From: an alpha proteobacterium MED-G09
Lineage (GTDB): Bacteria > Pseudomonadota > Alphaproteobacteria > MED-G09
DNA: 64,000 nucleotides
Reading direction: 5' to 3'
NCBI GenBank assembly: GCA_905182015.1
Contig: CAJIZT010000006.1
Location: 186,001-250,000, forward strand
The translations under genes were made by a program, and so were the position numbers. Position 1 is the stretch's first letter. Every line of letters starts with the position of its first letter. The notes below the pieces were generated by a model. The model saw only the letters and a list, made by a program, of their open reading frames with translations, had not been told where the DNA came from and searched no databases. This document shows, in pieces, positions 1-64,000 of the stretch.

Positions 1-2
1 AG

Positions 3-602
3 GGCGGAGAAGGCTCAGGTAAGTCTACTCAGATTAAATTATTAAATAATTTTCTTATTCAAAAAAAAGCTAATGTTTTATGCACAAGAGAGCCTGGCGG
101 TACACCATCGGCAGAGATAATTCGTAAGTTAGTTACCCAGGGAGACATTGATAGGTGGTCTCCGATGACGGAATCACTCTTGATGTGGGCTGCAAGATCT
201 GAGCTAGTTGATAAATTAATAAAACCGTCTCTTCAAGATGGTAAGTGGGTTCTGTGTGATCGTTTTTATCACTCCACATTTGCCTACCAAGGTGTGGGTC
301 ATAATCTTGGCCTAGAGAACATGAAGCTAATGAAAAATATAGTTATTGGTGATGTAAATCCTGATTTTATAATTGTGCTAGATATTGATCCAGTTAAGGG
401 TATCGAAAGAACAAAAAACAGAAGCTCAGCAGAGGATAGATTCGAGAAACTGGATATTGAATTTCATAAATTGCTAAGAGGGGCATTTCTTAGCTTTGCA
501 GAAGAGGAGCCAGAGCAGTTTTTAGTTATTGATGCTGAACTTGATGTTAATTCAATTTCTAGGATTATCTGTGATGAAGTCTCAAAAAGGTTTAACCTGT
601 AA
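3..602 (+). CDS. tmk: Thymidylate kinase (5' truncated by window edge)
   Basis: Frame is open from base 3 (GGEGSGKSTQIKLL..., P-loop), upstream of the ORF-track start at 165; DRFYHSTFAYQG motif. Confidence 0.95.
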   Translation, partial: GGEGSGKSTQIKLLNNFLIQKKANVLCTREPGGTPSAEIIRKLVTQGDIDRWSPMTESLLMWAARSELVDKLIKPSLQDGKWVLCDRFYHSTFAYQGVGHNLGLENMKLMKNIVIGDVNPDFIIVLDIDPVKGIERTKNRSSAEDRFEKLDIEFHKLLRGAFLSFAEEEPEQFLVIDAELDVNSISRIICDEVSKRFNL

Positions 603-604
603 TT

Positions 605-1603
605 ATGAGTTTTGAATTTTTAGATACAATAAATCCTAGGGCGAATTATGATTTAATGGGACATGATAGGAATATTGATTTCATTTTAAGCTCCTATAAG
701 AGAAAGCGTCTTCATCAGGCATATATTCTTTCAGGCAATGAAGGGGTAGGGAAGGCAACATTTGCATATTCATTCTCAAGAATTCTTCTTTCAGGATCAG
801 GCTCGAATAACTTTACTGTTGATAAGAATCTTAAAACCTGCAAGCTAATAGAAGCTAATACTCATCCTGACCTTTTGATTCTTGAGCCTCTAAATGGCCA
901 GAGGGATAGATTCATTAGTATTGAGCAAGCTAGAAAATGCTCTGAATTCTTCAATCATACTCCCTCCATTAGTGATTGGCGAGTATGTATAATTGATTCC
1001 ATAGATTTTATGGATATCTCAACATCAAATACTATTTTAAAGATTCTTGAAGAGCCCCCTTCTCATTGTATATTCCTAATTATTTCTCAGAAAATTGATT
1101 CAGTTATTGAAACTATAATTTCGAGGTGTGTTGAAATAAAGTTTCAAGATTTAAATCGGGGTGTAGTTTTAAACAAAGTAAAATTATTAAAGCCTGAATT
1201 ACTTGAGTCGGAGGTTGGTAATTTGGTAAACTTGTCTGAAGGAAGTTTAGGAAAAATGACAAAATTACTAGAGGATGATTCCATAAAAATTTACAATGAA
1301 TTAGATGATATTATTTTTAAAAAAAATATTAATGAATCTATTTATAATTTTTCTGATTTTATCTTAAAAGATGATTCAGCTATTAATAAATTTAATATTT
1401 TTACAGAGTGTATTGTTTTTAAAGTAGGTGAACTTATAAAGGGATTAACAAAAATTAACTCTGCCTTTTCTATAAATAAAGCCCTTGATTTACGTAACAA
1501 TATTCTTGAAACAATACAACAGGAAAGGGTACTTAAACTAAATAAAAAACAAACAATCCTAAGTGTTGTAATTGACTTAAATAAAATAACAAACCTACAA
1601 TAA
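605..1603 (+). CDS. holB: DNA polymerase III delta' subunit
   Basis: HQAYILSGNEGVGKATFA and ILKILEEPPSHCIFLIIS motifs; follows tmk. Confidence 0.93.
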   Translation: MSFEFLDTINPRANYDLMGHDRNIDFILSSYKRKRLHQAYILSGNEGVGKATFAYSFSRILLSGSGSNNFTVDKNLKTCKLIEANTHPDLLILEPLNGQRDRFISIEQARKCSEFFNHTPSISDWRVCIIDSIDFMDISTSNTILKILEEPPSHCIFLIISQKIDSVIETIISRCVEIKFQDLNRGVVLNKVKLLKPELLESEVGNLVNLSEGSLGKMTKLLEDDSIKIYNELDDIIFKKNINESIYNFSDFILKDDSAINKFNIFTECIVFKVGELIKGLTKINSAFSINKALDLRNNILETIQQERVLKLNKKQTILSVVIDLNKITNLQ

Positions 1604-1618
1604 ATATAAAGTGGAATA

Positions 1619-3157
1619 ATGATAAAAAATTTTTTTATAAGTACAGCTATATCTTATACAAATGGTCCTCCGCATATGGGTCATGCGTATGAGATTATTG
1701 CTGCGGATGTAATAGCTCGTTTTAATAGACTTCAAAGTAAAAACGTTTTTTTCCTTACCGGGACTGATGAGCATGGACTAAAGGTCCAGCAAAAAGCAAA
1801 TAAATTAGAGATTTCATCACAAGAGCTTGCCAATCAGATGTCAAAAAAATTTATAGATATGGGCGATGGCTTAAATTGCTCTAATGATGATTTTATTCGA
1901 ACCTCTGAAGAGAGGCATAAAAAAGCAGTTAAGGAGATTTGGCTAAGAATGAAAGATAATGGCGATATATACCTCGATGATTATTCTGGCTGGTACTCGA
2001 TCATTGATGAGGCATTTTATCAGGAATCAGAGCTAATAAAAAACAATTTAGGAGAGCTTCTGTCACCTAATAAGACACCAGTCGAGTGGATTGAGGAGAA
2101 AAGCTATTTTTTCCGACTATCAGCCTATGAAGAAAAATTATTAGATCTATACGAAAGTGATAATGAATTTATTCAACCTCCAAGCAGAATGAATGAGGTA
2201 AGAAATTTTGTTAAGGGTGGATTGAAAGATATTTCTATCTCAAGAAAAGGCTTAGAGTGGGGTGTTGATGTTCCTGATGATAAAAGCCATTCCATATATG
2301 TTTGGGTTGATGCTCTTACAAATTATATTTCCGCCCTTCAATGGCCTGATGGAGGTAAATTGTATGATAATTTTTGGCCGGGCGACCTTCACTTGATTGG
2401 CAAGGATATTATTCGTTTTCACGCTGTTTACTGGCCTGCGTTTCTTTTATCGGCAGGACTACCAATACCTAAAAAGATTTTTGCCCATGGTTTCATTCTC
2501 AATAAGGGAGAGAAGATGTCAAAAAGTCTTGGTAACATTGAGGACCCTATGTCTTTAATTGAAAGCTTTGGTGTTGATCAATTAAGATACTTTCTGATGA
2601 GGGAAATACCCTTTGGGTCCGATGGTAATTACAGCGATAAATTACTTATTAATAGGGTTAATGCCGACTTGTCCAATGACCTGGGTAACCTGTCTCAGCG
2701 ATGTTTATCAATGGTAAAAAAGAACTGTAATCAGTTGGTTCCTAGTAAGGGTGAATTAATGGATGTTGATTTGGAATTATTAAACTCCATTGAGTTAAAA
2801 AAAAATAATATAATAAAGGTAATGGATAACTTTCAAATTAGCTCTTACCTTTCTGAGGTTTTTGATGCGATTTCCGATACCAATAAATATTTCTCAAATC
2901 AGAAGCCTTGGGAATTAAAATCTGTTGATGAAGAGCGAATGAACACGGTTCTATGGGTCACATGTGAAATGTTAAGAAGGTTTGGTATACTTTTACAACC
3001 AGTTATCCCATCGGGGAGTTCAATGCTTTTGGGCCTTTTATCCATTAGTGAAAAGGAGCGCACTATAGACTTTTTAAATGACGATTATGCCTTAATACCT
3101 GGTGATCCAATACAGAATCCCGAAGTGATTTTTCCAAAAATTGAATTAAAAGAATAA
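1619..3157 (+). CDS. metG: Methionyl-tRNA synthetase
   Basis: HMGHAYE and KMSKSLGN class I aaRS signatures. Confidence 0.97.
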   Translation: MIKNFFISTAISYTNGPPHMGHAYEIIAADVIARFNRLQSKNVFFLTGTDEHGLKVQQKANKLEISSQELANQMSKKFIDMGDGLNCSNDDFIRTSEERHKKAVKEIWLRMKDNGDIYLDDYSGWYSIIDEAFYQESELIKNNLGELLSPNKTPVEWIEEKSYFFRLSAYEEKLLDLYESDNEFIQPPSRMNEVRNFVKGGLKDISISRKGLEWGVDVPDDKSHSIYVWVDALTNYISALQWPDGGKLYDNFWPGDLHLIGKDIIRFHAVYWPAFLLSAGLPIPKKIFAHGFILNKGEKMSKSLGNIEDPMSLIESFGVDQLRYFLMREIPFGSDGNYSDKLLINRVNADLSNDLGNLSQRCLSMVKKNCNQLVPSKGELMDVDLELLNSIELKKNNIIKVMDNFQISSYLSEVFDAISDTNKYFSNQKPWELKSVDEERMNTVLWVTCEMLRRFGILLQPVIPSGSSMLLGLLSISEKERTIDFLNDDYALIPGDPIQNPEVIFPKIELKE

Positions 3158-3227
3158 AATTAATTCGTGACATCAAATTTATAAAGTTGTATTAAAGCAA
3201 CTACTTTTATATTTACAGGGATTCTTT

Positions 3228-3446
3228 ATGGATAAATTTTTAGTTATTGATCTGGACATGGATATCAGAAACGCAAGGTCACATTTTGAAAAAAAATATA
3301 TACTTGCTCAAATAAAGAAATTTAACGGTAATATTTCCAAGACAGCAAATTTTATTGGCATGGATAGAACTGCGCTTCATAGAAAAATGAAGGACTTAAA
3401 AATACATCCAAATGATAGATACAGAAATATTATTGGTTATCAGTAA
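3228..3446 (+). CDS. Stand-alone Fis-type HTH protein resembling the C-terminal DNA-binding domain of NtrX
   Basis: ARSHFEKKYILAQIKKFNGNISKTANFIGMDRTALHRKMKDL matches the NtrX C-terminal pattern; AGGGA SD-like sequence upstream of ATG; adjacent to trkA. Confidence 0.8.
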   Translation: MDKFLVIDLDMDIRNARSHFEKKYILAQIKKFNGNISKTANFIGMDRTALHRKMKDLKIHPNDRYRNIIGYQ

Positions 3447-3457
3447 AGGGAAGAATC

Positions 3458-4834
3458 ATGCAGATAGTAGTTTGTGGCGCAGGAAAGAGTGGATCATCTA
3501 TTGCTGAAAAATTATCTCAGCTTGGTAATGAGGTTACAATAATTGATTCATCATCTAATTTAGTTAAGAATCTTACAAGTAAATTAGATATCAGAGGTGT
3601 TGTTGGTCATGGTGCTCATCCAGATATTCTTGAGAGGGCTGGAGCACGAGATGCTGATATGTTGATTGCTATCACATCATCCGATGAAGTTAATATGCTT
3701 GCCTGTCAGATCGCTCATTCAATCTTCGAGGTACCAAAGCGAATTGCAAGAATTAGAGATAAATCTTATTTAAATCCATCTCACCAAGACTTATTCACAA
3801 GTGAAAAATTACCCGTTAGTGTAATAATTTCTCCTGAAAAAGAGGTTGCAAAAAACGTTTTACGTAGGTTAGAAATACCGGGGGCCATTGAGAATATTCC
3901 TTTTATTGAAGACAAACTTAAATTCTTAGCAGTAAAAATTGAAGATAATTGTCCTATAGTTGAAACGGAAATAGGAGAATTAACTAATCTTTTCCCAGAC
4001 TTAAAAACAGTAATTGTTGGTTTGTTACGAGATGGTGAAATTTTAATTCCTAAAACAAATGATAAGCTGATTATCAATGATATTGCCTATATAATTTGCC
4101 CTAAAGAGCTTTCAAGGAGAGTTGTTTCTATTTTTGGTCATCCAGAAAAGGAGGCCAGAAAGGTTGTTTTGATCGGAGGGGGATCAGTTGGCAGCGAGGT
4201 GGCAACCATGATTGACTATTCTGCAGCAAAAATTAACCTTACCGTCATAGAGAATAACGCCACCAACGCTTCATTTTTAGCAGATAAATTGAAAAATGTT
4301 AGGGTTTTGAAGGGTTCTGGTGTGGACAGGGATATACTTCATGAGGCTGATATAGAAAATACTGAAACACTGGTATCCCTAACTGATAGCGATGAAACTA
4401 ATTTTCTTTCTGCTGCTTTTTCTTCTAGCGAGGGCTGTAAGAGATCTTTAGCACTTTTGAACAACTCGGACTTTCAGTCATTAATTAAGTCATTGAAGAT
4501 TGGAGAATTTATCGACCCTAAGGCTATTACAATTTCCTCTATCTTAAGACACGTAAGAAAGGGTCATATTAAGAGAATATATTCTCTAACAGAAGGTAAT
4601 GCTGAGGTGATTGAGGGCGAGGTTTCGGTATCTTCAGAGCTCATAGGTCCTTCTATTGAAGAAATGCAATTACCCTCTGGACTTAGAATAGGCGGAATAA
4701 TGAGAAAAGATAAGTTCGTTATGCCAACTGGATCAACTTGTATAAAGGAAGGTGACGAGATAGTAATTTTTTCAAGATCAGAATGTATTCACATGGTAGA
4801 AAAATTTTTTAGGGTTAGCCCTGATTTTTATTAA
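3458..4834 (+). CDS. trkA: Trk system potassium transporter regulatory protein TrkA
   Basis: Two RCK/NAD-binding repeats (GAGKSGSSIAEKLSQLGNEVTIID; IGGGSVGSEVATMI), 458 aa. Confidence 0.95.
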   Translation: MQIVVCGAGKSGSSIAEKLSQLGNEVTIIDSSSNLVKNLTSKLDIRGVVGHGAHPDILERAGARDADMLIAITSSDEVNMLACQIAHSIFEVPKRIARIRDKSYLNPSHQDLFTSEKLPVSVIISPEKEVAKNVLRRLEIPGAIENIPFIEDKLKFLAVKIEDNCPIVETEIGELTNLFPDLKTVIVGLLRDGEILIPKTNDKLIINDIAYIICPKELSRRVVSIFGHPEKEARKVVLIGGGSVGSEVATMIDYSAAKINLTVIENNATNASFLADKLKNVRVLKGSGVDRDILHEADIENTETLVSLTDSDETNFLSAAFSSSEGCKRSLALLNNSDFQSLIKSLKIGEFIDPKAITISSILRHVRKGHIKRIYSLTEGNAEVIEGEVSVSSELIGPSIEEMQLPSGLRIGGIMRKDKFVMPTGSTCIKEGDEIVIFSRSECIHMVEKFFRVSPDFY

Positions 4835-4947
4835 TTTTACGCTTGATATAAGTAAGTAAATCATATTTATTAGCCTAAATTTATTAATATTTTATGATCT
4901 TGATGGGGGTTAATTTTCATAAACATATAAGGAAGAAGTTAAACACA

Positions 4948-5190
4948 ATGCTAAAAAAAACTGATGAAAACCCTTTAAACGATATCGACCTTGAGAACCG
5001 TTTTGTTTCCTTTGCAATTGAAAACTCTAAACCTCTAACTATATTTCTTGTTAATGGAATTAAGTTAGAAGGAAATATTATTGATATGGGTAAAAATTGT
5101 TATCTTTTAAAAAGGGATGATAATATGCAATTAGTTTATAAACACTCTATATCAACAATTCTGCCTCTAGATTCATCAAATTTTCTTTAA
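4948..5190 (+). CDS. hfq: RNA chaperone Hfq, divergent
   Basis: Sm-like LTIFLVNGIKLEGNI and LVYKHSISTILP; start re-set to ATG 4948 preceded by AGGAAG (track start 4894); position after trkA. Confidence 0.88.
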   Translation: MLKKTDENPLNDIDLENRFVSFAIENSKPLTIFLVNGIKLEGNIIDMGKNCYLLKRDDNMQLVYKHSISTILPLDSSNFL

Positions 5191-5201
5191 TAAATCTAAG
5201 G

Positions 5202-5615
5202 CTAACTCTTATTTGATAAATTTTCTTCATGTTTAATCCTTTGCCAGTTATCCTCAATCTCTTTTTTTGAAATTTTTTTCTTTATTTTGTTGTCAAATAC
5301 GTGAGGGTTTCTTCTTATCATTTTTTTACTAATAGAGTTAATAACGTCGTTGATAGTAAAAGCATTCTCCTCACTCTTTATTTGAGAGTGAAACACTACC
5401 TGAAAAAGTAAATCCCCTAACTCTTCACATATTTTACTATTATCCCCTTCATTAATGGCCTCGATTACTTCGCCTGCTTCTTCCTGGGCATACTTTGCGA
5501 TAGTTTTCGAAGTTTGCTCCTTACACCACTCGCAACCATCTTTTTTGTCTCTCAACTTTTCCATAATACCTAGTAAATTATTAAAACTATTATTTATTTC
5601 TTCTCTTTCTCTCAT
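5202..5615 (-). CDS. mazG: MazG nucleotide pyrophosphohydrolase, single-domain form
   Basis: LRDKKDGCEWCKEQT...EEAGEVIEAI...EELGDLLFQVVFH...RRNPHVF; 137 aa. Confidence 0.92.
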   Translation of the reverse strand: MREREEINNSFNNLLGIMEKLRDKKDGCEWCKEQTSKTIAKYAQEEAGEVIEAINEGDNSKICEELGDLLFQVVFHSQIKSEENAFTINDVINSISKKMIRRNPHVFDNKIKKKISKKEIEDNWQRIKHEENLSNKS

Positions 5616-5696
5616 ATCTTTCCTATTTTTTTTTTTGATTATTTGCGGTTATAGTCTTATTTTTATTTATAAAATTAAATATTTTTAATAGAGTGA

Positions 5697-7292
5697 TTAA
5701 TTACGTTTTAAATATCTACTCCCGTGTGACGCGGATGAATTTTCTTCCCACCCTGATATATTTTCTTTAACAAGGGATCTGCTTATTCCAAACAATATTG
5801 GAGCTAACGGCATATCTTCCATAAGAATTTTTTCTGCTTTTTTTAAGATAATTGTTCGCTTTGAGATATCAATTTCATTTTGAGCATTTACCATTAATTG
5901 ATCAAAATTAAAGTTTGAGTATTTTCCATAATTAAGTGGGCCAGAGGAGGATTGAAATAAAAATAAAAAATTTGATGCATCATTATAATCTGCAATCCAA
6001 CCAGCATCACCTACTTGAAAATCACCAGTTCTAAGGTAGCTATACAAAACCTTTGGTTCTGACGCTTCTAAAATGACTTCAATATTAGCCTTTTTAAGCA
6101 TTGATTGAATAGCTACCATATGTTTTTTTTGATCACCGCCATTTCTATACTTAATAGTAAATTTTAATGGATTTTTATCTGTATAACCCCTGGACCTTAG
6201 GATTTCTGTTGCTATTCCGTTTCTTTCTTCTTGTGTGAGGTTTTTTTCTTTAATTAACCCCGAGTATTCGTAATTTAAAACGCCCTTTGGAACCAAGGAC
6301 CAAGCAATAGTCTCATTAAAGTTTCTTATTTTATTTACTATAACATCTCTGTCGATAGATAGAGATACTGCTTTTCTTATTCCTTTATCGTTGAAGGGAG
6401 AAGAATTGCAATTAAAGATTAAATAAGTGACAACGAGAATATTATCGTGATGAATATTATGAGGCATATTCTTTTTAAGCCAAGAAGTTTTGTTCTCCGG
6501 GTAACCATTATTTATATCAAGCTCACCTGCGCGAAACCTTCGTAGTGCAGACTCACTATCTTCTGTTGGGTAGTAAATAACCTCATCAAACCATACATTG
6601 CTATTATCATAAAAATAAGGATTTCTTACTAGATGAATATTATCATGAGCCCTCCAACTTAATAATGTGTAAGGTCCATTTGTTATAATATTTTTAGGCT
6701 TTATCCATTCTCTTCCATGATTTTTAATAATATGAGAGGGTACAGGGTAGGTTGTGTAATGGGTTAAAAGTTCCAATAAGTATGGTGTTGGATAGTTTAA
6801 TTCAATTTCTAATTTATATTTTTCAATGGCCCTTACGCCTAAATTTTCTAAACTCATTAGGCCACTGTTGACCTCTTGAGAATTTTTTATCATGTATAGT
6901 AGTGAGGCGTATTGTGAGGCTGTTTTAGGATTTAGAACCCTTCTGAATCCAGCTACATAGTCTTTTGCAGTTACATTAACACCGTCGGACCAAAAATGAT
7001 CTTTTCTTAAAGTAAATGTATACTTTAAATTATTGTTAGTTTTTCGGTAACCTAAAGAAGATCCTCCAACAGGGATTCCCATTTTATTCTTAGTATATAA
7101 ACCCACAAACAGATCATTTATTACATTACCTTCCCAAGATCCTGTTGCCAGATGAGGGTCTAATGTGTCTGGTTCTGCTCCATTTCCTCGATGCAAAATT
7201 TTATTGTCGTATGCAAATGTTTGTACGGTAGGGTAAAGGCTTAAAATTATAAGGAATAAAAATAAAGATATTTTAATGCAAGAATCAATCAC
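5697..7292 (-). CDS. ABC transporter substrate-binding protein, oligopeptide family (SBP_bac_5)
   Basis: Signal peptide, GAEPDTLDPHLATG, ITNGPYTLLSW, 531 aa OppA-like layout. Confidence 0.9.
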   Translation of the reverse strand: MIDSCIKISLFLFLIILSLYPTVQTFAYDNKILHRGNGAEPDTLDPHLATGSWEGNVINDLFVGLYTKNKMGIPVGGSSLGYRKTNNNLKYTFTLRKDHFWSDGVNVTAKDYVAGFRRVLNPKTASQYASLLYMIKNSQEVNSGLMSLENLGVRAIEKYKLEIELNYPTPYLLELLTHYTTYPVPSHIIKNHGREWIKPKNIITNGPYTLLSWRAHDNIHLVRNPYFYDNSNVWFDEVIYYPTEDSESALRRFRAGELDINNGYPENKTSWLKKNMPHNIHHDNILVVTYLIFNCNSSPFNDKGIRKAVSLSIDRDVIVNKIRNFNETIAWSLVPKGVLNYEYSGLIKEKNLTQEERNGIATEILRSRGYTDKNPLKFTIKYRNGGDQKKHMVAIQSMLKKANIEVILEASEPKVLYSYLRTGDFQVGDAGWIADYNDASNFLFLFQSSSGPLNYGKYSNFNFDQLMVNAQNEIDISKRTIILKKAEKILMEDMPLAPILFGISRSLVKENISGWEENSSASHGSRYLKRN

Positions 7293-7935
7293 CTTCTTTC
7301 TCCAGTTTTTTTAACATACCGTCTTTAATTTGAAATACTTTATTCGTTAAAGTTTTTACTTCATCATTATTGTGAGTAACGTATAAAATAGGTATTTTAT
7401 TCTTTAATGATAGTTTTTTTATAAAACTAAGTATTATTTTTTTTCTTGATTCCTCCACTCCTGACAATGGTTCATCAAGAAGTAATAGAGCCGGAGTTCC
7501 CGCTAATGACCTTCCCAGAGAAATTCTTTTTTTCTCACCTCCAGATAAATTTTTTATTTTTCTATCAAGGATATTTTTTAAATCAAGGATATTTATAATT
7601 TCATCTAGATGAATCATATCTTTTGATTTGTATGTAAGGTTTTTCCATACATTCATATGAGGAAAAAGCCTTTCATCTTGAAATGCGTAACCAATGTTTC
7701 TATCCTTAATTGGAATATTAATATTTTTTTGAGCATTAAAAAAACTATGATTATTTAAAATAATACTTCCTTTTTTTGGAATTTTAATTCCAGCAATAGC
7801 GTTTAATATTGAAGTCTTGCCTGATCCTGAAGGGCCAAAAATACAAACTATCTCGGCTTGCATATAAAAATTAGCACTTAAACTAACCGAACCTATCATA
7901 AGCTCTATATCAACTTTAAGATTATTATTTATCAT
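7285..7935 (-). CDS. modC: Molybdate ABC transporter ATP-binding protein
   Basis: Walker A GPSGSGKTS, LSGGEKKRISLGRSL, LLLDEPLSG; adjacent to modB/modA-like genes; 216 aa. Confidence 0.88.
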   Translation of the reverse strand: MINNNLKVDIELMIGSVSLSANFYMQAEIVCIFGPSGSGKTSILNAIAGIKIPKKGSIILNNHSFFNAQKNINIPIKDRNIGYAFQDERLFPHMNVWKNLTYKSKDMIHLDEIINILDLKNILDRKIKNLSGGEKKRISLGRSLAGTPALLLLDEPLSGVEESRKKIILSFIKKLSLKNKIPILYVTHNNDEVKTLTNKVFQIKDGMLKKLEKEGD

Positions 7936-8614
7936 TTTTTAATCTATCTAAAAACTTTTTTTCAATGCTTGTTGCAAATACCAAAGCTACCAATGATAAA
8001 CAAATAGAAATTAAACCCAGTCTAATAATCTCATAAGTATTATTTGATGTTTCTATTAACGTCCATAAGGCTAGGGGCAAGGTTTGTGTTTCCCCTGGTA
8101 TATTGCCAACAAATGCTATTGTTGCTCCAAATTCTCCTATTGATCTTGCAAAGGACAATACCAATCCAGCTAATATGCCAGGGTAAGCTAAAGGAAGAGT
8201 TATAGTGAAAAAAATTTTAAACTCAGACGACCCAAGGGAGCGTGCTGCATTATCTATCTTACTATCTTGCGCCTCCATCAGAACTCTAATTGGACGAACC
8301 ATCAAAGGAAAAGACATAATCGCGCATGCTAACGATGCCCCTATCCATGAAAAAGATAAATTAATATTAAAATTCTGAAAAAGAAAGCCACCTAAATAAC
8401 TATTTTTTCCAAGCATTATTAGAAGAATATAACCTATTCCTATGGGCGGAATGACAAGAGGTAAATGCACTAAAGAGTCTAAAATTGTTTTTCCAAAAAA
8501 ATCCTTTTTTGCAAGTACCCATCCTATGAGGATTCCGGGTATTAAAATAAATAATGTTGATAGCATTCCTATTTTTATACTCAAAAAAAGTGCATTATAT
8601 TCAAAAGGGGTCAA
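7925..8614 (-). CDS. modB: Molybdate ABC transporter permease
   Basis: Polytopic; EAA-type loop AARSLGSSEFKIFFTITLPLAYPGILAG; RSIGEFGATIAFVGNIPGETQTLPLALW. Confidence 0.93.
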   Translation of the reverse strand: MTPFEYNALFLSIKIGMLSTLFILIPGILIGWVLAKKDFFGKTILDSLVHLPLVIPPIGIGYILLIMLGKNSYLGGFLFQNFNINLSFSWIGASLACAIMSFPLMVRPIRVLMEAQDSKIDNAARSLGSSEFKIFFTITLPLAYPGILAGLVLSFARSIGEFGATIAFVGNIPGETQTLPLALWTLIETSNNTYEIIRLGLISICLSLVALVFATSIEKKFLDRLKNDK

Positions 8615-8626
8615 TTTATCCTCGAT

Positions 8627-9406
8627 TTATTTTATTGATTCAAAGCCATAGTTTTTTATTATTTTTTGAGCTTCTTCGGAGCTCAACCATTCCAGGAATC
8701 CAAAATCATTATCGTCGTTATTTCTTTTTATTTTAGCGGCCCAATACGTTGGCTTTTCGTAATAAAACTTTTCTTCATCAATATAAGAAATAATTTTAAC
8801 TTTTGAAGAGGTGAATACATCCGAAAAATAAGAAATTCCTAACAGAGCCTCTTCCTGCGAGATAAATTTTAAGTTTGATCGAGATGAGGACGTGAAAACT
8901 AGTTTTTCTTTTAGTAAGCCCCATAGATTCATGGATTTTAATGCTTGTTTTGAATATATTCCTAGAGGAACGGTCGAGGGGTGAGGTATAGGAAACATTG
9001 ATGAGGATAGATTCTCTTTCAAGTCTTTGCTAAAGCTATCTGAATTTATATCAATAAATAAACCTTGATTAATTCCAGTAATGAACACTAATGAGTTCTT
9101 TGCAATAATTGTAGTAGATTTATTATAAATTAAATTTCTATCATTCATCCAGGCCAACCAGTCTTCGTTAGCGCTTATAATAATATCTGACATCTGACCA
9201 TTATTAATCTGCCTTGCAATCAGTGATGTTGGACCTGTTATAATCCTCGCCTTAACTTTACTCTCCTTACTCCATTCCGCTATTAATGACTTGCTAACAT
9301 TATAAAGACTTGAGGCAACGGACACATACAATACATCGTCTTTTGCGAAAGGTTTTGAGATAATACTTATAGAAAAAATAGCAAATATTATAATATTCTT
9401 AATCAT
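8627..9406 (-). CDS. modA: Molybdate ABC transporter substrate-binding protein
   Basis: Signal peptide; SVASSLYNVSKSL, LIARQINNGQMSDIIISANEDWL ModA pattern. Confidence 0.9.
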   Translation of the reverse strand: MIKNIIIFAIFSISIISKPFAKDDVLYVSVASSLYNVSKSLIAEWSKESKVKARIITGPTSLIARQINNGQMSDIIISANEDWLAWMNDRNLIYNKSTTIIAKNSLVFITGINQGLFIDINSDSFSKDLKENLSSSMFPIPHPSTVPLGIYSKQALKSMNLWGLLKEKLVFTSSSRSNLKFISQEEALLGISYFSDVFTSSKVKIISYIDEEKFYYEKPTYWAAKIKRNNDDNDFGFLEWLSSEEAQKIIKNYGFESIK

Positions 9407-9931
9407 TTAATTAACCGAGTAAATTATATCTTTCTTTTCTTTAGAGAAAACTTTAAATCCGTATTGTTTATAAAATGGCAATGCTCTTGAGTGATCTAAC
9501 GAATTTGTTTGTAAAACAATTTTTTTTATTCCTAACTCATGTGCTCTAGAAATTACAGCATCCATAAGCTTTACACCTAATCCTTTTCCTATGAAATTTT
9601 CAATTAAACCAAAATGAACGATTCTCAATTCCCCATTCCTTATATAATCCTTTCTGTAATCAATTTCAAAAAATCCTATGCTTTGATTATTGTTTTTCAT
9701 TAAATGAATCTCAACCTGACTGTCTAAAATTATTTCTTCTAATTTTTTATTATCCATCTGTATTCTTCCAAGCCATTTGTATTTAACTCCTACCTCTTTA
9801 TAGAGATCTTTATATTCATTCAATTGAATCATTTTATGATGTAAAATTTTAAAATAATTATCGCATTTGGAAATTTTTTTTATTTCCCCTTTGTATACAA
9901 GCCAAATAATATTTATTGATTGTGTTTTCAT
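9407..9931 (-). CDS. GNAT family N-acetyltransferase
   Basis: FIGKGLGVKLMDAVISRAHELGIKKIVLQTNSLDHSRALPFYKQYGF. Confidence 0.85.
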   Translation of the reverse strand: MKTQSINIIWLVYKGEIKKISKCDNYFKILHHKMIQLNEYKDLYKEVGVKYKWLGRIQMDNKKLEEIILDSQVEIHLMKNNNQSIGFFEIDYRKDYIRNGELRIVHFGLIENFIGKGLGVKLMDAVISRAHELGIKKIVLQTNSLDHSRALPFYKQYGFKVFSKEKKDIIYSVN

Positions 9932-10013
9932 AATATTAGTTAGTGTGATTTAAGTTTAATATATAACATTTATTATCTTTTTAAATCATTATACGAAAAA
10001 TGGAGAATTCTTT

Positions 10014-10385
10014 TTGACTTTTATTTATGTAGGCTTAGGGGGTTTTATTGGAGCGGTGGGCCGTCATACAATTAATTTATTTTTTCTTAATTTTTTTGGC
10101 CTTTCTGCGCCTTTTTCAACTATGTTTGTAAATGTTTTAGGCTCTTTTGCGATGGGAGGCTTATTTTATTTTACATCAAATAATGTCTCGGATTTTTATA
10201 AGTTATTCTTTATGACTGGTATTTTAGGTGGTTTTACTACTTTTTCTGCATTCTCACTTGATTCAATTCAAATGCTTTTTAATAAAGATTTTTTAAATTT
10301 TATAATTTATATTTCTATTTCAGTTTCACTATCAGTGTTTTTTCTATACCTAGGGTTTTCTTTCGCAAGGTCATTTAGCCTATGA
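10014..10385 (+). CDS. crcB: Fluoride channel CrcB/FluC
   Basis: GGFIGAVGRH...NVLGSFAMG...GILGGFTTFSAFSLD; TTG start. Confidence 0.95.
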   Translation: MTFIYVGLGGFIGAVGRHTINLFFLNFFGLSAPFSTMFVNVLGSFAMGGLFYFTSNNVSDFYKLFFMTGILGGFTTFSAFSLDSIQMLFNKDFLNFIIYISISVSLSVFFLYLGFSFARSFSL

Positions 10386-11314
10386 AGAGCTTTAATGATT
10401 ATACTGTAGAGGAAGAGTTTTCAGACACTAGGTTTGACCGTTGGGTCGACCATTTTTTTTCTAAAATTTCGCATAATAATTTAGAGAAGTTATTGAGAAA
10501 GGGTGTTATTAGAGTAAACGGTGTAAAGGTTAAATCAAGCTTTAGATTAAGCGAAGGGGACACCATTAATATTTTGTCTTCTTTAGGGAATCTATCAAGT
10601 AATTCAAATGCAGAAGATTTGATACCTGGATCAGAGGAATTTATTAAGAAGATAACAATTCATCAAAATAATGAAGTTTTGATTTTAAACAAACCTTTTG
10701 GTTTGGCAGTTCAGGGTGGAACAGGAATTAAAAAGCATATTGACGGTTATCTGAGGTCAGCTTTTTTTGATTCAAATATAACACCAAGGTTGGTTCATAG
10801 ATTAGACAAGGAGACAACCGGCTTACTTGTTGTTGCATTAACACGAAAAACAGCTATTTATTTAGCGAATCTATTTCAAAAGAGAAAAGTTAATAAAACG
10901 TATTGGGCGATTACAGATGGTCATCCAAGTCATGATAATGGTGAGATTGATCATGATGTAAGTGTTGGGGATAAAAAAAATCAATTAAATTCTTTAACAA
11001 AATATAGTAAAATACTAAGTTTGACGGATAAATTATGTTGGCTATCTTTTAGGCCTGTTACAGGAAGAACACATCAAATTCGTCAACATGCATCAATTTC
11101 AGGCTTTCCAATTGTAGGGGATAATAAATATGGAACCCACTCTAAAGAAAGCTTATTATTTAAAAAACTACACCTTCATAGTCAAAGTGTTGACTTTATG
11201 GGTGTTAATGGAGACATATTAAAGTTTGAAGCTCCTTTACCTAAGCATATGGTTGAAACATGGGCTAAATATGATTTGCCGCTAAATCCAGGTAGTGAGG
11301 TTTTTAAAAGTTAA
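10382..11314 (+). CDS. rluC: RluA-family 23S rRNA pseudouridine synthase (RluC-like)
   Basis: S4-like N-terminus; LVHRLDKETTGLLV; GRTHQIRQH. Confidence 0.88.
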   Translation: MKSFNDYTVEEEFSDTRFDRWVDHFFSKISHNNLEKLLRKGVIRVNGVKVKSSFRLSEGDTINILSSLGNLSSNSNAEDLIPGSEEFIKKITIHQNNEVLILNKPFGLAVQGGTGIKKHIDGYLRSAFFDSNITPRLVHRLDKETTGLLVVALTRKTAIYLANLFQKRKVNKTYWAITDGHPSHDNGEIDHDVSVGDKKNQLNSLTKYSKILSLTDKLCWLSFRPVTGRTHQIRQHASISGFPIVGDNKYGTHSKESLLFKKLHLHSQSVDFMGVNGDILKFEAPLPKHMVETWAKYDLPLNPGSEVFKS

Positions 11315-11330
11315 GGTTCAGTGAGGTTTT

Positions 11331-12863
11331 ATGGATGATATAATTAAAGAGCTTGAAAGCAGAAGAGCTAATGCAAAGCTTGGCGGCGGTCAGAAAAGAA
11401 TTGACTCACAGCATTCAAAAGGAAAATTAACTGCGAGGGAGAGAATCCAGCTACTCTTGGACGAAGGATCGTTTGAGGAATATGATATGTTTGTTCAGCA
11501 TGATTCTCATGAGTTTGGTATGCAGGATCAAAAAATTCCTGGCGACGGTGTTGTGATTGGGTCGGGATTGATAAATAATCGAACCGTCTTTGTTTACGTT
11601 AAGGATTTTACTGTTTTTGGAGGCTCACTATCATTAGCACATTCTAAAAAAATAAATAAAATTCAAGATATGGCCTTAAAAAATAATGCTCCTTTGATCG
11701 GAGTTTTAGATGCTGGTGGAGCGCGAATACAAGAGGGTATTGATTCTTTGGGGGGCTATGCAGAAGTTTTTCAAAGAAATGTTCTTGCATCTGGCGTGAT
11801 ACCTCAAATTTCAATCATAATGGGTCCTTGCGCTGGAGGTGATGTTTATTCCCCAGCACTAACTGATTTCGTGTTTATGGTTAGGGATACTTCTTACATG
11901 TTTGTGACAGGACCCGATGTTGTTAAAACAGTAACAAATGAAGAAGTCACAGCTGAGCAGTTGGGCGGCGCCGAAGTGCATACAACTATTTCTTCTGTTG
12001 CAGATGGTGCCTATGATAATGACTTGGAGATGATGGAGCAAATGAGGGAGTTAATAAGTTTTTTACCTTCTAGCAATGTAGACCAGCCTCCTATTAAATT
12101 AAGCTTCGATCCAATTAATCGAGTAGAGGAAAGTCTCGATACGCTTGTTCCTGATAATTCTAATTCCCCTTATGATATTAAGGAGTTAATTTTAAAGGTT
12201 GTCGATGAGGGTAATTTTTTTGAAATACAAGAAAAGTTTGCTCCAAATATTGTTACTGGTTTTGCAAGGTTTGATGGATATACAGCTGGAATAGTTGGAA
12301 ATCAACCCCTTCATCTGGCCGGTGTTTTGGATTCAGATGCAAGCAGAAAAGCCGCTAGATTTGTTAGATTCTGTGATGCATTTTCTATACCTTTAGTTAC
12401 ATTGGTTGACGTCCCAGGTTTTTTACCAGGTACAGATCAAGAGTATGGAGGTCTAATTAAGAATGGGGCCAAGCTTTTATATGCTTACGCTGAAGCAACG
12501 GTTCCAAAGGTCACAATTATCACGCGTAAAGCCTATGGCGGAGCTTACTGTGTTATGGCGCCCAAGCATTTAAGAGGCGATATTAACTACGCTTGGCCAA
12601 GTGCTGAAATTGCTGTTATGGGAGCTAAAGGCGCAGTGGAGATTATATATAGAAACGATATTGGCGATGAAACTAAAATCAAAAAATATACAGAGGCTTA
12701 TGAGGATAGATTCTTGAATCCTTTTGTGGCTGCAGAAAGAGGTTATGTGGATGATGTTGTTATGCCTCGTAATTCTAGATCAAGAATCGGTAAAGCCCTT
12801 AAGATGCTTAGAAATAAAAAACTTTCAAACCCATGGAAAAAACACGATAACCTACCTTTATGA
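11331..12863 (+). CDS. pccB: Propionyl-CoA carboxylase beta subunit
   Basis: [23 protein letters not shown]; carboxyltransferase motifs; followed by biotin carboxylase subunit. Confidence 0.95.
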
Positions 12864-12870
12864 GAAGTAA

Positions 12871-14838
12871 ATGTTTAAAAAGATTTTAATTGCAAATCGA
12901 GGCGAGATAGCCTGTAGAATTATATCTACATGTAAGAAATTATCAATCCCAACTGTAGCGGTTTATTCAGATGCTGATAAGCGATCTCTTCATGTTAGTT
13001 TAGCTGATGAGTCAGTTAATATCGGACCCGCTCCATCAATTGATTCATATCTATCAATCGATAAGATAATCGATGCTTGTAAACAAGTAGGAGCTGATGC
13101 AGTTCATCCCGGCTATGGTTTTTTATCCGAGAATCATATTTTTATGAATCGACTTGAAAAAGAAGATATTACATTCATTGGCCCCTCAGAAGAACCAATA
13201 AGAGTAATGGGAGACAAGATAGAATCTAAGATTTTTGCTATTGATGCTGGAGTAAATACTGTTCCAGGGCATCAAGGGGTTGTCAAAAGTGTTGAAGATG
13301 CTCTCCTTATAGCAAAGAAAGTTGGTTTCCCTGTTATGATTAAGGCCTCTGCGGGAGGAGGCGGGAAAGGTATGAGAATTGCCAATGATGAAAATGATGT
13401 CCCTGACGCCTTTACCTCTTCCATTAATGAGGCAAAATCAAGTTTTGGTGATGATAGGATATTTATTGAAAAATTTATAACGAAACCAAGGCATATTGAA
13501 ATACAAATTCTCGCAGATAGTCATGGAAATGTAGTACATTTAGGTGAGCGCGAATGCTCAATCCAGAGAAGAAATCAAAAGATAATTGAAGAATCACCAA
13601 GTCCTTTTGTTGACGACCGCTTAAGAGGTAAAATGGGCGAACAAGCTGTTCTACTAGCAAAAAAAGTTGGCTACACAAGCGCTGGCACTGTTGAATTCAT
13701 TGTTGACGAAAAAAGAAATTTTTATTTTCTTGAGATGAATACTAGACTCCAAGTAGAGCATCCTGTTACGGAATTAGTTACGGGTTTTGATCTGGTTGAA
13801 GAGATGATCAAAATTGCAGCAGGTGAAAAACTTAATGTTACTCAAGACGATATCAAATTTAAAGGCTGGGCAATTGAATCAAGAATCTATGCTGAAGATC
13901 CTGAGAGAAATTTTATGCCTTCCACGGGAAGATTAATAAGATACAAACCACCTAAGGGTATGAGTAATATTAGAAATGATACTGGGGTTTATGAAGGTGG
14001 TGAAATTTCAATGTTCTACGACCCAATGATATCTAAACTATGTTCTTACGCAGATACAAGGTTAGAGGCATGTAGGCTTATGCAGAATGCATTAAATAAC
14101 TTCGAAATTTCTGGTATTAAAAATAACCTTAATCTTCTGGCATCTATAGTTAAGAGTAAGAAGTTTTTAGATGGTGATATAAATACTGGATTTATCGCCG
14201 AGGAATATCCGAATGGATTTTCTTCAGAAATTAAGAGTAGGGAGGATTCATTAATGTTTTCTCTAGTTGCCATTTTTGCCGATATAAAAAATAATAATAG
14301 CAACAACAATAACAACCTTAAGCTTAATGAGAGATCTTTAGTAGCCTCTGTAGGTAATAATATTTTTGAATTCAAGGTTTATAATGCAATAAAAAATACA
14401 ATTATTGAGCATGACGGGAGAGTTATTTCCCTGGAGTCAGACTGGAACCCTGGAGACAGGTCAATAAAAATAAAAATTGATGAAGATATTGTCACTCTTC
14501 AGATTCAATCAGGCGTTAAGGGTTATAAAGTAAGTGGATTTGGGCTTTCTGGAACTGTTAAAATAAGAAGTGAAATTGCCCAAGAGCTCTCTGCTTATAT
14601 GATAAAGAAAGTTGTCACAAAAAATACAAAAATTATTAAATGTCCAATGCCTGGCCTAGTTATTTCTATTGATATAGAGCAAGGCCAAATTATAGAAGAT
14701 GGCGATAAGCTCTGCACAATTGAGGCAATGAAGATGGAAAACATAATTAGATCAGAGGTTGCTGGGGTAATTAAAAAAATACACTGCAAAGAGGGCGAGA
14801 GTTTATCAACAGATCAAATTATGATTGAATTTGAGTAA
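12871..14838 (+). CDS. pccA: Propionyl-CoA carboxylase alpha subunit (biotin carboxylase / biotin carrier)
   Basis: KILIANRGEIACRI; ASAGGGGKGMRI; C-terminal EAMKMEN biotinylation site. Confidence 0.95.
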   Translation: MFKKILIANRGEIACRIISTCKKLSIPTVAVYSDADKRSLHVSLADESVNIGPAPSIDSYLSIDKIIDACKQVGADAVHPGYGFLSENHIFMNRLEKEDITFIGPSEEPIRVMGDKIESKIFAIDAGVNTVPGHQGVVKSVEDALLIAKKVGFPVMIKASAGGGGKGMRIANDENDVPDAFTSSINEAKSSFGDDRIFIEKFITKPRHIEIQILADSHGNVVHLGERECSIQRRNQKIIEESPSPFVDDRLRGKMGEQAVLLAKKVGYTSAGTVEFIVDEKRNFYFLEMNTRLQVEHPVTELVTGFDLVEEMIKIAAGEKLNVTQDDIKFKGWAIESRIYAEDPERNFMPSTGRLIRYKPPKGMSNIRNDTGVYEGGEISMFYDPMISKLCSYADTRLEACRLMQNALNNFEISGIKNNLNLLASIVKSKKFLDGDINTGFIAEEYPNGFSSEIKSREDSLMFSLVAIFADIKNNNSNNNNNLKLNERSLVASVGNNIFEFKVYNAIKNTIIEHDGRVISLESDWNPGDRSIKIKIDEDIVTLQIQSGVKGYKVSGFGLSGTVKIRSEIAQELSAYMIKKVVTKNTKIIKCPMPGLVISIDIEQGQIIEDGDKLCTIEAMKMENIIRSEVAGVIKKIHCKEGESLSTDQIMIEFE

Positions 14839-15496
14839 TACTTGTATTTAGATGAAAGTTACTTTTAAAATTTTTTAAAAGAATTTTATCTATATCTTTT
14901 GTTGATAGGGTTACCCCTAACTTTTTTAAACTTGTTGTTCCTTTGTCTTTGTTTCCACAAGATACAATACCTTTAAAGTGCTTAAGATTTGGACTGATGT
15001 TTAGGCTTACCCCGTGAAATGTTATTCCTTTTCTAACCCTCAATCCAATTGATGCTATTTTTTCTTCACTATAGCTTGTCTTGTTATTGTTTACCCAAAC
15101 ACCAACATTTTCCTTTATTAAGAAAGAATCAATCCCCAGATCTTTTAATGTATCTGTAATCCACTTTTCTAGAGTGGAAACAAATGTTCTTATATCGTAA
15201 CCTCTCTCTCTAATGTTTAACATTACGTAAACAATCCTTTGCCCTGGTCCGTGATATGTGTATTCCCCACCCCTAGAGGCATTAAAGACGGGAAAAGTAT
15301 CTTTCTTTAGAAGGTCTGAATCATTAGCACTTGTACCAGCAGTATAAATAGGTGGGTGCTCTAAAAACCAAATTAGTTCAGGTTTCTTTTTAGAGCTAAT
15401 ACTTTCAACTCTTTCTTCCATTAAAAAAATTGCGTCCTGATAGCTAACTAACTCATTTGATATTGCGTACTCTATTTCTTTTATTTTCATGACCAT
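14819..15496 (-). CDS. lipB: Octanoyltransferase
   Basis: RGGEYTYHGPGQRIVYVML; GVWVNNNKTSYSEEKIASIGLRVRKGITFHGVSLN. Confidence 0.95.
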   Translation of the reverse strand: MVMKIKEIEYAISNELVSYQDAIFLMEERVESISSKKKPELIWFLEHPPIYTAGTSANDSDLLKKDTFPVFNASRGGEYTYHGPGQRIVYVMLNIRERGYDIRTFVSTLEKWITDTLKDLGIDSFLIKENVGVWVNNNKTSYSEEKIASIGLRVRKGITFHGVSLNISPNLKHFKGIVSCGNKDKGTTSLKKLGVTLSTKDIDKILLKNFKSNFHLNTSITQIQS

Positions 15497-15592
15497 CTAT
15501 TTATTTTAAGATATATGTTTTAAAGTAAGATTCAATTTTTGTTAAATAATATATTAATTCTTTATGTATTAAATATATTGTGAATTTAAAAT

Positions 15593-15679
15593 GCGGCCGT
15601 GGCGGAACTGGTAGACGCGCAGCGTTGAGGTCGCTGTGGGGTAAAACCCGTGGAAGTTCGAGTCTTCTCGGCCGCACCA
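15593..15679 (+). tRNA. tRNA-Leu(GAG)
   Basis: GCGGCCG/CGGCCGC acceptor stem, anticodon stem-loop CAGCG-TTGAGGT-CGCTG, T-loop GTTCGAGTC, encoded CCA. Confidence 0.95.
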
Positions 15680-15703
15680 TTAAATTTAATGTAAGAGATT
15701 CTT

Positions 15704-17080
15704 ATGAACGAAATTAAAGTTAATAATCAGAATAAATTATTCACTCCTTTTGACCCATCTTTGATCTCTCAAATCATGGATGCTCTCGACACCTCTGATA
15801 GCGCCAAGACAGTCTCACTTATGAAGGATCTATCAGCTGTAGATATTGCTGATATAATTAATCTTATACCAAGGTCAGAGGTAAAGAATTTTATTCATTT
15901 TATTGAAAATGATTTTAATCCAGAAATACTATCCGAGCTTGAAGAAACCCTTCGAGAGGAGGTTATTAATTTACTTGGCCATTCATATGTTGCTGAAGTC
16001 TTACAGAAGCTTGAAACAGATGATGCTATTCATGTAATAGAGGACCTTGAGGAGGACGATAAGAATTTAATTCTTGATAAAATTCCTAAGACAGAAAGAG
16101 ACGAGTTGCAGATATCATTAAATTATCCCGAGGATAGTGCCGGGCGTTTAATGTCATTAGATTTTGTTGCTTTAAAACCAAATATGAATGTTGGTGATGC
16201 CATAGATTTCTTAAGAACTGGTGACGATTTACCGATAGAATTTTATGAAGTTTATTTGGTTGATTTATCGTTTAAGCCTGTTGCAGCCATATCTCTATCA
16301 AATATTATTAGATCGCCCCGCGATATAGTGCTGGATGGCCTTCAGTCTCATGAGCTCGTTACTATTTCAGGTGAAATGGATAGAGAGTTAGTCGCATATC
16401 AATTTGAAAGGTTTGACTTGGTCTCCGCTCCCGTCATTAATAAGAAAGGTTGTTTGATCGGTGTTATCACTGCAGATGATGTAGTTGAAGTTTTAAAAGA
16501 TGAGGCGGGGGAGGATATTAAGCTTCTTGGTGGAGTTGGTGATGAGGATATAACCGATAATATTATTCAAGCGTCCAGAGGCCGTTTTTCTTGGCTTTTT
16601 GTTAATCTTATTACGGCGATTCTTGCATCAATGGTGATAGGTATTTTTGATGGAACAATAGAAGAAATGGTTGCTTTAGCTGTCCTGATGCCGATTGTCG
16701 CATCTATGGGAGGAAATGCAGGTACTCAAACATTAACAATTGCAGTCCGCTCATTGTCGACGAGAGACCTTATACCCTTAAATTATAAACGAATTATTAA
16801 TCGAGAAATTTTTGTAAGTTTCTTAAATGGAATTTTCTTTGCCATAATTTTAGGGACTCTAAGTGCGCTATGGTTTGGAAATATTCCGCTGGGAGTAGTT
16901 TTAGCTTTTGCAATGGTTTTAAATATGGTTGTTGCTGGATTTTCTGGTATTATAATTCCTTTAATTTTAAATAAAATAGGTGTTGATCCGGCGGTGGCAT
17001 CTAGTGTGTTTGTTACAACTGTAACAGATGTTGTTGGGTTTTTTTCATTTCTAGGCCTTGCCGCAATATTTTTGGTGTAA
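15704..17080 (+). CDS. mgtE: Magnesium transporter MgtE
   Basis: N-domain, CBS domains (YPEDSAGRLM), LMPIVASMGGNAGTQTLTIAVR TM core. Confidence 0.96.
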   Translation: MNEIKVNNQNKLFTPFDPSLISQIMDALDTSDSAKTVSLMKDLSAVDIADIINLIPRSEVKNFIHFIENDFNPEILSELEETLREEVINLLGHSYVAEVLQKLETDDAIHVIEDLEEDDKNLILDKIPKTERDELQISLNYPEDSAGRLMSLDFVALKPNMNVGDAIDFLRTGDDLPIEFYEVYLVDLSFKPVAAISLSNIIRSPRDIVLDGLQSHELVTISGEMDRELVAYQFERFDLVSAPVINKKGCLIGVITADDVVEVLKDEAGEDIKLLGGVGDEDITDNIIQASRGRFSWLFVNLITAILASMVIGIFDGTIEEMVALAVLMPIVASMGGNAGTQTLTIAVRSLSTRDLIPLNYKRIINREIFVSFLNGIFFAIILGTLSALWFGNIPLGVVLAFAMVLNMVVAGFSGIIIPLILNKIGVDPAVASSVFVTTVTDVVGFFSFLGLAAIFLV

Positions 17081-17081
17081 A

Positions 17082-17501
17082 TTGACATTAAATATTAAAA
17101 AATTATGTGTTGGCGCGGATTCTTTATCCGATCTTTATTACCGTCAAAAGCAAATAAGAGATAACCTTAGGTCCACTGTTCATATTACTAGAATGTTTCC
17201 TAAGAGATTTGAGGAGGTGCTTCAGGGTGGATCACTATACTGGGTTATAAAAAGTAAGCTTTGCGTTAGACAGGAAATTTTAAATATTGAAAGGTTTATT
17301 GACAGCAATGGCGTTAAGAGATGTAAAATTGAATTAAACGAAAGTTTAATGTTAACCGTTCCCCACAAGGAGAGACCTTTTCAAGGATGGCGTTATTTAG
17401 AAACAAAAGATTCCCCTCAGGATACTAGGATTTTTGATATAATTGATGATAATAGTGATCAAGAAATGGTTTCTGATTTGCATAACCTAGGGTTGGTTTA
17501 G
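17082..17501 (+). CDS. DUF1489 family protein
   Basis: LNIKKLCVGADSLSDL...HITRMFPKRFEEVLQGGSLYWVIK...RPFQGWRYL; TTG start at 17082 chosen over 17058. Confidence 0.8.
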   Translation: MTLNIKKLCVGADSLSDLYYRQKQIRDNLRSTVHITRMFPKRFEEVLQGGSLYWVIKSKLCVRQEILNIERFIDSNGVKRCKIELNESLMLTVPHKERPFQGWRYLETKDSPQDTRIFDIIDDNSDQEMVSDLHNLGLV

Positions 17502-17963
17502 TTGGCGGTATTTCTTTTAGGGGTAATATTTTTAATTTTTTTAATTTCCTTTTTTAATTGGATTTTATCATCTAATAAAAAAATTTTTAAAGAAAAGGTT
17601 AGATTGGTAATTATATTTGTATCGCTTGTATTGGCTTTGATATTTTTAATATTTGGACTTTATTATTTTTCAACTTTTTTTATCTCTCTTGCTATTTGGT
17701 TTTTCAAAAGAAAGCTTTTTTTTGATTTTTTATTAGGCATCTTAAAGAGAAAAAAAGACCCGTCTATGCATGCCTTAGAGGCATATGAATTACTTGGAGT
17801 TGATAAATATGCCTCTAATTCGGATATAATTAAGAAACATAAGGAATTGATATCAAGACTGCATCCTGATAAAGGTGGTTCCTCTTACTTAAGTTCAAGA
17901 ATTAATGAAGCCAGAGATACCATAATGAAAGAAAGAGAAAATGGAGGTGAAAAAAGTGACTAA
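17502..17963 (+). CDS. Membrane-anchored J-domain protein (Tim14/DnaJ-like)
   Basis: Hydrophobic N-terminus; [33 protein letters not shown] with HPD motif. Confidence 0.85.
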
Positions 17964-18276
17964 AAATGATAAATTTAACGACAGTGATTCATCTCTAAAA
18001 ACTCAAATTAAAAATAAAGTAAAAAAACCCTCTTTGTATAAAGTTCTTATTCTAAATGATGACTATACTCCGATGGAATTTGTTATTTACCTTTTAAAAA
18101 ATTTTTTTAACAAAAGTAATGAAGAGGCAACAAAAGTAATGCTTCATGTTCATCAAAATGGTATAGGTGTTTGTGGAGTTTTTTCTTATGAAATCGCTGA
18201 AACAAAAGTTATTCAAGTTCTCGATACTTCAAGAAAAAATAATCACCCTTTGCAATGTACGATGGAGAAAGCATAA
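17941..18276 (+). CDS. clpS: ATP-dependent Clp protease adaptor ClpS
   Basis: [20 protein letters not shown]...[23 protein letters not shown]; directly before clpA. Confidence 0.96.
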
Positions 18277-20571
18277 ATGACTTCATTTTCAATAACTTTA
18301 GAAGAAAGTTTACAAAGGTCAATTGACTTTGCAGCTCAAAATAAACACGAGCATGTAACAATTGAACATCTTTTGATCTCACTACTAGACGATAAAGATG
18401 CTTATAAGGTTTTAATTGCATCTAGCGTCGATGTGAATTTGCTTAAAAGTGAGTTAACTGATTTTATTAATAAACAAGATTATTTAATTGTAGATAATGA
18501 TGGTGTTCCTGAGCCAACAGCAGGCTATAGAACTGTGGTAACAAGAGCGGCTATCCATGTTCAACAATCAGGTGGTCAAGAAGTAGATGGTGGAAATGTT
18601 ATAGTTGCAATATTTTCTCAACAAGAGAGCTACTCAGTGTATTTGTTGGAAAAACAAGACATGACTAGGTATGACGCAGTTCAATTTTTAGCCCACGGAA
18701 TAAAAAAAAATCAGACCTTCGGAGATATTCAGTCAGATAGTGAAGAAGGAGAGTATGATGATGAGGATTCCCCCTTATCAAAAGATAGCGCCTTAGATTC
18801 ATTTTGTGAAAACCTCAATGAGAAAGCAAAAAATCAATTAATCGATCCTTTGATAGGAAGGGCTAGCGAGGTTAATAGATTAATCCAAATACTCAGCAGA
18901 AGAAGAAAAAACAATCCTTTGTTGGTTGGTGACCCGGGTGTTGGGAAAACCGCTATAGCGGAAGGGTTAGCCTTTAGAATTGTTGAAAATGATGTGCCGG
19001 ATATCATAAGCAAAACTGTTATATTTTCTTTAGATATGGGTTCGATCTTGGCTGGCACTAGATATCGTGGTGATTTCGAGGAGAGAATCAAGGCTGTTTT
19101 AAAGGAAATTGAGGACTCGGAGGACGCAGTTCTCTTTATTGATGAAATTCATACTGTTATCGGGGCTGGAGCAACTTCTGGTGGCTCAATGGATGCATCA
19201 AACCTTCTAAAGCCTTCACTTCAAGGTCAGAAGTTGAGATGTATAGGCTCAACTACCTACAAAGAATACAGGCAGTTTTTTGATAAGGATCGAGCTTTAT
19301 CTAGAAGGTTTCAAAAAATTGATGTTGAAGAGCCTAGTATCCCTGATACGATCAAAATATTAATGGGCCTTAAATCAAGATTTGAATCATTTCATGGACT
19401 TAAATATTCAAATGAAGCGATAAAAACAGCTGTAGAGCTTTCCTCTAGATACATGAGCGACAGAAAGCTTCCAGATAAGGCAATTGATGTTATTGATGAA
19501 ACTGGTGCCTCTCAAAAGCTTAGGCCGGAATCCAAAAGAAAGAAAACTATAACTCAAAAAGATATTGAGCAAACAATTGCTACTATGGCAAGGATTCCTT
19601 CAAAACATATTACTAGAGATGACAGTGAAAAATTAAAAGATTTAGATAAATCCTTAAAAAGATTTATATTTGGTCAAGATAAAGCGATAGAGGAGATTGT
19701 TGCTTCCATTAGATTATCGCGCGCAGGTCTTAGGGATCTACAAAAACCAATTGGCTCTTACCTCTTTACTGGACCGACTGGCGTTGGCAAGACTGAGTTA
19801 GTTCGGCAACTTTCATCTGTTATGAGTGTCGAGCTTCTGAGGTTTGATATGTCTGAATATATGGAGCGTCACACTGTATCGCGCCTTATTGGAGCCCCTC
19901 CTGGCTATGTTGGCTTCGATCAGGGTGGTTTGTTAACTGACGGTGTAGATCAAAATCCTTACAGTATAGTTTTGTTGGATGAAATAGAAAAAGCTCATCC
20001 AGATATATTTAATATTTTACTCCAGGTTATGGACCATGGAACGCTAACAGATCAAAATGGTAGAAAGGTTGATTTCCGTAATACCATTATAATTTTAACA
20101 ACTAATGCTGGAGCTTCAGATTTAGCTAAACCAGCCCTAGGCTTCAACAGAAGCGAAAGAGCAGGGGATGATACTGAAGCGATTGAAAAATTATTTAATC
20201 CTGAGTTTAGAAATAGATTAGATTCAATAATCTCCTTTAACACTCTACCTGGCAAGGTTATTAGCAAAGTTGTAGAGAAGTTTATACTTGAGCTTGAATC
20301 CCAGTTAGACAACAAGAATGTTTTTATTAATATATCTAATGAAGCAGCTCACTGGCTTGGAGAAAAGGGTTATGATCACAATATGGGTGCAAGACCTTTG
20401 GCTAGATTGATACAAGAAAAAGTTAAGAAACCAATTGCTGAAGAAATTTTATACGGTGTTCTTGAAAAGGGCGGAACTGTAAACGTTTCCTTAAAGAAAG
20501 CAGAATTAAATTTTTCTTATAAACCATTGAAAAATATGAAGAAAAATAAAAAAGAATTAATAAAAAGTTAG
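18277..20571 (+). CDS. clpA: ATP-dependent Clp protease ATP-binding subunit ClpA
   Basis: Two AAA+ modules (GDPGVGKTAIAEGLA; GPTGVGKTELVRQL), N domain; 764 aa. Confidence 0.97.
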   Translation: MTSFSITLEESLQRSIDFAAQNKHEHVTIEHLLISLLDDKDAYKVLIASSVDVNLLKSELTDFINKQDYLIVDNDGVPEPTAGYRTVVTRAAIHVQQSGGQEVDGGNVIVAIFSQQESYSVYLLEKQDMTRYDAVQFLAHGIKKNQTFGDIQSDSEEGEYDDEDSPLSKDSALDSFCENLNEKAKNQLIDPLIGRASEVNRLIQILSRRRKNNPLLVGDPGVGKTAIAEGLAFRIVENDVPDIISKTVIFSLDMGSILAGTRYRGDFEERIKAVLKEIEDSEDAVLFIDEIHTVIGAGATSGGSMDASNLLKPSLQGQKLRCIGSTTYKEYRQFFDKDRALSRRFQKIDVEEPSIPDTIKILMGLKSRFESFHGLKYSNEAIKTAVELSSRYMSDRKLPDKAIDVIDETGASQKLRPESKRKKTITQKDIEQTIATMARIPSKHITRDDSEKLKDLDKSLKRFIFGQDKAIEEIVASIRLSRAGLRDLQKPIGSYLFTGPTGVGKTELVRQLSSVMSVELLRFDMSEYMERHTVSRLIGAPPGYVGFDQGGLLTDGVDQNPYSIVLLDEIEKAHPDIFNILLQVMDHGTLTDQNGRKVDFRNTIIILTTNAGASDLAKPALGFNRSERAGDDTEAIEKLFNPEFRNRLDSIISFNTLPGKVISKVVEKFILELESQLDNKNVFINISNEAAHWLGEKGYDHNMGARPLARLIQEKVKKPIAEEILYGVLEKGGTVNVSLKKAELNFSYKPLKNMKKNKKELIKS

Positions 20572-20575
20572 CTAA

Positions 20576-21001
20576 TTATAGGTTTTTAATTATCTTATCT
20601 CTCTCTTTCTTTAGTTCCAGAGAACTCTTAACGCCTGAAGAGTGAAATTTATAATTTAAACCCCCTCTTCTTTGTATAATATGAAAATGGAGATGGAATA
20701 CGGTTTGTCCTGCTTCCGATCCATTAAGCTGAAGAACCATAACCCCCGCTGGTGAATAAACCTTCTTAATCGATTTTGCTATTTTTTGGGTAGCCCCCAT
20801 TAGGTGTGGAAAGTATTCTTCAGGAAGATCTAAAAGATTAGTAGTTTTGCATTTTGGAATAACAAGTGTGTGTCCAGGAGCTTGAGGCATCACATCCATA
20901 AATGCTAAAATAAATTCATTTTCCAGTACCTTGACACAACTTACATCGCCTTTTATTATTTTAGCAAATATATTTTGATCGTCATAGACCATCTTAATCA
21001 C
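20576..21001 (-). CDS. HIT family protein
   Basis: QTVFHLHFHIIQR histidine triad. Confidence 0.95.
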   Translation of the reverse strand: MIKMVYDDQNIFAKIIKGDVSCVKVLENEFILAFMDVMPQAPGHTLVIPKCKTTNLLDLPEEYFPHLMGATQKIAKSIKKVYSPAGVMVLQLNGSEAGQTVFHLHFHIIQRRGGLNYKFHSSGVKSSLELKKERDKIIKNL

Positions 21002-22154
21002 CTCTTTTATAGGGAAGGTAGGTTTCTAGTATTTTTTTACTTTTTTCAACCTCTTTAATTTCATATTTTAAGTATTCCTCAATTGCATCAGAAAAATTCT
21101 TTTCTCTAATCCAGTGTGCTGAGTATGTAGTTTCAGGTGAGTATCCTCTTGAAATTTTATGAGTTCCCTGAGCTCCTGCCTCAACAATTTTTAAGTTATT
21201 TTTAATAGCAAATTCAATTGCTTGATAGTAGCATAATTCAAAGTGAAGAAACTTATGATCTTCAATACACCCCCAGTTTCTTCCATAAAGGTTGTTGCTT
21301 CCAATAAAGTTTAATGCCCCTGCGATGTATTTATTTTTTCTTTTTGCCATAACTAAGAGTATGTTTTCTTTCATGCTCCTACCAATCATCTTAAAAAATT
21401 CTACATTTAGATAAGCTTGTCCCCATTTCTTCATGGTAGTGTCTAGATAAAATTTATAGAAAAAATCCCAATGAAACTCTTGAATATCTTCACCCGTTAT
21501 ATGCTCAATCTCAATCGAGCTATCCTTGAAGAGCTGTCTTTCTTTTTTGATATTTTTTCTTTTTCTTGACGACAATTCATTTAAAAAATCGTCAAAGCAA
21601 TTGTAGTTGTTATTTTTCCAGTGGAACTGTTGATCCTTTCTTATTAACCAACCGAGCCTTTTGAGAATTCCAGCCTCTTCCTTTGTTAAAAAAGTAATGT
21701 GTGCTGATGAGGCTTTAATTTGTTCCACAAGACCTAGTAATTTAGATGATAGACCTTCTATGATTTTCATATAACTTAATTCGTCTTTTATTAAGAATCT
21801 TCTGCCTGTCACTGGTGTATAGGGGATCGAGACCTGTATTTTGGGATAATATGAATTTCCCGTTCTGTGGTAAGCGTTAGCCCAGTCGTGATCAAAAACA
21901 TATTCGCCCATTGAATTAGTTTTTATAAATGATGGCATGCATCCTAATATTTCTTTTTTTTCATTCTCAAGAATTAGATATGAAGAGTTCCAGCCTGTAT
22001 TATGGTTTATTGAATGACTTTTTTCTAATGCATATAAAAATTCATAACTTATAAATGGGTTATATTCATTTTCATTATTATTTGCACAGCTATTCCAATT
22101 ATCTTTATTGATATCAGAGAGAGATGACTTTACCTTAAATTTATAATTTTCCAT
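20994..22154 (-). CDS. FemAB/GNAT-like family protein (COG3146/DUF482 type)
   Basis: SSAHITFLTKEEAG...FHWKNNNYNCFDDFLNELSSRKRKNIKKER...GYSPETTYSAHWI. Confidence 0.85.
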   Translation of the reverse strand: MENYKFKVKSSLSDINKDNWNSCANNNENEYNPFISYEFLYALEKSHSINHNTGWNSSYLILENEKKEILGCMPSFIKTNSMGEYVFDHDWANAYHRTGNSYYPKIQVSIPYTPVTGRRFLIKDELSYMKIIEGLSSKLLGLVEQIKASSAHITFLTKEEAGILKRLGWLIRKDQQFHWKNNNYNCFDDFLNELSSRKRKNIKKERQLFKDSSIEIEHITGEDIQEFHWDFFYKFYLDTTMKKWGQAYLNVEFFKMIGRSMKENILLVMAKRKNKYIAGALNFIGSNNLYGRNWGCIEDHKFLHFELCYYQAIEFAIKNNLKIVEAGAQGTHKISRGYSPETTYSAHWIREKNFSDAIEEYLKYEIKEVEKSKKILETYLPYKRGD

Positions 22155-22161
22155 TTATTTT

Positions 22162-22626
22162 TTATTCATGAATTTCAAAAATTGCATCAATTTCTACAGC
22201 CATTCCAAGGGGTAGGGAGTTTGCGCCTACAGCAAAACGAGAATGCCATCCACTATCGCCAAATAAATCTATCATAAGTTGAGATGCTCCCTCGATAACC
22301 AGAGCGTGATCGGTAAAGGTATCCTCACAATTAACAAACCCACCTAGTTTAACGCATCTTTTTATTTTATCTAAATCATCACATGCAAATTTTGCTTGAG
22401 AAAGTATCATCTCACCGCAAGCTCGCGCGGCCTTCTGACCCTCCTGAAGTGATAAATCTAGGCCAACTTTTCCTGTTATTAGATTACCATTCTTTAGGGG
22501 TCCCTGTCCTGAAATAAACAAAAGGTTATTTGTTAAAATGAATGCCGAATAGCTTGCAACTGGTAGAGCTGGATTCGGTAAATTAATACTTAACTCGCCT
22601 AATCTTTTTTCTATTTTTCCTGACAT
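22162..22626 (-). CDS. RidA family protein
   Basis: LFISGQGPLKNGNLITGKVG...GVEIDAIFEI-like YjgF/RidA pattern. Confidence 0.9.
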   Translation of the reverse strand: MSGKIEKRLGELSINLPNPALPVASYSAFILTNNLLFISGQGPLKNGNLITGKVGLDLSLQEGQKAARACGEMILSQAKFACDDLDKIKRCVKLGGFVNCEDTFTDHALVIEGASQLMIDLFGDSGWHSRFAVGANSLPLGMAVEIDAIFEIHE

Positions 22627-22637
22627 ATTGTTAGCCC

Positions 22638-23915
22638 CTAAAGTGATCTTCCTTTTTTAATTAAATCTTCACCAAACTTTTTTCTAATAGTATCCATTGC
22701 ATATTCTATTTTTGTATCGTTTGTTTTTGAAGTATTTATTAAATCATAAAGGTCGCATAATTCTGAATCTTTTAAATTAGATATCCCTACGCCAATTAAT
22801 CTATACTTTAAATTATTTTTTTCTTTGTATAAAAGTTTTTTCGAGTAATTAAATATTAACTCTCCCAGCTGAGTTGGTTCAATAATGGTAAACGATCTTG
22901 TTAGCAGTTTAAACTCATTTGTTTTTAATTTTAGAGTTATTGTTTGTCCACCCAGGCCATTAATCTTTGACCTTTTTGAAACTTTTTCACATAATGTCCA
23001 TAATGTTTTTTCAAGTATTTTTTTGTTGCTTATATCGTGATCAAAGGTAGTTTCATGACTGATACTTTTGATTTGACGAAAAGGTATCACCTTTCTTGAA
23101 TCTTGGCCGTTAGATAGAGAGTGTATATGTGATCCAATAGATCCGTAGCGCTTTATAATATCTTGTGGGTTCATTTCTTTAATTTGTCCTATTGTCTTTA
23201 TTCCATCATTATTTAGCTTTCTTTTTAATATTTTCCCAACACCCCATAAGATTTCAACTGGTTGTTGATATAAAAATTGTTTAGATTCTCTTTTTCCTAA
23301 AACTGAAAAACCCTTTGGTTTATCAATCTCAGAGCAGATTTTAGCTAGAAACTTATTATAGGATAGACCAATTGATACTGATATTCCGATATTTTTATTT
23401 ATTTTTTTTGATAATTCAGCAAGTAGGATAGCAGGTATTTTTTTATGCAATCTTTTTGTTCCTGATAAATCTAAAAATGCTTCATCTAAGGAAATTGGTT
23501 CTATGAGAGGGGTTATTTCCCCCATCAAAGTATTTATTATTTTTGAAGCGTCCCTATATTTTTTCATATTTGGTTTAATTATAATTGCCTCAGGGCATAA
23601 TTTTAGTGCTTTGTAAATTGGCATAGCTGACTTTACTCCCTTGGTTCTTGCCAAATAACATGCGGTCGAGACCACCCCTCTTTTCCCGCCCCCAATAATC
23701 ACAGCTGAGTTTTTTAATTTCGGATTATCTCTTTTTTCTATTGAGGCATAGAACGCATCACAGTCAACATGAGCAATGCTAAGGCTTTCTATTTCATTGT
23801 TATTTATTATTTTTAAGGAAGAGCAGTTTTCGCAGTAATTTCTTTTTTCACAGAAGCTTGAAAAGCACTCTCTACAAATTGATAAAATTATTTTTTTAAC
23901 TCTCTCTTTTATCAT
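22638..23915 (-). CDS. dinB: DNA polymerase IV with N-terminal Cys-rich extension
   Basis: IAHVDCDAFYASIEKRDNP; PISLDEAFLDLSGT; N-terminal CxxC...CxxC. Confidence 0.95.
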   Translation of the reverse strand: MIKERVKKIILSICRECFSSFCEKRNYCENCSSLKIINNNEIESLSIAHVDCDAFYASIEKRDNPKLKNSAVIIGGGKRGVVSTACYLARTKGVKSAMPIYKALKLCPEAIIIKPNMKKYRDASKIINTLMGEITPLIEPISLDEAFLDLSGTKRLHKKIPAILLAELSKKINKNIGISVSIGLSYNKFLAKICSEIDKPKGFSVLGKRESKQFLYQQPVEILWGVGKILKRKLNNDGIKTIGQIKEMNPQDIIKRYGSIGSHIHSLSNGQDSRKVIPFRQIKSISHETTFDHDISNKKILEKTLWTLCEKVSKRSKINGLGGQTITLKLKTNEFKLLTRSFTIIEPTQLGELIFNYSKKLLYKEKNNLKYRLIGVGISNLKDSELCDLYDLINTSKTNDTKIEYAMDTIRKKFGEDLIKKGRSL

Positions 23916-24606
23916 TGATCAACAATTTCTTTAAAATCAACTTTTCTATATCTTCCCATTTACTTAATCTATGTTTGATAGACGATGGAGTCACCAATAA
24001 TTTATCCAATCTTTGATCTTGTACAAAATGTATACAGGTAGAGCTTGGGTATTCATTAAAAACTGAATCTACATTCTGCGGAAGGTCATCAATAAAGAAA
24101 ACAGGCGATGAAATATTTTTACATAACTCAGCTACTACAGGACCCTTTAAACCACTACTTGTTATCACTGGATAGTTCATATCATTTTTTTCTAATGCTT
24201 TAATCCTTCTACCTTTATCTTTGCTTGCTATATTTGTTAAAATTACTATCTGACATTCTTTCGATAAGTTTTTAAGTGTTTCTGATGCATTTAATACTGG
24301 ATTTAAATACTCTGTCTCTTCTTTAAAAAACTTAGGCATAAGTGTGCTCATATCCTTTTCGTTCAAGAATTTTCCAGTTTTTATATTTTTGATATTACCA
24401 TTTAGCCTAGCCTTAGAGAGATCGAGGTGCAGATCATTCCTTAGGAGAAAGCTTTCAAAACCCTCTAAGAACATGAACAAGACCTCATCTGCATCTGAGA
24501 TAATCAGAGGTTTTTTAGGGTCGATAAAGACATCATTTATTTGATTTTGTATTTCGAAACTTATCAGATTTTTTTGATAATTTTTTTTTGAGATCTTAGG
24601 GGTTAT
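23896..24606 (-). CDS. HAD-superfamily hydrolase; start uncertain (track start TTG 24480; motif I is upstream, candidate ATA start at 24606)
   Basis: Open frame extends to 24612; upstream codons give [18 protein letters not shown] (HAD motif I), then VILTNIAS and [10 protein letters not shown] motifs. Confidence 0.75.
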
Positions 24607-24770
24607 TTTATCTTACCTTCTTTAAACTCTACATGCTTACGAACCACTGGGTCATATTTCTTTACGACCATTTTGTCAGTCATTGTGCGTGCATTTTTCT
24701 TTGCGACGTAATAATAGCCAGTCCCTGCCGTACTATTAAGTTTAATTTTTATTGTTGCTGCTCTAGCCAT
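24603..24770 (-). CDS. rpmG: 50S ribosomal protein L33
   Basis: Own translation: [55 protein letters not shown] (55 aa, below the ORF-track cutoff). Confidence 0.97.
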
Positions 24771-24812
24771 GATACATCCTTATATTAAGCGGAAATTAAG
24801 TATAATTACCTA

Positions 24813-25427
24813 TTAGTCAAGTACTTTAATTTCGGTGATTAGTCTGTGCTGCCTTCTGTAACGCCAAAAAATTGGATTACTGTTAATTTCATTACCATTT
24901 TTTATTCTTTTTCTTATCTCTGTTAGTATAAATTCCGTGACATCAAACATTGGTAATTTTAAAGATTTGTTTATTTCAACATACTCTAACTTATCTAACT
25001 CACCATTACCCTTAACCCCACCTTTAAAGGAACTTGATGGTGCTACAAAAAATTTTGTATCAAACCTCATTGGACGGGTTAAGGGAGTGATTGCTCTAGC
25101 AAGAACCCACATATCCCTTATATCGTCATTCTTTAATCTTAGGTTAGTTTCTTCTTCAGTTTCTCTTATAGCAGCATGAATTAATGCTTCGCCAAGGGGA
25201 GGATTCGCCTTAAGTGATGATAGATTTTTTATAATTTTGTCATTTGTTAAGTACTTTTTTGATGTTAAAAAATCATTTTTATCTAGTTTTCCTCCTGGAA
25301 ATACCCACATTCCTGGTGCAAAGCGAGACTTATCAGGTCTTTTCCCCATAAGAACATAAAGTTTTTTTTTGTTTTTTTTTGTAATTACTATAGTTGCTGC
25401 AGATTTTGGTTTGATTATTTTTACCAT
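24813..25427 (-). CDS. NUDIX hydrolase
   Basis: VFPGGKLDKNDF...PPLGEALIHAAIRETEEETNL Nudix box. Confidence 0.92.
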   Translation of the reverse strand: MVKIIKPKSAATIVITKKNKKKLYVLMGKRPDKSRFAPGMWVFPGGKLDKNDFLTSKKYLTNDKIIKNLSSLKANPPLGEALIHAAIRETEEETNLRLKNDDIRDMWVLARAITPLTRPMRFDTKFFVAPSSSFKGGVKGNGELDKLEYVEINKSLKLPMFDVTEFILTEIRKRIKNGNEINSNPIFWRYRRQHRLITEIKVLD

Positions 25428-25436
25428 TTTTAAAAC

Positions 25437-27905
25437 TTATTTTTTCTTTTTTGACTTATTCAAAAGATCAATTGCCGATTCTAGAGTGATGCTATCCAGA
25501 GAGCTATCTTTTGGGATGCCAACATTTGTCTTGCCGTGCTTAATATATGGACCATACTTTCCATCCATTAAATTGATATTTTTTTTATCTTTTGGATGAG
25601 AGCCAAGTTCTTTAATAATTTTACTTCCCCTTCCTCTCCCAGGGTTAGATCTTTTATCTTCAATTAAATCAACAGCTCTATTTAGGCCTATTGTAAATAA
25701 TTCATCAACATTTTGTAGATTTACGTATACACCTTCATGCAAAAGATAAGGTCCGAATCTACCTAAGGCTCCACTGATTTCATTACCATCGTCTGGATGC
25801 AATCCAATTACTCGGGGTAGGGACAGAAGGTCAATTGCTTTTTCCAAGGTTAAATCTGCAGGGTCTATAGTTTTTGGAATTGAAGATCTTTTGGGCTTTG
25901 TCTCTTTACCTTCCCCATCTCCTATCTGGACATATGGTCCATATCTTCCAATTAGAAGATGTATTTCATCATCAGTACCAGGGTATTTTCCCAGAATTTT
26001 TGCTTCTACATTTTGTTCCGAAGACCCAAAAGATCTTGTATACTTGCATTCAGGGTAAGACGAACAACCGACAAAAGCACCATTCCTACTTGTTTTTAAA
26101 CTTAATTCACCATCCTCACACTTAGGACATTTTCTATTAATTTTACCATTCTCATCTTTAAAGACATGATTCCCAATACTTTCATTTAATGTCTCGAGTA
26201 TCTCTCTTGTTCTTAATTCTAAAGCTGATTTTGCACAAATACTGAATTCACTCCAAAAGCTACTTAAAAAATCCTTCCAATTCATCTCACCGTTCGATAC
26301 TTTGTCTAAATTTTTCTCAAGATCTGCTGTAAAATTATAACTTACGTATTGAGTAAAGAAATTTTCTAAGAACGAGGATAGTAACCTACCTTTCGCCTCA
26401 GGATGAAAATACCTACTCTCTATTCTTACATATTGCCTATCCTGAAGAACGGAAATAATTGATGCGTATGTAGAGGGGCGACCTATTCCTTTCTCCTCAA
26501 GTGATTTGACGAGAGTTGCTTCAGAGAATCTAGGTGGCGCTTTGGTAAAGTGTTGAATTTCTTCAATTTCAATTTTATTTAATGTTTGATTTTTTTCAAG
26601 TTTTGGAAGTTCCTGAATTTCTTCGCTAGAGCTTTCCTTTCGCCCCTCCTCATAGAGGGTTCTAAACCCATTAAATAGTGTGACAGTCCCAGAAACCCTG
26701 AGATTTAAATCCATTTCCTTATTAGTAATGTTTATTGTAGTTCTTAACCCTTTCCAATTCTCCATCTGACTCGCGAGAGTTCTTTTCCAGATCAGCCCGT
26801 ATAAATCCCTTTCTTCTTTAGAGGAGTCACTATTCATTCTTTCGGGGTTTATTTTTGTATCAGTAGGCCTAATAGCCTCATGGGCTTCCTGGGCGTTGGC
26901 TGCCTTGGTGGCATACTCATTTGGTTTTGTGGGAAGATAACTATTCCCAAAGGTATTATCAATTGTTGATCTTATCTCGTTAATTCCTTCCTCTCCTATC
27001 TGAACACCGTCTGTTCTCATGTAGGTGATTAATCCATTTTGATATAGTCTCTGGGCTACTTGCATGGTATTTTTTGCTGACATACCTAGCTTTCTTGAGG
27101 CTTCCATTTGAAGTGATGATGTTATAAATGGCGGCGAAGGTTTTCTTGATACTTCCTTTTCATCAATTTCTTTTACAATATATTCAGAGTTTTCTAATTT
27201 CGATTTTATTTTATTTGCTTCCTCAGAATTTTTTATATCAAATTGATCAAGCTTTTTTCCATCAAGGTGGGTTAATGATGCCTTGAATGGAGCATGGTCT
27301 GAATGAGACAATAATGCATTTATTGACCAATACTCTTTTGGGTTAAATGATTCAATTTCAATCTCTCTCTCACAAAGAAGCTTTAGGGCAACCGACTGAA
27401 CTCTTCCGGCCGATCTTGCACCTGGGAGTTTTCTCCACAAAACAGGTGAAAGTGTAAATCCAACTAAATAATCCAATGCACGTCGGGCTAGATAGGCATC
27501 AACTAACTCTTTGTCTAGCTCTCTTGGATTCGCAATCGCTTCAGTGACAATTTTTTTTGTTATGGCATTAAATGTAACGCGAGTAACGTCCTTGCCCTTA
27601 AGACTGCCATTGTCTTGAAGTGTCTGTAATACATGCCAAGCTATTGCCTCACCTTCACGATCAGGATCTGTTGCAAGTATAAGAGAGCTTGCGCTTTTTA
27701 ACGCATCTTGAATTATTTTTGTTTGCTTTTTTCCTTTAGCATCCATTTCCCAGAGCATTTCAAAGTCATTATCTGGCTGAACAGATCCCTCCGAAGAAGG
27801 AAGATCTCTAATATGCCCAAAGGATGCTATTACCTTATAATCTGAACCAAGATAACCTTCTATAGTTTTTGCTTTAGCTGGTGATTCAACTACCACTACA
27901 TGCAT
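25437..27905 (-). CDS. topA: DNA topoisomerase I
   Basis: VVVESPAKAKTIEGYLG; active-site region GLITYMRTDG; C-terminal zinc-finger and repeat domains. Confidence 0.97.
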   Translation of the reverse strand: MHVVVVESPAKAKTIEGYLGSDYKVIASFGHIRDLPSSEGSVQPDNDFEMLWEMDAKGKKQTKIIQDALKSASSLILATDPDREGEAIAWHVLQTLQDNGSLKGKDVTRVTFNAITKKIVTEAIANPRELDKELVDAYLARRALDYLVGFTLSPVLWRKLPGARSAGRVQSVALKLLCEREIEIESFNPKEYWSINALLSHSDHAPFKASLTHLDGKKLDQFDIKNSEEANKIKSKLENSEYIVKEIDEKEVSRKPSPPFITSSLQMEASRKLGMSAKNTMQVAQRLYQNGLITYMRTDGVQIGEEGINEIRSTIDNTFGNSYLPTKPNEYATKAANAQEAHEAIRPTDTKINPERMNSDSSKEERDLYGLIWKRTLASQMENWKGLRTTINITNKEMDLNLRVSGTVTLFNGFRTLYEEGRKESSSEEIQELPKLEKNQTLNKIEIEEIQHFTKAPPRFSEATLVKSLEEKGIGRPSTYASIISVLQDRQYVRIESRYFHPEAKGRLLSSFLENFFTQYVSYNFTADLEKNLDKVSNGEMNWKDFLSSFWSEFSICAKSALELRTREILETLNESIGNHVFKDENGKINRKCPKCEDGELSLKTSRNGAFVGCSSYPECKYTRSFGSSEQNVEAKILGKYPGTDDEIHLLIGRYGPYVQIGDGEGKETKPKRSSIPKTIDPADLTLEKAIDLLSLPRVIGLHPDDGNEISGALGRFGPYLLHEGVYVNLQNVDELFTIGLNRAVDLIEDKRSNPGRGRGSKIIKELGSHPKDKKNINLMDGKYGPYIKHGKTNVGIPKDSSLDSITLESAIDLLNKSKKKK

Positions 27906-27996
27906 TTTAAGCTCCTTTGTTTAGAAAAAAAATATAATTATTATTCAATAAGTCAAATTTCATATGATAATTCAAGAAATTTTTTTTATTTCTAAA

Positions 27997-28596
27997 TTAA
28001 ATAATTTTAATTTTAGGTTCTTCACCCCTTAGAATTCTTCTGATATTTGACTCATGTCTACAGAAGGAGATAATGCTTAAAAGTATAAAGATTAAGGTTA
28101 TTAAGATATTCTTGGTAATAAGAAAGGAAATAAATGGCATTAGGGATACGGCAGTTAAAGATGCTGTTGAGGCTGTTTTAAAAATCAATGCTGTAACTAT
28201 CCAAATAACTATAAACGATAAACCCAGGTAAGGAGAAAAAGCAAAACAAATCCCAAGGTAGGTTGCTATCCCTTTTCCACCCTTAAATTTTAACCATACG
28301 GGGAAATTATGACCTAAAAAAGAAAATAATGCCGATAAAATTCCCAGGTATATATTTGATTTAAATATTAATACTGGTATCGCTCCTTTTAAAGCATCGA
28401 TAAGAAGTGTCGTTATTGCAAGAATCTTTGAACCAGACCTTAATACATTTGTTGCACCAATATTGCCTGACCCTTGTTTTGTTATATCAATTTTATTAAA
28501 ATACCTTGATAAAACGTACCCACTAGGAAACGATCCTATTAAATAACTAACAAGTATTACAAAAAAATATAAAAATATAAGGTTTAAAATTATCAT
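27997..28596 (-). CDS. plsY: Glycerol-3-phosphate acyltransferase PlsY
   Basis: YLIGSFPSGYVLSRYF; GSGNIGATNVLR; FKGGKGIATYLG. Confidence 0.96.
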   Translation of the reverse strand: MIILNLIFLYFFVILVSYLIGSFPSGYVLSRYFNKIDITKQGSGNIGATNVLRSGSKILAITTLLIDALKGAIPVLIFKSNIYLGILSALFSFLGHNFPVWLKFKGGKGIATYLGICFAFSPYLGLSFIVIWIVTALIFKTASTASLTAVSLMPFISFLITKNILITLIFILLSIISFCRHESNIRRILRGEEPKIKII

Positions 28597-28628
28597 TTTA
28601 ATATATAAGTAGTCTGAAAGGTAATTAC

Positions 28629-29486
28629 GTGCAACATCTTCTGTCAGTAGACGATATAAATGAAAAATTCATACTTGATCTCTGGGAACGAGCTAGCGAT
28701 CAAAAAGATAACTTTTCTAGTTCTTTAAAAAATAAAATTTTAACAAATCTTTTTTACGAGCCCTCAACAAGAACATCTTCTTCTTTTTATAGCGCGATGG
28801 TTAGGCAGGGCGGTTCTGTAATTCCTATAAATAATGTAAAGTTTTCAAGCGCTATAAAGGGGGAAAGCTTAGAAGATACAATTATTACAATGGGAACTAT
28901 GAGTGATTGTATAGTCTTAAGACACCCAGAAATCGGATCGGTTTCTAGGGCAGCTAAAGTAAGTTCTGTTCCTGTAATTAACGCCGGTGATGGAAAGGGC
29001 GAACACCCCACACAAACTCTGCTAGACGGTTTTACAATTTTTTATAATAATAAAGAAAAAATTGATAATTTAAGAATAACTATGGTTGGTGATCTAAAAA
29101 ACGGACGAACGGTCAAGAGTCTTGTTAAGTTACTATCTAGATATTCTGGTAATCACTTTAATTTTGTTAGCCCTCCAGACTTAAGGCTTCCAAAAGATTT
29201 ACTTCCTAAGAACTCCTTTCAAACCGAAAAAATAGAAGAGGTTATTTCTGACACTGATGTTTTGTATGTTACTAGAGTGCAATCCGAAAGAGGGAGTAAT
29301 CATCAGTATTCATTATCCTTAGATCAATTGAACTTATTGCCAAGAAAATCTATAGTTATGCACCCACTGCCAAGGGTAAATGAAATTCCAAGAGCTTTTG
29401 ATAATGATCCGAGAGCTAAATATTTCGATCAAATGCTCTATGGTCTTTGGTGTAGAATGGTACTCTTGGAAAATGTTATGAGTTAG
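28629..29486 (+). CDS. pyrB: Aspartate carbamoyltransferase catalytic subunit
   Basis: LFYEPSTRTSSSF; HPTQTLLDGFTI; MHPLPRVNEI; GTG start. Confidence 0.95.
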   Translation: MQHLLSVDDINEKFILDLWERASDQKDNFSSSLKNKILTNLFYEPSTRTSSSFYSAMVRQGGSVIPINNVKFSSAIKGESLEDTIITMGTMSDCIVLRHPEIGSVSRAAKVSSVPVINAGDGKGEHPTQTLLDGFTIFYNNKEKIDNLRITMVGDLKNGRTVKSLVKLLSRYSGNHFNFVSPPDLRLPKDLLPKNSFQTEKIEEVISDTDVLYVTRVQSERGSNHQYSLSLDQLNLLPRKSIVMHPLPRVNEIPRAFDNDPRAKYFDQMLYGLWCRMVLLENVMS

Positions 29487-29958
29487 GTTTTAGGAAATCT
29501 AAAAGACCTTGTAAAATTATAGTAGCGGCAATTTTATCAATTACTTTTGTTCTTTTTTTTCTGGATATGTCTGCTTCTATCAAAGATCTTTCAGCCGCAA
29601 CAGTCGAGAGTCTTTCATCCCATAATAGTATTGGTATCTTTATATTTTTGTATAGATTCCGAATAAAAGATCTACTTGATTGAGATTTTGGGCCAAGAGA
29701 TCCGTCCATATTTATTGGGTCACCAACTATTATTGAGCCAACTCCAAATTTTTTAATAGTCCCCTCTATGATAACGGACACTTCTGAGAATTTTTTTTCT
29801 TCAATAACCATGTAGGGTGATGCTATCTTTTGATTAACATCAGAAATTGCCAAACCAATTCTTTTTTTTCCAAGATCGAGACATAAAATAGTTTTGTTGT
29901 ATGGAATTATTTCACGAAAGTTATTTGAATCATTTGTCATCACGGTTATAAGTATCAA
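29476..29958 (-). CDS. ruvX: YqgF/RuvX family putative Holliday junction resolvase
   Basis: CLDLGKKRIGLAISD; IIVGDPINMDGSLG; LLWDERLSTVAAE. Confidence 0.93.
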   Translation of the reverse strand: MILITVMTNDSNNFREIIPYNKTILCLDLGKKRIGLAISDVNQKIASPYMVIEEKKFSEVSVIIEGTIKKFGVGSIIVGDPINMDGSLGPKSQSSRSFIRNLYKNIKIPILLWDERLSTVAAERSLIEADISRKKRTKVIDKIAATIILQGLLDFLKPNS

Positions 29959-30019
29959 CGGTTAATGTTTTGATGCAAGCAAGACTTTATTATTTTATAA
30001 TTTATTTTAAGGAGAAAGC

Positions 30020-30313
30020 ATGTCTGTTACTATAGATAATGTTAAAAAAATTGCAAAACTTTCAAAAATCTCTCTAAGTGATGATGAGGTTAAGAGCTTT
30101 TTAACTGATTTAAATAAAATTATTGATTGGGTTGATCAGCTTACAGATGTTGATACTGATAAAGTAAGCCCAACTTTCTCCTCCTTTGGATTGGAAGAGG
30201 ATACAAATCAGAGAAATGATGTAATCAAAGATGGTGGTTGTAGGGATGCAATAATTTCAAATGCCCCGAATTCAGAAGATGGTTTTTTTCTTGTACCAAA
30301 GGTTATTGATTAA
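30020..30313 (+). CDS. gatC: Asp/Glu-tRNA amidotransferase subunit C
   Basis: [20 protein letters not shown]; upstream of gatA. Confidence 0.95.
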
Positions 30314-31794
30314 TGGCTAAATTAAATGAATTATGTCTTCATGAAGCTAGGGACGGTCTTAAGAATAAGTCTTTCTCTTCAAGAGAGTTAATAACTGATC
30401 ACATTGATATGATGGAATCTTCTAGATCTTTAAATGCGTTTATAACGGAAACTCCTGAAATTGCATTAAAATCTGCTGATTCATCAGATGAAAAAATTTC
30501 AAAAAATACTAACGGACCCCTAGAAGGTCTTCCAATAGGTGTTAAAGATATGTTTTGTACTAAAGGGGTTTTAACAACTGCCTCTAGCAAAATGCTCTCA
30601 AATTTTATCCCTCCCTATGAATCAACTGTTACCAATAATCTATGGGATAATGGCGCCATATTGTTAGGAAAGTTAAATAATGACGAATTTGCGATGGGTT
30701 CTTCCAACGAAACTAGTTTTTATGGTCCAGTGATTAACCCTTGGATAAAAAATAATGATAAATCTCCATTAGTTCCAGGTGGTTCCTCGGGTGGTTCGGC
30801 AGCTTCAGTTGCTGCACATATTGGTGTTGGTTCTCTGGGAACTGATACAGGTGGGTCGATAAGGCAGCCAGCTGCATTTACAGGAAGTGTCGGTCTGAAA
30901 CCAACCTACGGAAGGTGCTCGAGGTGGGGTATTATTGCTTTTGCATCCTCCCTTGATCAAGCTGGTCCAATAACGAGAAATGTTAAAGATAATTCTATAC
31001 TCTTAGAAAGTATGTGTAGCCATGATTTAAAAGACACAACTAGCTCATCTAAGGAAATTCCGAATTTTGAAAAAGCCGTTGGAAAAAGTATCAAGGGTCT
31101 TAAGGTTGGAATTCCTCTTGAATTTATTCAGGACGGCATGTCTGACGAAATTCTTAAAATGTGGGAAAATGGTAAGGAATGGCTAAAAAAGAGCGGTGCT
31201 GAAATAGTTGATGTATCCTTACCTCACACTAAATACGCTCTTCCTTGCTACTATATTATTGCTCCAGCTGAAGCCTCTTCCAATTTAGCACGTTATGACG
31301 GGGTTCGCTTTGGTCACTCAGTTAGTTCTGACGACATTAATAATATGTATGAGTTAACTAGGTCAGATGGCTTTGGGGAAGAGGTTAAGAGAAGAATTAT
31401 GATGGGGACTTATGTTCTATCTTCTGGCTATTATGATGCCTATTATCTTAAGGCTCAGAAAGTTAGATCATTAATTTCTAATGACTATAATGAGGTTTTT
31501 AATAAAGTGGATGTATTGCTTACGCCATCCACCCCCAATTCAGCATTTGCAATAAATGAAAAGTACGATGATCCTTTATCAATGTATTTAAATGATGTCT
31601 TTACTGTTCCTGCAAATCTTGCTGGATTACCAGCAATATCGGTTCCTTCTTCAAAGGACAAAAACGGATTACCATTAGGCCTTCAATTAATTGGTAAACC
31701 CTTTGATGAAGAAACATTATACTCTTTTGCTAATATTATTGAAGAATCATCAAGCTTTGAGTCTATAGATAACAAATGGTGGTTACAAAAATGA
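30313..31794 (+). CDS. gatA: Asp/Glu-tRNA amidotransferase subunit A
   Basis: Amidase signature [14 protein letters not shown]...[14 protein letters not shown]. Confidence 0.97.
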
Positions 31795-33248
31795 GTAATT
31801 TACTAAAAGGCAAAACTGGTGATTGGGAAATAGTAATTGGAATTGAGATTCATGCTCAAATAATTTCACAATCTAAGCTTTTTTCAGGATCTTCAACATT
31901 ATTTGGTTCAGAGCACAATACTCAGGTTAGTTTTGTTGATGCTGGAATGCCCGGAATGCTTCCCGTAATTAACTCTGTTTGCATCGAGCAGGCTGTTAAA
32001 ACAGGACTGGGATTAAACGCTAAAATTAATAATTTTTCTATATTTGACAGAAAAAACTATTTTTATCCAGACCTACCTCAAGGCTATCAAATTTCTCAAT
32101 TTGAGCAACCTATAGTTGGTAATGGGGAGATAATGATTGATCTTGATGGAAATACTATAAAAAAAGTAAGAATAGAAAGACTTCATCTTGAGCAAGATGC
32201 CGGAAAATCCCTTCATGATCAACATCCAAGCTATTCTTACGTTGACTTGAATAGGTCTGGCATTGCCTTGATGGAGATAGTGTCTATGCCGGATATGAGT
32301 TCTGCTGAAGAGGCTCAAGCTTATATTAAGAAAGTAAGAAATATTATGAAATATCTTCAAACATGCGATGGAAATATGGATGAGGGCTCTTTAAGAGCTG
32401 ATATAAATGTTTCAGTTAGAAAGCCTGGAAATGAGCTTGGGATAAGGTGTGAAATAAAAAATGTAAATTCAATTAAGTTTATTGGACAAGCTATTGAATA
32501 TGAAGCAAAAAGACAGATCGATATTATCGAAGATGGAAAAGTTATTAAACAACAAACAAGACTTTTTGATCCAAAAAAAGGACAAACCAGAGCGATGAGA
32601 AGTAAGGAAGAGGCTCATGACTATAGGTATTTTCCTGACCCTGATTTGCTTCCATTAGTTTTTACTGACGAATTCGTTGAAAGTATCAGAAAAACTCTTC
32701 CGGAACTTCCAGATTTAAAAAAACAAAGGTTTGTTGATGAGTATGGCTTGTCTCCATATGATGCAGGGTTGCTTGTTTCCGAAAAAGATACTGCTGATTA
32801 TTTTGAAATAGCAGCTACCGGCAGTAATTCAAAGTTGGTTTGCAACTGGATTGCTGGAGAATTGTTTTCCTTTTTGAATAAAGAGAATAAGCGTATAGAT
32901 GAAAGCCCCGTAACGCCTGTAAATCTTGGAAAACTAATAAATCTTATCGATAACGGAACCATAACTGGAAGAATTGCAAAAGATATTTTCGAAATGATGT
33001 TTAAAAGTGGTGATGATCCAATGACAATTGTTGATTCTAACAATATGCGGCAGGTTAGTGATGAAGGTGAAATTGAGAAGATTGTTGATTTAATAATAAC
33101 ATCGAACCCCGATCAGGTTAAGGCGCTTGAAATAAAGCCCAACCTAATGGGCTGGTTTGTCGGGCAGGTAATGAAAGAAACGCAAGGAAAGGCAAACCCA
33201 AAAGCAGTAAATGAAATTTTAATTAAAAAATTAATTATAAAAGATTAG
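31791..33248 (+). CDS. gatB: Asp/Glu-tRNA amidotransferase subunit B
   Basis: [34 protein letters not shown] 31791 overlaps the gatA stop. Confidence 0.97.
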
Positions 33249-33252
33249 CCCT

Positions 33253-33966
33253 ATGAAACAAAAAAAACCTATTGAATTATATTATTGGCCAACACCAAAT
33301 GGCTGGAAGATATCAATAATGTTAGAAGAATGTAAAATTCCTTATGTTTTAAAGCCAGTTGATATTGGGAAAGGCGATCAATTTAAACCTAAATTTCTAA
33401 AAATTTCTCCAAATAATAGAATGCCTGCAATAATTGATCCTGAGGGACCCGGTAATAAGCCTATTTCTGTTTTTGAATCTGGTGCGATACTTCAATACCT
33501 GGGTAGAAAATCAGGTAAGTTCTATCCAAAGAATGAGCGTGAGAGAGTAAGGGTTGATGAATGGATCTATTGGCAAATGTGCGGGCTGGGTCCTATGGCA
33601 GGACAAGCACACCATTTTCGTCAATACGCTCCTGTAAAAATTAAGTATGCCGTAAAACGCTATACCGATGAAGTTAATAGATTGTACGGAGTTATGAATA
33701 AACAGTTAAAGAGGAATGACTATTTGTCAGGACGCTATTCTATAGCGGATATGGCCTGTTGGGGCTGGATTATTCCTTGGAAAAATCAAGGGCAAAAATT
33801 ATCTGACTTTCCTGACTTAAAGAGATGGTTTGAGCAGGTTGGAAGTAGGTCGGCTGTTAAAAGAGGATTTGCCACAGGTAAGGAGTTAAGAAAAAAACTT
33901 TTGTCTGAAGACACTAAGGAGGCAAAGAAGGCCAAATCAATTCTTTTTAATCAAAGGGCTAGGTAA
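33253..33966 (+). CDS. Glutathione S-transferase family protein (Ure2p/YfcG-like)
   Basis: YYWPTPNGWKISIMLEE...SPNNRMPAIID...ESGAILQYLG. Confidence 0.88.
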   Translation: MKQKKPIELYYWPTPNGWKISIMLEECKIPYVLKPVDIGKGDQFKPKFLKISPNNRMPAIIDPEGPGNKPISVFESGAILQYLGRKSGKFYPKNERERVRVDEWIYWQMCGLGPMAGQAHHFRQYAPVKIKYAVKRYTDEVNRLYGVMNKQLKRNDYLSGRYSIADMACWGWIIPWKNQGQKLSDFPDLKRWFEQVGSRSAVKRGFATGKELRKKLLSEDTKEAKKAKSILFNQRAR

Positions 33967-33971
33967 TCAAA

Positions 33972-34832
33972 ATGAATGAGCGGTTAGAGGATTTAATCAA
34001 CTTATTAGATATTGAAAGAATTGAGGTTAATCTCTTTAGGGGCCATAGCCCGAGTGATAGGTGGCAAAGAGTCTTTGGAGGTCAGGTTATAGGACAAGCC
34101 TTGGTAGCAGCTAGTCGAACGGTTGAGAATCGTAACTGTCATTCACTCCATGCTTATTTTTTAAGGGCCGGTGATCCGAAGGTTCCAATTTTATATGAAG
34201 TGGATCGCTCAAGAGACGGAAGGTCTTTTACATCTAGACGTGTTGTTGCTATCCAACACGGAAAGCAAATATTTCATTTGGCTGCATCATTTCAAATAGA
34301 GGAAACGGGCCTGAATCATCAAGACAGCATGCCAGATGCTATCAGCTATAACGATCTTCCTTCTGAGCATGACTTAAGAAAAAAAATTATTGATAGCGTT
34401 CCTGATGAATACAAAGATTCTTTTAATAAAGAGTGGCCAGTTGAGGTCAGACCGATTGACCCTGTTGATTTAATGGACCCACAACCAAAACAACCCCAAA
34501 ATTTTATATGGTTTAGAGCGAAATCGTCATTACCAGACAAGGTTTCATTGCATCAATGTGTTTTAGCGTACATGTCAGATATGTCTTTGTTGGATACCTG
34601 CACCAACCCTCATGGAATAAACTTTATGAGCAACAACCTTCAGTCCGCGAGCTTGGACCATGCTATGTGGTTTCACAGACCTTTTAAGGCTAATGAGTGG
34701 CTGCTATATAGTCAGGATAGTCCATCGGCTTCTGGTGCTAGGGGATTTAACAGGGGTAGTATTTATGATGCATCTGGAAACCTTGTTGCATCTGTCGCCC
34801 AAGAAGGTCTTATTAGGGTAATTAAATCCTAA
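33972..34832 (+). CDS. tesB: Acyl-CoA thioesterase II
   Basis: FRGHSPSDRWQRVFGGQVIGQALVAA; double hotdog architecture; LDHAMWFHRPF. Confidence 0.93.
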   Translation: MNERLEDLINLLDIERIEVNLFRGHSPSDRWQRVFGGQVIGQALVAASRTVENRNCHSLHAYFLRAGDPKVPILYEVDRSRDGRSFTSRRVVAIQHGKQIFHLAASFQIEETGLNHQDSMPDAISYNDLPSEHDLRKKIIDSVPDEYKDSFNKEWPVEVRPIDPVDLMDPQPKQPQNFIWFRAKSSLPDKVSLHQCVLAYMSDMSLLDTCTNPHGINFMSNNLQSASLDHAMWFHRPFKANEWLLYSQDSPSASGARGFNRGSIYDASGNLVASVAQEGLIRVIKS

Positions 34833-34833
34833 G

Positions 34834-36969
34834 CTAGCTTGTCTCAAGAAGATTCAGTAACTCCGCCGCCGCATCAACTATGTTTGTACCTGTTGAAAAT
34901 ATCGCAGATGCCCCAGATTCAATCAAAGCATTAAAATCACCTTTAGGAATTACACCACCCACTACAATATGTATTTTATCCAACCCTCTAGTATTTAGCT
35001 CATCTTTGAGTTGTGGAACTAGTGTTAAATGACCGGCCGCCAGTGATGATGCTGCAACTATATCAGATTTAGTTTCTAGAACTTGCTCAGCAACCTCTGA
35101 AGGCGTTTGAAACAGAGAGCCAACTTCAATATCAAAACCCATATCAACAAGAGCGCTCGCAACAACTTTTTGTCCTCTATCATGTCCATCTTGACCTAAC
35201 TTCGCTATAAAGACCTTTGGTTGTTTGTTGAATTTTGATTCAAAGTCTTTTGTTCTTTTTCTAATATAATCAATGGTTTCTGATGAGAAATTTTTTGCAT
35301 AAACATCTTTTATAAGAGTAACCTTGGCTTTGTGTCTATCCCAAACTGTTTCAAGTGCATAAGATATTTCTCCAACAGTTGCACCTACTCGTGCCGCGTT
35401 AACAGCTAGTTCTAAAACATTTTTATTTTCCTGTATTCCTATTGTTATCTCTTTGAGCTTATTCTCAACATCAGAGTTATCTCTTTCAGACTTAAGTTTT
35501 TTTAATCTTTTGAGTTGATTTTCTAAAACCTCAGAGTTATCTACTTTTTTAATATCAATCTTTTCTTCTTCATTTTCAGAAAGTGTAAATTTATTTACAC
35601 CAACTACGGTTTGTTCGTTGGAGTCTATTCTTGCCTGAATCTTTGTTGCAGACTCTTCTATGCGCATTTTAGGTATATTATTTTCAATTGCCTCGGTCAT
35701 ACCTCCGTATTCATTAATTTCTTTTATATGACTCAAGGCTTTTTTTGCCAAATCAGAGGTTAGTTTTTCAATAAAAAAAGAGCCGCCCCAGGGATCTATA
35801 ACATCACATGTCTTTGTTTCATTTTGTATAAATAATTGAGTATTCCTTGCTATTCTGGCAGAAAAATCAGTGGGTAGAGCTATTGCCTCATCAAAACTAT
35901 TAGTGTGCAGGGATTGGGTGTGACCATGAGTTGCTGCTAAGGCCTCGATGCAAGTCCTGGTGATATTGTTAAGAGGGTCTTGAGCAGTTAATGACCATCC
36001 TGATGTCTGACAGTGTGTTCTAAGAGCTAAAGACCTTTTGTCTTTAGGATTAAACTCCCGTATTAGATTTGCCCAAATTAATCGGGCTGCTCTCATTTTT
36101 GCTATCTCCATAAAGTAATCCATACCTATAGCCCAAAAAAACGATAAGCGTGGCGCAAAAGCATCTATATCTATACCAGCCTTAATTCCAGCTTTTACGT
36201 ACTCTAGTCCATCGGCGATAGTGTAAGCTAATTCAAGATCCGCTGATGCTCCCGCCTCTTGCATGTGATAACCAGAGATGGAAATAGAATTAAATTTTGG
36301 CATATTCGTTGAGGTATATTGAAAAATATCTGAAATTATTCTCATTGATGGTTTGGGTGGGTAGATATATGTATTTCTAACCATAAACTCCTTCAAAACA
36401 TCATTTTGTATCGTGCCTTTTAATTGATCGGTTGTTACACCTTGCTCTTCTGCGGCGACTATATATAAAGCCATTATAGGCACAACAGCGCCATTCATTG
36501 TCATTGAAACTGACATTTTATCTAATGGAATATCTTTAAATAAGACTCTCATATCTAGAATTGAGTCTATAGCAACACCTGCCATACCAACGTCACCTGA
36601 AACCCTAGGGTGGTCTGAGTCATAACCCCTATGCGTAGCCAGATCAAAAGCAATTGATAGACCCATTTGACCATTTTCTAAATTTTTTTTATAAAAGGCA
36701 TTAGAATCTTCAGCCGTAGAAAATCCTGCATATTGTCTTATAGTCCAGGGCTTATTTGCATACATTGTGGGGTAGGGACCACGAACGAACGGATCGATTC
36801 CAGGGAGAGATCCTAAATGTGTTAGTTCTTTGGTATCTTTTTTTGAATAAAACTCTTTAAGGTCTATTCCTTCAAGCGTACTTTGTGTATTAGTATTATC
36901 AATTAAATCATTGTTATTATTAATATTTAGATCTAAATCTAGACCATGAAGTGTATTAATTTCGTTCAT
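34834..36969 (-). CDS. Methylmalonyl-CoA mutase large subunit
   Basis: GPYPTMYANKPWTIRQYAGFSTAEDSNAFY; C-terminal B12-binding motif KLGQDGHDRGQKVVA. Confidence 0.96.
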   Translation of the reverse strand: MNEINTLHGLDLDLNINNNNDLIDNTNTQSTLEGIDLKEFYSKKDTKELTHLGSLPGIDPFVRGPYPTMYANKPWTIRQYAGFSTAEDSNAFYKKNLENGQMGLSIAFDLATHRGYDSDHPRVSGDVGMAGVAIDSILDMRVLFKDIPLDKMSVSMTMNGAVVPIMALYIVAAEEQGVTTDQLKGTIQNDVLKEFMVRNTYIYPPKPSMRIISDIFQYTSTNMPKFNSISISGYHMQEAGASADLELAYTIADGLEYVKAGIKAGIDIDAFAPRLSFFWAIGMDYFMEIAKMRAARLIWANLIREFNPKDKRSLALRTHCQTSGWSLTAQDPLNNITRTCIEALAATHGHTQSLHTNSFDEAIALPTDFSARIARNTQLFIQNETKTCDVIDPWGGSFFIEKLTSDLAKKALSHIKEINEYGGMTEAIENNIPKMRIEESATKIQARIDSNEQTVVGVNKFTLSENEEEKIDIKKVDNSEVLENQLKRLKKLKSERDNSDVENKLKEITIGIQENKNVLELAVNAARVGATVGEISYALETVWDRHKAKVTLIKDVYAKNFSSETIDYIRKRTKDFESKFNKQPKVFIAKLGQDGHDRGQKVVASALVDMGFDIEVGSLFQTPSEVAEQVLETKSDIVAASSLAAGHLTLVPQLKDELNTRGLDKIHIVVGGVIPKGDFNALIESGASAIFSTGTNIVDAAAELLNLLETS

Positions 36970-38333
36970 TACAGCACTTCCTCAAATGGCTTTACGTTAA
37001 TTGGGTTAGAATCTGGATCTTCGAATATATTGACTCCAATTTTTTTTATCTTTTTATTTAAAATATCCTGAGATTCTTTATATCTTAATTTTCTCATATT
37101 ATTAATAAATTCTTTAGAGGTAAGCAAGTTTGTAATGCCTCCATTTCCTTCAGTTAGCTTTATATTCTTCCATGCATTCCTTGCTAAATTATTTGTTAAG
37201 CTTTCTACATAAAATGATCCACCTATTGGATCCTGAACTCTAGATATTCTAGCTTCTTCCTGAAGAATAATATGTGTATTTCTTGTTAATCTCCTTATAA
37301 ATTCTGGTGCCTGACCAAGTTTTTGAGTAATATTTTGAGATATTATTCTATCCGCCCCACCAATTGCAGAGGCTAAGGCTGCCGTGGTCAATCTTAACTG
37401 ATTCACCCAGGGGTCTTCATTAAAGATAATACGAGATGATGAACGGGAGGTTATATTCAATTTGCCGTTTATATTAAAATGTTTAAATAAATTATCAAAA
37501 ATTATTCTAACGGATCTAAATTTTGCAATTAAGGCAAAAAAATTAGTATCGGCAGATATTGTTATGGAAACCTTGAGTTCTTTTTTTTTATTTACATCTA
37601 GATTCCTAAATACCTCTATAAAGCTAGACGTAATTAATTCAATTTCCTTTGATAAGCCTACTCCTAGATCATTCCATAACGAGCCATCAAAATGTATTAC
37701 ATTAATTTTTGGTAATTTACCTTTAAACTCTGATTGTAGGCCTAATGAATTTTCTAATATATCTTCATATTGAATAAATTCACCGAACTTTTCTTTTGAA
37801 AACTCGCTTAACCATAAATTGGTAGCAATTGGATCAATTTGAAAGCCCCCAAGAGGTTCTTTTTTATTTAACACCTTCCACTTTTCAGCATATGAAAGAA
37901 ATTCATTTATTTTCGAAAAAGGATCTTTAAGGTCTTTAATGTAAATAGGTGCAATTGACAGGTCTACTTTATTTAATATTGTATCTAAATCTCCATTGGC
38001 TAATGAAGTTAACTCTAGCGAATTACTCCCTCGCTCCAGTTCATTTATAATTCTAGAGTTCAGTATCTTTGTATCATTGGAGTGATCAATTATTGAACAG
38101 ATATACCATGGCATAAAATTACTATTTTTTTTCTTTAAGCCTCTTCTTGATGAATTACTGTAGTCTTCATCAACATCTTGTGAGGTGTAGAGTGGTTTTG
38201 TTTTAATATCCTGATCTATATTTTTTTCTAGATCCTCGAGTGTTTTATCCTTTAACGAGGCTTCTGCGATTTTTTTCCAATCATCTATATCTATTGATGG
38301 TGAGCTTAAATATTCTGTTATGTTTTTAGTCAT
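36969..38333 (-). CDS. Methylmalonyl-CoA mutase small subunit, lacking a C-terminal B12-like domain
   Basis: MCM-like barrel segments (LGQAPEFIRRLTRNTHIILQEEARISRVQDPIGGSFYVESLT); one base overlap with the large subunit. Confidence 0.9.
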   Translation of the reverse strand: MTKNITEYLSSPSIDIDDWKKIAEASLKDKTLEDLEKNIDQDIKTKPLYTSQDVDEDYSNSSRRGLKKKNSNFMPWYICSIIDHSNDTKILNSRIINELERGSNSLELTSLANGDLDTILNKVDLSIAPIYIKDLKDPFSKINEFLSYAEKWKVLNKKEPLGGFQIDPIATNLWLSEFSKEKFGEFIQYEDILENSLGLQSEFKGKLPKINVIHFDGSLWNDLGVGLSKEIELITSSFIEVFRNLDVNKKKELKVSITISADTNFFALIAKFRSVRIIFDNLFKHFNINGKLNITSRSSSRIIFNEDPWVNQLRLTTAALASAIGGADRIISQNITQKLGQAPEFIRRLTRNTHIILQEEARISRVQDPIGGSFYVESLTNNLARNAWKNIKLTEGNGGITNLLTSKEFINNMRKLRYKESQDILNKKIKKIGVNIFEDPDSNPINVKPFEEVL

Positions 38334-38458
38334 AAGTAGACCTGTAAGATATTTTTCAAAAATATAATAGAAATACGGTATAAACTTTTATAGTAATAAT
38401 AGTAATACTTTTTATAAAATGTTACTCCATTAATTAACTTAAAGGAAAGACCTTTGTA

Positions 38459-39184
38459 ATGAAAAACAAGTTTGTTAACCCAGGAACCTTACTAAATTTT
38501 GTAAAACCAATATCGCCATGGCTTGGATTCACATCAGTTATGCTTCTAGCATTTGGTTTATGGCTTTCTTTTTATCATTCTCCAATAGATTATCAGCAAG
38601 GTAATGCCGTAAGAATTATGTATGTACACGTACCTGCAGCCTGGATGAGTATGATGATATATACGTTTATGGCTATGTCTAGTTTGTTTGGAATAGTTTA
38701 TGGCCATATAACCGCGTATTGCCTAGCAAAAGCTGCGGCTCCTATTGGCGCAACATTTACAGCCATCTGTTTAGTTTCTGGTTCTGCGTGGGGTAAGCCA
38801 ATGTGGGGAACATGGTGGGTCTGGGATGCAAGATTAACCTCAGTTCTTGTTTTATTTTTCTTCTATGTTGGTTATATTGTCTTTTCTAACTCCTTCAATG
38901 ATTTTTCAAAAGGAGAAAAGTTTTCTTCAATTTTATCAATCATAGGCCTAATAAATCTACCTATAATAAAATTCTCTGTTGATTATTGGAATACACTTCA
39001 TCAGCCGGCAAGTATTTCAAAGATAGGGGCTCCTTCTATTCATACTGATATGCTTATCCCTCTACTTGTAATGTTTCTTTCTTTTGTTTTTATTTTCCTT
39101 CATCTTCTAATTATCAGGTTTCAGCTGGAGCTGAATAATAGGCGCTTGAATATAAGGAATATGAAAGTACATAGGACGGGTTAG
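38459..39184 (+). CDS. ccmC: Heme ABC transporter permease CcmC
   Basis: YVHVPAAWMSM; WGKPMWGTWWVWDARLTS. Confidence 0.96.
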   Translation: MKNKFVNPGTLLNFVKPISPWLGFTSVMLLAFGLWLSFYHSPIDYQQGNAVRIMYVHVPAAWMSMMIYTFMAMSSLFGIVYGHITAYCLAKAAAPIGATFTAICLVSGSAWGKPMWGTWWVWDARLTSVLVLFFFYVGYIVFSNSFNDFSKGEKFSSILSIIGLINLPIIKFSVDYWNTLHQPASISKIGAPSIHTDMLIPLLVMFLSFVFIFLHLLIIRFQLELNNRRLNIRNMKVHRTG

Positions 39185-39322
39185 ATGGCTGATTATAGTT
39201 TCTATATATCAATAGCCTATTCTTTTGCATTAATTAGCCTGGCTATTCTTTTCGTTTTTTCATATAAGAATTTTGTTTTCTCAAGAAAAAAAATTAAAGA
39301 TATGGATAATAAAAGTGAATAA
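39185..39322 (+). CDS. ccmD: Heme exporter protein CcmD (small)
   Basis: Own translation: MADYSFYISIAYSFALISLAILFVFSYKNFVFSRKKIKDMDNKSE*; single TM, between ccmC and ccmE. Confidence 0.8.
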   Translation: MADYSFYISIAYSFALISLAILFVFSYKNFVFSRKKIKDMDNKSE

Positions 39323-39767
39323 AGGACAAAAAAAAATTGCAACGATCTTATGCTTATTTACAATTCTTGGGTTTTCTGTTTTTCTTATATTATATGCGCT
39401 AAGGGATAATGTGATTTTCTTTTACTCTCCATCGGATGTTAAAAATAGTGTTTTAAATGGAAAAATTCAAAACAACTCGCTTATAAGACTTGGCGGGCTT
39501 GTTTTGGATAAGAGTTTCTATCGCGACGAAGACGGTATAATTTTTTTTTCTATTACCGATAATGCTAACGTAATTAATGTTTCTTATTCGGGAATTCTTC
39601 CAGATCTTTTTCGAGAGGGGCAAGGCGTTATAGCAGAGGGATATATAGAATCTGATACCAAGGATGGTGATTTATCTTTTAGGTTTAACGCTTCTACAGT
39701 TTTAGCAAAACATGATGAAAATTATATGCCTCCTGAGGTATATGATGTCTTAAAAAGAGGATATTAA
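39315..39767 (+). CDS. ccmE: Cytochrome c maturation protein CcmE
   Basis: IRLGGLVLDKSF...VSYSGILPDLFREGQGVIAEG...LAKHDENYMPPEV; GTG 39315 overlaps the ccmD end. Confidence 0.93.
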   Translation: MNKGQKKIATILCLFTILGFSVFLILYALRDNVIFFYSPSDVKNSVLNGKIQNNSLIRLGGLVLDKSFYRDEDGIIFFSITDNANVINVSYSGILPDLFREGQGVIAEGYIESDTKDGDLSFRFNASTVLAKHDENYMPPEVYDVLKRGY

Positions 39768-39769
39768 TA

Positions 39770-42073
39770 ATGTTCTTAGAGTTAGCAAATATATTCATTG
39801 CTGTGGCTGCATTCCTCTCCTTTCTTCAGTTTTTAATTCCTCTTTTCTTCTTAAGAAAGAAGGCTAACAGCATTAATACTTGTGTTCCTTTTTTAGCCTC
39901 ATTAAGTTTTTTTCTTTTAAGCGTATCCTTCTTTATTCTAGTTTTGTCTTTTATTGATTCAGACTTTTCCGTTCAGAATGTTTGGGCAAACTCGCATACG
40001 TCAAAACCTTTGCTTTATAAAATTTCTGGTTCTTGGGGTAATCACGAGGGCTCAATGCTCTTATGGTGCTGGGTTATGTCTTTGTATGGATTTCTAGTTT
40101 CTTTAAATTTTCAGAAACTTTCATATAATTTTAAGATAAGAATTCTGATGTTTCAGGGTGCTCTGTGTTTCGGATTTGTATCATTTTTATTTTTTGGATC
40201 AAATCCGTTTGTTAGACTATCTCCCATTCCTCTTGAGGGAGTTGGTCTTAATCCTTTGTTGCAAGACCCTGGGCTGGCATTTCACCCTCCGTTTCTTTAT
40301 CTTGGTTATGTTGGATTGTCGATCGTATGGTCTTTCGCTTTAGCGGGCCTATATAATGAAAATTTTGATAGAAATTGGGCAAGAAGCGCTCGGCCCTGGG
40401 TTTTGTTGTCTTGGATATTTCTAACTATTGGAATTACCTTGGGTTCATACTGGGCTTATTATGAATTGGGGTGGGGTGGTTTTTGGTTTTGGGATCCTGT
40501 CGAAAATGCATCTCTTATTCCTTGGGTTATAGCAACAGCCCTATTGCATTCTATTTTAGTTATGGAAAAAAGAGGGATGTTAGCCAATTGGTGTATTTTG
40601 CTTTCTATAATTGCCTTTGCAATGTCTATGGTAGGAACATTCATTGTTCGCTCTGGCCTAATAACATCAGTTCATGCATTCGCCAATGATCCTGATAGGG
40701 GGATATTTATATTAAGTTTAATTACAATTTATATCGTTGCAAGCCTATCAATTTTTGCTTTGAAACCAATATCATCGGGAATAATCTTTAAATTTAAATT
40801 TTTTAGTAAAGATTTTTTCCTTATTCTTAACAATTTATTCTTAATCACGATAACTTTTACAATTTTTATTGGCACAATTTATCCAATGGTTCTTGAAATA
40901 TTTTCTGGTGACAGAATATCTGTCGGAACCCCTTTTTATACTGTTACGGTAATTCCTATGGTATTTCTAATTGCTATATTTGCTCCGGTAGCTATTTTTT
41001 TGCCATGGGGTAATTTAGAGACCAAGAAGTCGTATAAAAATTTTCTTATATTATATGTTGTAATAGTTTTCTTATCCTGGTGCTGTTACTTATATTTTAG
41101 CATTAATTCAATTATGTCTCTTCTAGGAGTATTCGTTTCTTTTTGGATTATTGTCTTGTCTTTTTATACATATCTTTCAAGCGCATCATTTAAAGCCTCA
41201 TCCTCTTCCTTACTTGGTCATTTTGGGCTGGGTTTGTTTATCCTAGGAGCATCTGTATCAATATCATCACAGGAAGACTTTGAAAGTATAATGAAGGTCG
41301 ATTCAACTGTTAATATTTCTGGGTATGAAATAAATTTTAATGGGGTAGATAATCTTAGAGGTCCAAACTATATAAGTTCAGTGGGTAATTTTTCTGTTAA
41401 GAATAATAATATTGAATCTTTTTTAAGGCCTGAAAAAAGATTTTATCCAGTTGAGGGATCTGTGACAACTGAAGCAGCAATTCTAACGAGATACTTTTCT
41501 CATATCTATATTGTTTTGGGAGAAAAAATAAATGATGAAGAGTGGGTTGTTAGAATATGGTATAAACCTCTTATCTTGTTAATTTGGATAGGTGCTATAG
41601 TAGTGGCCTTGGGAGGAACAATTAGTCTCTTTAGCAGGGTTTTTATTAAAAAAATATCAAAAATAAAACTTATCTTGTTTATTATTTTTATGACAATGCC
41701 TTTAAGCTCCTTCGCTAATACACCCGTTAATTCAGATGAAGTTAATTTAATTGAAAGACGTATTCATTCGATTAATCAAAACATTAGGTGCATGGTTTGC
41801 GAGTCTCAAACAATTGACGATTCAAATTCTGCCTTGGCAAAAGACCTAAGGTCTATTGTAAGAAAAAAAGTTTTAAGTGGTGAGACTGATACAGAGATAT
41901 ATACCTTTTTTAGCGAAAGGTATGGTGATTATATAATCTTAAGACCACCATTTAGATATAACACTATAATTCTATGGTTTACCCCGGTTATTGTATTTTT
42001 TCTTGGTTTATTTGTTATTCTTTTGAATCAAAGAAATAAGGTTGGTAAAATCGGTGATAGTGATGAAGGTTAA
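39770..42073 (+). CDS. Fused CcmF-CcmH cytochrome c maturation protein
   Basis: CcmF WWD region (YELGWGGFWFWDPVENASLIPW) followed in one frame by a CcmH domain (NIRCMVCESQTIDDSNSALAKDLR...ERYGDYIILRPPF). Confidence 0.92.
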   Translation: MFLELANIFIAVAAFLSFLQFLIPLFFLRKKANSINTCVPFLASLSFFLLSVSFFILVLSFIDSDFSVQNVWANSHTSKPLLYKISGSWGNHEGSMLLWCWVMSLYGFLVSLNFQKLSYNFKIRILMFQGALCFGFVSFLFFGSNPFVRLSPIPLEGVGLNPLLQDPGLAFHPPFLYLGYVGLSIVWSFALAGLYNENFDRNWARSARPWVLLSWIFLTIGITLGSYWAYYELGWGGFWFWDPVENASLIPWVIATALLHSILVMEKRGMLANWCILLSIIAFAMSMVGTFIVRSGLITSVHAFANDPDRGIFILSLITIYIVASLSIFALKPISSGIIFKFKFFSKDFFLILNNLFLITITFTIFIGTIYPMVLEIFSGDRISVGTPFYTVTVIPMVFLIAIFAPVAIFLPWGNLETKKSYKNFLILYVVIVFLSWCCYLYFSINSIMSLLGVFVSFWIIVLSFYTYLSSASFKASSSSLLGHFGLGLFILGASVSISSQEDFESIMKVDSTVNISGYEINFNGVDNLRGPNYISSVGNFSVKNNNIESFLRPEKRFYPVEGSVTTEAAILTRYFSHIYIVLGEKINDEEWVVRIWYKPLILLIWIGAIVVALGGTISLFSRVFIKKISKIKLILFIIFMTMPLSSFANTPVNSDEVNLIERRIHSINQNIRCMVCESQTIDDSNSALAKDLRSIVRKKVLSGETDTEIYTFFSERYGDYIILRPPFRYNTIILWFTPVIVFFLGLFVILLNQRNKVGKIGDSDEG

Positions 42074-42656
42074 ACTCTCATCTGCTGGTTGCATACGGTC
42101 TGGGCAAATAATCTTTGATAATATCTCATTTGAGTTACGGGATGGTCAGCTTGGTTATGTTTCAGGATCTAATGGATCTGGAAAAACATCTCTTTTAAGA
42201 ATGATCGCTGGGTTTGTTCCTTTGGGCTCTGGGATTCTTTCAATTACCCCTGATTGCTCTGAAGGTTTGTTTGTTTTGGGTCATAATCTTGCAATCAAGG
42301 AGGATATTTCTCCAAAAGACGATATTAGTTTTTGGTCTTCATATTTTGGTTCTGACAATAAGTGTGATGCCTTAAAGAAGGTTGGTTTGTCTGGGGTTAA
42401 GGAAACTCAATGCAAGTATTTATCTCAAGGACAAAGACAAAGACTAGGAATTGCAAGATTGCTAACATCAAAAAGCAAGTTATGGCTTTTAGATGAGCCA
42501 TCCTCATCTCTTGATAGGTCTGGCATTTTATTATTAGAGGAAATAATTTATGACCATGTGCATGGAGGGGGTATTGCAATAGTTTCATCACACAATAACT
42601 TTTTAGATAAAGTAGATATTAATATTAATTTGGATAATAGAAATGATTTTTCTTAA
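42063..42656 (+). CDS. ccmA: Heme exporter ATP-binding protein CcmA
   Basis: GSNGSGKTSLLRMIAG; LSQGQRQRLGIARLL; LLDEPSSSLD; in ccm cluster. Confidence 0.93.
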   Translation: MKVKLSSAGCIRSGQIIFDNISFELRDGQLGYVSGSNGSGKTSLLRMIAGFVPLGSGILSITPDCSEGLFVLGHNLAIKEDISPKDDISFWSSYFGSDNKCDALKKVGLSGVKETQCKYLSQGQRQRLGIARLLTSKSKLWLLDEPSSSLDRSGILLLEEIIYDHVHGGGIAIVSSHNNFLDKVDININLDNRNDFS

Positions 42657-43317
42657 GGTTTTGCTAATAAAGGAGGTTAAGAGATCAATGTCTCTTAGGG
42701 GTAGCTATATTCTTTCTTTAGCTTTTTTTTCAATTACCTTAATTCTCTTACCAATAGGCATAGGGCCAGATAAAAATATTTTATCCAATATTTCACCAGG
42801 TCTAATATGGGTTTCTATAGTTCTCACATCTCTTTTGTCATTAAATAGCTTATTCCATGAAGACTTCTATGACGGAACTCTGGATATTTATAGAATGGGC
42901 TCACTTTCTTTTGTTGAAATTGCCTTTATCAAAAGTTTATCCCATTGGATTACTAATTTTTTACCACTTGTAATGGTAACGCCCCTTTTAAGCTTGATGG
43001 TAGGTTTACCAAATAACTTATTGTTATATATAATTTTATCTATATTAATTGGAACGCCATCATTAAGTTTTATTGGAAGTATGGGCTCTGCACTAACCTT
43101 GTCTTTGAGACACCATAACCTTTTATTACCGCTAATCGTTTTTCCACTCTTTCTCCCGACTTTAATTTTTGGATCAGGAGCTATTTCATCATTAGTTTTT
43201 TCCGGATTCGAAGAGGTTTTTTTAAGGCAGATGTATATTCTTTCAGGTATAAGCGGTTTATCTATGGTTATTTGTCCTTTTATTACTAGTTTTATTTTAG
43301 ATTCTAATTACGATTAG
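42643..43317 (+). CDS. ccmB: Heme exporter protein CcmB
   Basis: Polytopic; SLNSLFHEDFYDGTLD; LPLIVFPLFLPTLIFGSGA; follows ccmA. Confidence 0.93.
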   Translation: MIFLKVLLIKEVKRSMSLRGSYILSLAFFSITLILLPIGIGPDKNILSNISPGLIWVSIVLTSLLSLNSLFHEDFYDGTLDIYRMGSLSFVEIAFIKSLSHWITNFLPLVMVTPLLSLMVGLPNNLLLYIILSILIGTPSLSFIGSMGSALTLSLRHHNLLLPLIVFPLFLPTLIFGSGAISSLVFSGFEEVFLRQMYILSGISGLSMVICPFITSFILDSNYD

Positions 43318-43319
43318 CT

Positions 43320-43682
43320 TTATTCTTCATCAGGTATGAATTTTAGTGAAAGGCCGTTGATGCAGTAACGTAAACCGGTTGGTTTAGGACCGTCATTAAA
43401 GAGGTGACCTAAATGCTCCCCATTTGTAGATAAAACCTCCTCCCTGATCATTCCGTTAGAGGTATCTTTTTTAATAATGATATTTTCTTTTTTTGCATCG
43501 TAAAAGCTTGGCCAGCCACTACCTGACTCAAATTTTGCTTCTGATCGAAAAACAGGCAATCCTTTGTCTGCCGTGACGTAAGTTCCCGAACGTTTTTCAT
43601 TCAGTAGACTGCTTGAGCCTGGAATTTCTGTTCCAGATTCATAAAGAATATGTTTTTGTTCTGCTGTTAAATTACTGCTCAT
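43320..43682 (-). CDS. msrB: Peptide-methionine (R)-S-oxide reductase
   Basis: FESGSGWPSFYDA; GEHLGHLFNDGPKPTGLRYCING. Confidence 0.96.
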   Translation of the reverse strand: MSSNLTAEQKHILYESGTEIPGSSSLLNEKRSGTYVTADKGLPVFRSEAKFESGSGWPSFYDAKKENIIIKKDTSNGMIREEVLSTNGEHLGHLFNDGPKPTGLRYCINGLSLKFIPDEE

Positions 43683-43851
43683 GTTTAAATTCCCTTATTA
43701 AGTTTCTAAGCCTGCTCGAGCTAATTACTTTAACTGTAATATACAATATATCACTCAAACATCTTCTTTCAATATTAGATAATAATGAATATATTAATAA
43801 ACTAATAGCTTTACACTGTGATATAAAATTGGCATTTTGTCGATAATATTT

Positions 43852-43941
43852 GGAGAGGTGGCCGAGTGGCTGAAGGCGCTCCCCTGCTAAGGGAGTATAC
43901 GAGCAATCGTATCGTGGGTTCGAATCCCACTCTCTCCGCCA
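43852..43941 (+). tRNA. tRNA-Ser(GCT)
   Basis: GGAGAGG/TCTCTCC acceptor stem, anticodon stem-loop CTCCC-CTGCTAA-GGGAG, long variable arm, GGTTCGAATCC T-loop, encoded CCA. Confidence 0.95.
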
Positions 43942-44056
43942 AATATTATTCTAGAAATTTAAATCATCTTGATATTGATGCAAGAGCAAAATTGATAATG
44001 CTTTAAATAATTACAATGGTTGTATTAATTTCTTTAGTTACGATTTATGATTATTT

Positions 44057-45085
44057 ATGACAATTAGTGAAAAACATAAACGTTACTATGACTGGCTCGC
44101 TCAGGTAAAAGAAGAAATTATTGATCCTGAGTTACCTATTATTGACCCTCACCACCACCTTTGGAATGGTGATAATCATCTAGCAGGTTCTTTTCCATAC
44201 CTAATGGAACACCTTAGTGAAGATACGAATTCCGGACATAATATTGCTGGGACTATTTTTGTAGAATGCGCTCAAGGTTATTATCTGTATGGGGAAGATA
44301 AATATAAGCCTATTGGCGAAACTGAATATGTTATGAAGATTATTAAAAAGTCAAAAAATCTATCTAATTCTGTAAATATACTAGGTATTATAAGTTTTGC
44401 AGATTTGATGCTGGGATCTGAAGTTAAAGATGTCCTTAATCAACATATTATTACAGGCGAAGGTTTGTTTAAAGGTATTAGACATGCTGCTGGGTGGGAT
44501 CAAAGTGATGAAATTCATAATTCTCACAGTAATCCAGTAGAAAATATTTATCATAACAAGAGCTTTAGAAAGGGTGCTGAGGAGTTAATAAAGTTAAATT
44601 TAACCTTTGATGCATGGCATTACCATCATCAAATTAATGATTTGAGTGTTTTTGCCAAAAACTATCCAGAATTAACTATTATTCATGATCATTTTGGCGG
44701 ACCGCTAGGGGTTGGACCTTACCAAGGTAAAAAACAAGAAATATTTAAAAAATGGAAAGACGATATTTGTTTATTATCAGAAAACAAGAACGTCTATAGT
44801 AAGCTTGGTGGATTAGCTATGCCAGTAAACGGATGGGATTTACATAAACAAGATAAACCGACGACCTCTAATCAAATTATAGATATGCATTACGATTACT
44901 ATTCTCACGCCATTAAGTGTTTTGGTGTTGATAGGTGTATGTTCGAGAGTAATTTTCCCGTTGATAGAAGATCTATTTCTTATCATGTATTATGGAATGC
45001 CTTTAAAAAAATGGTTTCAAATTATTCCACTGAAGACAAAAATAAGCTATTTTTTAAAAATGCAAAGGATGTTTATGAAGTTTAG
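44057..45085 (+). CDS. Amidohydrolase family protein (COG3618-type metal-dependent hydrolase)
   Basis: IIDPHHHLWNG; TIIHDHFGGP; MFESNFPVDR. Confidence 0.9.
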   Translation: MTISEKHKRYYDWLAQVKEEIIDPELPIIDPHHHLWNGDNHLAGSFPYLMEHLSEDTNSGHNIAGTIFVECAQGYYLYGEDKYKPIGETEYVMKIIKKSKNLSNSVNILGIISFADLMLGSEVKDVLNQHIITGEGLFKGIRHAAGWDQSDEIHNSHSNPVENIYHNKSFRKGAEELIKLNLTFDAWHYHHQINDLSVFAKNYPELTIIHDHFGGPLGVGPYQGKKQEIFKKWKDDICLLSENKNVYSKLGGLAMPVNGWDLHKQDKPTTSNQIIDMHYDYYSHAIKCFGVDRCMFESNFPVDRRSISYHVLWNAFKKMVSNYSTEDKNKLFFKNAKDVYEV

Positions 45086-45088
45086 AAA

Positions 45089-46453
45089 CTATCTTCTACC
45101 TTCAATATAATCATTTAAAACTTCATGATATCTTCTAACTCTTCTTTCTTGGTTAGTTAGTATTGCATCATCGCCATACCCTTTAGACTTCAATCCTTTT
45201 TGCTGTCCTAAAGCCATACTTATATCTTGATCGGCAGTAAAGCCCATAGATCCCTCAGGATAAATTATACTTTCATGTTCAGCAGGTTTAAGAGGTCTTG
45301 GGCCAACTGGTGTTTCGGTCATTTTTTCACCAGCAGGACCTTTTGATGTATCTGAAGCCATAAATGTTGCAGATGCTGACAAGCTTTCCATTTCTGGAAC
45401 CATCCACCAATGCTCAAATAAACATTTTTCAGGATCAGTTGGGTGTGGCTGAGGTCTTAAAACTTGAATACCATCAGGTGTCATTGTTATGCTGTAATTA
45501 GGAAAGCAATTGTAAAAATAATAGTCTGTTAATTGCTCATCTGTTAAAAACTCATAATGCCAAAAACCTCTATCACCTGACAATTCTCTTTTCTTTTTTT
45601 GTATTGCCAATCTTGTTTCTTGAGCGTTACCTTTAAAATCCTCTGGATTTAAATCCCAGGCCTCTAATGCAGCATCCAAGGGGAAGTCAAGTACTTGACT
45701 TCCCAAGGCAGGTCGATGGCCTGGCATTAACATTCTATTGTGACCATTTTCATACATATCAAATTGACACAGTTTGTAGTCGCTTTCGATATGAGTTGAT
45801 AAATCAGGATGCAGAGTAGGGACATGATAAGATTCATTAAAATTGTCATGAATAATTTTCCAATTACAATTAACTTCACAAGTTATATTTAATACCCTTA
45901 CATATTTTTCTGGTTGATAGGGCATCATATGATCGATAATTGGATAAAGTGCTTCTTTAAAATCCTGACAATCATCTTTTAGATTTATCCAAACAAACCC
46001 CAGCGCAACATCACAATTAATTTTTTTTAACGTTACTTTTCCGCATGGATTTCCGCTATCAAAATCCTCTGGATCTTGAAGATCTATTAAGGCACCTTCT
46101 GTATTGTAAACCCATCCATGGTAAGTACATTTAAAGGTTTCTAAACAACCCTTATCAACGTGAACTAAGAGATTTCCTCTATGAGGACAAACATTATAAA
46201 AAGCTTTAATGGAGAGGTCTTTCTGTCTAACAACAAGGATTTCTTCTGTCCCAATTTTATATACAAAGAAATCATCTGGCTCTGGAATTTCCGATGCCAC
46301 TCCTGCTATCTGCCAAACATTTGTCCAGACGTGGTCCCACTCCTTTTGCATAAATTCTTTTGAGTAATACCTATCGCCGGTAATTTTATCACCCCTTAAT
46401 GCTGGATCTGGGTGCTTAGTTCGCGGTGTTTGTTTAAAAACTGGTTTATCCAA
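45089..46453 (-). CDS. Rieske [2Fe-2S] aromatic ring-hydroxylating oxygenase alpha subunit
   Basis: CPHRGNLLVHVDKGCLETFKCTYHGWVY (CxH...CxxH); DNFNESYHVPTLHP mononuclear iron region. Confidence 0.93.
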   Translation of the reverse strand: MDKPVFKQTPRTKHPDPALRGDKITGDRYYSKEFMQKEWDHVWTNVWQIAGVASEIPEPDDFFVYKIGTEEILVVRQKDLSIKAFYNVCPHRGNLLVHVDKGCLETFKCTYHGWVYNTEGALIDLQDPEDFDSGNPCGKVTLKKINCDVALGFVWINLKDDCQDFKEALYPIIDHMMPYQPEKYVRVLNITCEVNCNWKIIHDNFNESYHVPTLHPDLSTHIESDYKLCQFDMYENGHNRMLMPGHRPALGSQVLDFPLDAALEAWDLNPEDFKGNAQETRLAIQKKKRELSGDRGFWHYEFLTDEQLTDYYFYNCFPNYSITMTPDGIQVLRPQPHPTDPEKCLFEHWWMVPEMESLSASATFMASDTSKGPAGEKMTETPVGPRPLKPAEHESIIYPEGSMGFTADQDISMALGQQKGLKSKGYGDDAILTNQERRVRRYHEVLNDYIEGRR

Positions 46454-46639
46454 AATTTTTCTCCCAAGTTGAATAAAAAAATATTTTTATAGCTTAGTAA
46501 AAACTATTATTTAAATATTTTAATTTAACATATCATCTAATATAGTAAATCTTAATAAGATTGTAAATTTAATCTCTACCTTAATAATTAAAAATTATTT
46601 AGATTTTTATTATAAATTTATGAATTAAAAGGATAAAAA

Positions 46640-47515
46640 ATGTTAAAAGGATCAATAGTTGCTATAGTTACACCTTTTAAAAATGGTAACGTAGACGAGA
46701 CCTCTCTAAGAAACCTTGTAGACTGGCATATTACCAATGGTACTCACGGTATTGTTCCTGTGGGAACTACGGGAGAGAGCCCAACCCTAGACCATAATGA
46801 ACATAAAAGTGTGGTTGAAATCGTTATTGACCAAACAAATGGTAGAGTCCCTATTGTGGCAGGAGCTGGATCAAACTCAACATCTGAGGCTATTAACCTC
46901 CTAAAACATGCTGAGAGCGCTGGAGCTGACGCTGCTTTAGTTGTTACACCTTACTACAATAAACCTACTCAGGAAGGGCTCTATGCTCATTTTAAAGCGA
47001 TTAATGACGCCTCTAATGGAATTCCTATAATAATTTACAATATCCCTCCAAGGTCGGTCGTTGATATGACAATCGAAGTAATGGCTAAATTATCAAATTT
47101 AGATAATATAGCTGGGGTTAAGGATGCTACAAGCGATCTGTCTAGAGTAAAAAAACAAAAAGACCTCTGTGGGGATGATTTTCTTCAGTTTTCTGGCGAG
47201 GACATCACTGCCTATGAGTTTATGGAAAATGGTGGAAATGGATGTATTTCAGTGACTGCAAATGTTTTACCTAAGTTATGCTCTAAATTTCAAAATTTTT
47301 GTTTGCAAGGAAATTTTGGTGAGGCAAAGAAAATTCACGACAAGATTAAGCCTGTTCACAATGCTTTGTTCATTGAAACTAGCCCAGCCCCTGTAAAGTA
47401 TGTTTTGTCAAAAATGGGACTTATCGAAGAGGATATCAGGCTACCTTTGGTAAATATTCAACAAAACACAAGAGATATACTCGATAAGATAATTATTGAT
47501 TTGGACATAAGCTAA
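46640..47515 (+). CDS. dapA: 4-hydroxy-tetrahydrodipicolinate synthase
   Basis: GTTGESPTLDHNEH; VTPYYNKPTQEGLYAHF; IIYNIPPRSVVDM. Confidence 0.97.
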   Translation: MLKGSIVAIVTPFKNGNVDETSLRNLVDWHITNGTHGIVPVGTTGESPTLDHNEHKSVVEIVIDQTNGRVPIVAGAGSNSTSEAINLLKHAESAGADAALVVTPYYNKPTQEGLYAHFKAINDASNGIPIIIYNIPPRSVVDMTIEVMAKLSNLDNIAGVKDATSDLSRVKKQKDLCGDDFLQFSGEDITAYEFMENGGNGCISVTANVLPKLCSKFQNFCLQGNFGEAKKIHDKIKPVHNALFIETSPAPVKYVLSKMGLIEEDIRLPLVNIQQNTRDILDKIIIDLDIS

Positions 47516-48006
47516 TGTCTTCTAAATCTGGTGGCGCCAAAAGAAATACTGAAGGAGAGAAGGTTATAGCCGACAACAGAAAGGCTAATTATTTGTTTTC
47601 AATTGATGAGATTTTTGAAGCCGGTATAATGCTTTTAGGATCAGAGGTTAAAAGTCTTAGGCTAAACAGAGTAAATATTGCTGAGTCATACGCGTCTGAG
47701 GAAGATGGAGAGATTTTTTTAATTAACTCTAATATCCCAGAATATAAAAACGCTACTTTTGGAAATCATAAGCCAAAAAGAAAAAGAAAGCTCCTTCTGC
47801 ACTTAAGGGAAATTAATAAATTAAAGAATTCCTCACAAAAAAAAGGTATGACCTTAGTTCCGCTAAAACTTTATTTTAACAAAAAGGGTATTGCTAAAAT
47901 TTCAATTGGAGTAGGCAAAGGAAAAAAACTTCATGACAAGAGGCAGGATGAAAAAAGGAAAGATTGGGATAAGCAAAAGGCGCGTTTATTAAAGGATAGT
48001 AATTAG
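47515..48006 (+). CDS. smpB: SsrA-binding protein SmpB
   Basis: NRKANYLFSIDEIFEAGIMLLGSEVKSLR; KKLHDKRQDEKRKDWD. Confidence 0.97.
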   Translation: MSSKSGGAKRNTEGEKVIADNRKANYLFSIDEIFEAGIMLLGSEVKSLRLNRVNIAESYASEEDGEIFLINSNIPEYKNATFGNHKPKRKRKLLLHLREINKLKNSSQKKGMTLVPLKLYFNKKGIAKISIGVGKGKKLHDKRQDEKRKDWDKQKARLLKDSN

Positions 48007-48635
48007 TTTGCTAAGATTCTTTTACTCTCCAAAAAAATATCATCAAACATTTTTTGTGTAAGCCTTTTTGTATTGGTGTTGTAACGTGAACAATGATAGC
48101 TATCTATTAAAGTTAAATTTTTTGTGAGTAAGTGCTTTCCACCATGTGAAAATTTACAATCCTTTTGTTTAAGACCAAAGGATGATATTATACTTTTATG
48201 CGAAATCAATCCTAGAGAAATTATTAATTTTAAATTTCTATGAGAATTAATAGTTGATTTTAAAAAAATCCCACAATTTTTTATTTCCTCGGGTTTCGGA
48301 AGATTTTTAGGAGGAACGCAGCGCACTGCGTTTGTAATACTGCAATTATATAGCTTTAAATCATCGTAACCATTTTCTTTATAAATACCTTCAGAAAAGC
48401 CAAATTTATTTAGTGTTTTGTATAGAATTAACCCCGCATGATCACCCGTAAATGGCCTTCCTGTTCTATTAGCTCCAGTTATGCCTGGTGCCAGTCCAAC
48501 AATTAAAACCTCAGACTTAATATTAAAAATTGATGGAACTGGAGCATTAAACCAAAGGGGGTGTTTTTTCTTATTTTCATCTCGAAATTTTTTTAGTCTA
48601 CTGCATTTCGAACAATTTTTACTAGGTTCTTTCAA
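48003..48635 (-). CDS. Uracil-DNA glycosylase, family 5/UdgB-like
   Basis: VLIVGLAPGITGANRTGRPFTGDHAG; CSITNAVRCVPPKNLP; DSYHCSRYNTNTKRL; N-terminal Cys residues. Confidence 0.9.
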   Translation of the reverse strand: MKEPSKNCSKCSRLKKFRDENKKKHPLWFNAPVPSIFNIKSEVLIVGLAPGITGANRTGRPFTGDHAGLILYKTLNKFGFSEGIYKENGYDDLKLYNCSITNAVRCVPPKNLPKPEEIKNCGIFLKSTINSHRNLKLIISLGLISHKSIISSFGLKQKDCKFSHGGKHLLTKNLTLIDSYHCSRYNTNTKRLTQKMFDDIFLESKRILAN

Positions 48636-48704
48636 GTTTTTACCTTTTTATGATTTTTAATTTAAATCTTTTTAGTTATATTTATCAATATTGTAATCTA
48701 ATAC

Positions 48705-48733
48705 TTGCATTTAATCGAATGTAAGCATATTTA
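48705..48733 (+). promoter_or_regulatory. Candidate sigma70-type promoter upstream of rpoZ
   Basis: TTGCAT (48705-48710), 17 nt spacer, TATTTA (48728-48733); AT-rich background makes such matches common. Confidence 0.3.
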
Positions 48734-48764
48734 ACTAATATATATATTATTAGAGGTTTTATAA

Positions 48765-49178
48765 ATGGCTCGTGTAACAGTTGAAGATTGCGTTGACAAG
48801 ATAACCAGTAGATTTGATTTAGTACTTTTGGCGGCACACAGATCTCGCGAAATGGCCGAGGGTGCAGAAATACTTGTTGATCGTGACAATGATAAGAATC
48901 CAATTGTAGCTCTTAGGGAAATAGCAGATGAAAAACTTGTCCCCGCCGAACTTGTGGAAGCAAAGATTTCCAGTCTTCAAAATCAAATTGATGTTGATGA
49001 AGCAGATGAGGATTATATCCCCCTTGTTCAGGATAATAGTAAGAACCAAAAGTTAGGCTCGGAAGATAATGACGATAATATTGTTAAGGCTCCCGAAGTT
49101 CGTATGTCTGAAGAAGACCTACTTAAGGCGATGCAGGACAATATGGTTGATAAAAAAAATAACAGACGTTCATTTTAA
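48765..49178 (+). CDS. rpoZ: RNA polymerase omega subunit
   Basis: [35 protein letters not shown]. Confidence 0.97.
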
Positions 49179-49193
49179 TAATGAGAAAATTTT

Positions 49194-51305
49194 ATGCGTC
49201 AATATGAGCTAATTGACCGAGTACTCTCATACAAACCAGACGCAGATCAAGATATTTTAAAAAAAGCATATGTCTTTGGCACTAAGATGCATGGAAGACA
49301 ACTCAGGGCCTCTGGAGACCCTTATTTCTCCCACCCAATTGAAGTAGCGGGAATACTTGCTGATCTAAAGCTAGATACAACTTCCGTAGTTTGTGCATTG
49401 CTTCATGATACTATCGAAGATACCAGCGCAACAATACATGATATTAATGTGAATTTTGGAACTGAGGTTGCTAAGCTGGTCGATGGTGTAACAAAATTGA
49501 CATTACTCGAGAGCAATTTAGAAGGTTCTAAGCAGGCTGAAAATTTTAGAAAATTACTTTTAGCAAGCGCAAGTGACATAAGGATTCTTTTAATAAAATT
49601 AGCTGACAGACTTCACAACATGAGAACCTTGGGTTACATCAAGGATCAAGATAAGAGAAAGAGAATATCTATTGAGACTTTAGACATATACGCCCCACTT
49701 GCTGGAAGAATAGGCATGCAAGAAATTAAGGAAGAGCTTGAAGACTTATCTTTTTCTTATATTGAGCCAAAAATTAGAGATATTATAACAGAAAGACTTA
49801 AGGTTTCAAAAAAGAAAAAGAGTAAAATTGTTCAATTAATCGATAAGGAGCTACAAAGAGTTTTAATAGATAACAGTATTGCCTTTGAGGTCTCAGGAAG
49901 GGTTAAAAAACCCTACTCTGTATGGAAAAAGTTAGAAGTTCAGCAAAAATCCTTAGAACAACTTTCGGATATTTTTGGATTTAGAGTTTGCGTTAATTCA
50001 ATAACAGAATGTTATCAAGTTTTAGGTATACTTCATGGAGAGTGGAGGGCGATACCTGGAAGGTTCAAGGATTATATTTCAACTCCCAAAAAAAATGGTT
50101 ACCAATCTATTCATACAACTTTAATGGGTCCCGAAAATCAGAGAGTTGAAGTGCAAATAAGAACTTATAAAATGAATGATATGTGTGAAAGAGGTTTAGC
50201 CGCTCACTGGGTTTATAAAGATCAGGATGATGCAGGAAATGATTATTTGGCATCCATCGAGTGGATAAATGATTTAGTAGATATCTTAAATCGTGATGGA
50301 GCCACTGAAGAATTTTTAGAAAATACAAAGTTAGAATTGTTTCATGATCAAATTTACGCTTTTACTCCCAAGGGAACGTTAGTTGCGTTACCTCGCAATG
50401 CAACTGCTTTAGATTTTGCATATGCTGTACATACGGACCTAGGTAATTTTTGTAGTAGCGTCAGAATTAATGGCGCCAATAAACCAAGACGAACAGTATT
50501 AGAAAATGGCGATGAGGTTGAGATCGTTAAGTCCAAAACACCTGTTGCGCTAGAGTCTTTGCAGGAATTTGTTAAAACTGGAAAAGCAAAATCTGCTATA
50601 ATAAGATCATTAAGAGAGAAAAAATCTCATAACCATAGATTAATCGGAAAAGCTATTATAAAGAGTGTATTTTCTTCTCATAGAAAAAAACCTACTAGAG
50701 ATATTCTTGAAAGATCTTTTGGTCCTCTTAATGTTGTCTCCTTGGTTACACTCTATGAATTAGTTGGCGGTGGATCTGCGTCAGGTTCAGATGTCTACGA
50801 CCTTGTTTTTCCAAATAATAAAAGAAAAATAAGAAAAAAAAATTATATCGAGGAAAATATTTCTATTCCTATTCACGGTCTTTATTCCGACCTTCCCGCT
50901 AAATTCCTTAAAGATACTTTTTTAGTTCCCGGTGATAAAATTGTAGGAATAATTATACCAGATAAAGGAATTACAATTTTTCCTGTTGAGAGCGAGAAGC
51001 TCCTAAAATATGAAAAATTCCCTGAATCCTGGATCAAGTTAACATGGAAAAAAGAAATTGAATTTACTTTTGTTGCAAGAATTATTGTTAAATTAATTAA
51101 TGAAGTTGGCGTTCTTAATTCGATAACATCGACTATAGCCGACTATGGCGGTAATATTTCAAATCTTATTCTTAATGAAAAAGATAGTGATTTTTATAAT
51201 CTTATCATTGACATAAATGTTAATGATAATAAACACATTAGTGGTATAGTTAAGAGCTTAGAGGGCCTCCCTGTTCTCGAAAATGTTAAAAGATTTATTG
51301 GTTAG
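49194..51305 (+). CDS. spoT: Bifunctional (p)ppGpp synthetase/hydrolase (Rsh)
   Basis: HD domain (LLHDTIEDT), synthetase GRFKDYISTPKKNGYQSIHTT, TGS and ACT domains. Confidence 0.95.
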   Translation: MRQYELIDRVLSYKPDADQDILKKAYVFGTKMHGRQLRASGDPYFSHPIEVAGILADLKLDTTSVVCALLHDTIEDTSATIHDINVNFGTEVAKLVDGVTKLTLLESNLEGSKQAENFRKLLLASASDIRILLIKLADRLHNMRTLGYIKDQDKRKRISIETLDIYAPLAGRIGMQEIKEELEDLSFSYIEPKIRDIITERLKVSKKKKSKIVQLIDKELQRVLIDNSIAFEVSGRVKKPYSVWKKLEVQQKSLEQLSDIFGFRVCVNSITECYQVLGILHGEWRAIPGRFKDYISTPKKNGYQSIHTTLMGPENQRVEVQIRTYKMNDMCERGLAAHWVYKDQDDAGNDYLASIEWINDLVDILNRDGATEEFLENTKLELFHDQIYAFTPKGTLVALPRNATALDFAYAVHTDLGNFCSSVRINGANKPRRTVLENGDEVEIVKSKTPVALESLQEFVKTGKAKSAIIRSLREKKSHNHRLIGKAIIKSVFSSHRKKPTRDILERSFGPLNVVSLVTLYELVGGGSASGSDVYDLVFPNNKRKIRKKNYIEENISIPIHGLYSDLPAKFLKDTFLVPGDKIVGIIIPDKGITIFPVESEKLLKYEKFPESWIKLTWKKEIEFTFVARIIVKLINEVGVLNSITSTIADYGGNISNLILNEKDSDFYNLIIDINVNDNKHISGIVKSLEGLPVLENVKRFIG

Positions 51306-51309
51306 TGTA

Positions 51310-51894
51310 ATGAATAAAGACGAAGTTTTAAATGAATTCAAAGACGCAGGAGCGTTATTGGAAGGGCATTTTATTTTGTCATCAGGTCTGCATTCCTCAA
51401 TGTACCTCCAATGTGCACTTGCATTATCAGATCCGGCTAGATCTGATAGGCTTTCTTCAGCATTAGCTATGAAAGTAATCAGTAAAATAGAAAAAAATAT
51501 TGATCTTGTAATATCCCCTGCAATGGGTGGTGTTATAATTGGCCATGAGGTAGCAAGGCACCTTAATGTGCCATCTATTTTTTTAGAAAGAGTAGGTGGC
51601 GAATTTGAGTTAAGGAGAGGTTTTTTTATAAAACCAGGGACTAACTGCTTACTGGTTGAGGATATTGTTACAACTGGCTTATCTTCAAATGAGAGTATTG
51701 AGGTAATCTCTAAGCATGGCGGTAATGTTGTTGGCGAAGCATGCCTAATCGATAGATCTTGTGGAAAAGCAGATTTAATGACTGAGTTAGTTTCCTTAAC
51801 ATCCTTTGATATTCCAACATTCAGCCCAGATAAAATTCCCCTGGAGCTTGTAAATGTAGCTGCCATTAAACCAGGTAGTAGAAATATCTCTTAA
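51310..51894 (+). CDS. pyrE: Orotate phosphoribosyltransferase
   Basis: LEGHFILSSGLHSSMYLQCA; CLLVEDIVTTGLSS PRPP loop; ATG 51310 chosen. Confidence 0.95.
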   Translation: MNKDEVLNEFKDAGALLEGHFILSSGLHSSMYLQCALALSDPARSDRLSSALAMKVISKIEKNIDLVISPAMGGVIIGHEVARHLNVPSIFLERVGGEFELRRGFFIKPGTNCLLVEDIVTTGLSSNESIEVISKHGGNVVGEACLIDRSCGKADLMTELVSLTSFDIPTFSPDKIPLELVNVAAIKPGSRNIS

Positions 51895-51929
51895 TCTTTA
51901 AGATAAGAAAGCCCTTAGACCTTATCACT

Positions 51930-52418
51930 CAATCAAAGCAATTTTTTTGGCTAGAAAAATGCTGGAAAACAAACTTTTTATATTGCTGGAAAAGGCTTGT
52001 TTGAATTCTTAACGCACCTTATTCAATTGCGTTAGGTTTTTCAATTGGTGTTTTTATAGAATTTTCACCATTTCTAGGGATTCATAATATTTTGTGTATT
52101 TTTTTCATGGGTAATTGGTGCTAGCATACTATCAAGCATAATTGGAACCTTTGTAAGAAATCCCATTACTTATCCGAGAATATTTTTAGCTTCAATCGGA
52201 ATTGGAAGTTTTTTATTAAACAGGCAATCACTAGATCATAATAAATCTAATTCATTAATTTTTTTAAAACAGATTTCTTTATGACCATTAAGCTAGTTTT
52301 CCTTCCTTTGTTTTTCGGAGGATTAATTCTAAGGTTTTTATTTGCTCTTGTTAGTTATTTTCTTATAAAATACCTAATACTTATTTTAAAAAACAATAGA
52401 TCAAGAAAGGGTGAATAA
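51930..52418 (+). pseudogene. Decayed DUF2062-family membrane protein gene (one nonsense codon, two frameshifts)
   Basis: Three-frame reading: FWLEKCWKTNFLYCWKRLV*ILNAPYSIALGFSIGVFIEFSPFLGIHNILCIFF / SWVIGASILSSIIGTFVRNPITYP...SL / FFKTDFFMTIKLVFLPLFFGGLILRFLFALVSYFLIKYL. Confidence 0.82.
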
Positions 52419-53180
52419 TTGAATAGAGATAATATTATTAGGCTAGGTGTTAATATTGACCATGTTGCTACATTGCGAAATGCTAGAGATGAATATTTTC
52501 CTGATATCGTAAAAGCTGCTGAAGTAGCTTTGGATTCGGGTGCTGATTCAATTACGGCTCATCTAAGAGAGGATAGAAGACATATTAGGGATCAGGATAT
52601 AGAAAAAATTGTTGTTAATTTTCCAGGTAAATTAAATTTAGAAATGGCTGCAACAGATGAAATGCTCGAAATAGCATTAACGGTCAAACCGTTTTCATGC
52701 TGCATTGTTCCAGAGAAAAGAGAGGAATTGACAACAGAGGGTGGTTTGGACGTTCTTGGTAAGCACAATCAATTAAAGAAAATTATTGATCCATTAAAAG
52801 ATTCCGGAATAAGGACTTCTTTTTTTATCGATCCTGACGAACAACAGCTAGAGAGCTGTATAAAGCTAGGTGTCGATTGTATAGAAATTCACTGCGGGTC
52901 TTATTGCGGGGCTTTTGAAAGAAATGAGGAATCTTGTGAGAATCAGTTTTTAAAGATTAAGGATATTTCCAGAATTGCCAATCAAAGTGGCTTAGAGGTG
53001 CATGCCGGTCATGGGTTAAATTACGATACATCAAAAACTTTAAGTTCAATCAATGATATCGAAGAGCTTAATATAGGTTTTTTTATAATATCCGAGGCTT
53101 TGTTTAAGGGTTTGGGTTCTGCTATTTCGGACCTTAAAAAGTCTATGTATCAAGGAAGGTATCCTGGAGATAAAAAGTGA
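52419..53180 (+). CDS. pdxJ: Pyridoxine 5'-phosphate synthase
   Basis: LGVNIDHVATLRNAR; ITAHLREDRRHI; EVHAGHGLNY. Confidence 0.97.
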   Translation: MNRDNIIRLGVNIDHVATLRNARDEYFPDIVKAAEVALDSGADSITAHLREDRRHIRDQDIEKIVVNFPGKLNLEMAATDEMLEIALTVKPFSCCIVPEKREELTTEGGLDVLGKHNQLKKIIDPLKDSGIRTSFFIDPDEQQLESCIKLGVDCIEIHCGSYCGAFERNEESCENQFLKIKDISRIANQSGLEVHAGHGLNYDTSKTLSSINDIEELNIGFFIISEALFKGLGSAISDLKKSMYQGRYPGDKK

Positions 53181-53578
53181 TTATTGGAAATGGTATCGAT
53201 TTAATTGATATTCGGAGGATTAAAAAAACTCTAGATAGATTTGGAGTAAGATTTATAAATAGAATTTATACAGAACATGAAATTCTTAAATCTGAAAATA
53301 AATTAAAAAGAACGGAATCTTATGCTAAAAGGTTTGCCGTTAAGGAGGCCTGCGCAAAGGCTCTTGGAACAGGTTTTCGCGACGGTGTTTTTTGGCGTGA
53401 TATTGGAGTTATTAATAAAAAAACTGGTCAACCCGGTATTGAATTAACCGGTGGTGCTAAGAAGCGACTTAATGTAATAATACCTAAAAATTATTACGCG
53501 AATATTTCTGTTTCAATTTCTGACGATTTTCCTTGGGCTCAAGCGGTTGTAATTATTGAAGCGTTAAAGATTAATTAA
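53177..53578 (+). CDS. acpS: Holo-[acyl-carrier-protein] synthase
   Basis: IIGNGIDLIDIRRI; YAKRFAVKEACAKALGTG. Confidence 0.97.
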   Translation: MIIGNGIDLIDIRRIKKTLDRFGVRFINRIYTEHEILKSENKLKRTESYAKRFAVKEACAKALGTGFRDGVFWRDIGVINKKTGQPGIELTGGAKKRLNVIIPKNYYANISVSISDDFPWAQAVVIIEALKIN

Positions 53579-53593
53579 TTCATAGGGCTTGAA

Positions 53594-54349
53594 ATGACCG
53601 AAGTTTTAAAGAAAAAAGATAATTTTTTTATTTCATTTTTTTGGATTTTATTAATTGCATTAATTTTTCGAGCATTTCTTTTTCAAAGTTATAATATTCC
53701 ATCAGGCTCTATGCTAAAGAATCTTTTTGTTGGTGATTATATTTTTGTTTCAAAATACGCATACGGGTATTCAAAGCATTCCCTTCCTTTTAGTATCCCT
53801 ATTATTCCTAAAAGAATTTTTAAATCTTCTCCCAAAAGAGGGGATGTTGTAGTTTTCAAGCTTCCTAGCGACGGAAGGACTGATTATATTAAAAGAGTTA
53901 TTGGTCTTCCGGGTGATAAAATACAAATCATAGGTGGAGAAGTTTTTGTTAACAATGAGAAACTAAGCTATAAAAAAGTCGGTACCTTTAATGATAACAA
54001 CCTTATTAATCGTAAAGAAAAATCTCTTGGTTGTAGGAGTGAAAACTTGGAAGTTTTTTCAGAGACTCTTTCCAACGGGAGGTCTTATGAGGTACTAAAC
54101 TCTAAAATAGAATCTTATGCTGACAACACTCGTGTCTATAATGTGCCTGACAAACACTTTTTTATGATGGGTGATAATCGTGATAATTCTCAAGATAGCA
54201 GGTACCTAAAATCCGTAGGTTTTGTTCCTTTTGATAATTTGGTTGGGCGGGCAGAGATAATATTCTTTTCTTGGAATTGGAAAAAATTTTCTCGGCCTAA
54301 TTGCAAAACCTCAGTGGAATGGGGTAGAATTTTTCAAAGGATTAAATGA
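53594..54349 (+). CDS. lepB: Signal peptidase I
   Basis: NIPSGSMLKNLFVGDYIFVSK; DYIKRVIGLPGD; MMGDNRDNSQDSRY. Confidence 0.96.
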   Translation: MTEVLKKKDNFFISFFWILLIALIFRAFLFQSYNIPSGSMLKNLFVGDYIFVSKYAYGYSKHSLPFSIPIIPKRIFKSSPKRGDVVVFKLPSDGRTDYIKRVIGLPGDKIQIIGGEVFVNNEKLSYKKVGTFNDNNLINRKEKSLGCRSENLEVFSETLSNGRSYEVLNSKIESYADNTRVYNVPDKHFFMMGDNRDNSQDSRYLKSVGFVPFDNLVGRAEIIFFSWNWKKFSRPNCKTSVEWGRIFQRIK

Positions 54350-55044
54350 ATTTTAAAAAACAAATACCGAATCTTGAATTGTTAGAAGAAATTCTAGGTT
54401 ACTCATTCGATAACAAAGTGTTATTGAATCAATCTTTGACACACCCTAGTTCGAAAGGCAGTAAGGATTTTAACATGGAGAGGTTGGAGTTTTTAGGTGA
54501 CAGAGTCTTAGGGTTGATAATTTCTGAGAAACTGTATTTAGAATTTGATGACTTTAAGGAGGGCCAGTTATCGAAACATTACAATCATTTGGTACAAAGA
54601 AGCTCATGTGTAGATGTTGCAAAAAAAATAAATTTAGAAAATTTTATTATAATTGGTAAATCTGAATTTTCTAAGAAGGGGCCAAGAGATTCTATTTTAT
54701 CTAATGTTTTAGAGGCTGTAATTGGAGCAATTTTTATTGATTCTGATTACAATAATGCTAAAAGTGCTGTATTGAGATTATGGTCTGATTTTCTAAGTCA
54801 TGAGAATCTTTCAAAAAAAATATTAAATCCAAAAAGTGAGTTACAAGAAATTGTCCTTTCTTTAAAAAAAGGTTTGCCCGTGTATGAGCTGTTAACCACC
54901 TCCGGTAAAGACCATAATCCTGAATTTACTGTCCTGCTTAAGGTGGATGGCTATGACCTGGTAACGGCTAAGGGAAAGACCAAACAAGATGCCGAAAAGA
55001 ATAGTGCAACACAAATGTTAACAATTATTAAATATAATGAATAA
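54346..55044 (+). CDS. rnc: Ribonuclease III
   Basis: NMERLEFLGDRVLGLIIS; C-terminal dsRBD. Confidence 0.96.
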   Translation: MNFKKQIPNLELLEEILGYSFDNKVLLNQSLTHPSSKGSKDFNMERLEFLGDRVLGLIISEKLYLEFDDFKEGQLSKHYNHLVQRSSCVDVAKKINLENFIIIGKSEFSKKGPRDSILSNVLEAVIGAIFIDSDYNNAKSAVLRLWSDFLSHENLSKKILNPKSELQEIVLSLKKGLPVYELLTTSGKDHNPEFTVLLKVDGYDLVTAKGKTKQDAEKNSATQMLTIIKYNE

Positions 55045-55942
55045 AAAAAATATAATAATAGGTATTGTTGGTCCAACTAACTCAGGAAAATCAACCCTCC
55101 TTAATAATATTATTGGCGAAAAATTATCAATTGTTACCCATAAGGCTCAGACTACAAGGTCTGGATTAAGGGGATTGAGGATAATTGACAACATTCAAAT
55201 GGTATTTATTGATACGCCTGGCATATTTGATGCTCGAACTAAATTTGAAAAAGCTATGCTAGAAAACGCCTTTAGTGTCCTGGGTGATGTGGATTTAATA
55301 TATCTGCTAATTGATTGTAAAAAATCTTTATCTGATTTTGATCCTATTTTCTTAAAAGAAATTGAAAGGTATAAGGATAAAGTTTTTTTAATACTTAATA
55401 AAATTGATTTAATTCAAAGGTCATACTTGCTTGAAAAAGTAAAAAAATTTAATGATATGATAAGTTTTAAAGAAACTTTTTTAATTTCAGCAGAAAGCGG
55501 GGATGGCGTTGAGAATCTCTTAAAAATTACTTGTAATGAATCTTCAGATGGCCCTTGGCTTTATCCGGAGGATCAAATTGCAGATACCTCAATGTCTCGT
55601 ATGGCCTCGGAAATTACAAGAGAGAAGATTTTTCTTTTTGTTCACGAAGAGGTTCCTTATCTTTCAACCGTTGAGACAGAATCCTGGACACAAAACAGAA
55701 ATAAATCAATAACTGTTGAGCAAACTATTTTTGTTGGTCGAAAAAACCATGTTGGAATCATATTGGGGAAGGGCGGTAAAATGATAAAAACCATTGGGAT
55801 TGCATCGAGAATAGATTTAGAAAAAATTGTTGATACAAAAATTAATTTAAAGATAAATGTTAAATTTAAAAAAGACTGGGTTGAACAGGAAGAGCATTAC
55901 GAGAAAATAGGACTAAACTATTTAGATAAAAAAGAGACTTAG
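55037..55942 (+). CDS. era: GTPase Era
   Basis: GPTNSGKSTLLN; DTPGIF; NKIDLI; C-terminal KH domain. Confidence 0.97.
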   Translation: MNKKNIIIGIVGPTNSGKSTLLNNIIGEKLSIVTHKAQTTRSGLRGLRIIDNIQMVFIDTPGIFDARTKFEKAMLENAFSVLGDVDLIYLLIDCKKSLSDFDPIFLKEIERYKDKVFLILNKIDLIQRSYLLEKVKKFNDMISFKETFLISAESGDGVENLLKITCNESSDGPWLYPEDQIADTSMSRMASEITREKIFLFVHEEVPYLSTVETESWTQNRNKSITVEQTIFVGRKNHVGIILGKGGKMIKTIGIASRIDLEKIVDTKINLKINVKFKKDWVEQEEHYEKIGLNYLDKKET

Positions 55943-55943
55943 A

Positions 55944-56678
55944 ATGGACCTAACTGACGAAGGTATAGTTATAAGCGTTAAAAAATTCTCTGACAGTACA
56001 AATATAATGAAAATATTAACTAAAAATGCCGGTATTTACTCTGGTCTTTTTAGAATAAAGAAAAATCAAGGGACTAGTGGTGTGAATATTCCTGGTAATA
56101 CTTTGTCTGTAAATTGGAGAGCAAGACTTTCTGAACACTTAGGGTTTTTTAATACAGAGTTAATTAAATCTCGAAGCTCTAATTACCTTAATAGTCCTGT
56201 AAGCCTTGAGGTTTTAAATTCAATTTGTTCTTTAGTGGATATATTTCCAGAGAGAGAGGAGTGCAACGATCTGTTTACCTTACTCGAAGAGCTTCTAGAT
56301 TGCCTGGAAGATGCAGTAATATGGCCATTACTCTATATAAAATTTGAATTATTATTTATAGAAAAAATGGGATATGGACTTGATTTATCATCTTGTGCTG
56401 TAAATGGCTCGACTAATGATTTGTCTTGGGTTTCTCCAAAATCAGGAAGAGTTGTCAGCTCTTCTGCTGCTAAGGGCTGGGAGGATAGGTTATTAAAATT
56501 TCCAGAATTTTTAAATCAAAAAAAAATCACCACATTTTCAAAATGTGACCTTTTAGATGGCCTCAATCTTACTGAATACTTTTTAATTAAAAGAGTGTAT
56601 TCACAACATGGAAAGAATCTTTCATCATCGCGATCAAGGCTAGTAGATTACTTAAAGAGTGAATCTTTTGTTATATAA
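55944..56678 (+). CDS. recO: DNA repair protein RecO
   Basis: DEGIVISVKKFSDSTNIMKILTKNAGIYSGL; follows era. Confidence 0.88.
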   Translation: MDLTDEGIVISVKKFSDSTNIMKILTKNAGIYSGLFRIKKNQGTSGVNIPGNTLSVNWRARLSEHLGFFNTELIKSRSSNYLNSPVSLEVLNSICSLVDIFPEREECNDLFTLLEELLDCLEDAVIWPLLYIKFELLFIEKMGYGLDLSSCAVNGSTNDLSWVSPKSGRVVSSSAAKGWEDRLLKFPEFLNQKKITTFSKCDLLDGLNLTEYFLIKRVYSQHGKNLSSSRSRLVDYLKSESFVI

Positions 56679-56694
56679 ATTTAATGGGCAGTAA

Positions 56695-58899
56695 ATGAAA
56701 CTTATTGATCAATATCAGGATATTGAGCTTATTGATGCTTTGGAAGAGCGTTATTTAGCATATGCCTTGACAACTATTATGGATAGAGCTCTTCCAGATT
56801 CAAGGGATGGACTTAAGCCTGTGCATAGGCGACTACTCTACGCAATGCATCAACTTAATCTTAAGCCGACATCGTCATTTAAAAAATCTGCAAGAGTCGT
56901 TGGCGATGTTATGGGTCGTTTTCATCCACATGGAGACCAGGCAATTTATGATACCCTTGTCCGCCTTGCTCAAAGTTTTTCAGTTAGATGGCCATTGATT
57001 GATGGGCAAGGTAATTTTGGTAATATTGATGGTGATAATGCTGCAGCTATGCGTTATACGGAGGCTAGGCTTACTGCCGTTTCAGAGCTTCTGTTGGATG
57101 GAATAGAGGAGAATGCTGTTGAGTACAGATCAACTTATGATGAGGTTGATAAAGAGCCCATCGTCCTACCTGCAAATTTTCCTAATTTATTAGCAAATGG
57201 CTCATCAGGAATTGCGGTTGGAATGGCAACATCAATTCCGCCACATAACGTTGAGGAATTATGTAATGCATCCCTGTATTTAATTAAACACAGAAATGCA
57301 AGTTATGAGAAGTTATTTGAATTTATCCCAGGACCAGATTTTCCTACAGGTGGCCAAGTACTCGATATTAAGGAGAATATCATTCAAACCTATAAAACAG
57401 GTCGGGGTGGCTTCAGGATAAGGTCAAAATGGAATATTGAGAACGAGAAAAGGGGTTTATGGAAGATTGTAGTAACTGAAATTCCCTATCAAGTAAGCAA
57501 GGGAAAATTAATAGAGAAAATTGCACAACTAGTGATAGATAAAAAGCTACCAATGCTTGATGATGTTAGGGACGAGTCTGCCGAGGATATTAGACTTATT
57601 CTAATTCCCAAAAATAAAGAAATTAATGCTGACAGTTTAATGGATAGTTTATTTCTTTTATCTGACCTGGAAACTAAATTTTCAGTTAATTTAAATGCCC
57701 TAAGTAACAATATACCAATTGTTCATGGGTTAAGAGACCTTTTGCTTTCCTGGCTTGATCATCGCAAGGAGGTTTTGGTTAATATATCTAATTTTCGATT
57801 AGATAAAATTGATGAAAGGTTAGAAGCCCTCAAAGGATTTCTGATTGCTTACCTTAATATGGATGAGGTAATTTCTATTATTCGCGAAGAAGATAATCCC
57901 AAGAAAGAGCTTATTGCAAGATTTGAATTATCTGAATTTCAGGCAGAATCTATTTTAAATATGCGCCTAAGATCCTTAAGAAAGCTTGAGGAAATAAAAA
58001 TTAAAAATGAGTTTAACGACCTTAATAATAAAAAAAATAATCTAGAATTTCTTTTAAACTCAAACGATGAGCAATGGGGTTATATCGCTGAAGAAATAAA
58101 GATTTTAAAAAAGAAATATGCAAAAAACTCACTTCTTGGAGAAAGAAGAACAAATATTGAGTTAATTGAGAAAGAGATTACTTACAAAAATAATTATGAG
58201 GCACCAAGTGAGCCAATATCAATAATTTTATCAAAGGAGGGCTGGATTAGATCGTTAAAAGGTAGTGTTGAAGACTTGGGTGATTTGAAGTTTAAGGATG
58301 AAGATTCACTATTTATAAGTCTTGATGCCATCAGTAATGATAAGATAATTATTTTTTGTTCAAATGGAAAAGCATATACTATTAATGCTTCTGATTTACC
58401 TTCCGGGAGAGGTCACGGGAATCCGCTAAATATTATCTTTGATATTGATGATGGGTGTAATGCAATAAGTATTTTTTCATATAAAAAAGGTGAAAGAGTT
58501 ATTTTATCCTCATCTTCTGGTAATGGCTTTGTTGCCTGCCATGAAGATATGCTATCAAATCGTAAATCTGGCAAGACTGTTTTGAATACTAAAATAAATG
58601 AAAAATCTGTGGTTTGTAAAAAAGTTAATGGATCTCATCTTGCTATTGTTGGTGAAAATAAAAAAATGTTAATATTTTTAATTGAAGATCTTCCGGTTAT
58701 GTCGAGAGGCAAGGGCGTTAGGTTACAGAAATATAAAGAATCTGGCGTTTTGTTTGTTGAAACCTTTGACTTGGAAAATGGACTTATTATTGAAGATAGT
58801 GGAGGAAGAAAAAGGGTCTTTTCAGATGTTACTGAATGGATTGGGAAAAGAGCTCAATCTGGCCGTCTTGTTCCAAAAGGTTTCCCCAGGTTAGATTAA
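56695..58899 (+). CDS. parC: DNA topoisomerase IV subunit A
   Basis: [32 protein letters not shown] catalytic Tyr; 734 aa. Confidence 0.94.
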
Positions 58900-60449
58900 A
58901 GAATCTTACTTGGCAACCATGTCGCTATTATCGGAAATATTGAAAGGAGGATTAGCATTAATAATTGAATGAATATAAATGGAATAACTCCCTTATATAT
59001 ATCAATTGTTTTAATTGAATCTGGAGCTACACCTCTTAAATAAAACAAGGCAAATCCAAACGGAGGAGTTAAAAAACTTGTTTGTAAATTAATAGCCATC
59101 ATTACGCCGAGCCAAACTGGATCAATCCCCATTTTGAAAAGAATTGGTGCCACTATTGGCACAACAACAAAAGTAATTTCTATAAAATCAAGAAAGAATC
59201 CAAGTATAAACATTGTAATCATTACAGCCACAAGAGCTCCAATTACTCCCCCGGGTATTGATAGGAGTAGCCCTTCAATAGTCTCATCACCACCTAACCC
59301 TCTAAAAACTAAACTAAAAAAGGTTGCACCAATAAGTATAATAAAAACCATTGATGTAATTTTTGTAGTGGAATAAGCAGTTTCAGATAAGACATTATTA
59401 TTGTACAAATCTTTCAGGCATTTAATAATTGAAAAAGAAAATAGCAATACAAGTATTAATGAAAAAGCAATTACCGAAGAGTTTAGGGGGCTTATACCTT
59501 CTCTATTCATTCTTAGGTCAAAAAATACTGACGAAATGATTAAAATTATAAATATTACAGTTGAGACTATCGGCCAGGTTTTATTGCCAGAGGTTTTATA
59601 GGTTGCTAGTAAGATGGAACCTATTGCTCCAACTGAAGCAGCCTCTGTGGGTGTTGCAAAGCCAGTTAAAATAGAACCGAGAACTGATATTATAAGAAAT
59701 AAAGGTGGAAAAAGAACGAACAGAATATTTTTTGCTTCACCTCCTTTGTAGTCCTCTTTTGATACAGGGGGGATGGATGATGGATCAGTATAAGACTTTA
59801 CTATCTGATAGATGATATATGAGAAAACAAGAAGAAGGCCTGGTATTAAGGCTCCTGCAAATAACTCTCCAACTGATAAGGTTTCTGGTGAAAAAACACC
59901 CATATCTAATTGTGATTTTTGATATGCATTTGATAGTACATCACCAAGTAGGACTAAAACAATTGATGGAGGAATTATTTGTCCCAATGTTCCAGCGGCA
60001 GCAACAGTTCCAGTCGCTATTTTAGGATCATATCCTTTTTTTAGCATTGTTGGCAAAGAGAGCAGGCCCATTGTTACTACTGTTGCTCCTACAATACCAG
60101 TTGATGCAGCAAGTAAAGCTCCTACAATAGAAACCGATATACCAAGCCCACCTCGAACCTTACGAAACACTCGATCCATGTTCTCTAGAAGCTCTTCGGC
60201 AACTTTTGATTTTTCCAACATTGTTCCCATGAAGATAAATAATGGTACGGCCATAAGTATCTCGTTTGTCATGGTACCAAAAATTCTTTGAGGGATTGCT
60301 CTCATAAACTGTATAGGGAAAACATCAAAATAATCACCAATATAAGCAAATATGATTGCTGAACCCGCCAGTGAAAAGGCAACGGGATAGCCTAGTATCA
60401 GTACAAAACAGGCAAACGCAAACATCAAAAGATCTAAATGTTCAATCAA
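58896..60449 (-). CDS. TRAP transporter large permease (DctM-type)
   Basis: Polytopic; [47 protein letters not shown]. Confidence 0.94.
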
Positions 60450-60957
60450 CTTTTTTCTCGGATAAAATTATAAAGTTTTTATAAATTAATGAAAAAGACT
60501 GTATTAAGAGTAGTATCGGAAACACTACCAGCACAGTCTTAAGAATATAAACAGCATTTAAACCACTTGTTTCTGGAGACCCTTCAAGAATTTTCCAAGA
60601 TCTTCTTACGTAAGGTAGGCTTGTTGAGAAAGTCACTAAACAAAAGGGGATTAAGAAAAAAATTGAACCAAAAATATTGATTATTGATTTATATTTTTTA
60701 GATGCCCCGCGGTATATTAAATCAACCCTTACATGCTCATCTTTTAACAGAGTATAGCCAGCTGCAAGAGTAAATAACGACCCATGAAGGTAAATTAGAA
60801 GTTCCTGAAGTTTTAAAAAACCAATACCATAGATATATCTAGCCATAACTATAGTTAATTGTACCAGCACCATAAGGATAATAAACCATGAAACATTCTT
60901 TCCTATGAATTCATTGGTATTCTCAAAAAAATTAGAAATTTTTGATAAAAATATCAT
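60442..60957 (-). CDS. TRAP transporter small permease (DctQ-type)
   Basis: Four-TM pattern; LQELLIYLHGSLFTLAAGYTLLKDEHVRVDLIY. Confidence 0.92.
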   Translation of the reverse strand: MIFLSKISNFFENTNEFIGKNVSWFIILMVLVQLTIVMARYIYGIGFLKLQELLIYLHGSLFTLAAGYTLLKDEHVRVDLIYRGASKKYKSIINIFGSIFFLIPFCLVTFSTSLPYVRRSWKILEGSPETSGLNAVYILKTVLVVFPILLLIQSFSLIYKNFIILSEKKVD

Positions 60958-62049
60958 TTATCCTCTAGCTTTCATGTAGGCTTGTTCAGATTTACTAGAC
61001 CATTTATTAAGTCTTTTGAGGGATTCTTTGAATGATAGGTATATCTTTTTTGAAATTTCCGTACGGGTTGAAACATCCTCAATTACATCTTCTGAAATTG
61101 TTTTTAATGTACTCATAATCTCTGGTGAGAATGTTCTCATTTGAACATTATGCTTGTTTATTAAGGTATCTAAAGCAATAGCATTGTGATGGTTAAACTC
61201 TGCAAGAGTATATGTATTTTCGTAAGCTAAGACTTGTCTAACTATTGATTTTTCAGATCTTGAAAAGGAATTCCATGTATCTAGATTTATTCCAGTTGCC
61301 AATCCTGCTCCTGGTTCATGAAATCCAGGCCAATAATAATATTTTGCTGCTTGATAAAATGCTAAAGACAAGTCGTTCCAAGGCCCAACCCATTCTGTGG
61401 CATCAATTGCACCCGATTTTAAGCTTGAGAATATCTCACCGCCCGGTATTGCTACCGCTGCAGCCCCTACCTTTCTTAAAACCTCGCCACCAAGACCTGG
61501 CATTCTTATTTTTAGACCATTAAGATCATCGATTGAATTTATTTCCTTATTAAACCATCCTCCCATTTGAACACCAGTATTTGCAGACTGAAAAGATATA
61601 ACGTTAAAATCACTCGCTAACTCATTCCATAGCTCTTGACCGCCACCATGATCAATCCAAGCATTTAATTCATTAGCCGTCATTCCGAAGGGAACTGCGG
61701 TAAAAAAATTAAAACCAATATTTTTACCTTGCCAGTAATACTCTGCTCCATTGTACATATCAGCAAGACCACTTGAGGCAGCGTCAAAGGCTCCAAAGGC
61801 AGGCACTAATTCACCAGCAGAATAGACTTTAATATCTAGACGACCTTCTGTAGCCTCTCTAACTCTCATCGCTATTCTTTCAGGAGATGTTCCTAGGCCA
61901 GGTAGATTTTTCGGCCAAGTCGTAACCATATTTAATCTTCTAATATTTTTTGAAATTGCTGGCGTTGATAGAGAGGTTGCTAATAAAAGTGAGGACCCAC
62001 TACCTAACAGAAAGTCTCTTCTACCAAATTTTTTAGTTTTATTTTTCAT
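60958..62049 (-). CDS. TRAP transporter substrate-binding protein (DctP-type, Tat-like signal)
   Basis: KFGRRDFLLGSG; MVTTWPKNLPGLGTSPERIA; LKSGAIDATEWVGPWNDL (TakP-like). Confidence 0.93.
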   Translation of the reverse strand: MKNKTKKFGRRDFLLGSGSSLLLATSLSTPAISKNIRRLNMVTTWPKNLPGLGTSPERIAMRVREATEGRLDIKVYSAGELVPAFGAFDAASSGLADMYNGAEYYWQGKNIGFNFFTAVPFGMTANELNAWIDHGGGQELWNELASDFNVISFQSANTGVQMGGWFNKEINSIDDLNGLKIRMPGLGGEVLRKVGAAAVAIPGGEIFSSLKSGAIDATEWVGPWNDLSLAFYQAAKYYYWPGFHEPGAGLATGINLDTWNSFSRSEKSIVRQVLAYENTYTLAEFNHHNAIALDTLINKHNVQMRTFSPEIMSTLKTISEDVIEDVSTRTEISKKIYLSFKESLKRLNKWSSKSEQAYMKARG

Positions 62050-62065
62050 AATATCTTCCTGACTA

Positions 62066-62788
62066 TTAAATATTTTTCCATTGATTATTAATTAGCACTT
62101 CAGACGAATTGAATTTACTTTTATAATCCATCTTTTCTGATCCTTCCACCCAATACCCAAGATATACAAATTTTTTTCTTAATTCTTTAGCTAAATTAAA
62201 ATGATCTAAAATCAAAAATTTTCCAATAGAATTTTTTAAGTAATCATTACTGTAAAATGAATAAACCATAGAAATAGAATCATTTAAAAGATCTGATATC
62301 ACACAAGCCACCAATTTGTCCTGATGGTAATATTCATAAACTTTTGTATTAACCCCTGGAGCCTCGAGCATTTTTTTATAATCAGTATAATTCATTTTAT
62401 TCATATCACTTTCCTCATGCTTAAACTTTAGGTATTTCTTAAATAAGTTGAATTGTGCAAGAGATGCTTTATTTTTTTGTGTTCTTTGAAAAAGATTATA
62501 GTTTTTTTTAAGAATTCTTTTTTGACTTTTAGTTGAGGTGTGTGTTTTTGAATTTATCCTTATTGATTTACATGAGTCACATCCATCACAAATTTGATTG
62601 TAGAGGATATTATTACTTCTTCTAAATCCGAATTGTATCAGTGATTCATAATCATCTAGCTTTATGGGGCTGTCGATAACTGTAAAAATTTTTCTTTCTT
62701 CGTTATTCTCAATATAAGAGCATGCCTCAGTATTCGATAAATAAAAATTATAATCATTTATTAGCTTGTTCATCAATCTAAATACCAA
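62066..62788 (-). CDS. bpt: Aspartate/glutamate leucyltransferase (Ate1-like)
   Basis: GFRRSNNILYNQICDGCDSCKSIRI; LGYWVEGSEKMDYKSKF. Confidence 0.92.
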   Translation of the reverse strand: MVFRLMNKLINDYNFYLSNTEACSYIENNEERKIFTVIDSPIKLDDYESLIQFGFRRSNNILYNQICDGCDSCKSIRINSKTHTSTKSQKRILKKNYNLFQRTQKNKASLAQFNLFKKYLKFKHEESDMNKMNYTDYKKMLEAPGVNTKVYEYYHQDKLVACVISDLLNDSISMVYSFYSNDYLKNSIGKFLILDHFNLAKELRKKFVYLGYWVEGSEKMDYKSKFNSSEVLINNQWKNI

Positions 62789-64000
62789 AATAATTAATCA
62801 TAAAACTATAGGATACCCAAATTATTAAAATCAGAGGTATTCCTGAAATTAGAAAGTCTTTAAATTTATAATTACCAGGACCCATGACCATTAGGTTTGT
62901 TTGATATCCAATTGGGGTTGCAAACGAACAATTAGCTGCAAATAATACACAATAAATAAATGGTTCAGGCTGCATATTTAGATCCAAGGACATGCTTATT
63001 GCAATCGGTGTAAATAATACTGCTGTAGCGTTATTGCTTATAAAGTTTGTTATTATTGCTACAGTTAGAAACAAAATTGATAGGATTGAGGTAATTCCTA
63101 GGCCTGATGTAGTTTTAATAATGGTGTCGGATATAAGCATTGCCCCTCCAGTTTCTTGCAATGCAATTGACAGCATGATGGTCGATGCAACAAGCAGGTA
63201 TATCCTAAGGTCTAGTGCAGATATAGCATCCCTTACGCTAATAACTTTAAAAATAAGCATTAAGGTTGCGCCCATTACGGCTGCGGCAGCTATATTAAAT
63301 AGTCCGGTTGAGGCTAAGAAAATCGTTAAAAGGAATATTAGCCTTGCCCTAACAGCCAGATGCTTTGATGGTAGATATATTGCAGACCACTCTATTGGAA
63401 ATATATCCTTAATGCCCCTAAGTGATCTAAGTGATTCTTCCGATCCCCTTAAAAGAAAATTATCACCAGCGTTAAGCTTTAAGTTCTGTAACGATTCTCG
63501 GTCAGCATTTCTGTTTCTCTGTATACCAATAACACTGCAATTTGAATCATTTTCGAAATTTGTTTGACTTAATGTCCTCCCAATTAAAAATGATCCAGGA
63601 GTTATTGATGCTTCAAGCATCATCTCAGTCTTTGACGACAGCTCTACTGTATTTAAAGTTTGAAAAATAGGATCATTTCTTTTTAAAGAATCCGTTAAGT
63701 TCCCTTTGGTAATTGTGATTGTCAATTGATCGTTATTCTTGATCGTTAGGTCATCAAAAGGAGGTATTAGTTTTACGTTATCTCTAGTAATTAATCTAAT
63801 AGTACAAGATTCTAACCCTGGAAGTAGCCCTGATATAAATGTTTTCCCTAGAAGTGGATTATCTTTAGCTATCTCTACCTGAACTAGGTATTGCTTTCCG
63901 TCATCGTTGATGTTGTCGGTCTCTTCATTTTCCCCACTATTAAAAAATTTTAATATTAAGGGCAGTATAAACGTGGCATAAAAAAAACCTATCAATGCTA
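62778..64000 (-). CDS. SLC13-family permease with RCK_C (TrkA-C) domains (5' end outside window)
   Basis: Two RCK_C-like repeats; FISNNATAVLFTPIAISMSLDLN...FAANCSFATPIGYQTNLMVMGPGNYKFKDFL. Confidence 0.9.
   Translation of the reverse strand, partial: ALIGFFYATFILPLILKFFNSGENEETDNINDDGKQYLVQVEIAKDNPLLGKTFISGLLPGLESCTIRLITRDNVKLIPPFDDLTIKNNDQLTITITKGNLTDSLKRNDPIFQTLNTVELSSKTEMMLEASITPGSFLIGRTLSQTNFENDSNCSVIGIQRNRNADRESLQNLKLNAGDNFLLRGSEESLRSLRGIKDIFPIEWSAIYLPSKHLAVRARLIFLLTIFLASTGLFNIAAAAVMGATLMLIFKVISVRDAISALDLRIYLLVASTIMLSIALQETGGAMLISDTIIKTTSGLGITSILSILFLTVAIITNFISNNATAVLFTPIAISMSLDLNMQPEPFIYCVLFAANCSFATPIGYQTNLMVMGPGNYKFKDFLISGIPLILIIWVSYSFMINYFGI

Follow-up and report, generated by a model that had tools for sequence, protein, structure and literature searches.

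We report that the open reading frame at positions 3228 to 3446 of the window (the whole 64,000-nucleotide stretch of DNA analysed here) encodes a stand-alone DNA-binding domain of NtrX, termed mini-NtrX, and that its gene is preceded by a conserved palindrome; the palindrome and its distribution are what is new here. We consider it likely that mini-NtrX is a functional, sensor-independent transcription factor, produced by an internal deletion, that binds a predicted operator, regulates its own gene and, in most relatives, has a regulon of receptor genes and gltB. The binding, dimerisation, repression, regulon and deletion route are what we infer from the observations described below.

A stand-alone NtrX domain between metG and trkA

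The gene and its neighbours are as follows.

1619 to 3157, plus strand: metG, upstream neighbour of mini-ntrX (ORF, named by eye)
3217 to 3221, plus strand: AGGGA, Shine-Dalgarno-like, ahead of mini-ntrX (from the sequence)
3228 to 3446, plus strand: mini-ntrX, 72-residue stand-alone NtrX DNA-binding domain (ORF with ATG start; profile and structure matches)
3228 to 3269, plus strand: codons 1 to 14 of mini-ntrX (MDKFLVIDLDMDIR), probable remnant of the start of a receiver domain (strand 1)
3282 to 3395, plus strand: Fis-type HTH (HTH_8), residues 19 to 56 of mini-NtrX (Pfam, AlphaFold model)
3458 to 4834, plus strand: trkA, downstream neighbour of mini-ntrX (Pfam TrkA_N and TrkA_C)
4948 to 5190, plus strand: hfq, downstream of trkA (ORF by eye, with no profile score; start by analogy)

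The original prediction had described a 72-residue ORF with a Shine-Dalgarno-like AGGGA, metG ending 70 bp upstream and trkA-hfq lying downstream, and these coordinates were confirmed. The gap between mini-ntrX and trkA is 11 bp, and the two genes are likely co-transcribed. No receiver or AAA+ sequence adjoins mini-ntrX. An intact copy, likewise standing alone, was identified in 15 of the 18 genomes analysed from the order, in three genera, and the ORF is therefore no chance product.

The proposal that the ORF corresponds to the C-terminal Fis-type HTH of NtrX was borne out by profile and structure comparisons. Pfam assigns HTH_8 to residues 19-56 with 45.3 bits, and the best NCBIfam model is that of NtrX (68.9 bits), matched at positions 404-451 of 452, its extreme C-terminus, whereas the NtrC and Fis models score 15.8 and 16.4 bits, respectively. 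The closest solved structure is that of Brucella abortus NtrX (5m7n, E 4e-14). An AlphaFold model built on a 15-row alignment (mean pLDDT 78) predicts a long helix spanning residues 2-31 and two HTH helices, with residues 62-72 at low confidence. In Foldseek, the model aligns with NtrX and with the NtrC4 domain in its DNA-bound form, and less strongly with Fis; the protein is thus predicted to have a stand-alone Fis fold, with a TM of about 0.6 to Fis and Fis E-values above 0.1. Pfam detected no receiver domain in mini-NtrX, which holds at most a possible 14-residue remnant of one, and the phospho-acceptor aspartate is absent.

The palindrome ahead of mini-ntrX and its distribution

Two elements were recognized in the interval between metG and mini-ntrX.

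3167 to 3195, plus strand: predicted promoter, GTGACA (3167-3172), 17 bp, TATTAA (3190-3195), proposed from conservation
3186 to 3201, no strand assigned: palindrome GTTGTATTAAAGCAAC, predicted autoregulatory operator, conserved in 15 genomes of three genera

The palindrome has the form GTTG-N8-CAAC and is positioned 26 bp before the mini-ntrX ATG in the window; each of the 15 genomes that carry mini-ntrX has it in the upstream region. Alignment of the 15 upstream regions identified two blocks, TGACA and GTTGTA.T.AAGCAAC, the palindrome being invariant at 14 of its 16 positions. TGACA is conserved, and the spacing between GTGACA and the TATTAA-like hexamer is a constant 17 bp in the 15 genomes; a sigma-70 consensus scan did not include the proposed promoter among its matches. 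The predicted −10 sequence (TATTAA) resides inside the palindrome, and binding to the palindrome should therefore exclude RNA polymerase. According to the mechanism that we propose, mini-NtrX would fold as a dimer of Fis/NtrC-type DNA-binding domains that binds GTTGYA-N4-WRCAAC, and, when bound at its own promoter, would exclude RNA polymerase and hold its level constant by negative autoregulation. Control by mini-NtrX would be set by its concentration, not by phosphorylation.

Previous studies reported that NtrX binds the promoter of its own operon, recognizes half-sites of the form CAA/TTG, and reduces expression when its site overlaps a transcription start (PMC9223101, PMC7240162). The published NtrX motifs, CAAN2-5TTG and GCAN9TGC, are spaced otherwise than the palindrome, and efficient binding by S. 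meliloti NtrX depends on phosphorylation (PMC9223101), which is impossible for mini-NtrX.

The loose pattern GTTGN8CAAC was no more frequent in whole genomes than in a reversed control, and we therefore used the tighter GTTGYA-N4-WRCAAC. This gave 73 strand matches in the 18 genomes vs 20 in the reversed control, where symmetric sites are counted twice and 15 of the 73 are the mini-ntrX sites from which the pattern was derived. The matches represent 52 distinct places in genomes related by descent, 46 of them intergenic and 6 inside one homologous coding gene; the surroundings were inspected at all 52, and Pfam was run on ten representatives. Every intergenic site precedes mini-ntrX (15), gltB (8) or a TonB-dependent receptor gene (23, including one whose receptor lies beyond the contig end and was assigned by synteny; three sites of this receptor type are less certain, as the receptor start is at least 260 bp away). 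The strict site is found before gltB in eight of the nine genomes that possess the gene, and the ninth (G010) has a site with one mismatch. In most relatives, an operator at these positions would place outer-membrane uptake and glutamate synthesis under mini-NtrX. In Paracoccus, NtrY mutation alters TonB-dependent transporters (PMC9409073).

The window's own genome differs: its only strict intergenic site is that of mini-ntrX itself, and a receptor orthologue in it has lost the site. No strong site was detected upstream of 17 TonB receptor genes of this genome, gltB was not found in it, and a search allowing two mismatches gave matches that were nearly all coding and below the control. A wider regulon is not supported for this genome.

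Several other features of these loci were seen. The gltB gene itself is patchy, occurring in 9 of 18 PS1-order genomes (L236-L244) and missing from three of the six high-quality ones, the window's included. In several genera, a gene identified by eye as cytochrome P450-like diverges from a TonB-dependent receptor gene across an intergenic region with the palindrome (L151, L153, L158, L268). A P-II family protein that is extended by about 57 residues at its N-terminus is encoded near a palindrome, with a tRNA gene between (L146, L154).

Once defined in the PS1 order, the pattern was tested on the promoters of ntrY in genomes that encode full-length NtrX. There, TTGYA-N4-TRCAA occurs nine times, against 0.5 expected; most of these matches come from Sphingomonadales loci that are related to one another. 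Eight of the nine control patterns had no match, and the remaining one had four. In four of five such Sphingomonadales genomes, 5 of 12 genome-wide motif places precede ntrY; counted over whole genomes, the motif is about as frequent as the control. At 29 diverse alphaproteobacterial loci, TTGN8CAA was not specifically enriched before ntrY, and the motif is not general to ntrY promoters across alphaproteobacteria. In Pontixanthobacter luteolus (L343, 1501-1538), the interval between ntrC and ntrY contains two tandem palindromes, CTTGCACAATTGCAAC and GTTGTAAGAATGCAAC, at a distance of 22 bp.

One could envision that the palindrome belongs to some other transcription factor, which controls the receptors, gltB and mini-ntrX, and that mini-NtrX binds elsewhere. 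Most of the predicted targets are indeed receptor genes, a class often under other regulators. However, the mini-ntrX site is kept in every genome that bears the gene, even where the other strict intergenic sites are gone, as in the window's genome, and the motif also precedes ntrY in Sphingomonadales, in which autoregulation by NtrX is to be expected. We think that this alternative is unlikely.

Still less probable, in our judgement, is a nucleoid or architectural role of the Fis kind, in which mini-NtrX would bind DNA broadly and with low specificity. Fis is likewise a small stand-alone protein of the same fold, and an origin of Fis from a domain of NtrC has been proposed (Morett and Bork 1998, cited in PMC11407668). 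Nonetheless, the sequence of mini-NtrX is NtrX-like and not Fis-like, its promoter carries a conserved and specific palindrome, and the two other genera begin the gene with TTG, at a conserved position (L012-L018), which does not suggest an abundant protein. Of the two roles first suggested for the domain, that of a constitutive, Fis-like regulator is preferred to that of a nucleoid protein, because the conserved palindrome favours a sequence-specific, autoregulated regulator.

Selection on mini-ntrX and its origin

All six genomes of the order with a completeness of at least 90% and a contamination of no more than 5% contain the gene. It was not found in three genomes that are 61-83% complete, which reflects either an assembly gap or loss. 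The protein is 92-94% identical to the window copy within the genus and 65-68% between genera. The dN/dS values of mini-ntrX in two genera are 0.026 and 0.047 (Nei-Gojobori, pairwise means), indicative of purifying selection, and those of the trkA start are 0.031 and 0.023. That mini-ntrX is a decaying, functionless ntrX fragment, as a truncated gene in a reduced genome and its absence from the three incomplete assemblies might suggest, is scarcely credible, given a frame intact across the three genera at this level of identity, dN/dS near that of trkA, and a conserved upstream region. Simple decay had been expected to appear as a full ntrX elsewhere together with loss of the ORF in relatives; the relatives keep the ORF, and, as judged from sequence, mini-ntrX is not a product of decay.

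The source genome (1.35 Mb, 97.9% complete) belongs to the marine PS1 clade, and its nearest named relatives are MAGs and SAGs of the PS1 clade, the OCS116 cluster and 'Rhodobiaceae'. The idea that the kinase, receiver and ATPase were removed and the DNA-binding domain kept agrees with a genome-wide search, which found neither NtrY nor full-length NtrX. The three HTH_8 matches of the genome are NtrC, a RegA-like regulator and mini-NtrX. NtrC passes the equivalog cut-off and contains the sole full Sigma54_activat domain, a second, weak match being located inside the window's 764-residue Clp-type ORF. None of the six sensor kinases fits NtrY by size, and exclusion by profile covers five of them, via NCBIfam or by a reading as NtrB/RegB-like from context. 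NtrB and NtrC are kept, about 12 kb upstream of mini-ntrX. The same spacing is seen in three genomes of the second genus (G010, G014, G016), and the ancestral ntrBC-ntrYX-trkA-hfq cluster was therefore probably split before the genera diverged. The congener G005 has a contig (C34, L165) with ntrY (590 residues), a full ntrX and a second trkA; because this contig carries its own ntrY and trkA and has a GC content of 29%, its NtrX was discounted as probable contamination.

The predicted reduction to a DNA-binding end was supported, with the refinement that the N-terminus looks like a retained NtrX start, which speaks for an internal deletion rather than a simple 5′ truncation. MAFFT placed residues 1-8 on the start of the NtrX receiver and the remainder on the linker and HTH; a linker origin of residues 1-8 was rejected for its poor fit. 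When compared with a profile of receiver starts, the first 14 residues score 11.6 bits; the match is short, and the idea was formed after seeing the sequence. This score was reached by one of 254 other N-termini, the best of which is itself a receiver domain, and the observed identity was reached in 65 of 20,000 shuffles. The N-terminus of the g3 copy is a poorer fit (mean of 2.2 identities vs 5.2). These comparisons point to a probable origin of mini-ntrX by in-frame internal deletion of ntrX, which would have joined the first 14 or so codons (receiver start) to the last 58 or so (dimer helices and Fis-type HTH); ntrY would have been lost as well.

A second short NtrX ORF, of about 95 residues, was observed in an unrelated alphaproteobacterial family (G048:C4, L294, 3350-3634, plus strand), in a MAG that is 63% complete. 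It scores 68.5 bits to NtrX, starts with the receiver-like MTKTLFMVSCDNADRLEIF and continues with the HTH; by its sequence, it is apparently an independent reduction.

Taken as a whole, the broadest reading, to which we give slightly less than even weight, is that an independent Fis-like regulator arose from NtrX, kept its operator and exerts constitutive control over TonB-dependent receptors and glutamate synthase in a streamlined marine order, with a parallel reduction in the G048 family.

Mini-NtrX and known regulators

If our interpretation is true, genome streamlining can remove the sensing part of a two-component system while the DNA-binding end and its operator are retained under strong selection. 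Mini-NtrX would then be a modern counterpart to the origin that has been proposed for Fis, from a domain of NtrC, and its predicted regulon of nutrient receptors and glutamate synthase concerns a marine lineage for which assembled genomes are the main source of knowledge. A full-text literature search, with subscription papers mostly outside its reach, yielded no account of an NtrX domain that stands alone.

NinH of phage lambda (PMC7166090) is likewise a small, stand-alone, Fis-like HTH protein, but it is phage-encoded; no relatives of mini-NtrX were found in viral contigs. The DNA-binding domain of Aquifex aeolicus NtrC4 (PDB 3e7l, 4fth) is a domain of this kind that, in isolation, crystallises both alone and bound to DNA, although it is an artificial piece of a full sigma-54 activator and is 34% identical to mini-NtrX. 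NtrX itself is similar at its DNA-binding C-terminus (62% identity over 45 columns with B. abortus 5m7n), and the NtrX of NtrYX systems shares the gene order ahead of trkA-hfq and a site at its own promoter. Mini-NtrX, with 72 residues compared with about 460, lacks the receiver, the AAA+ domain and the NtrY partner, and we do not class it as an NtrX response regulator because the receiver, AAA+ domain and kinase were tested for and are absent. Fis, in turn, is a stand-alone HTH_8-type protein of comparable size and fold. We do not class mini-NtrX as Fis because its sequence is far nearer that of NtrX; it also belongs to another lineage and is predicted to recognize a specific palindrome. In its mode of action, mini-NtrX may resemble Fis or a constitutive form of NtrX.
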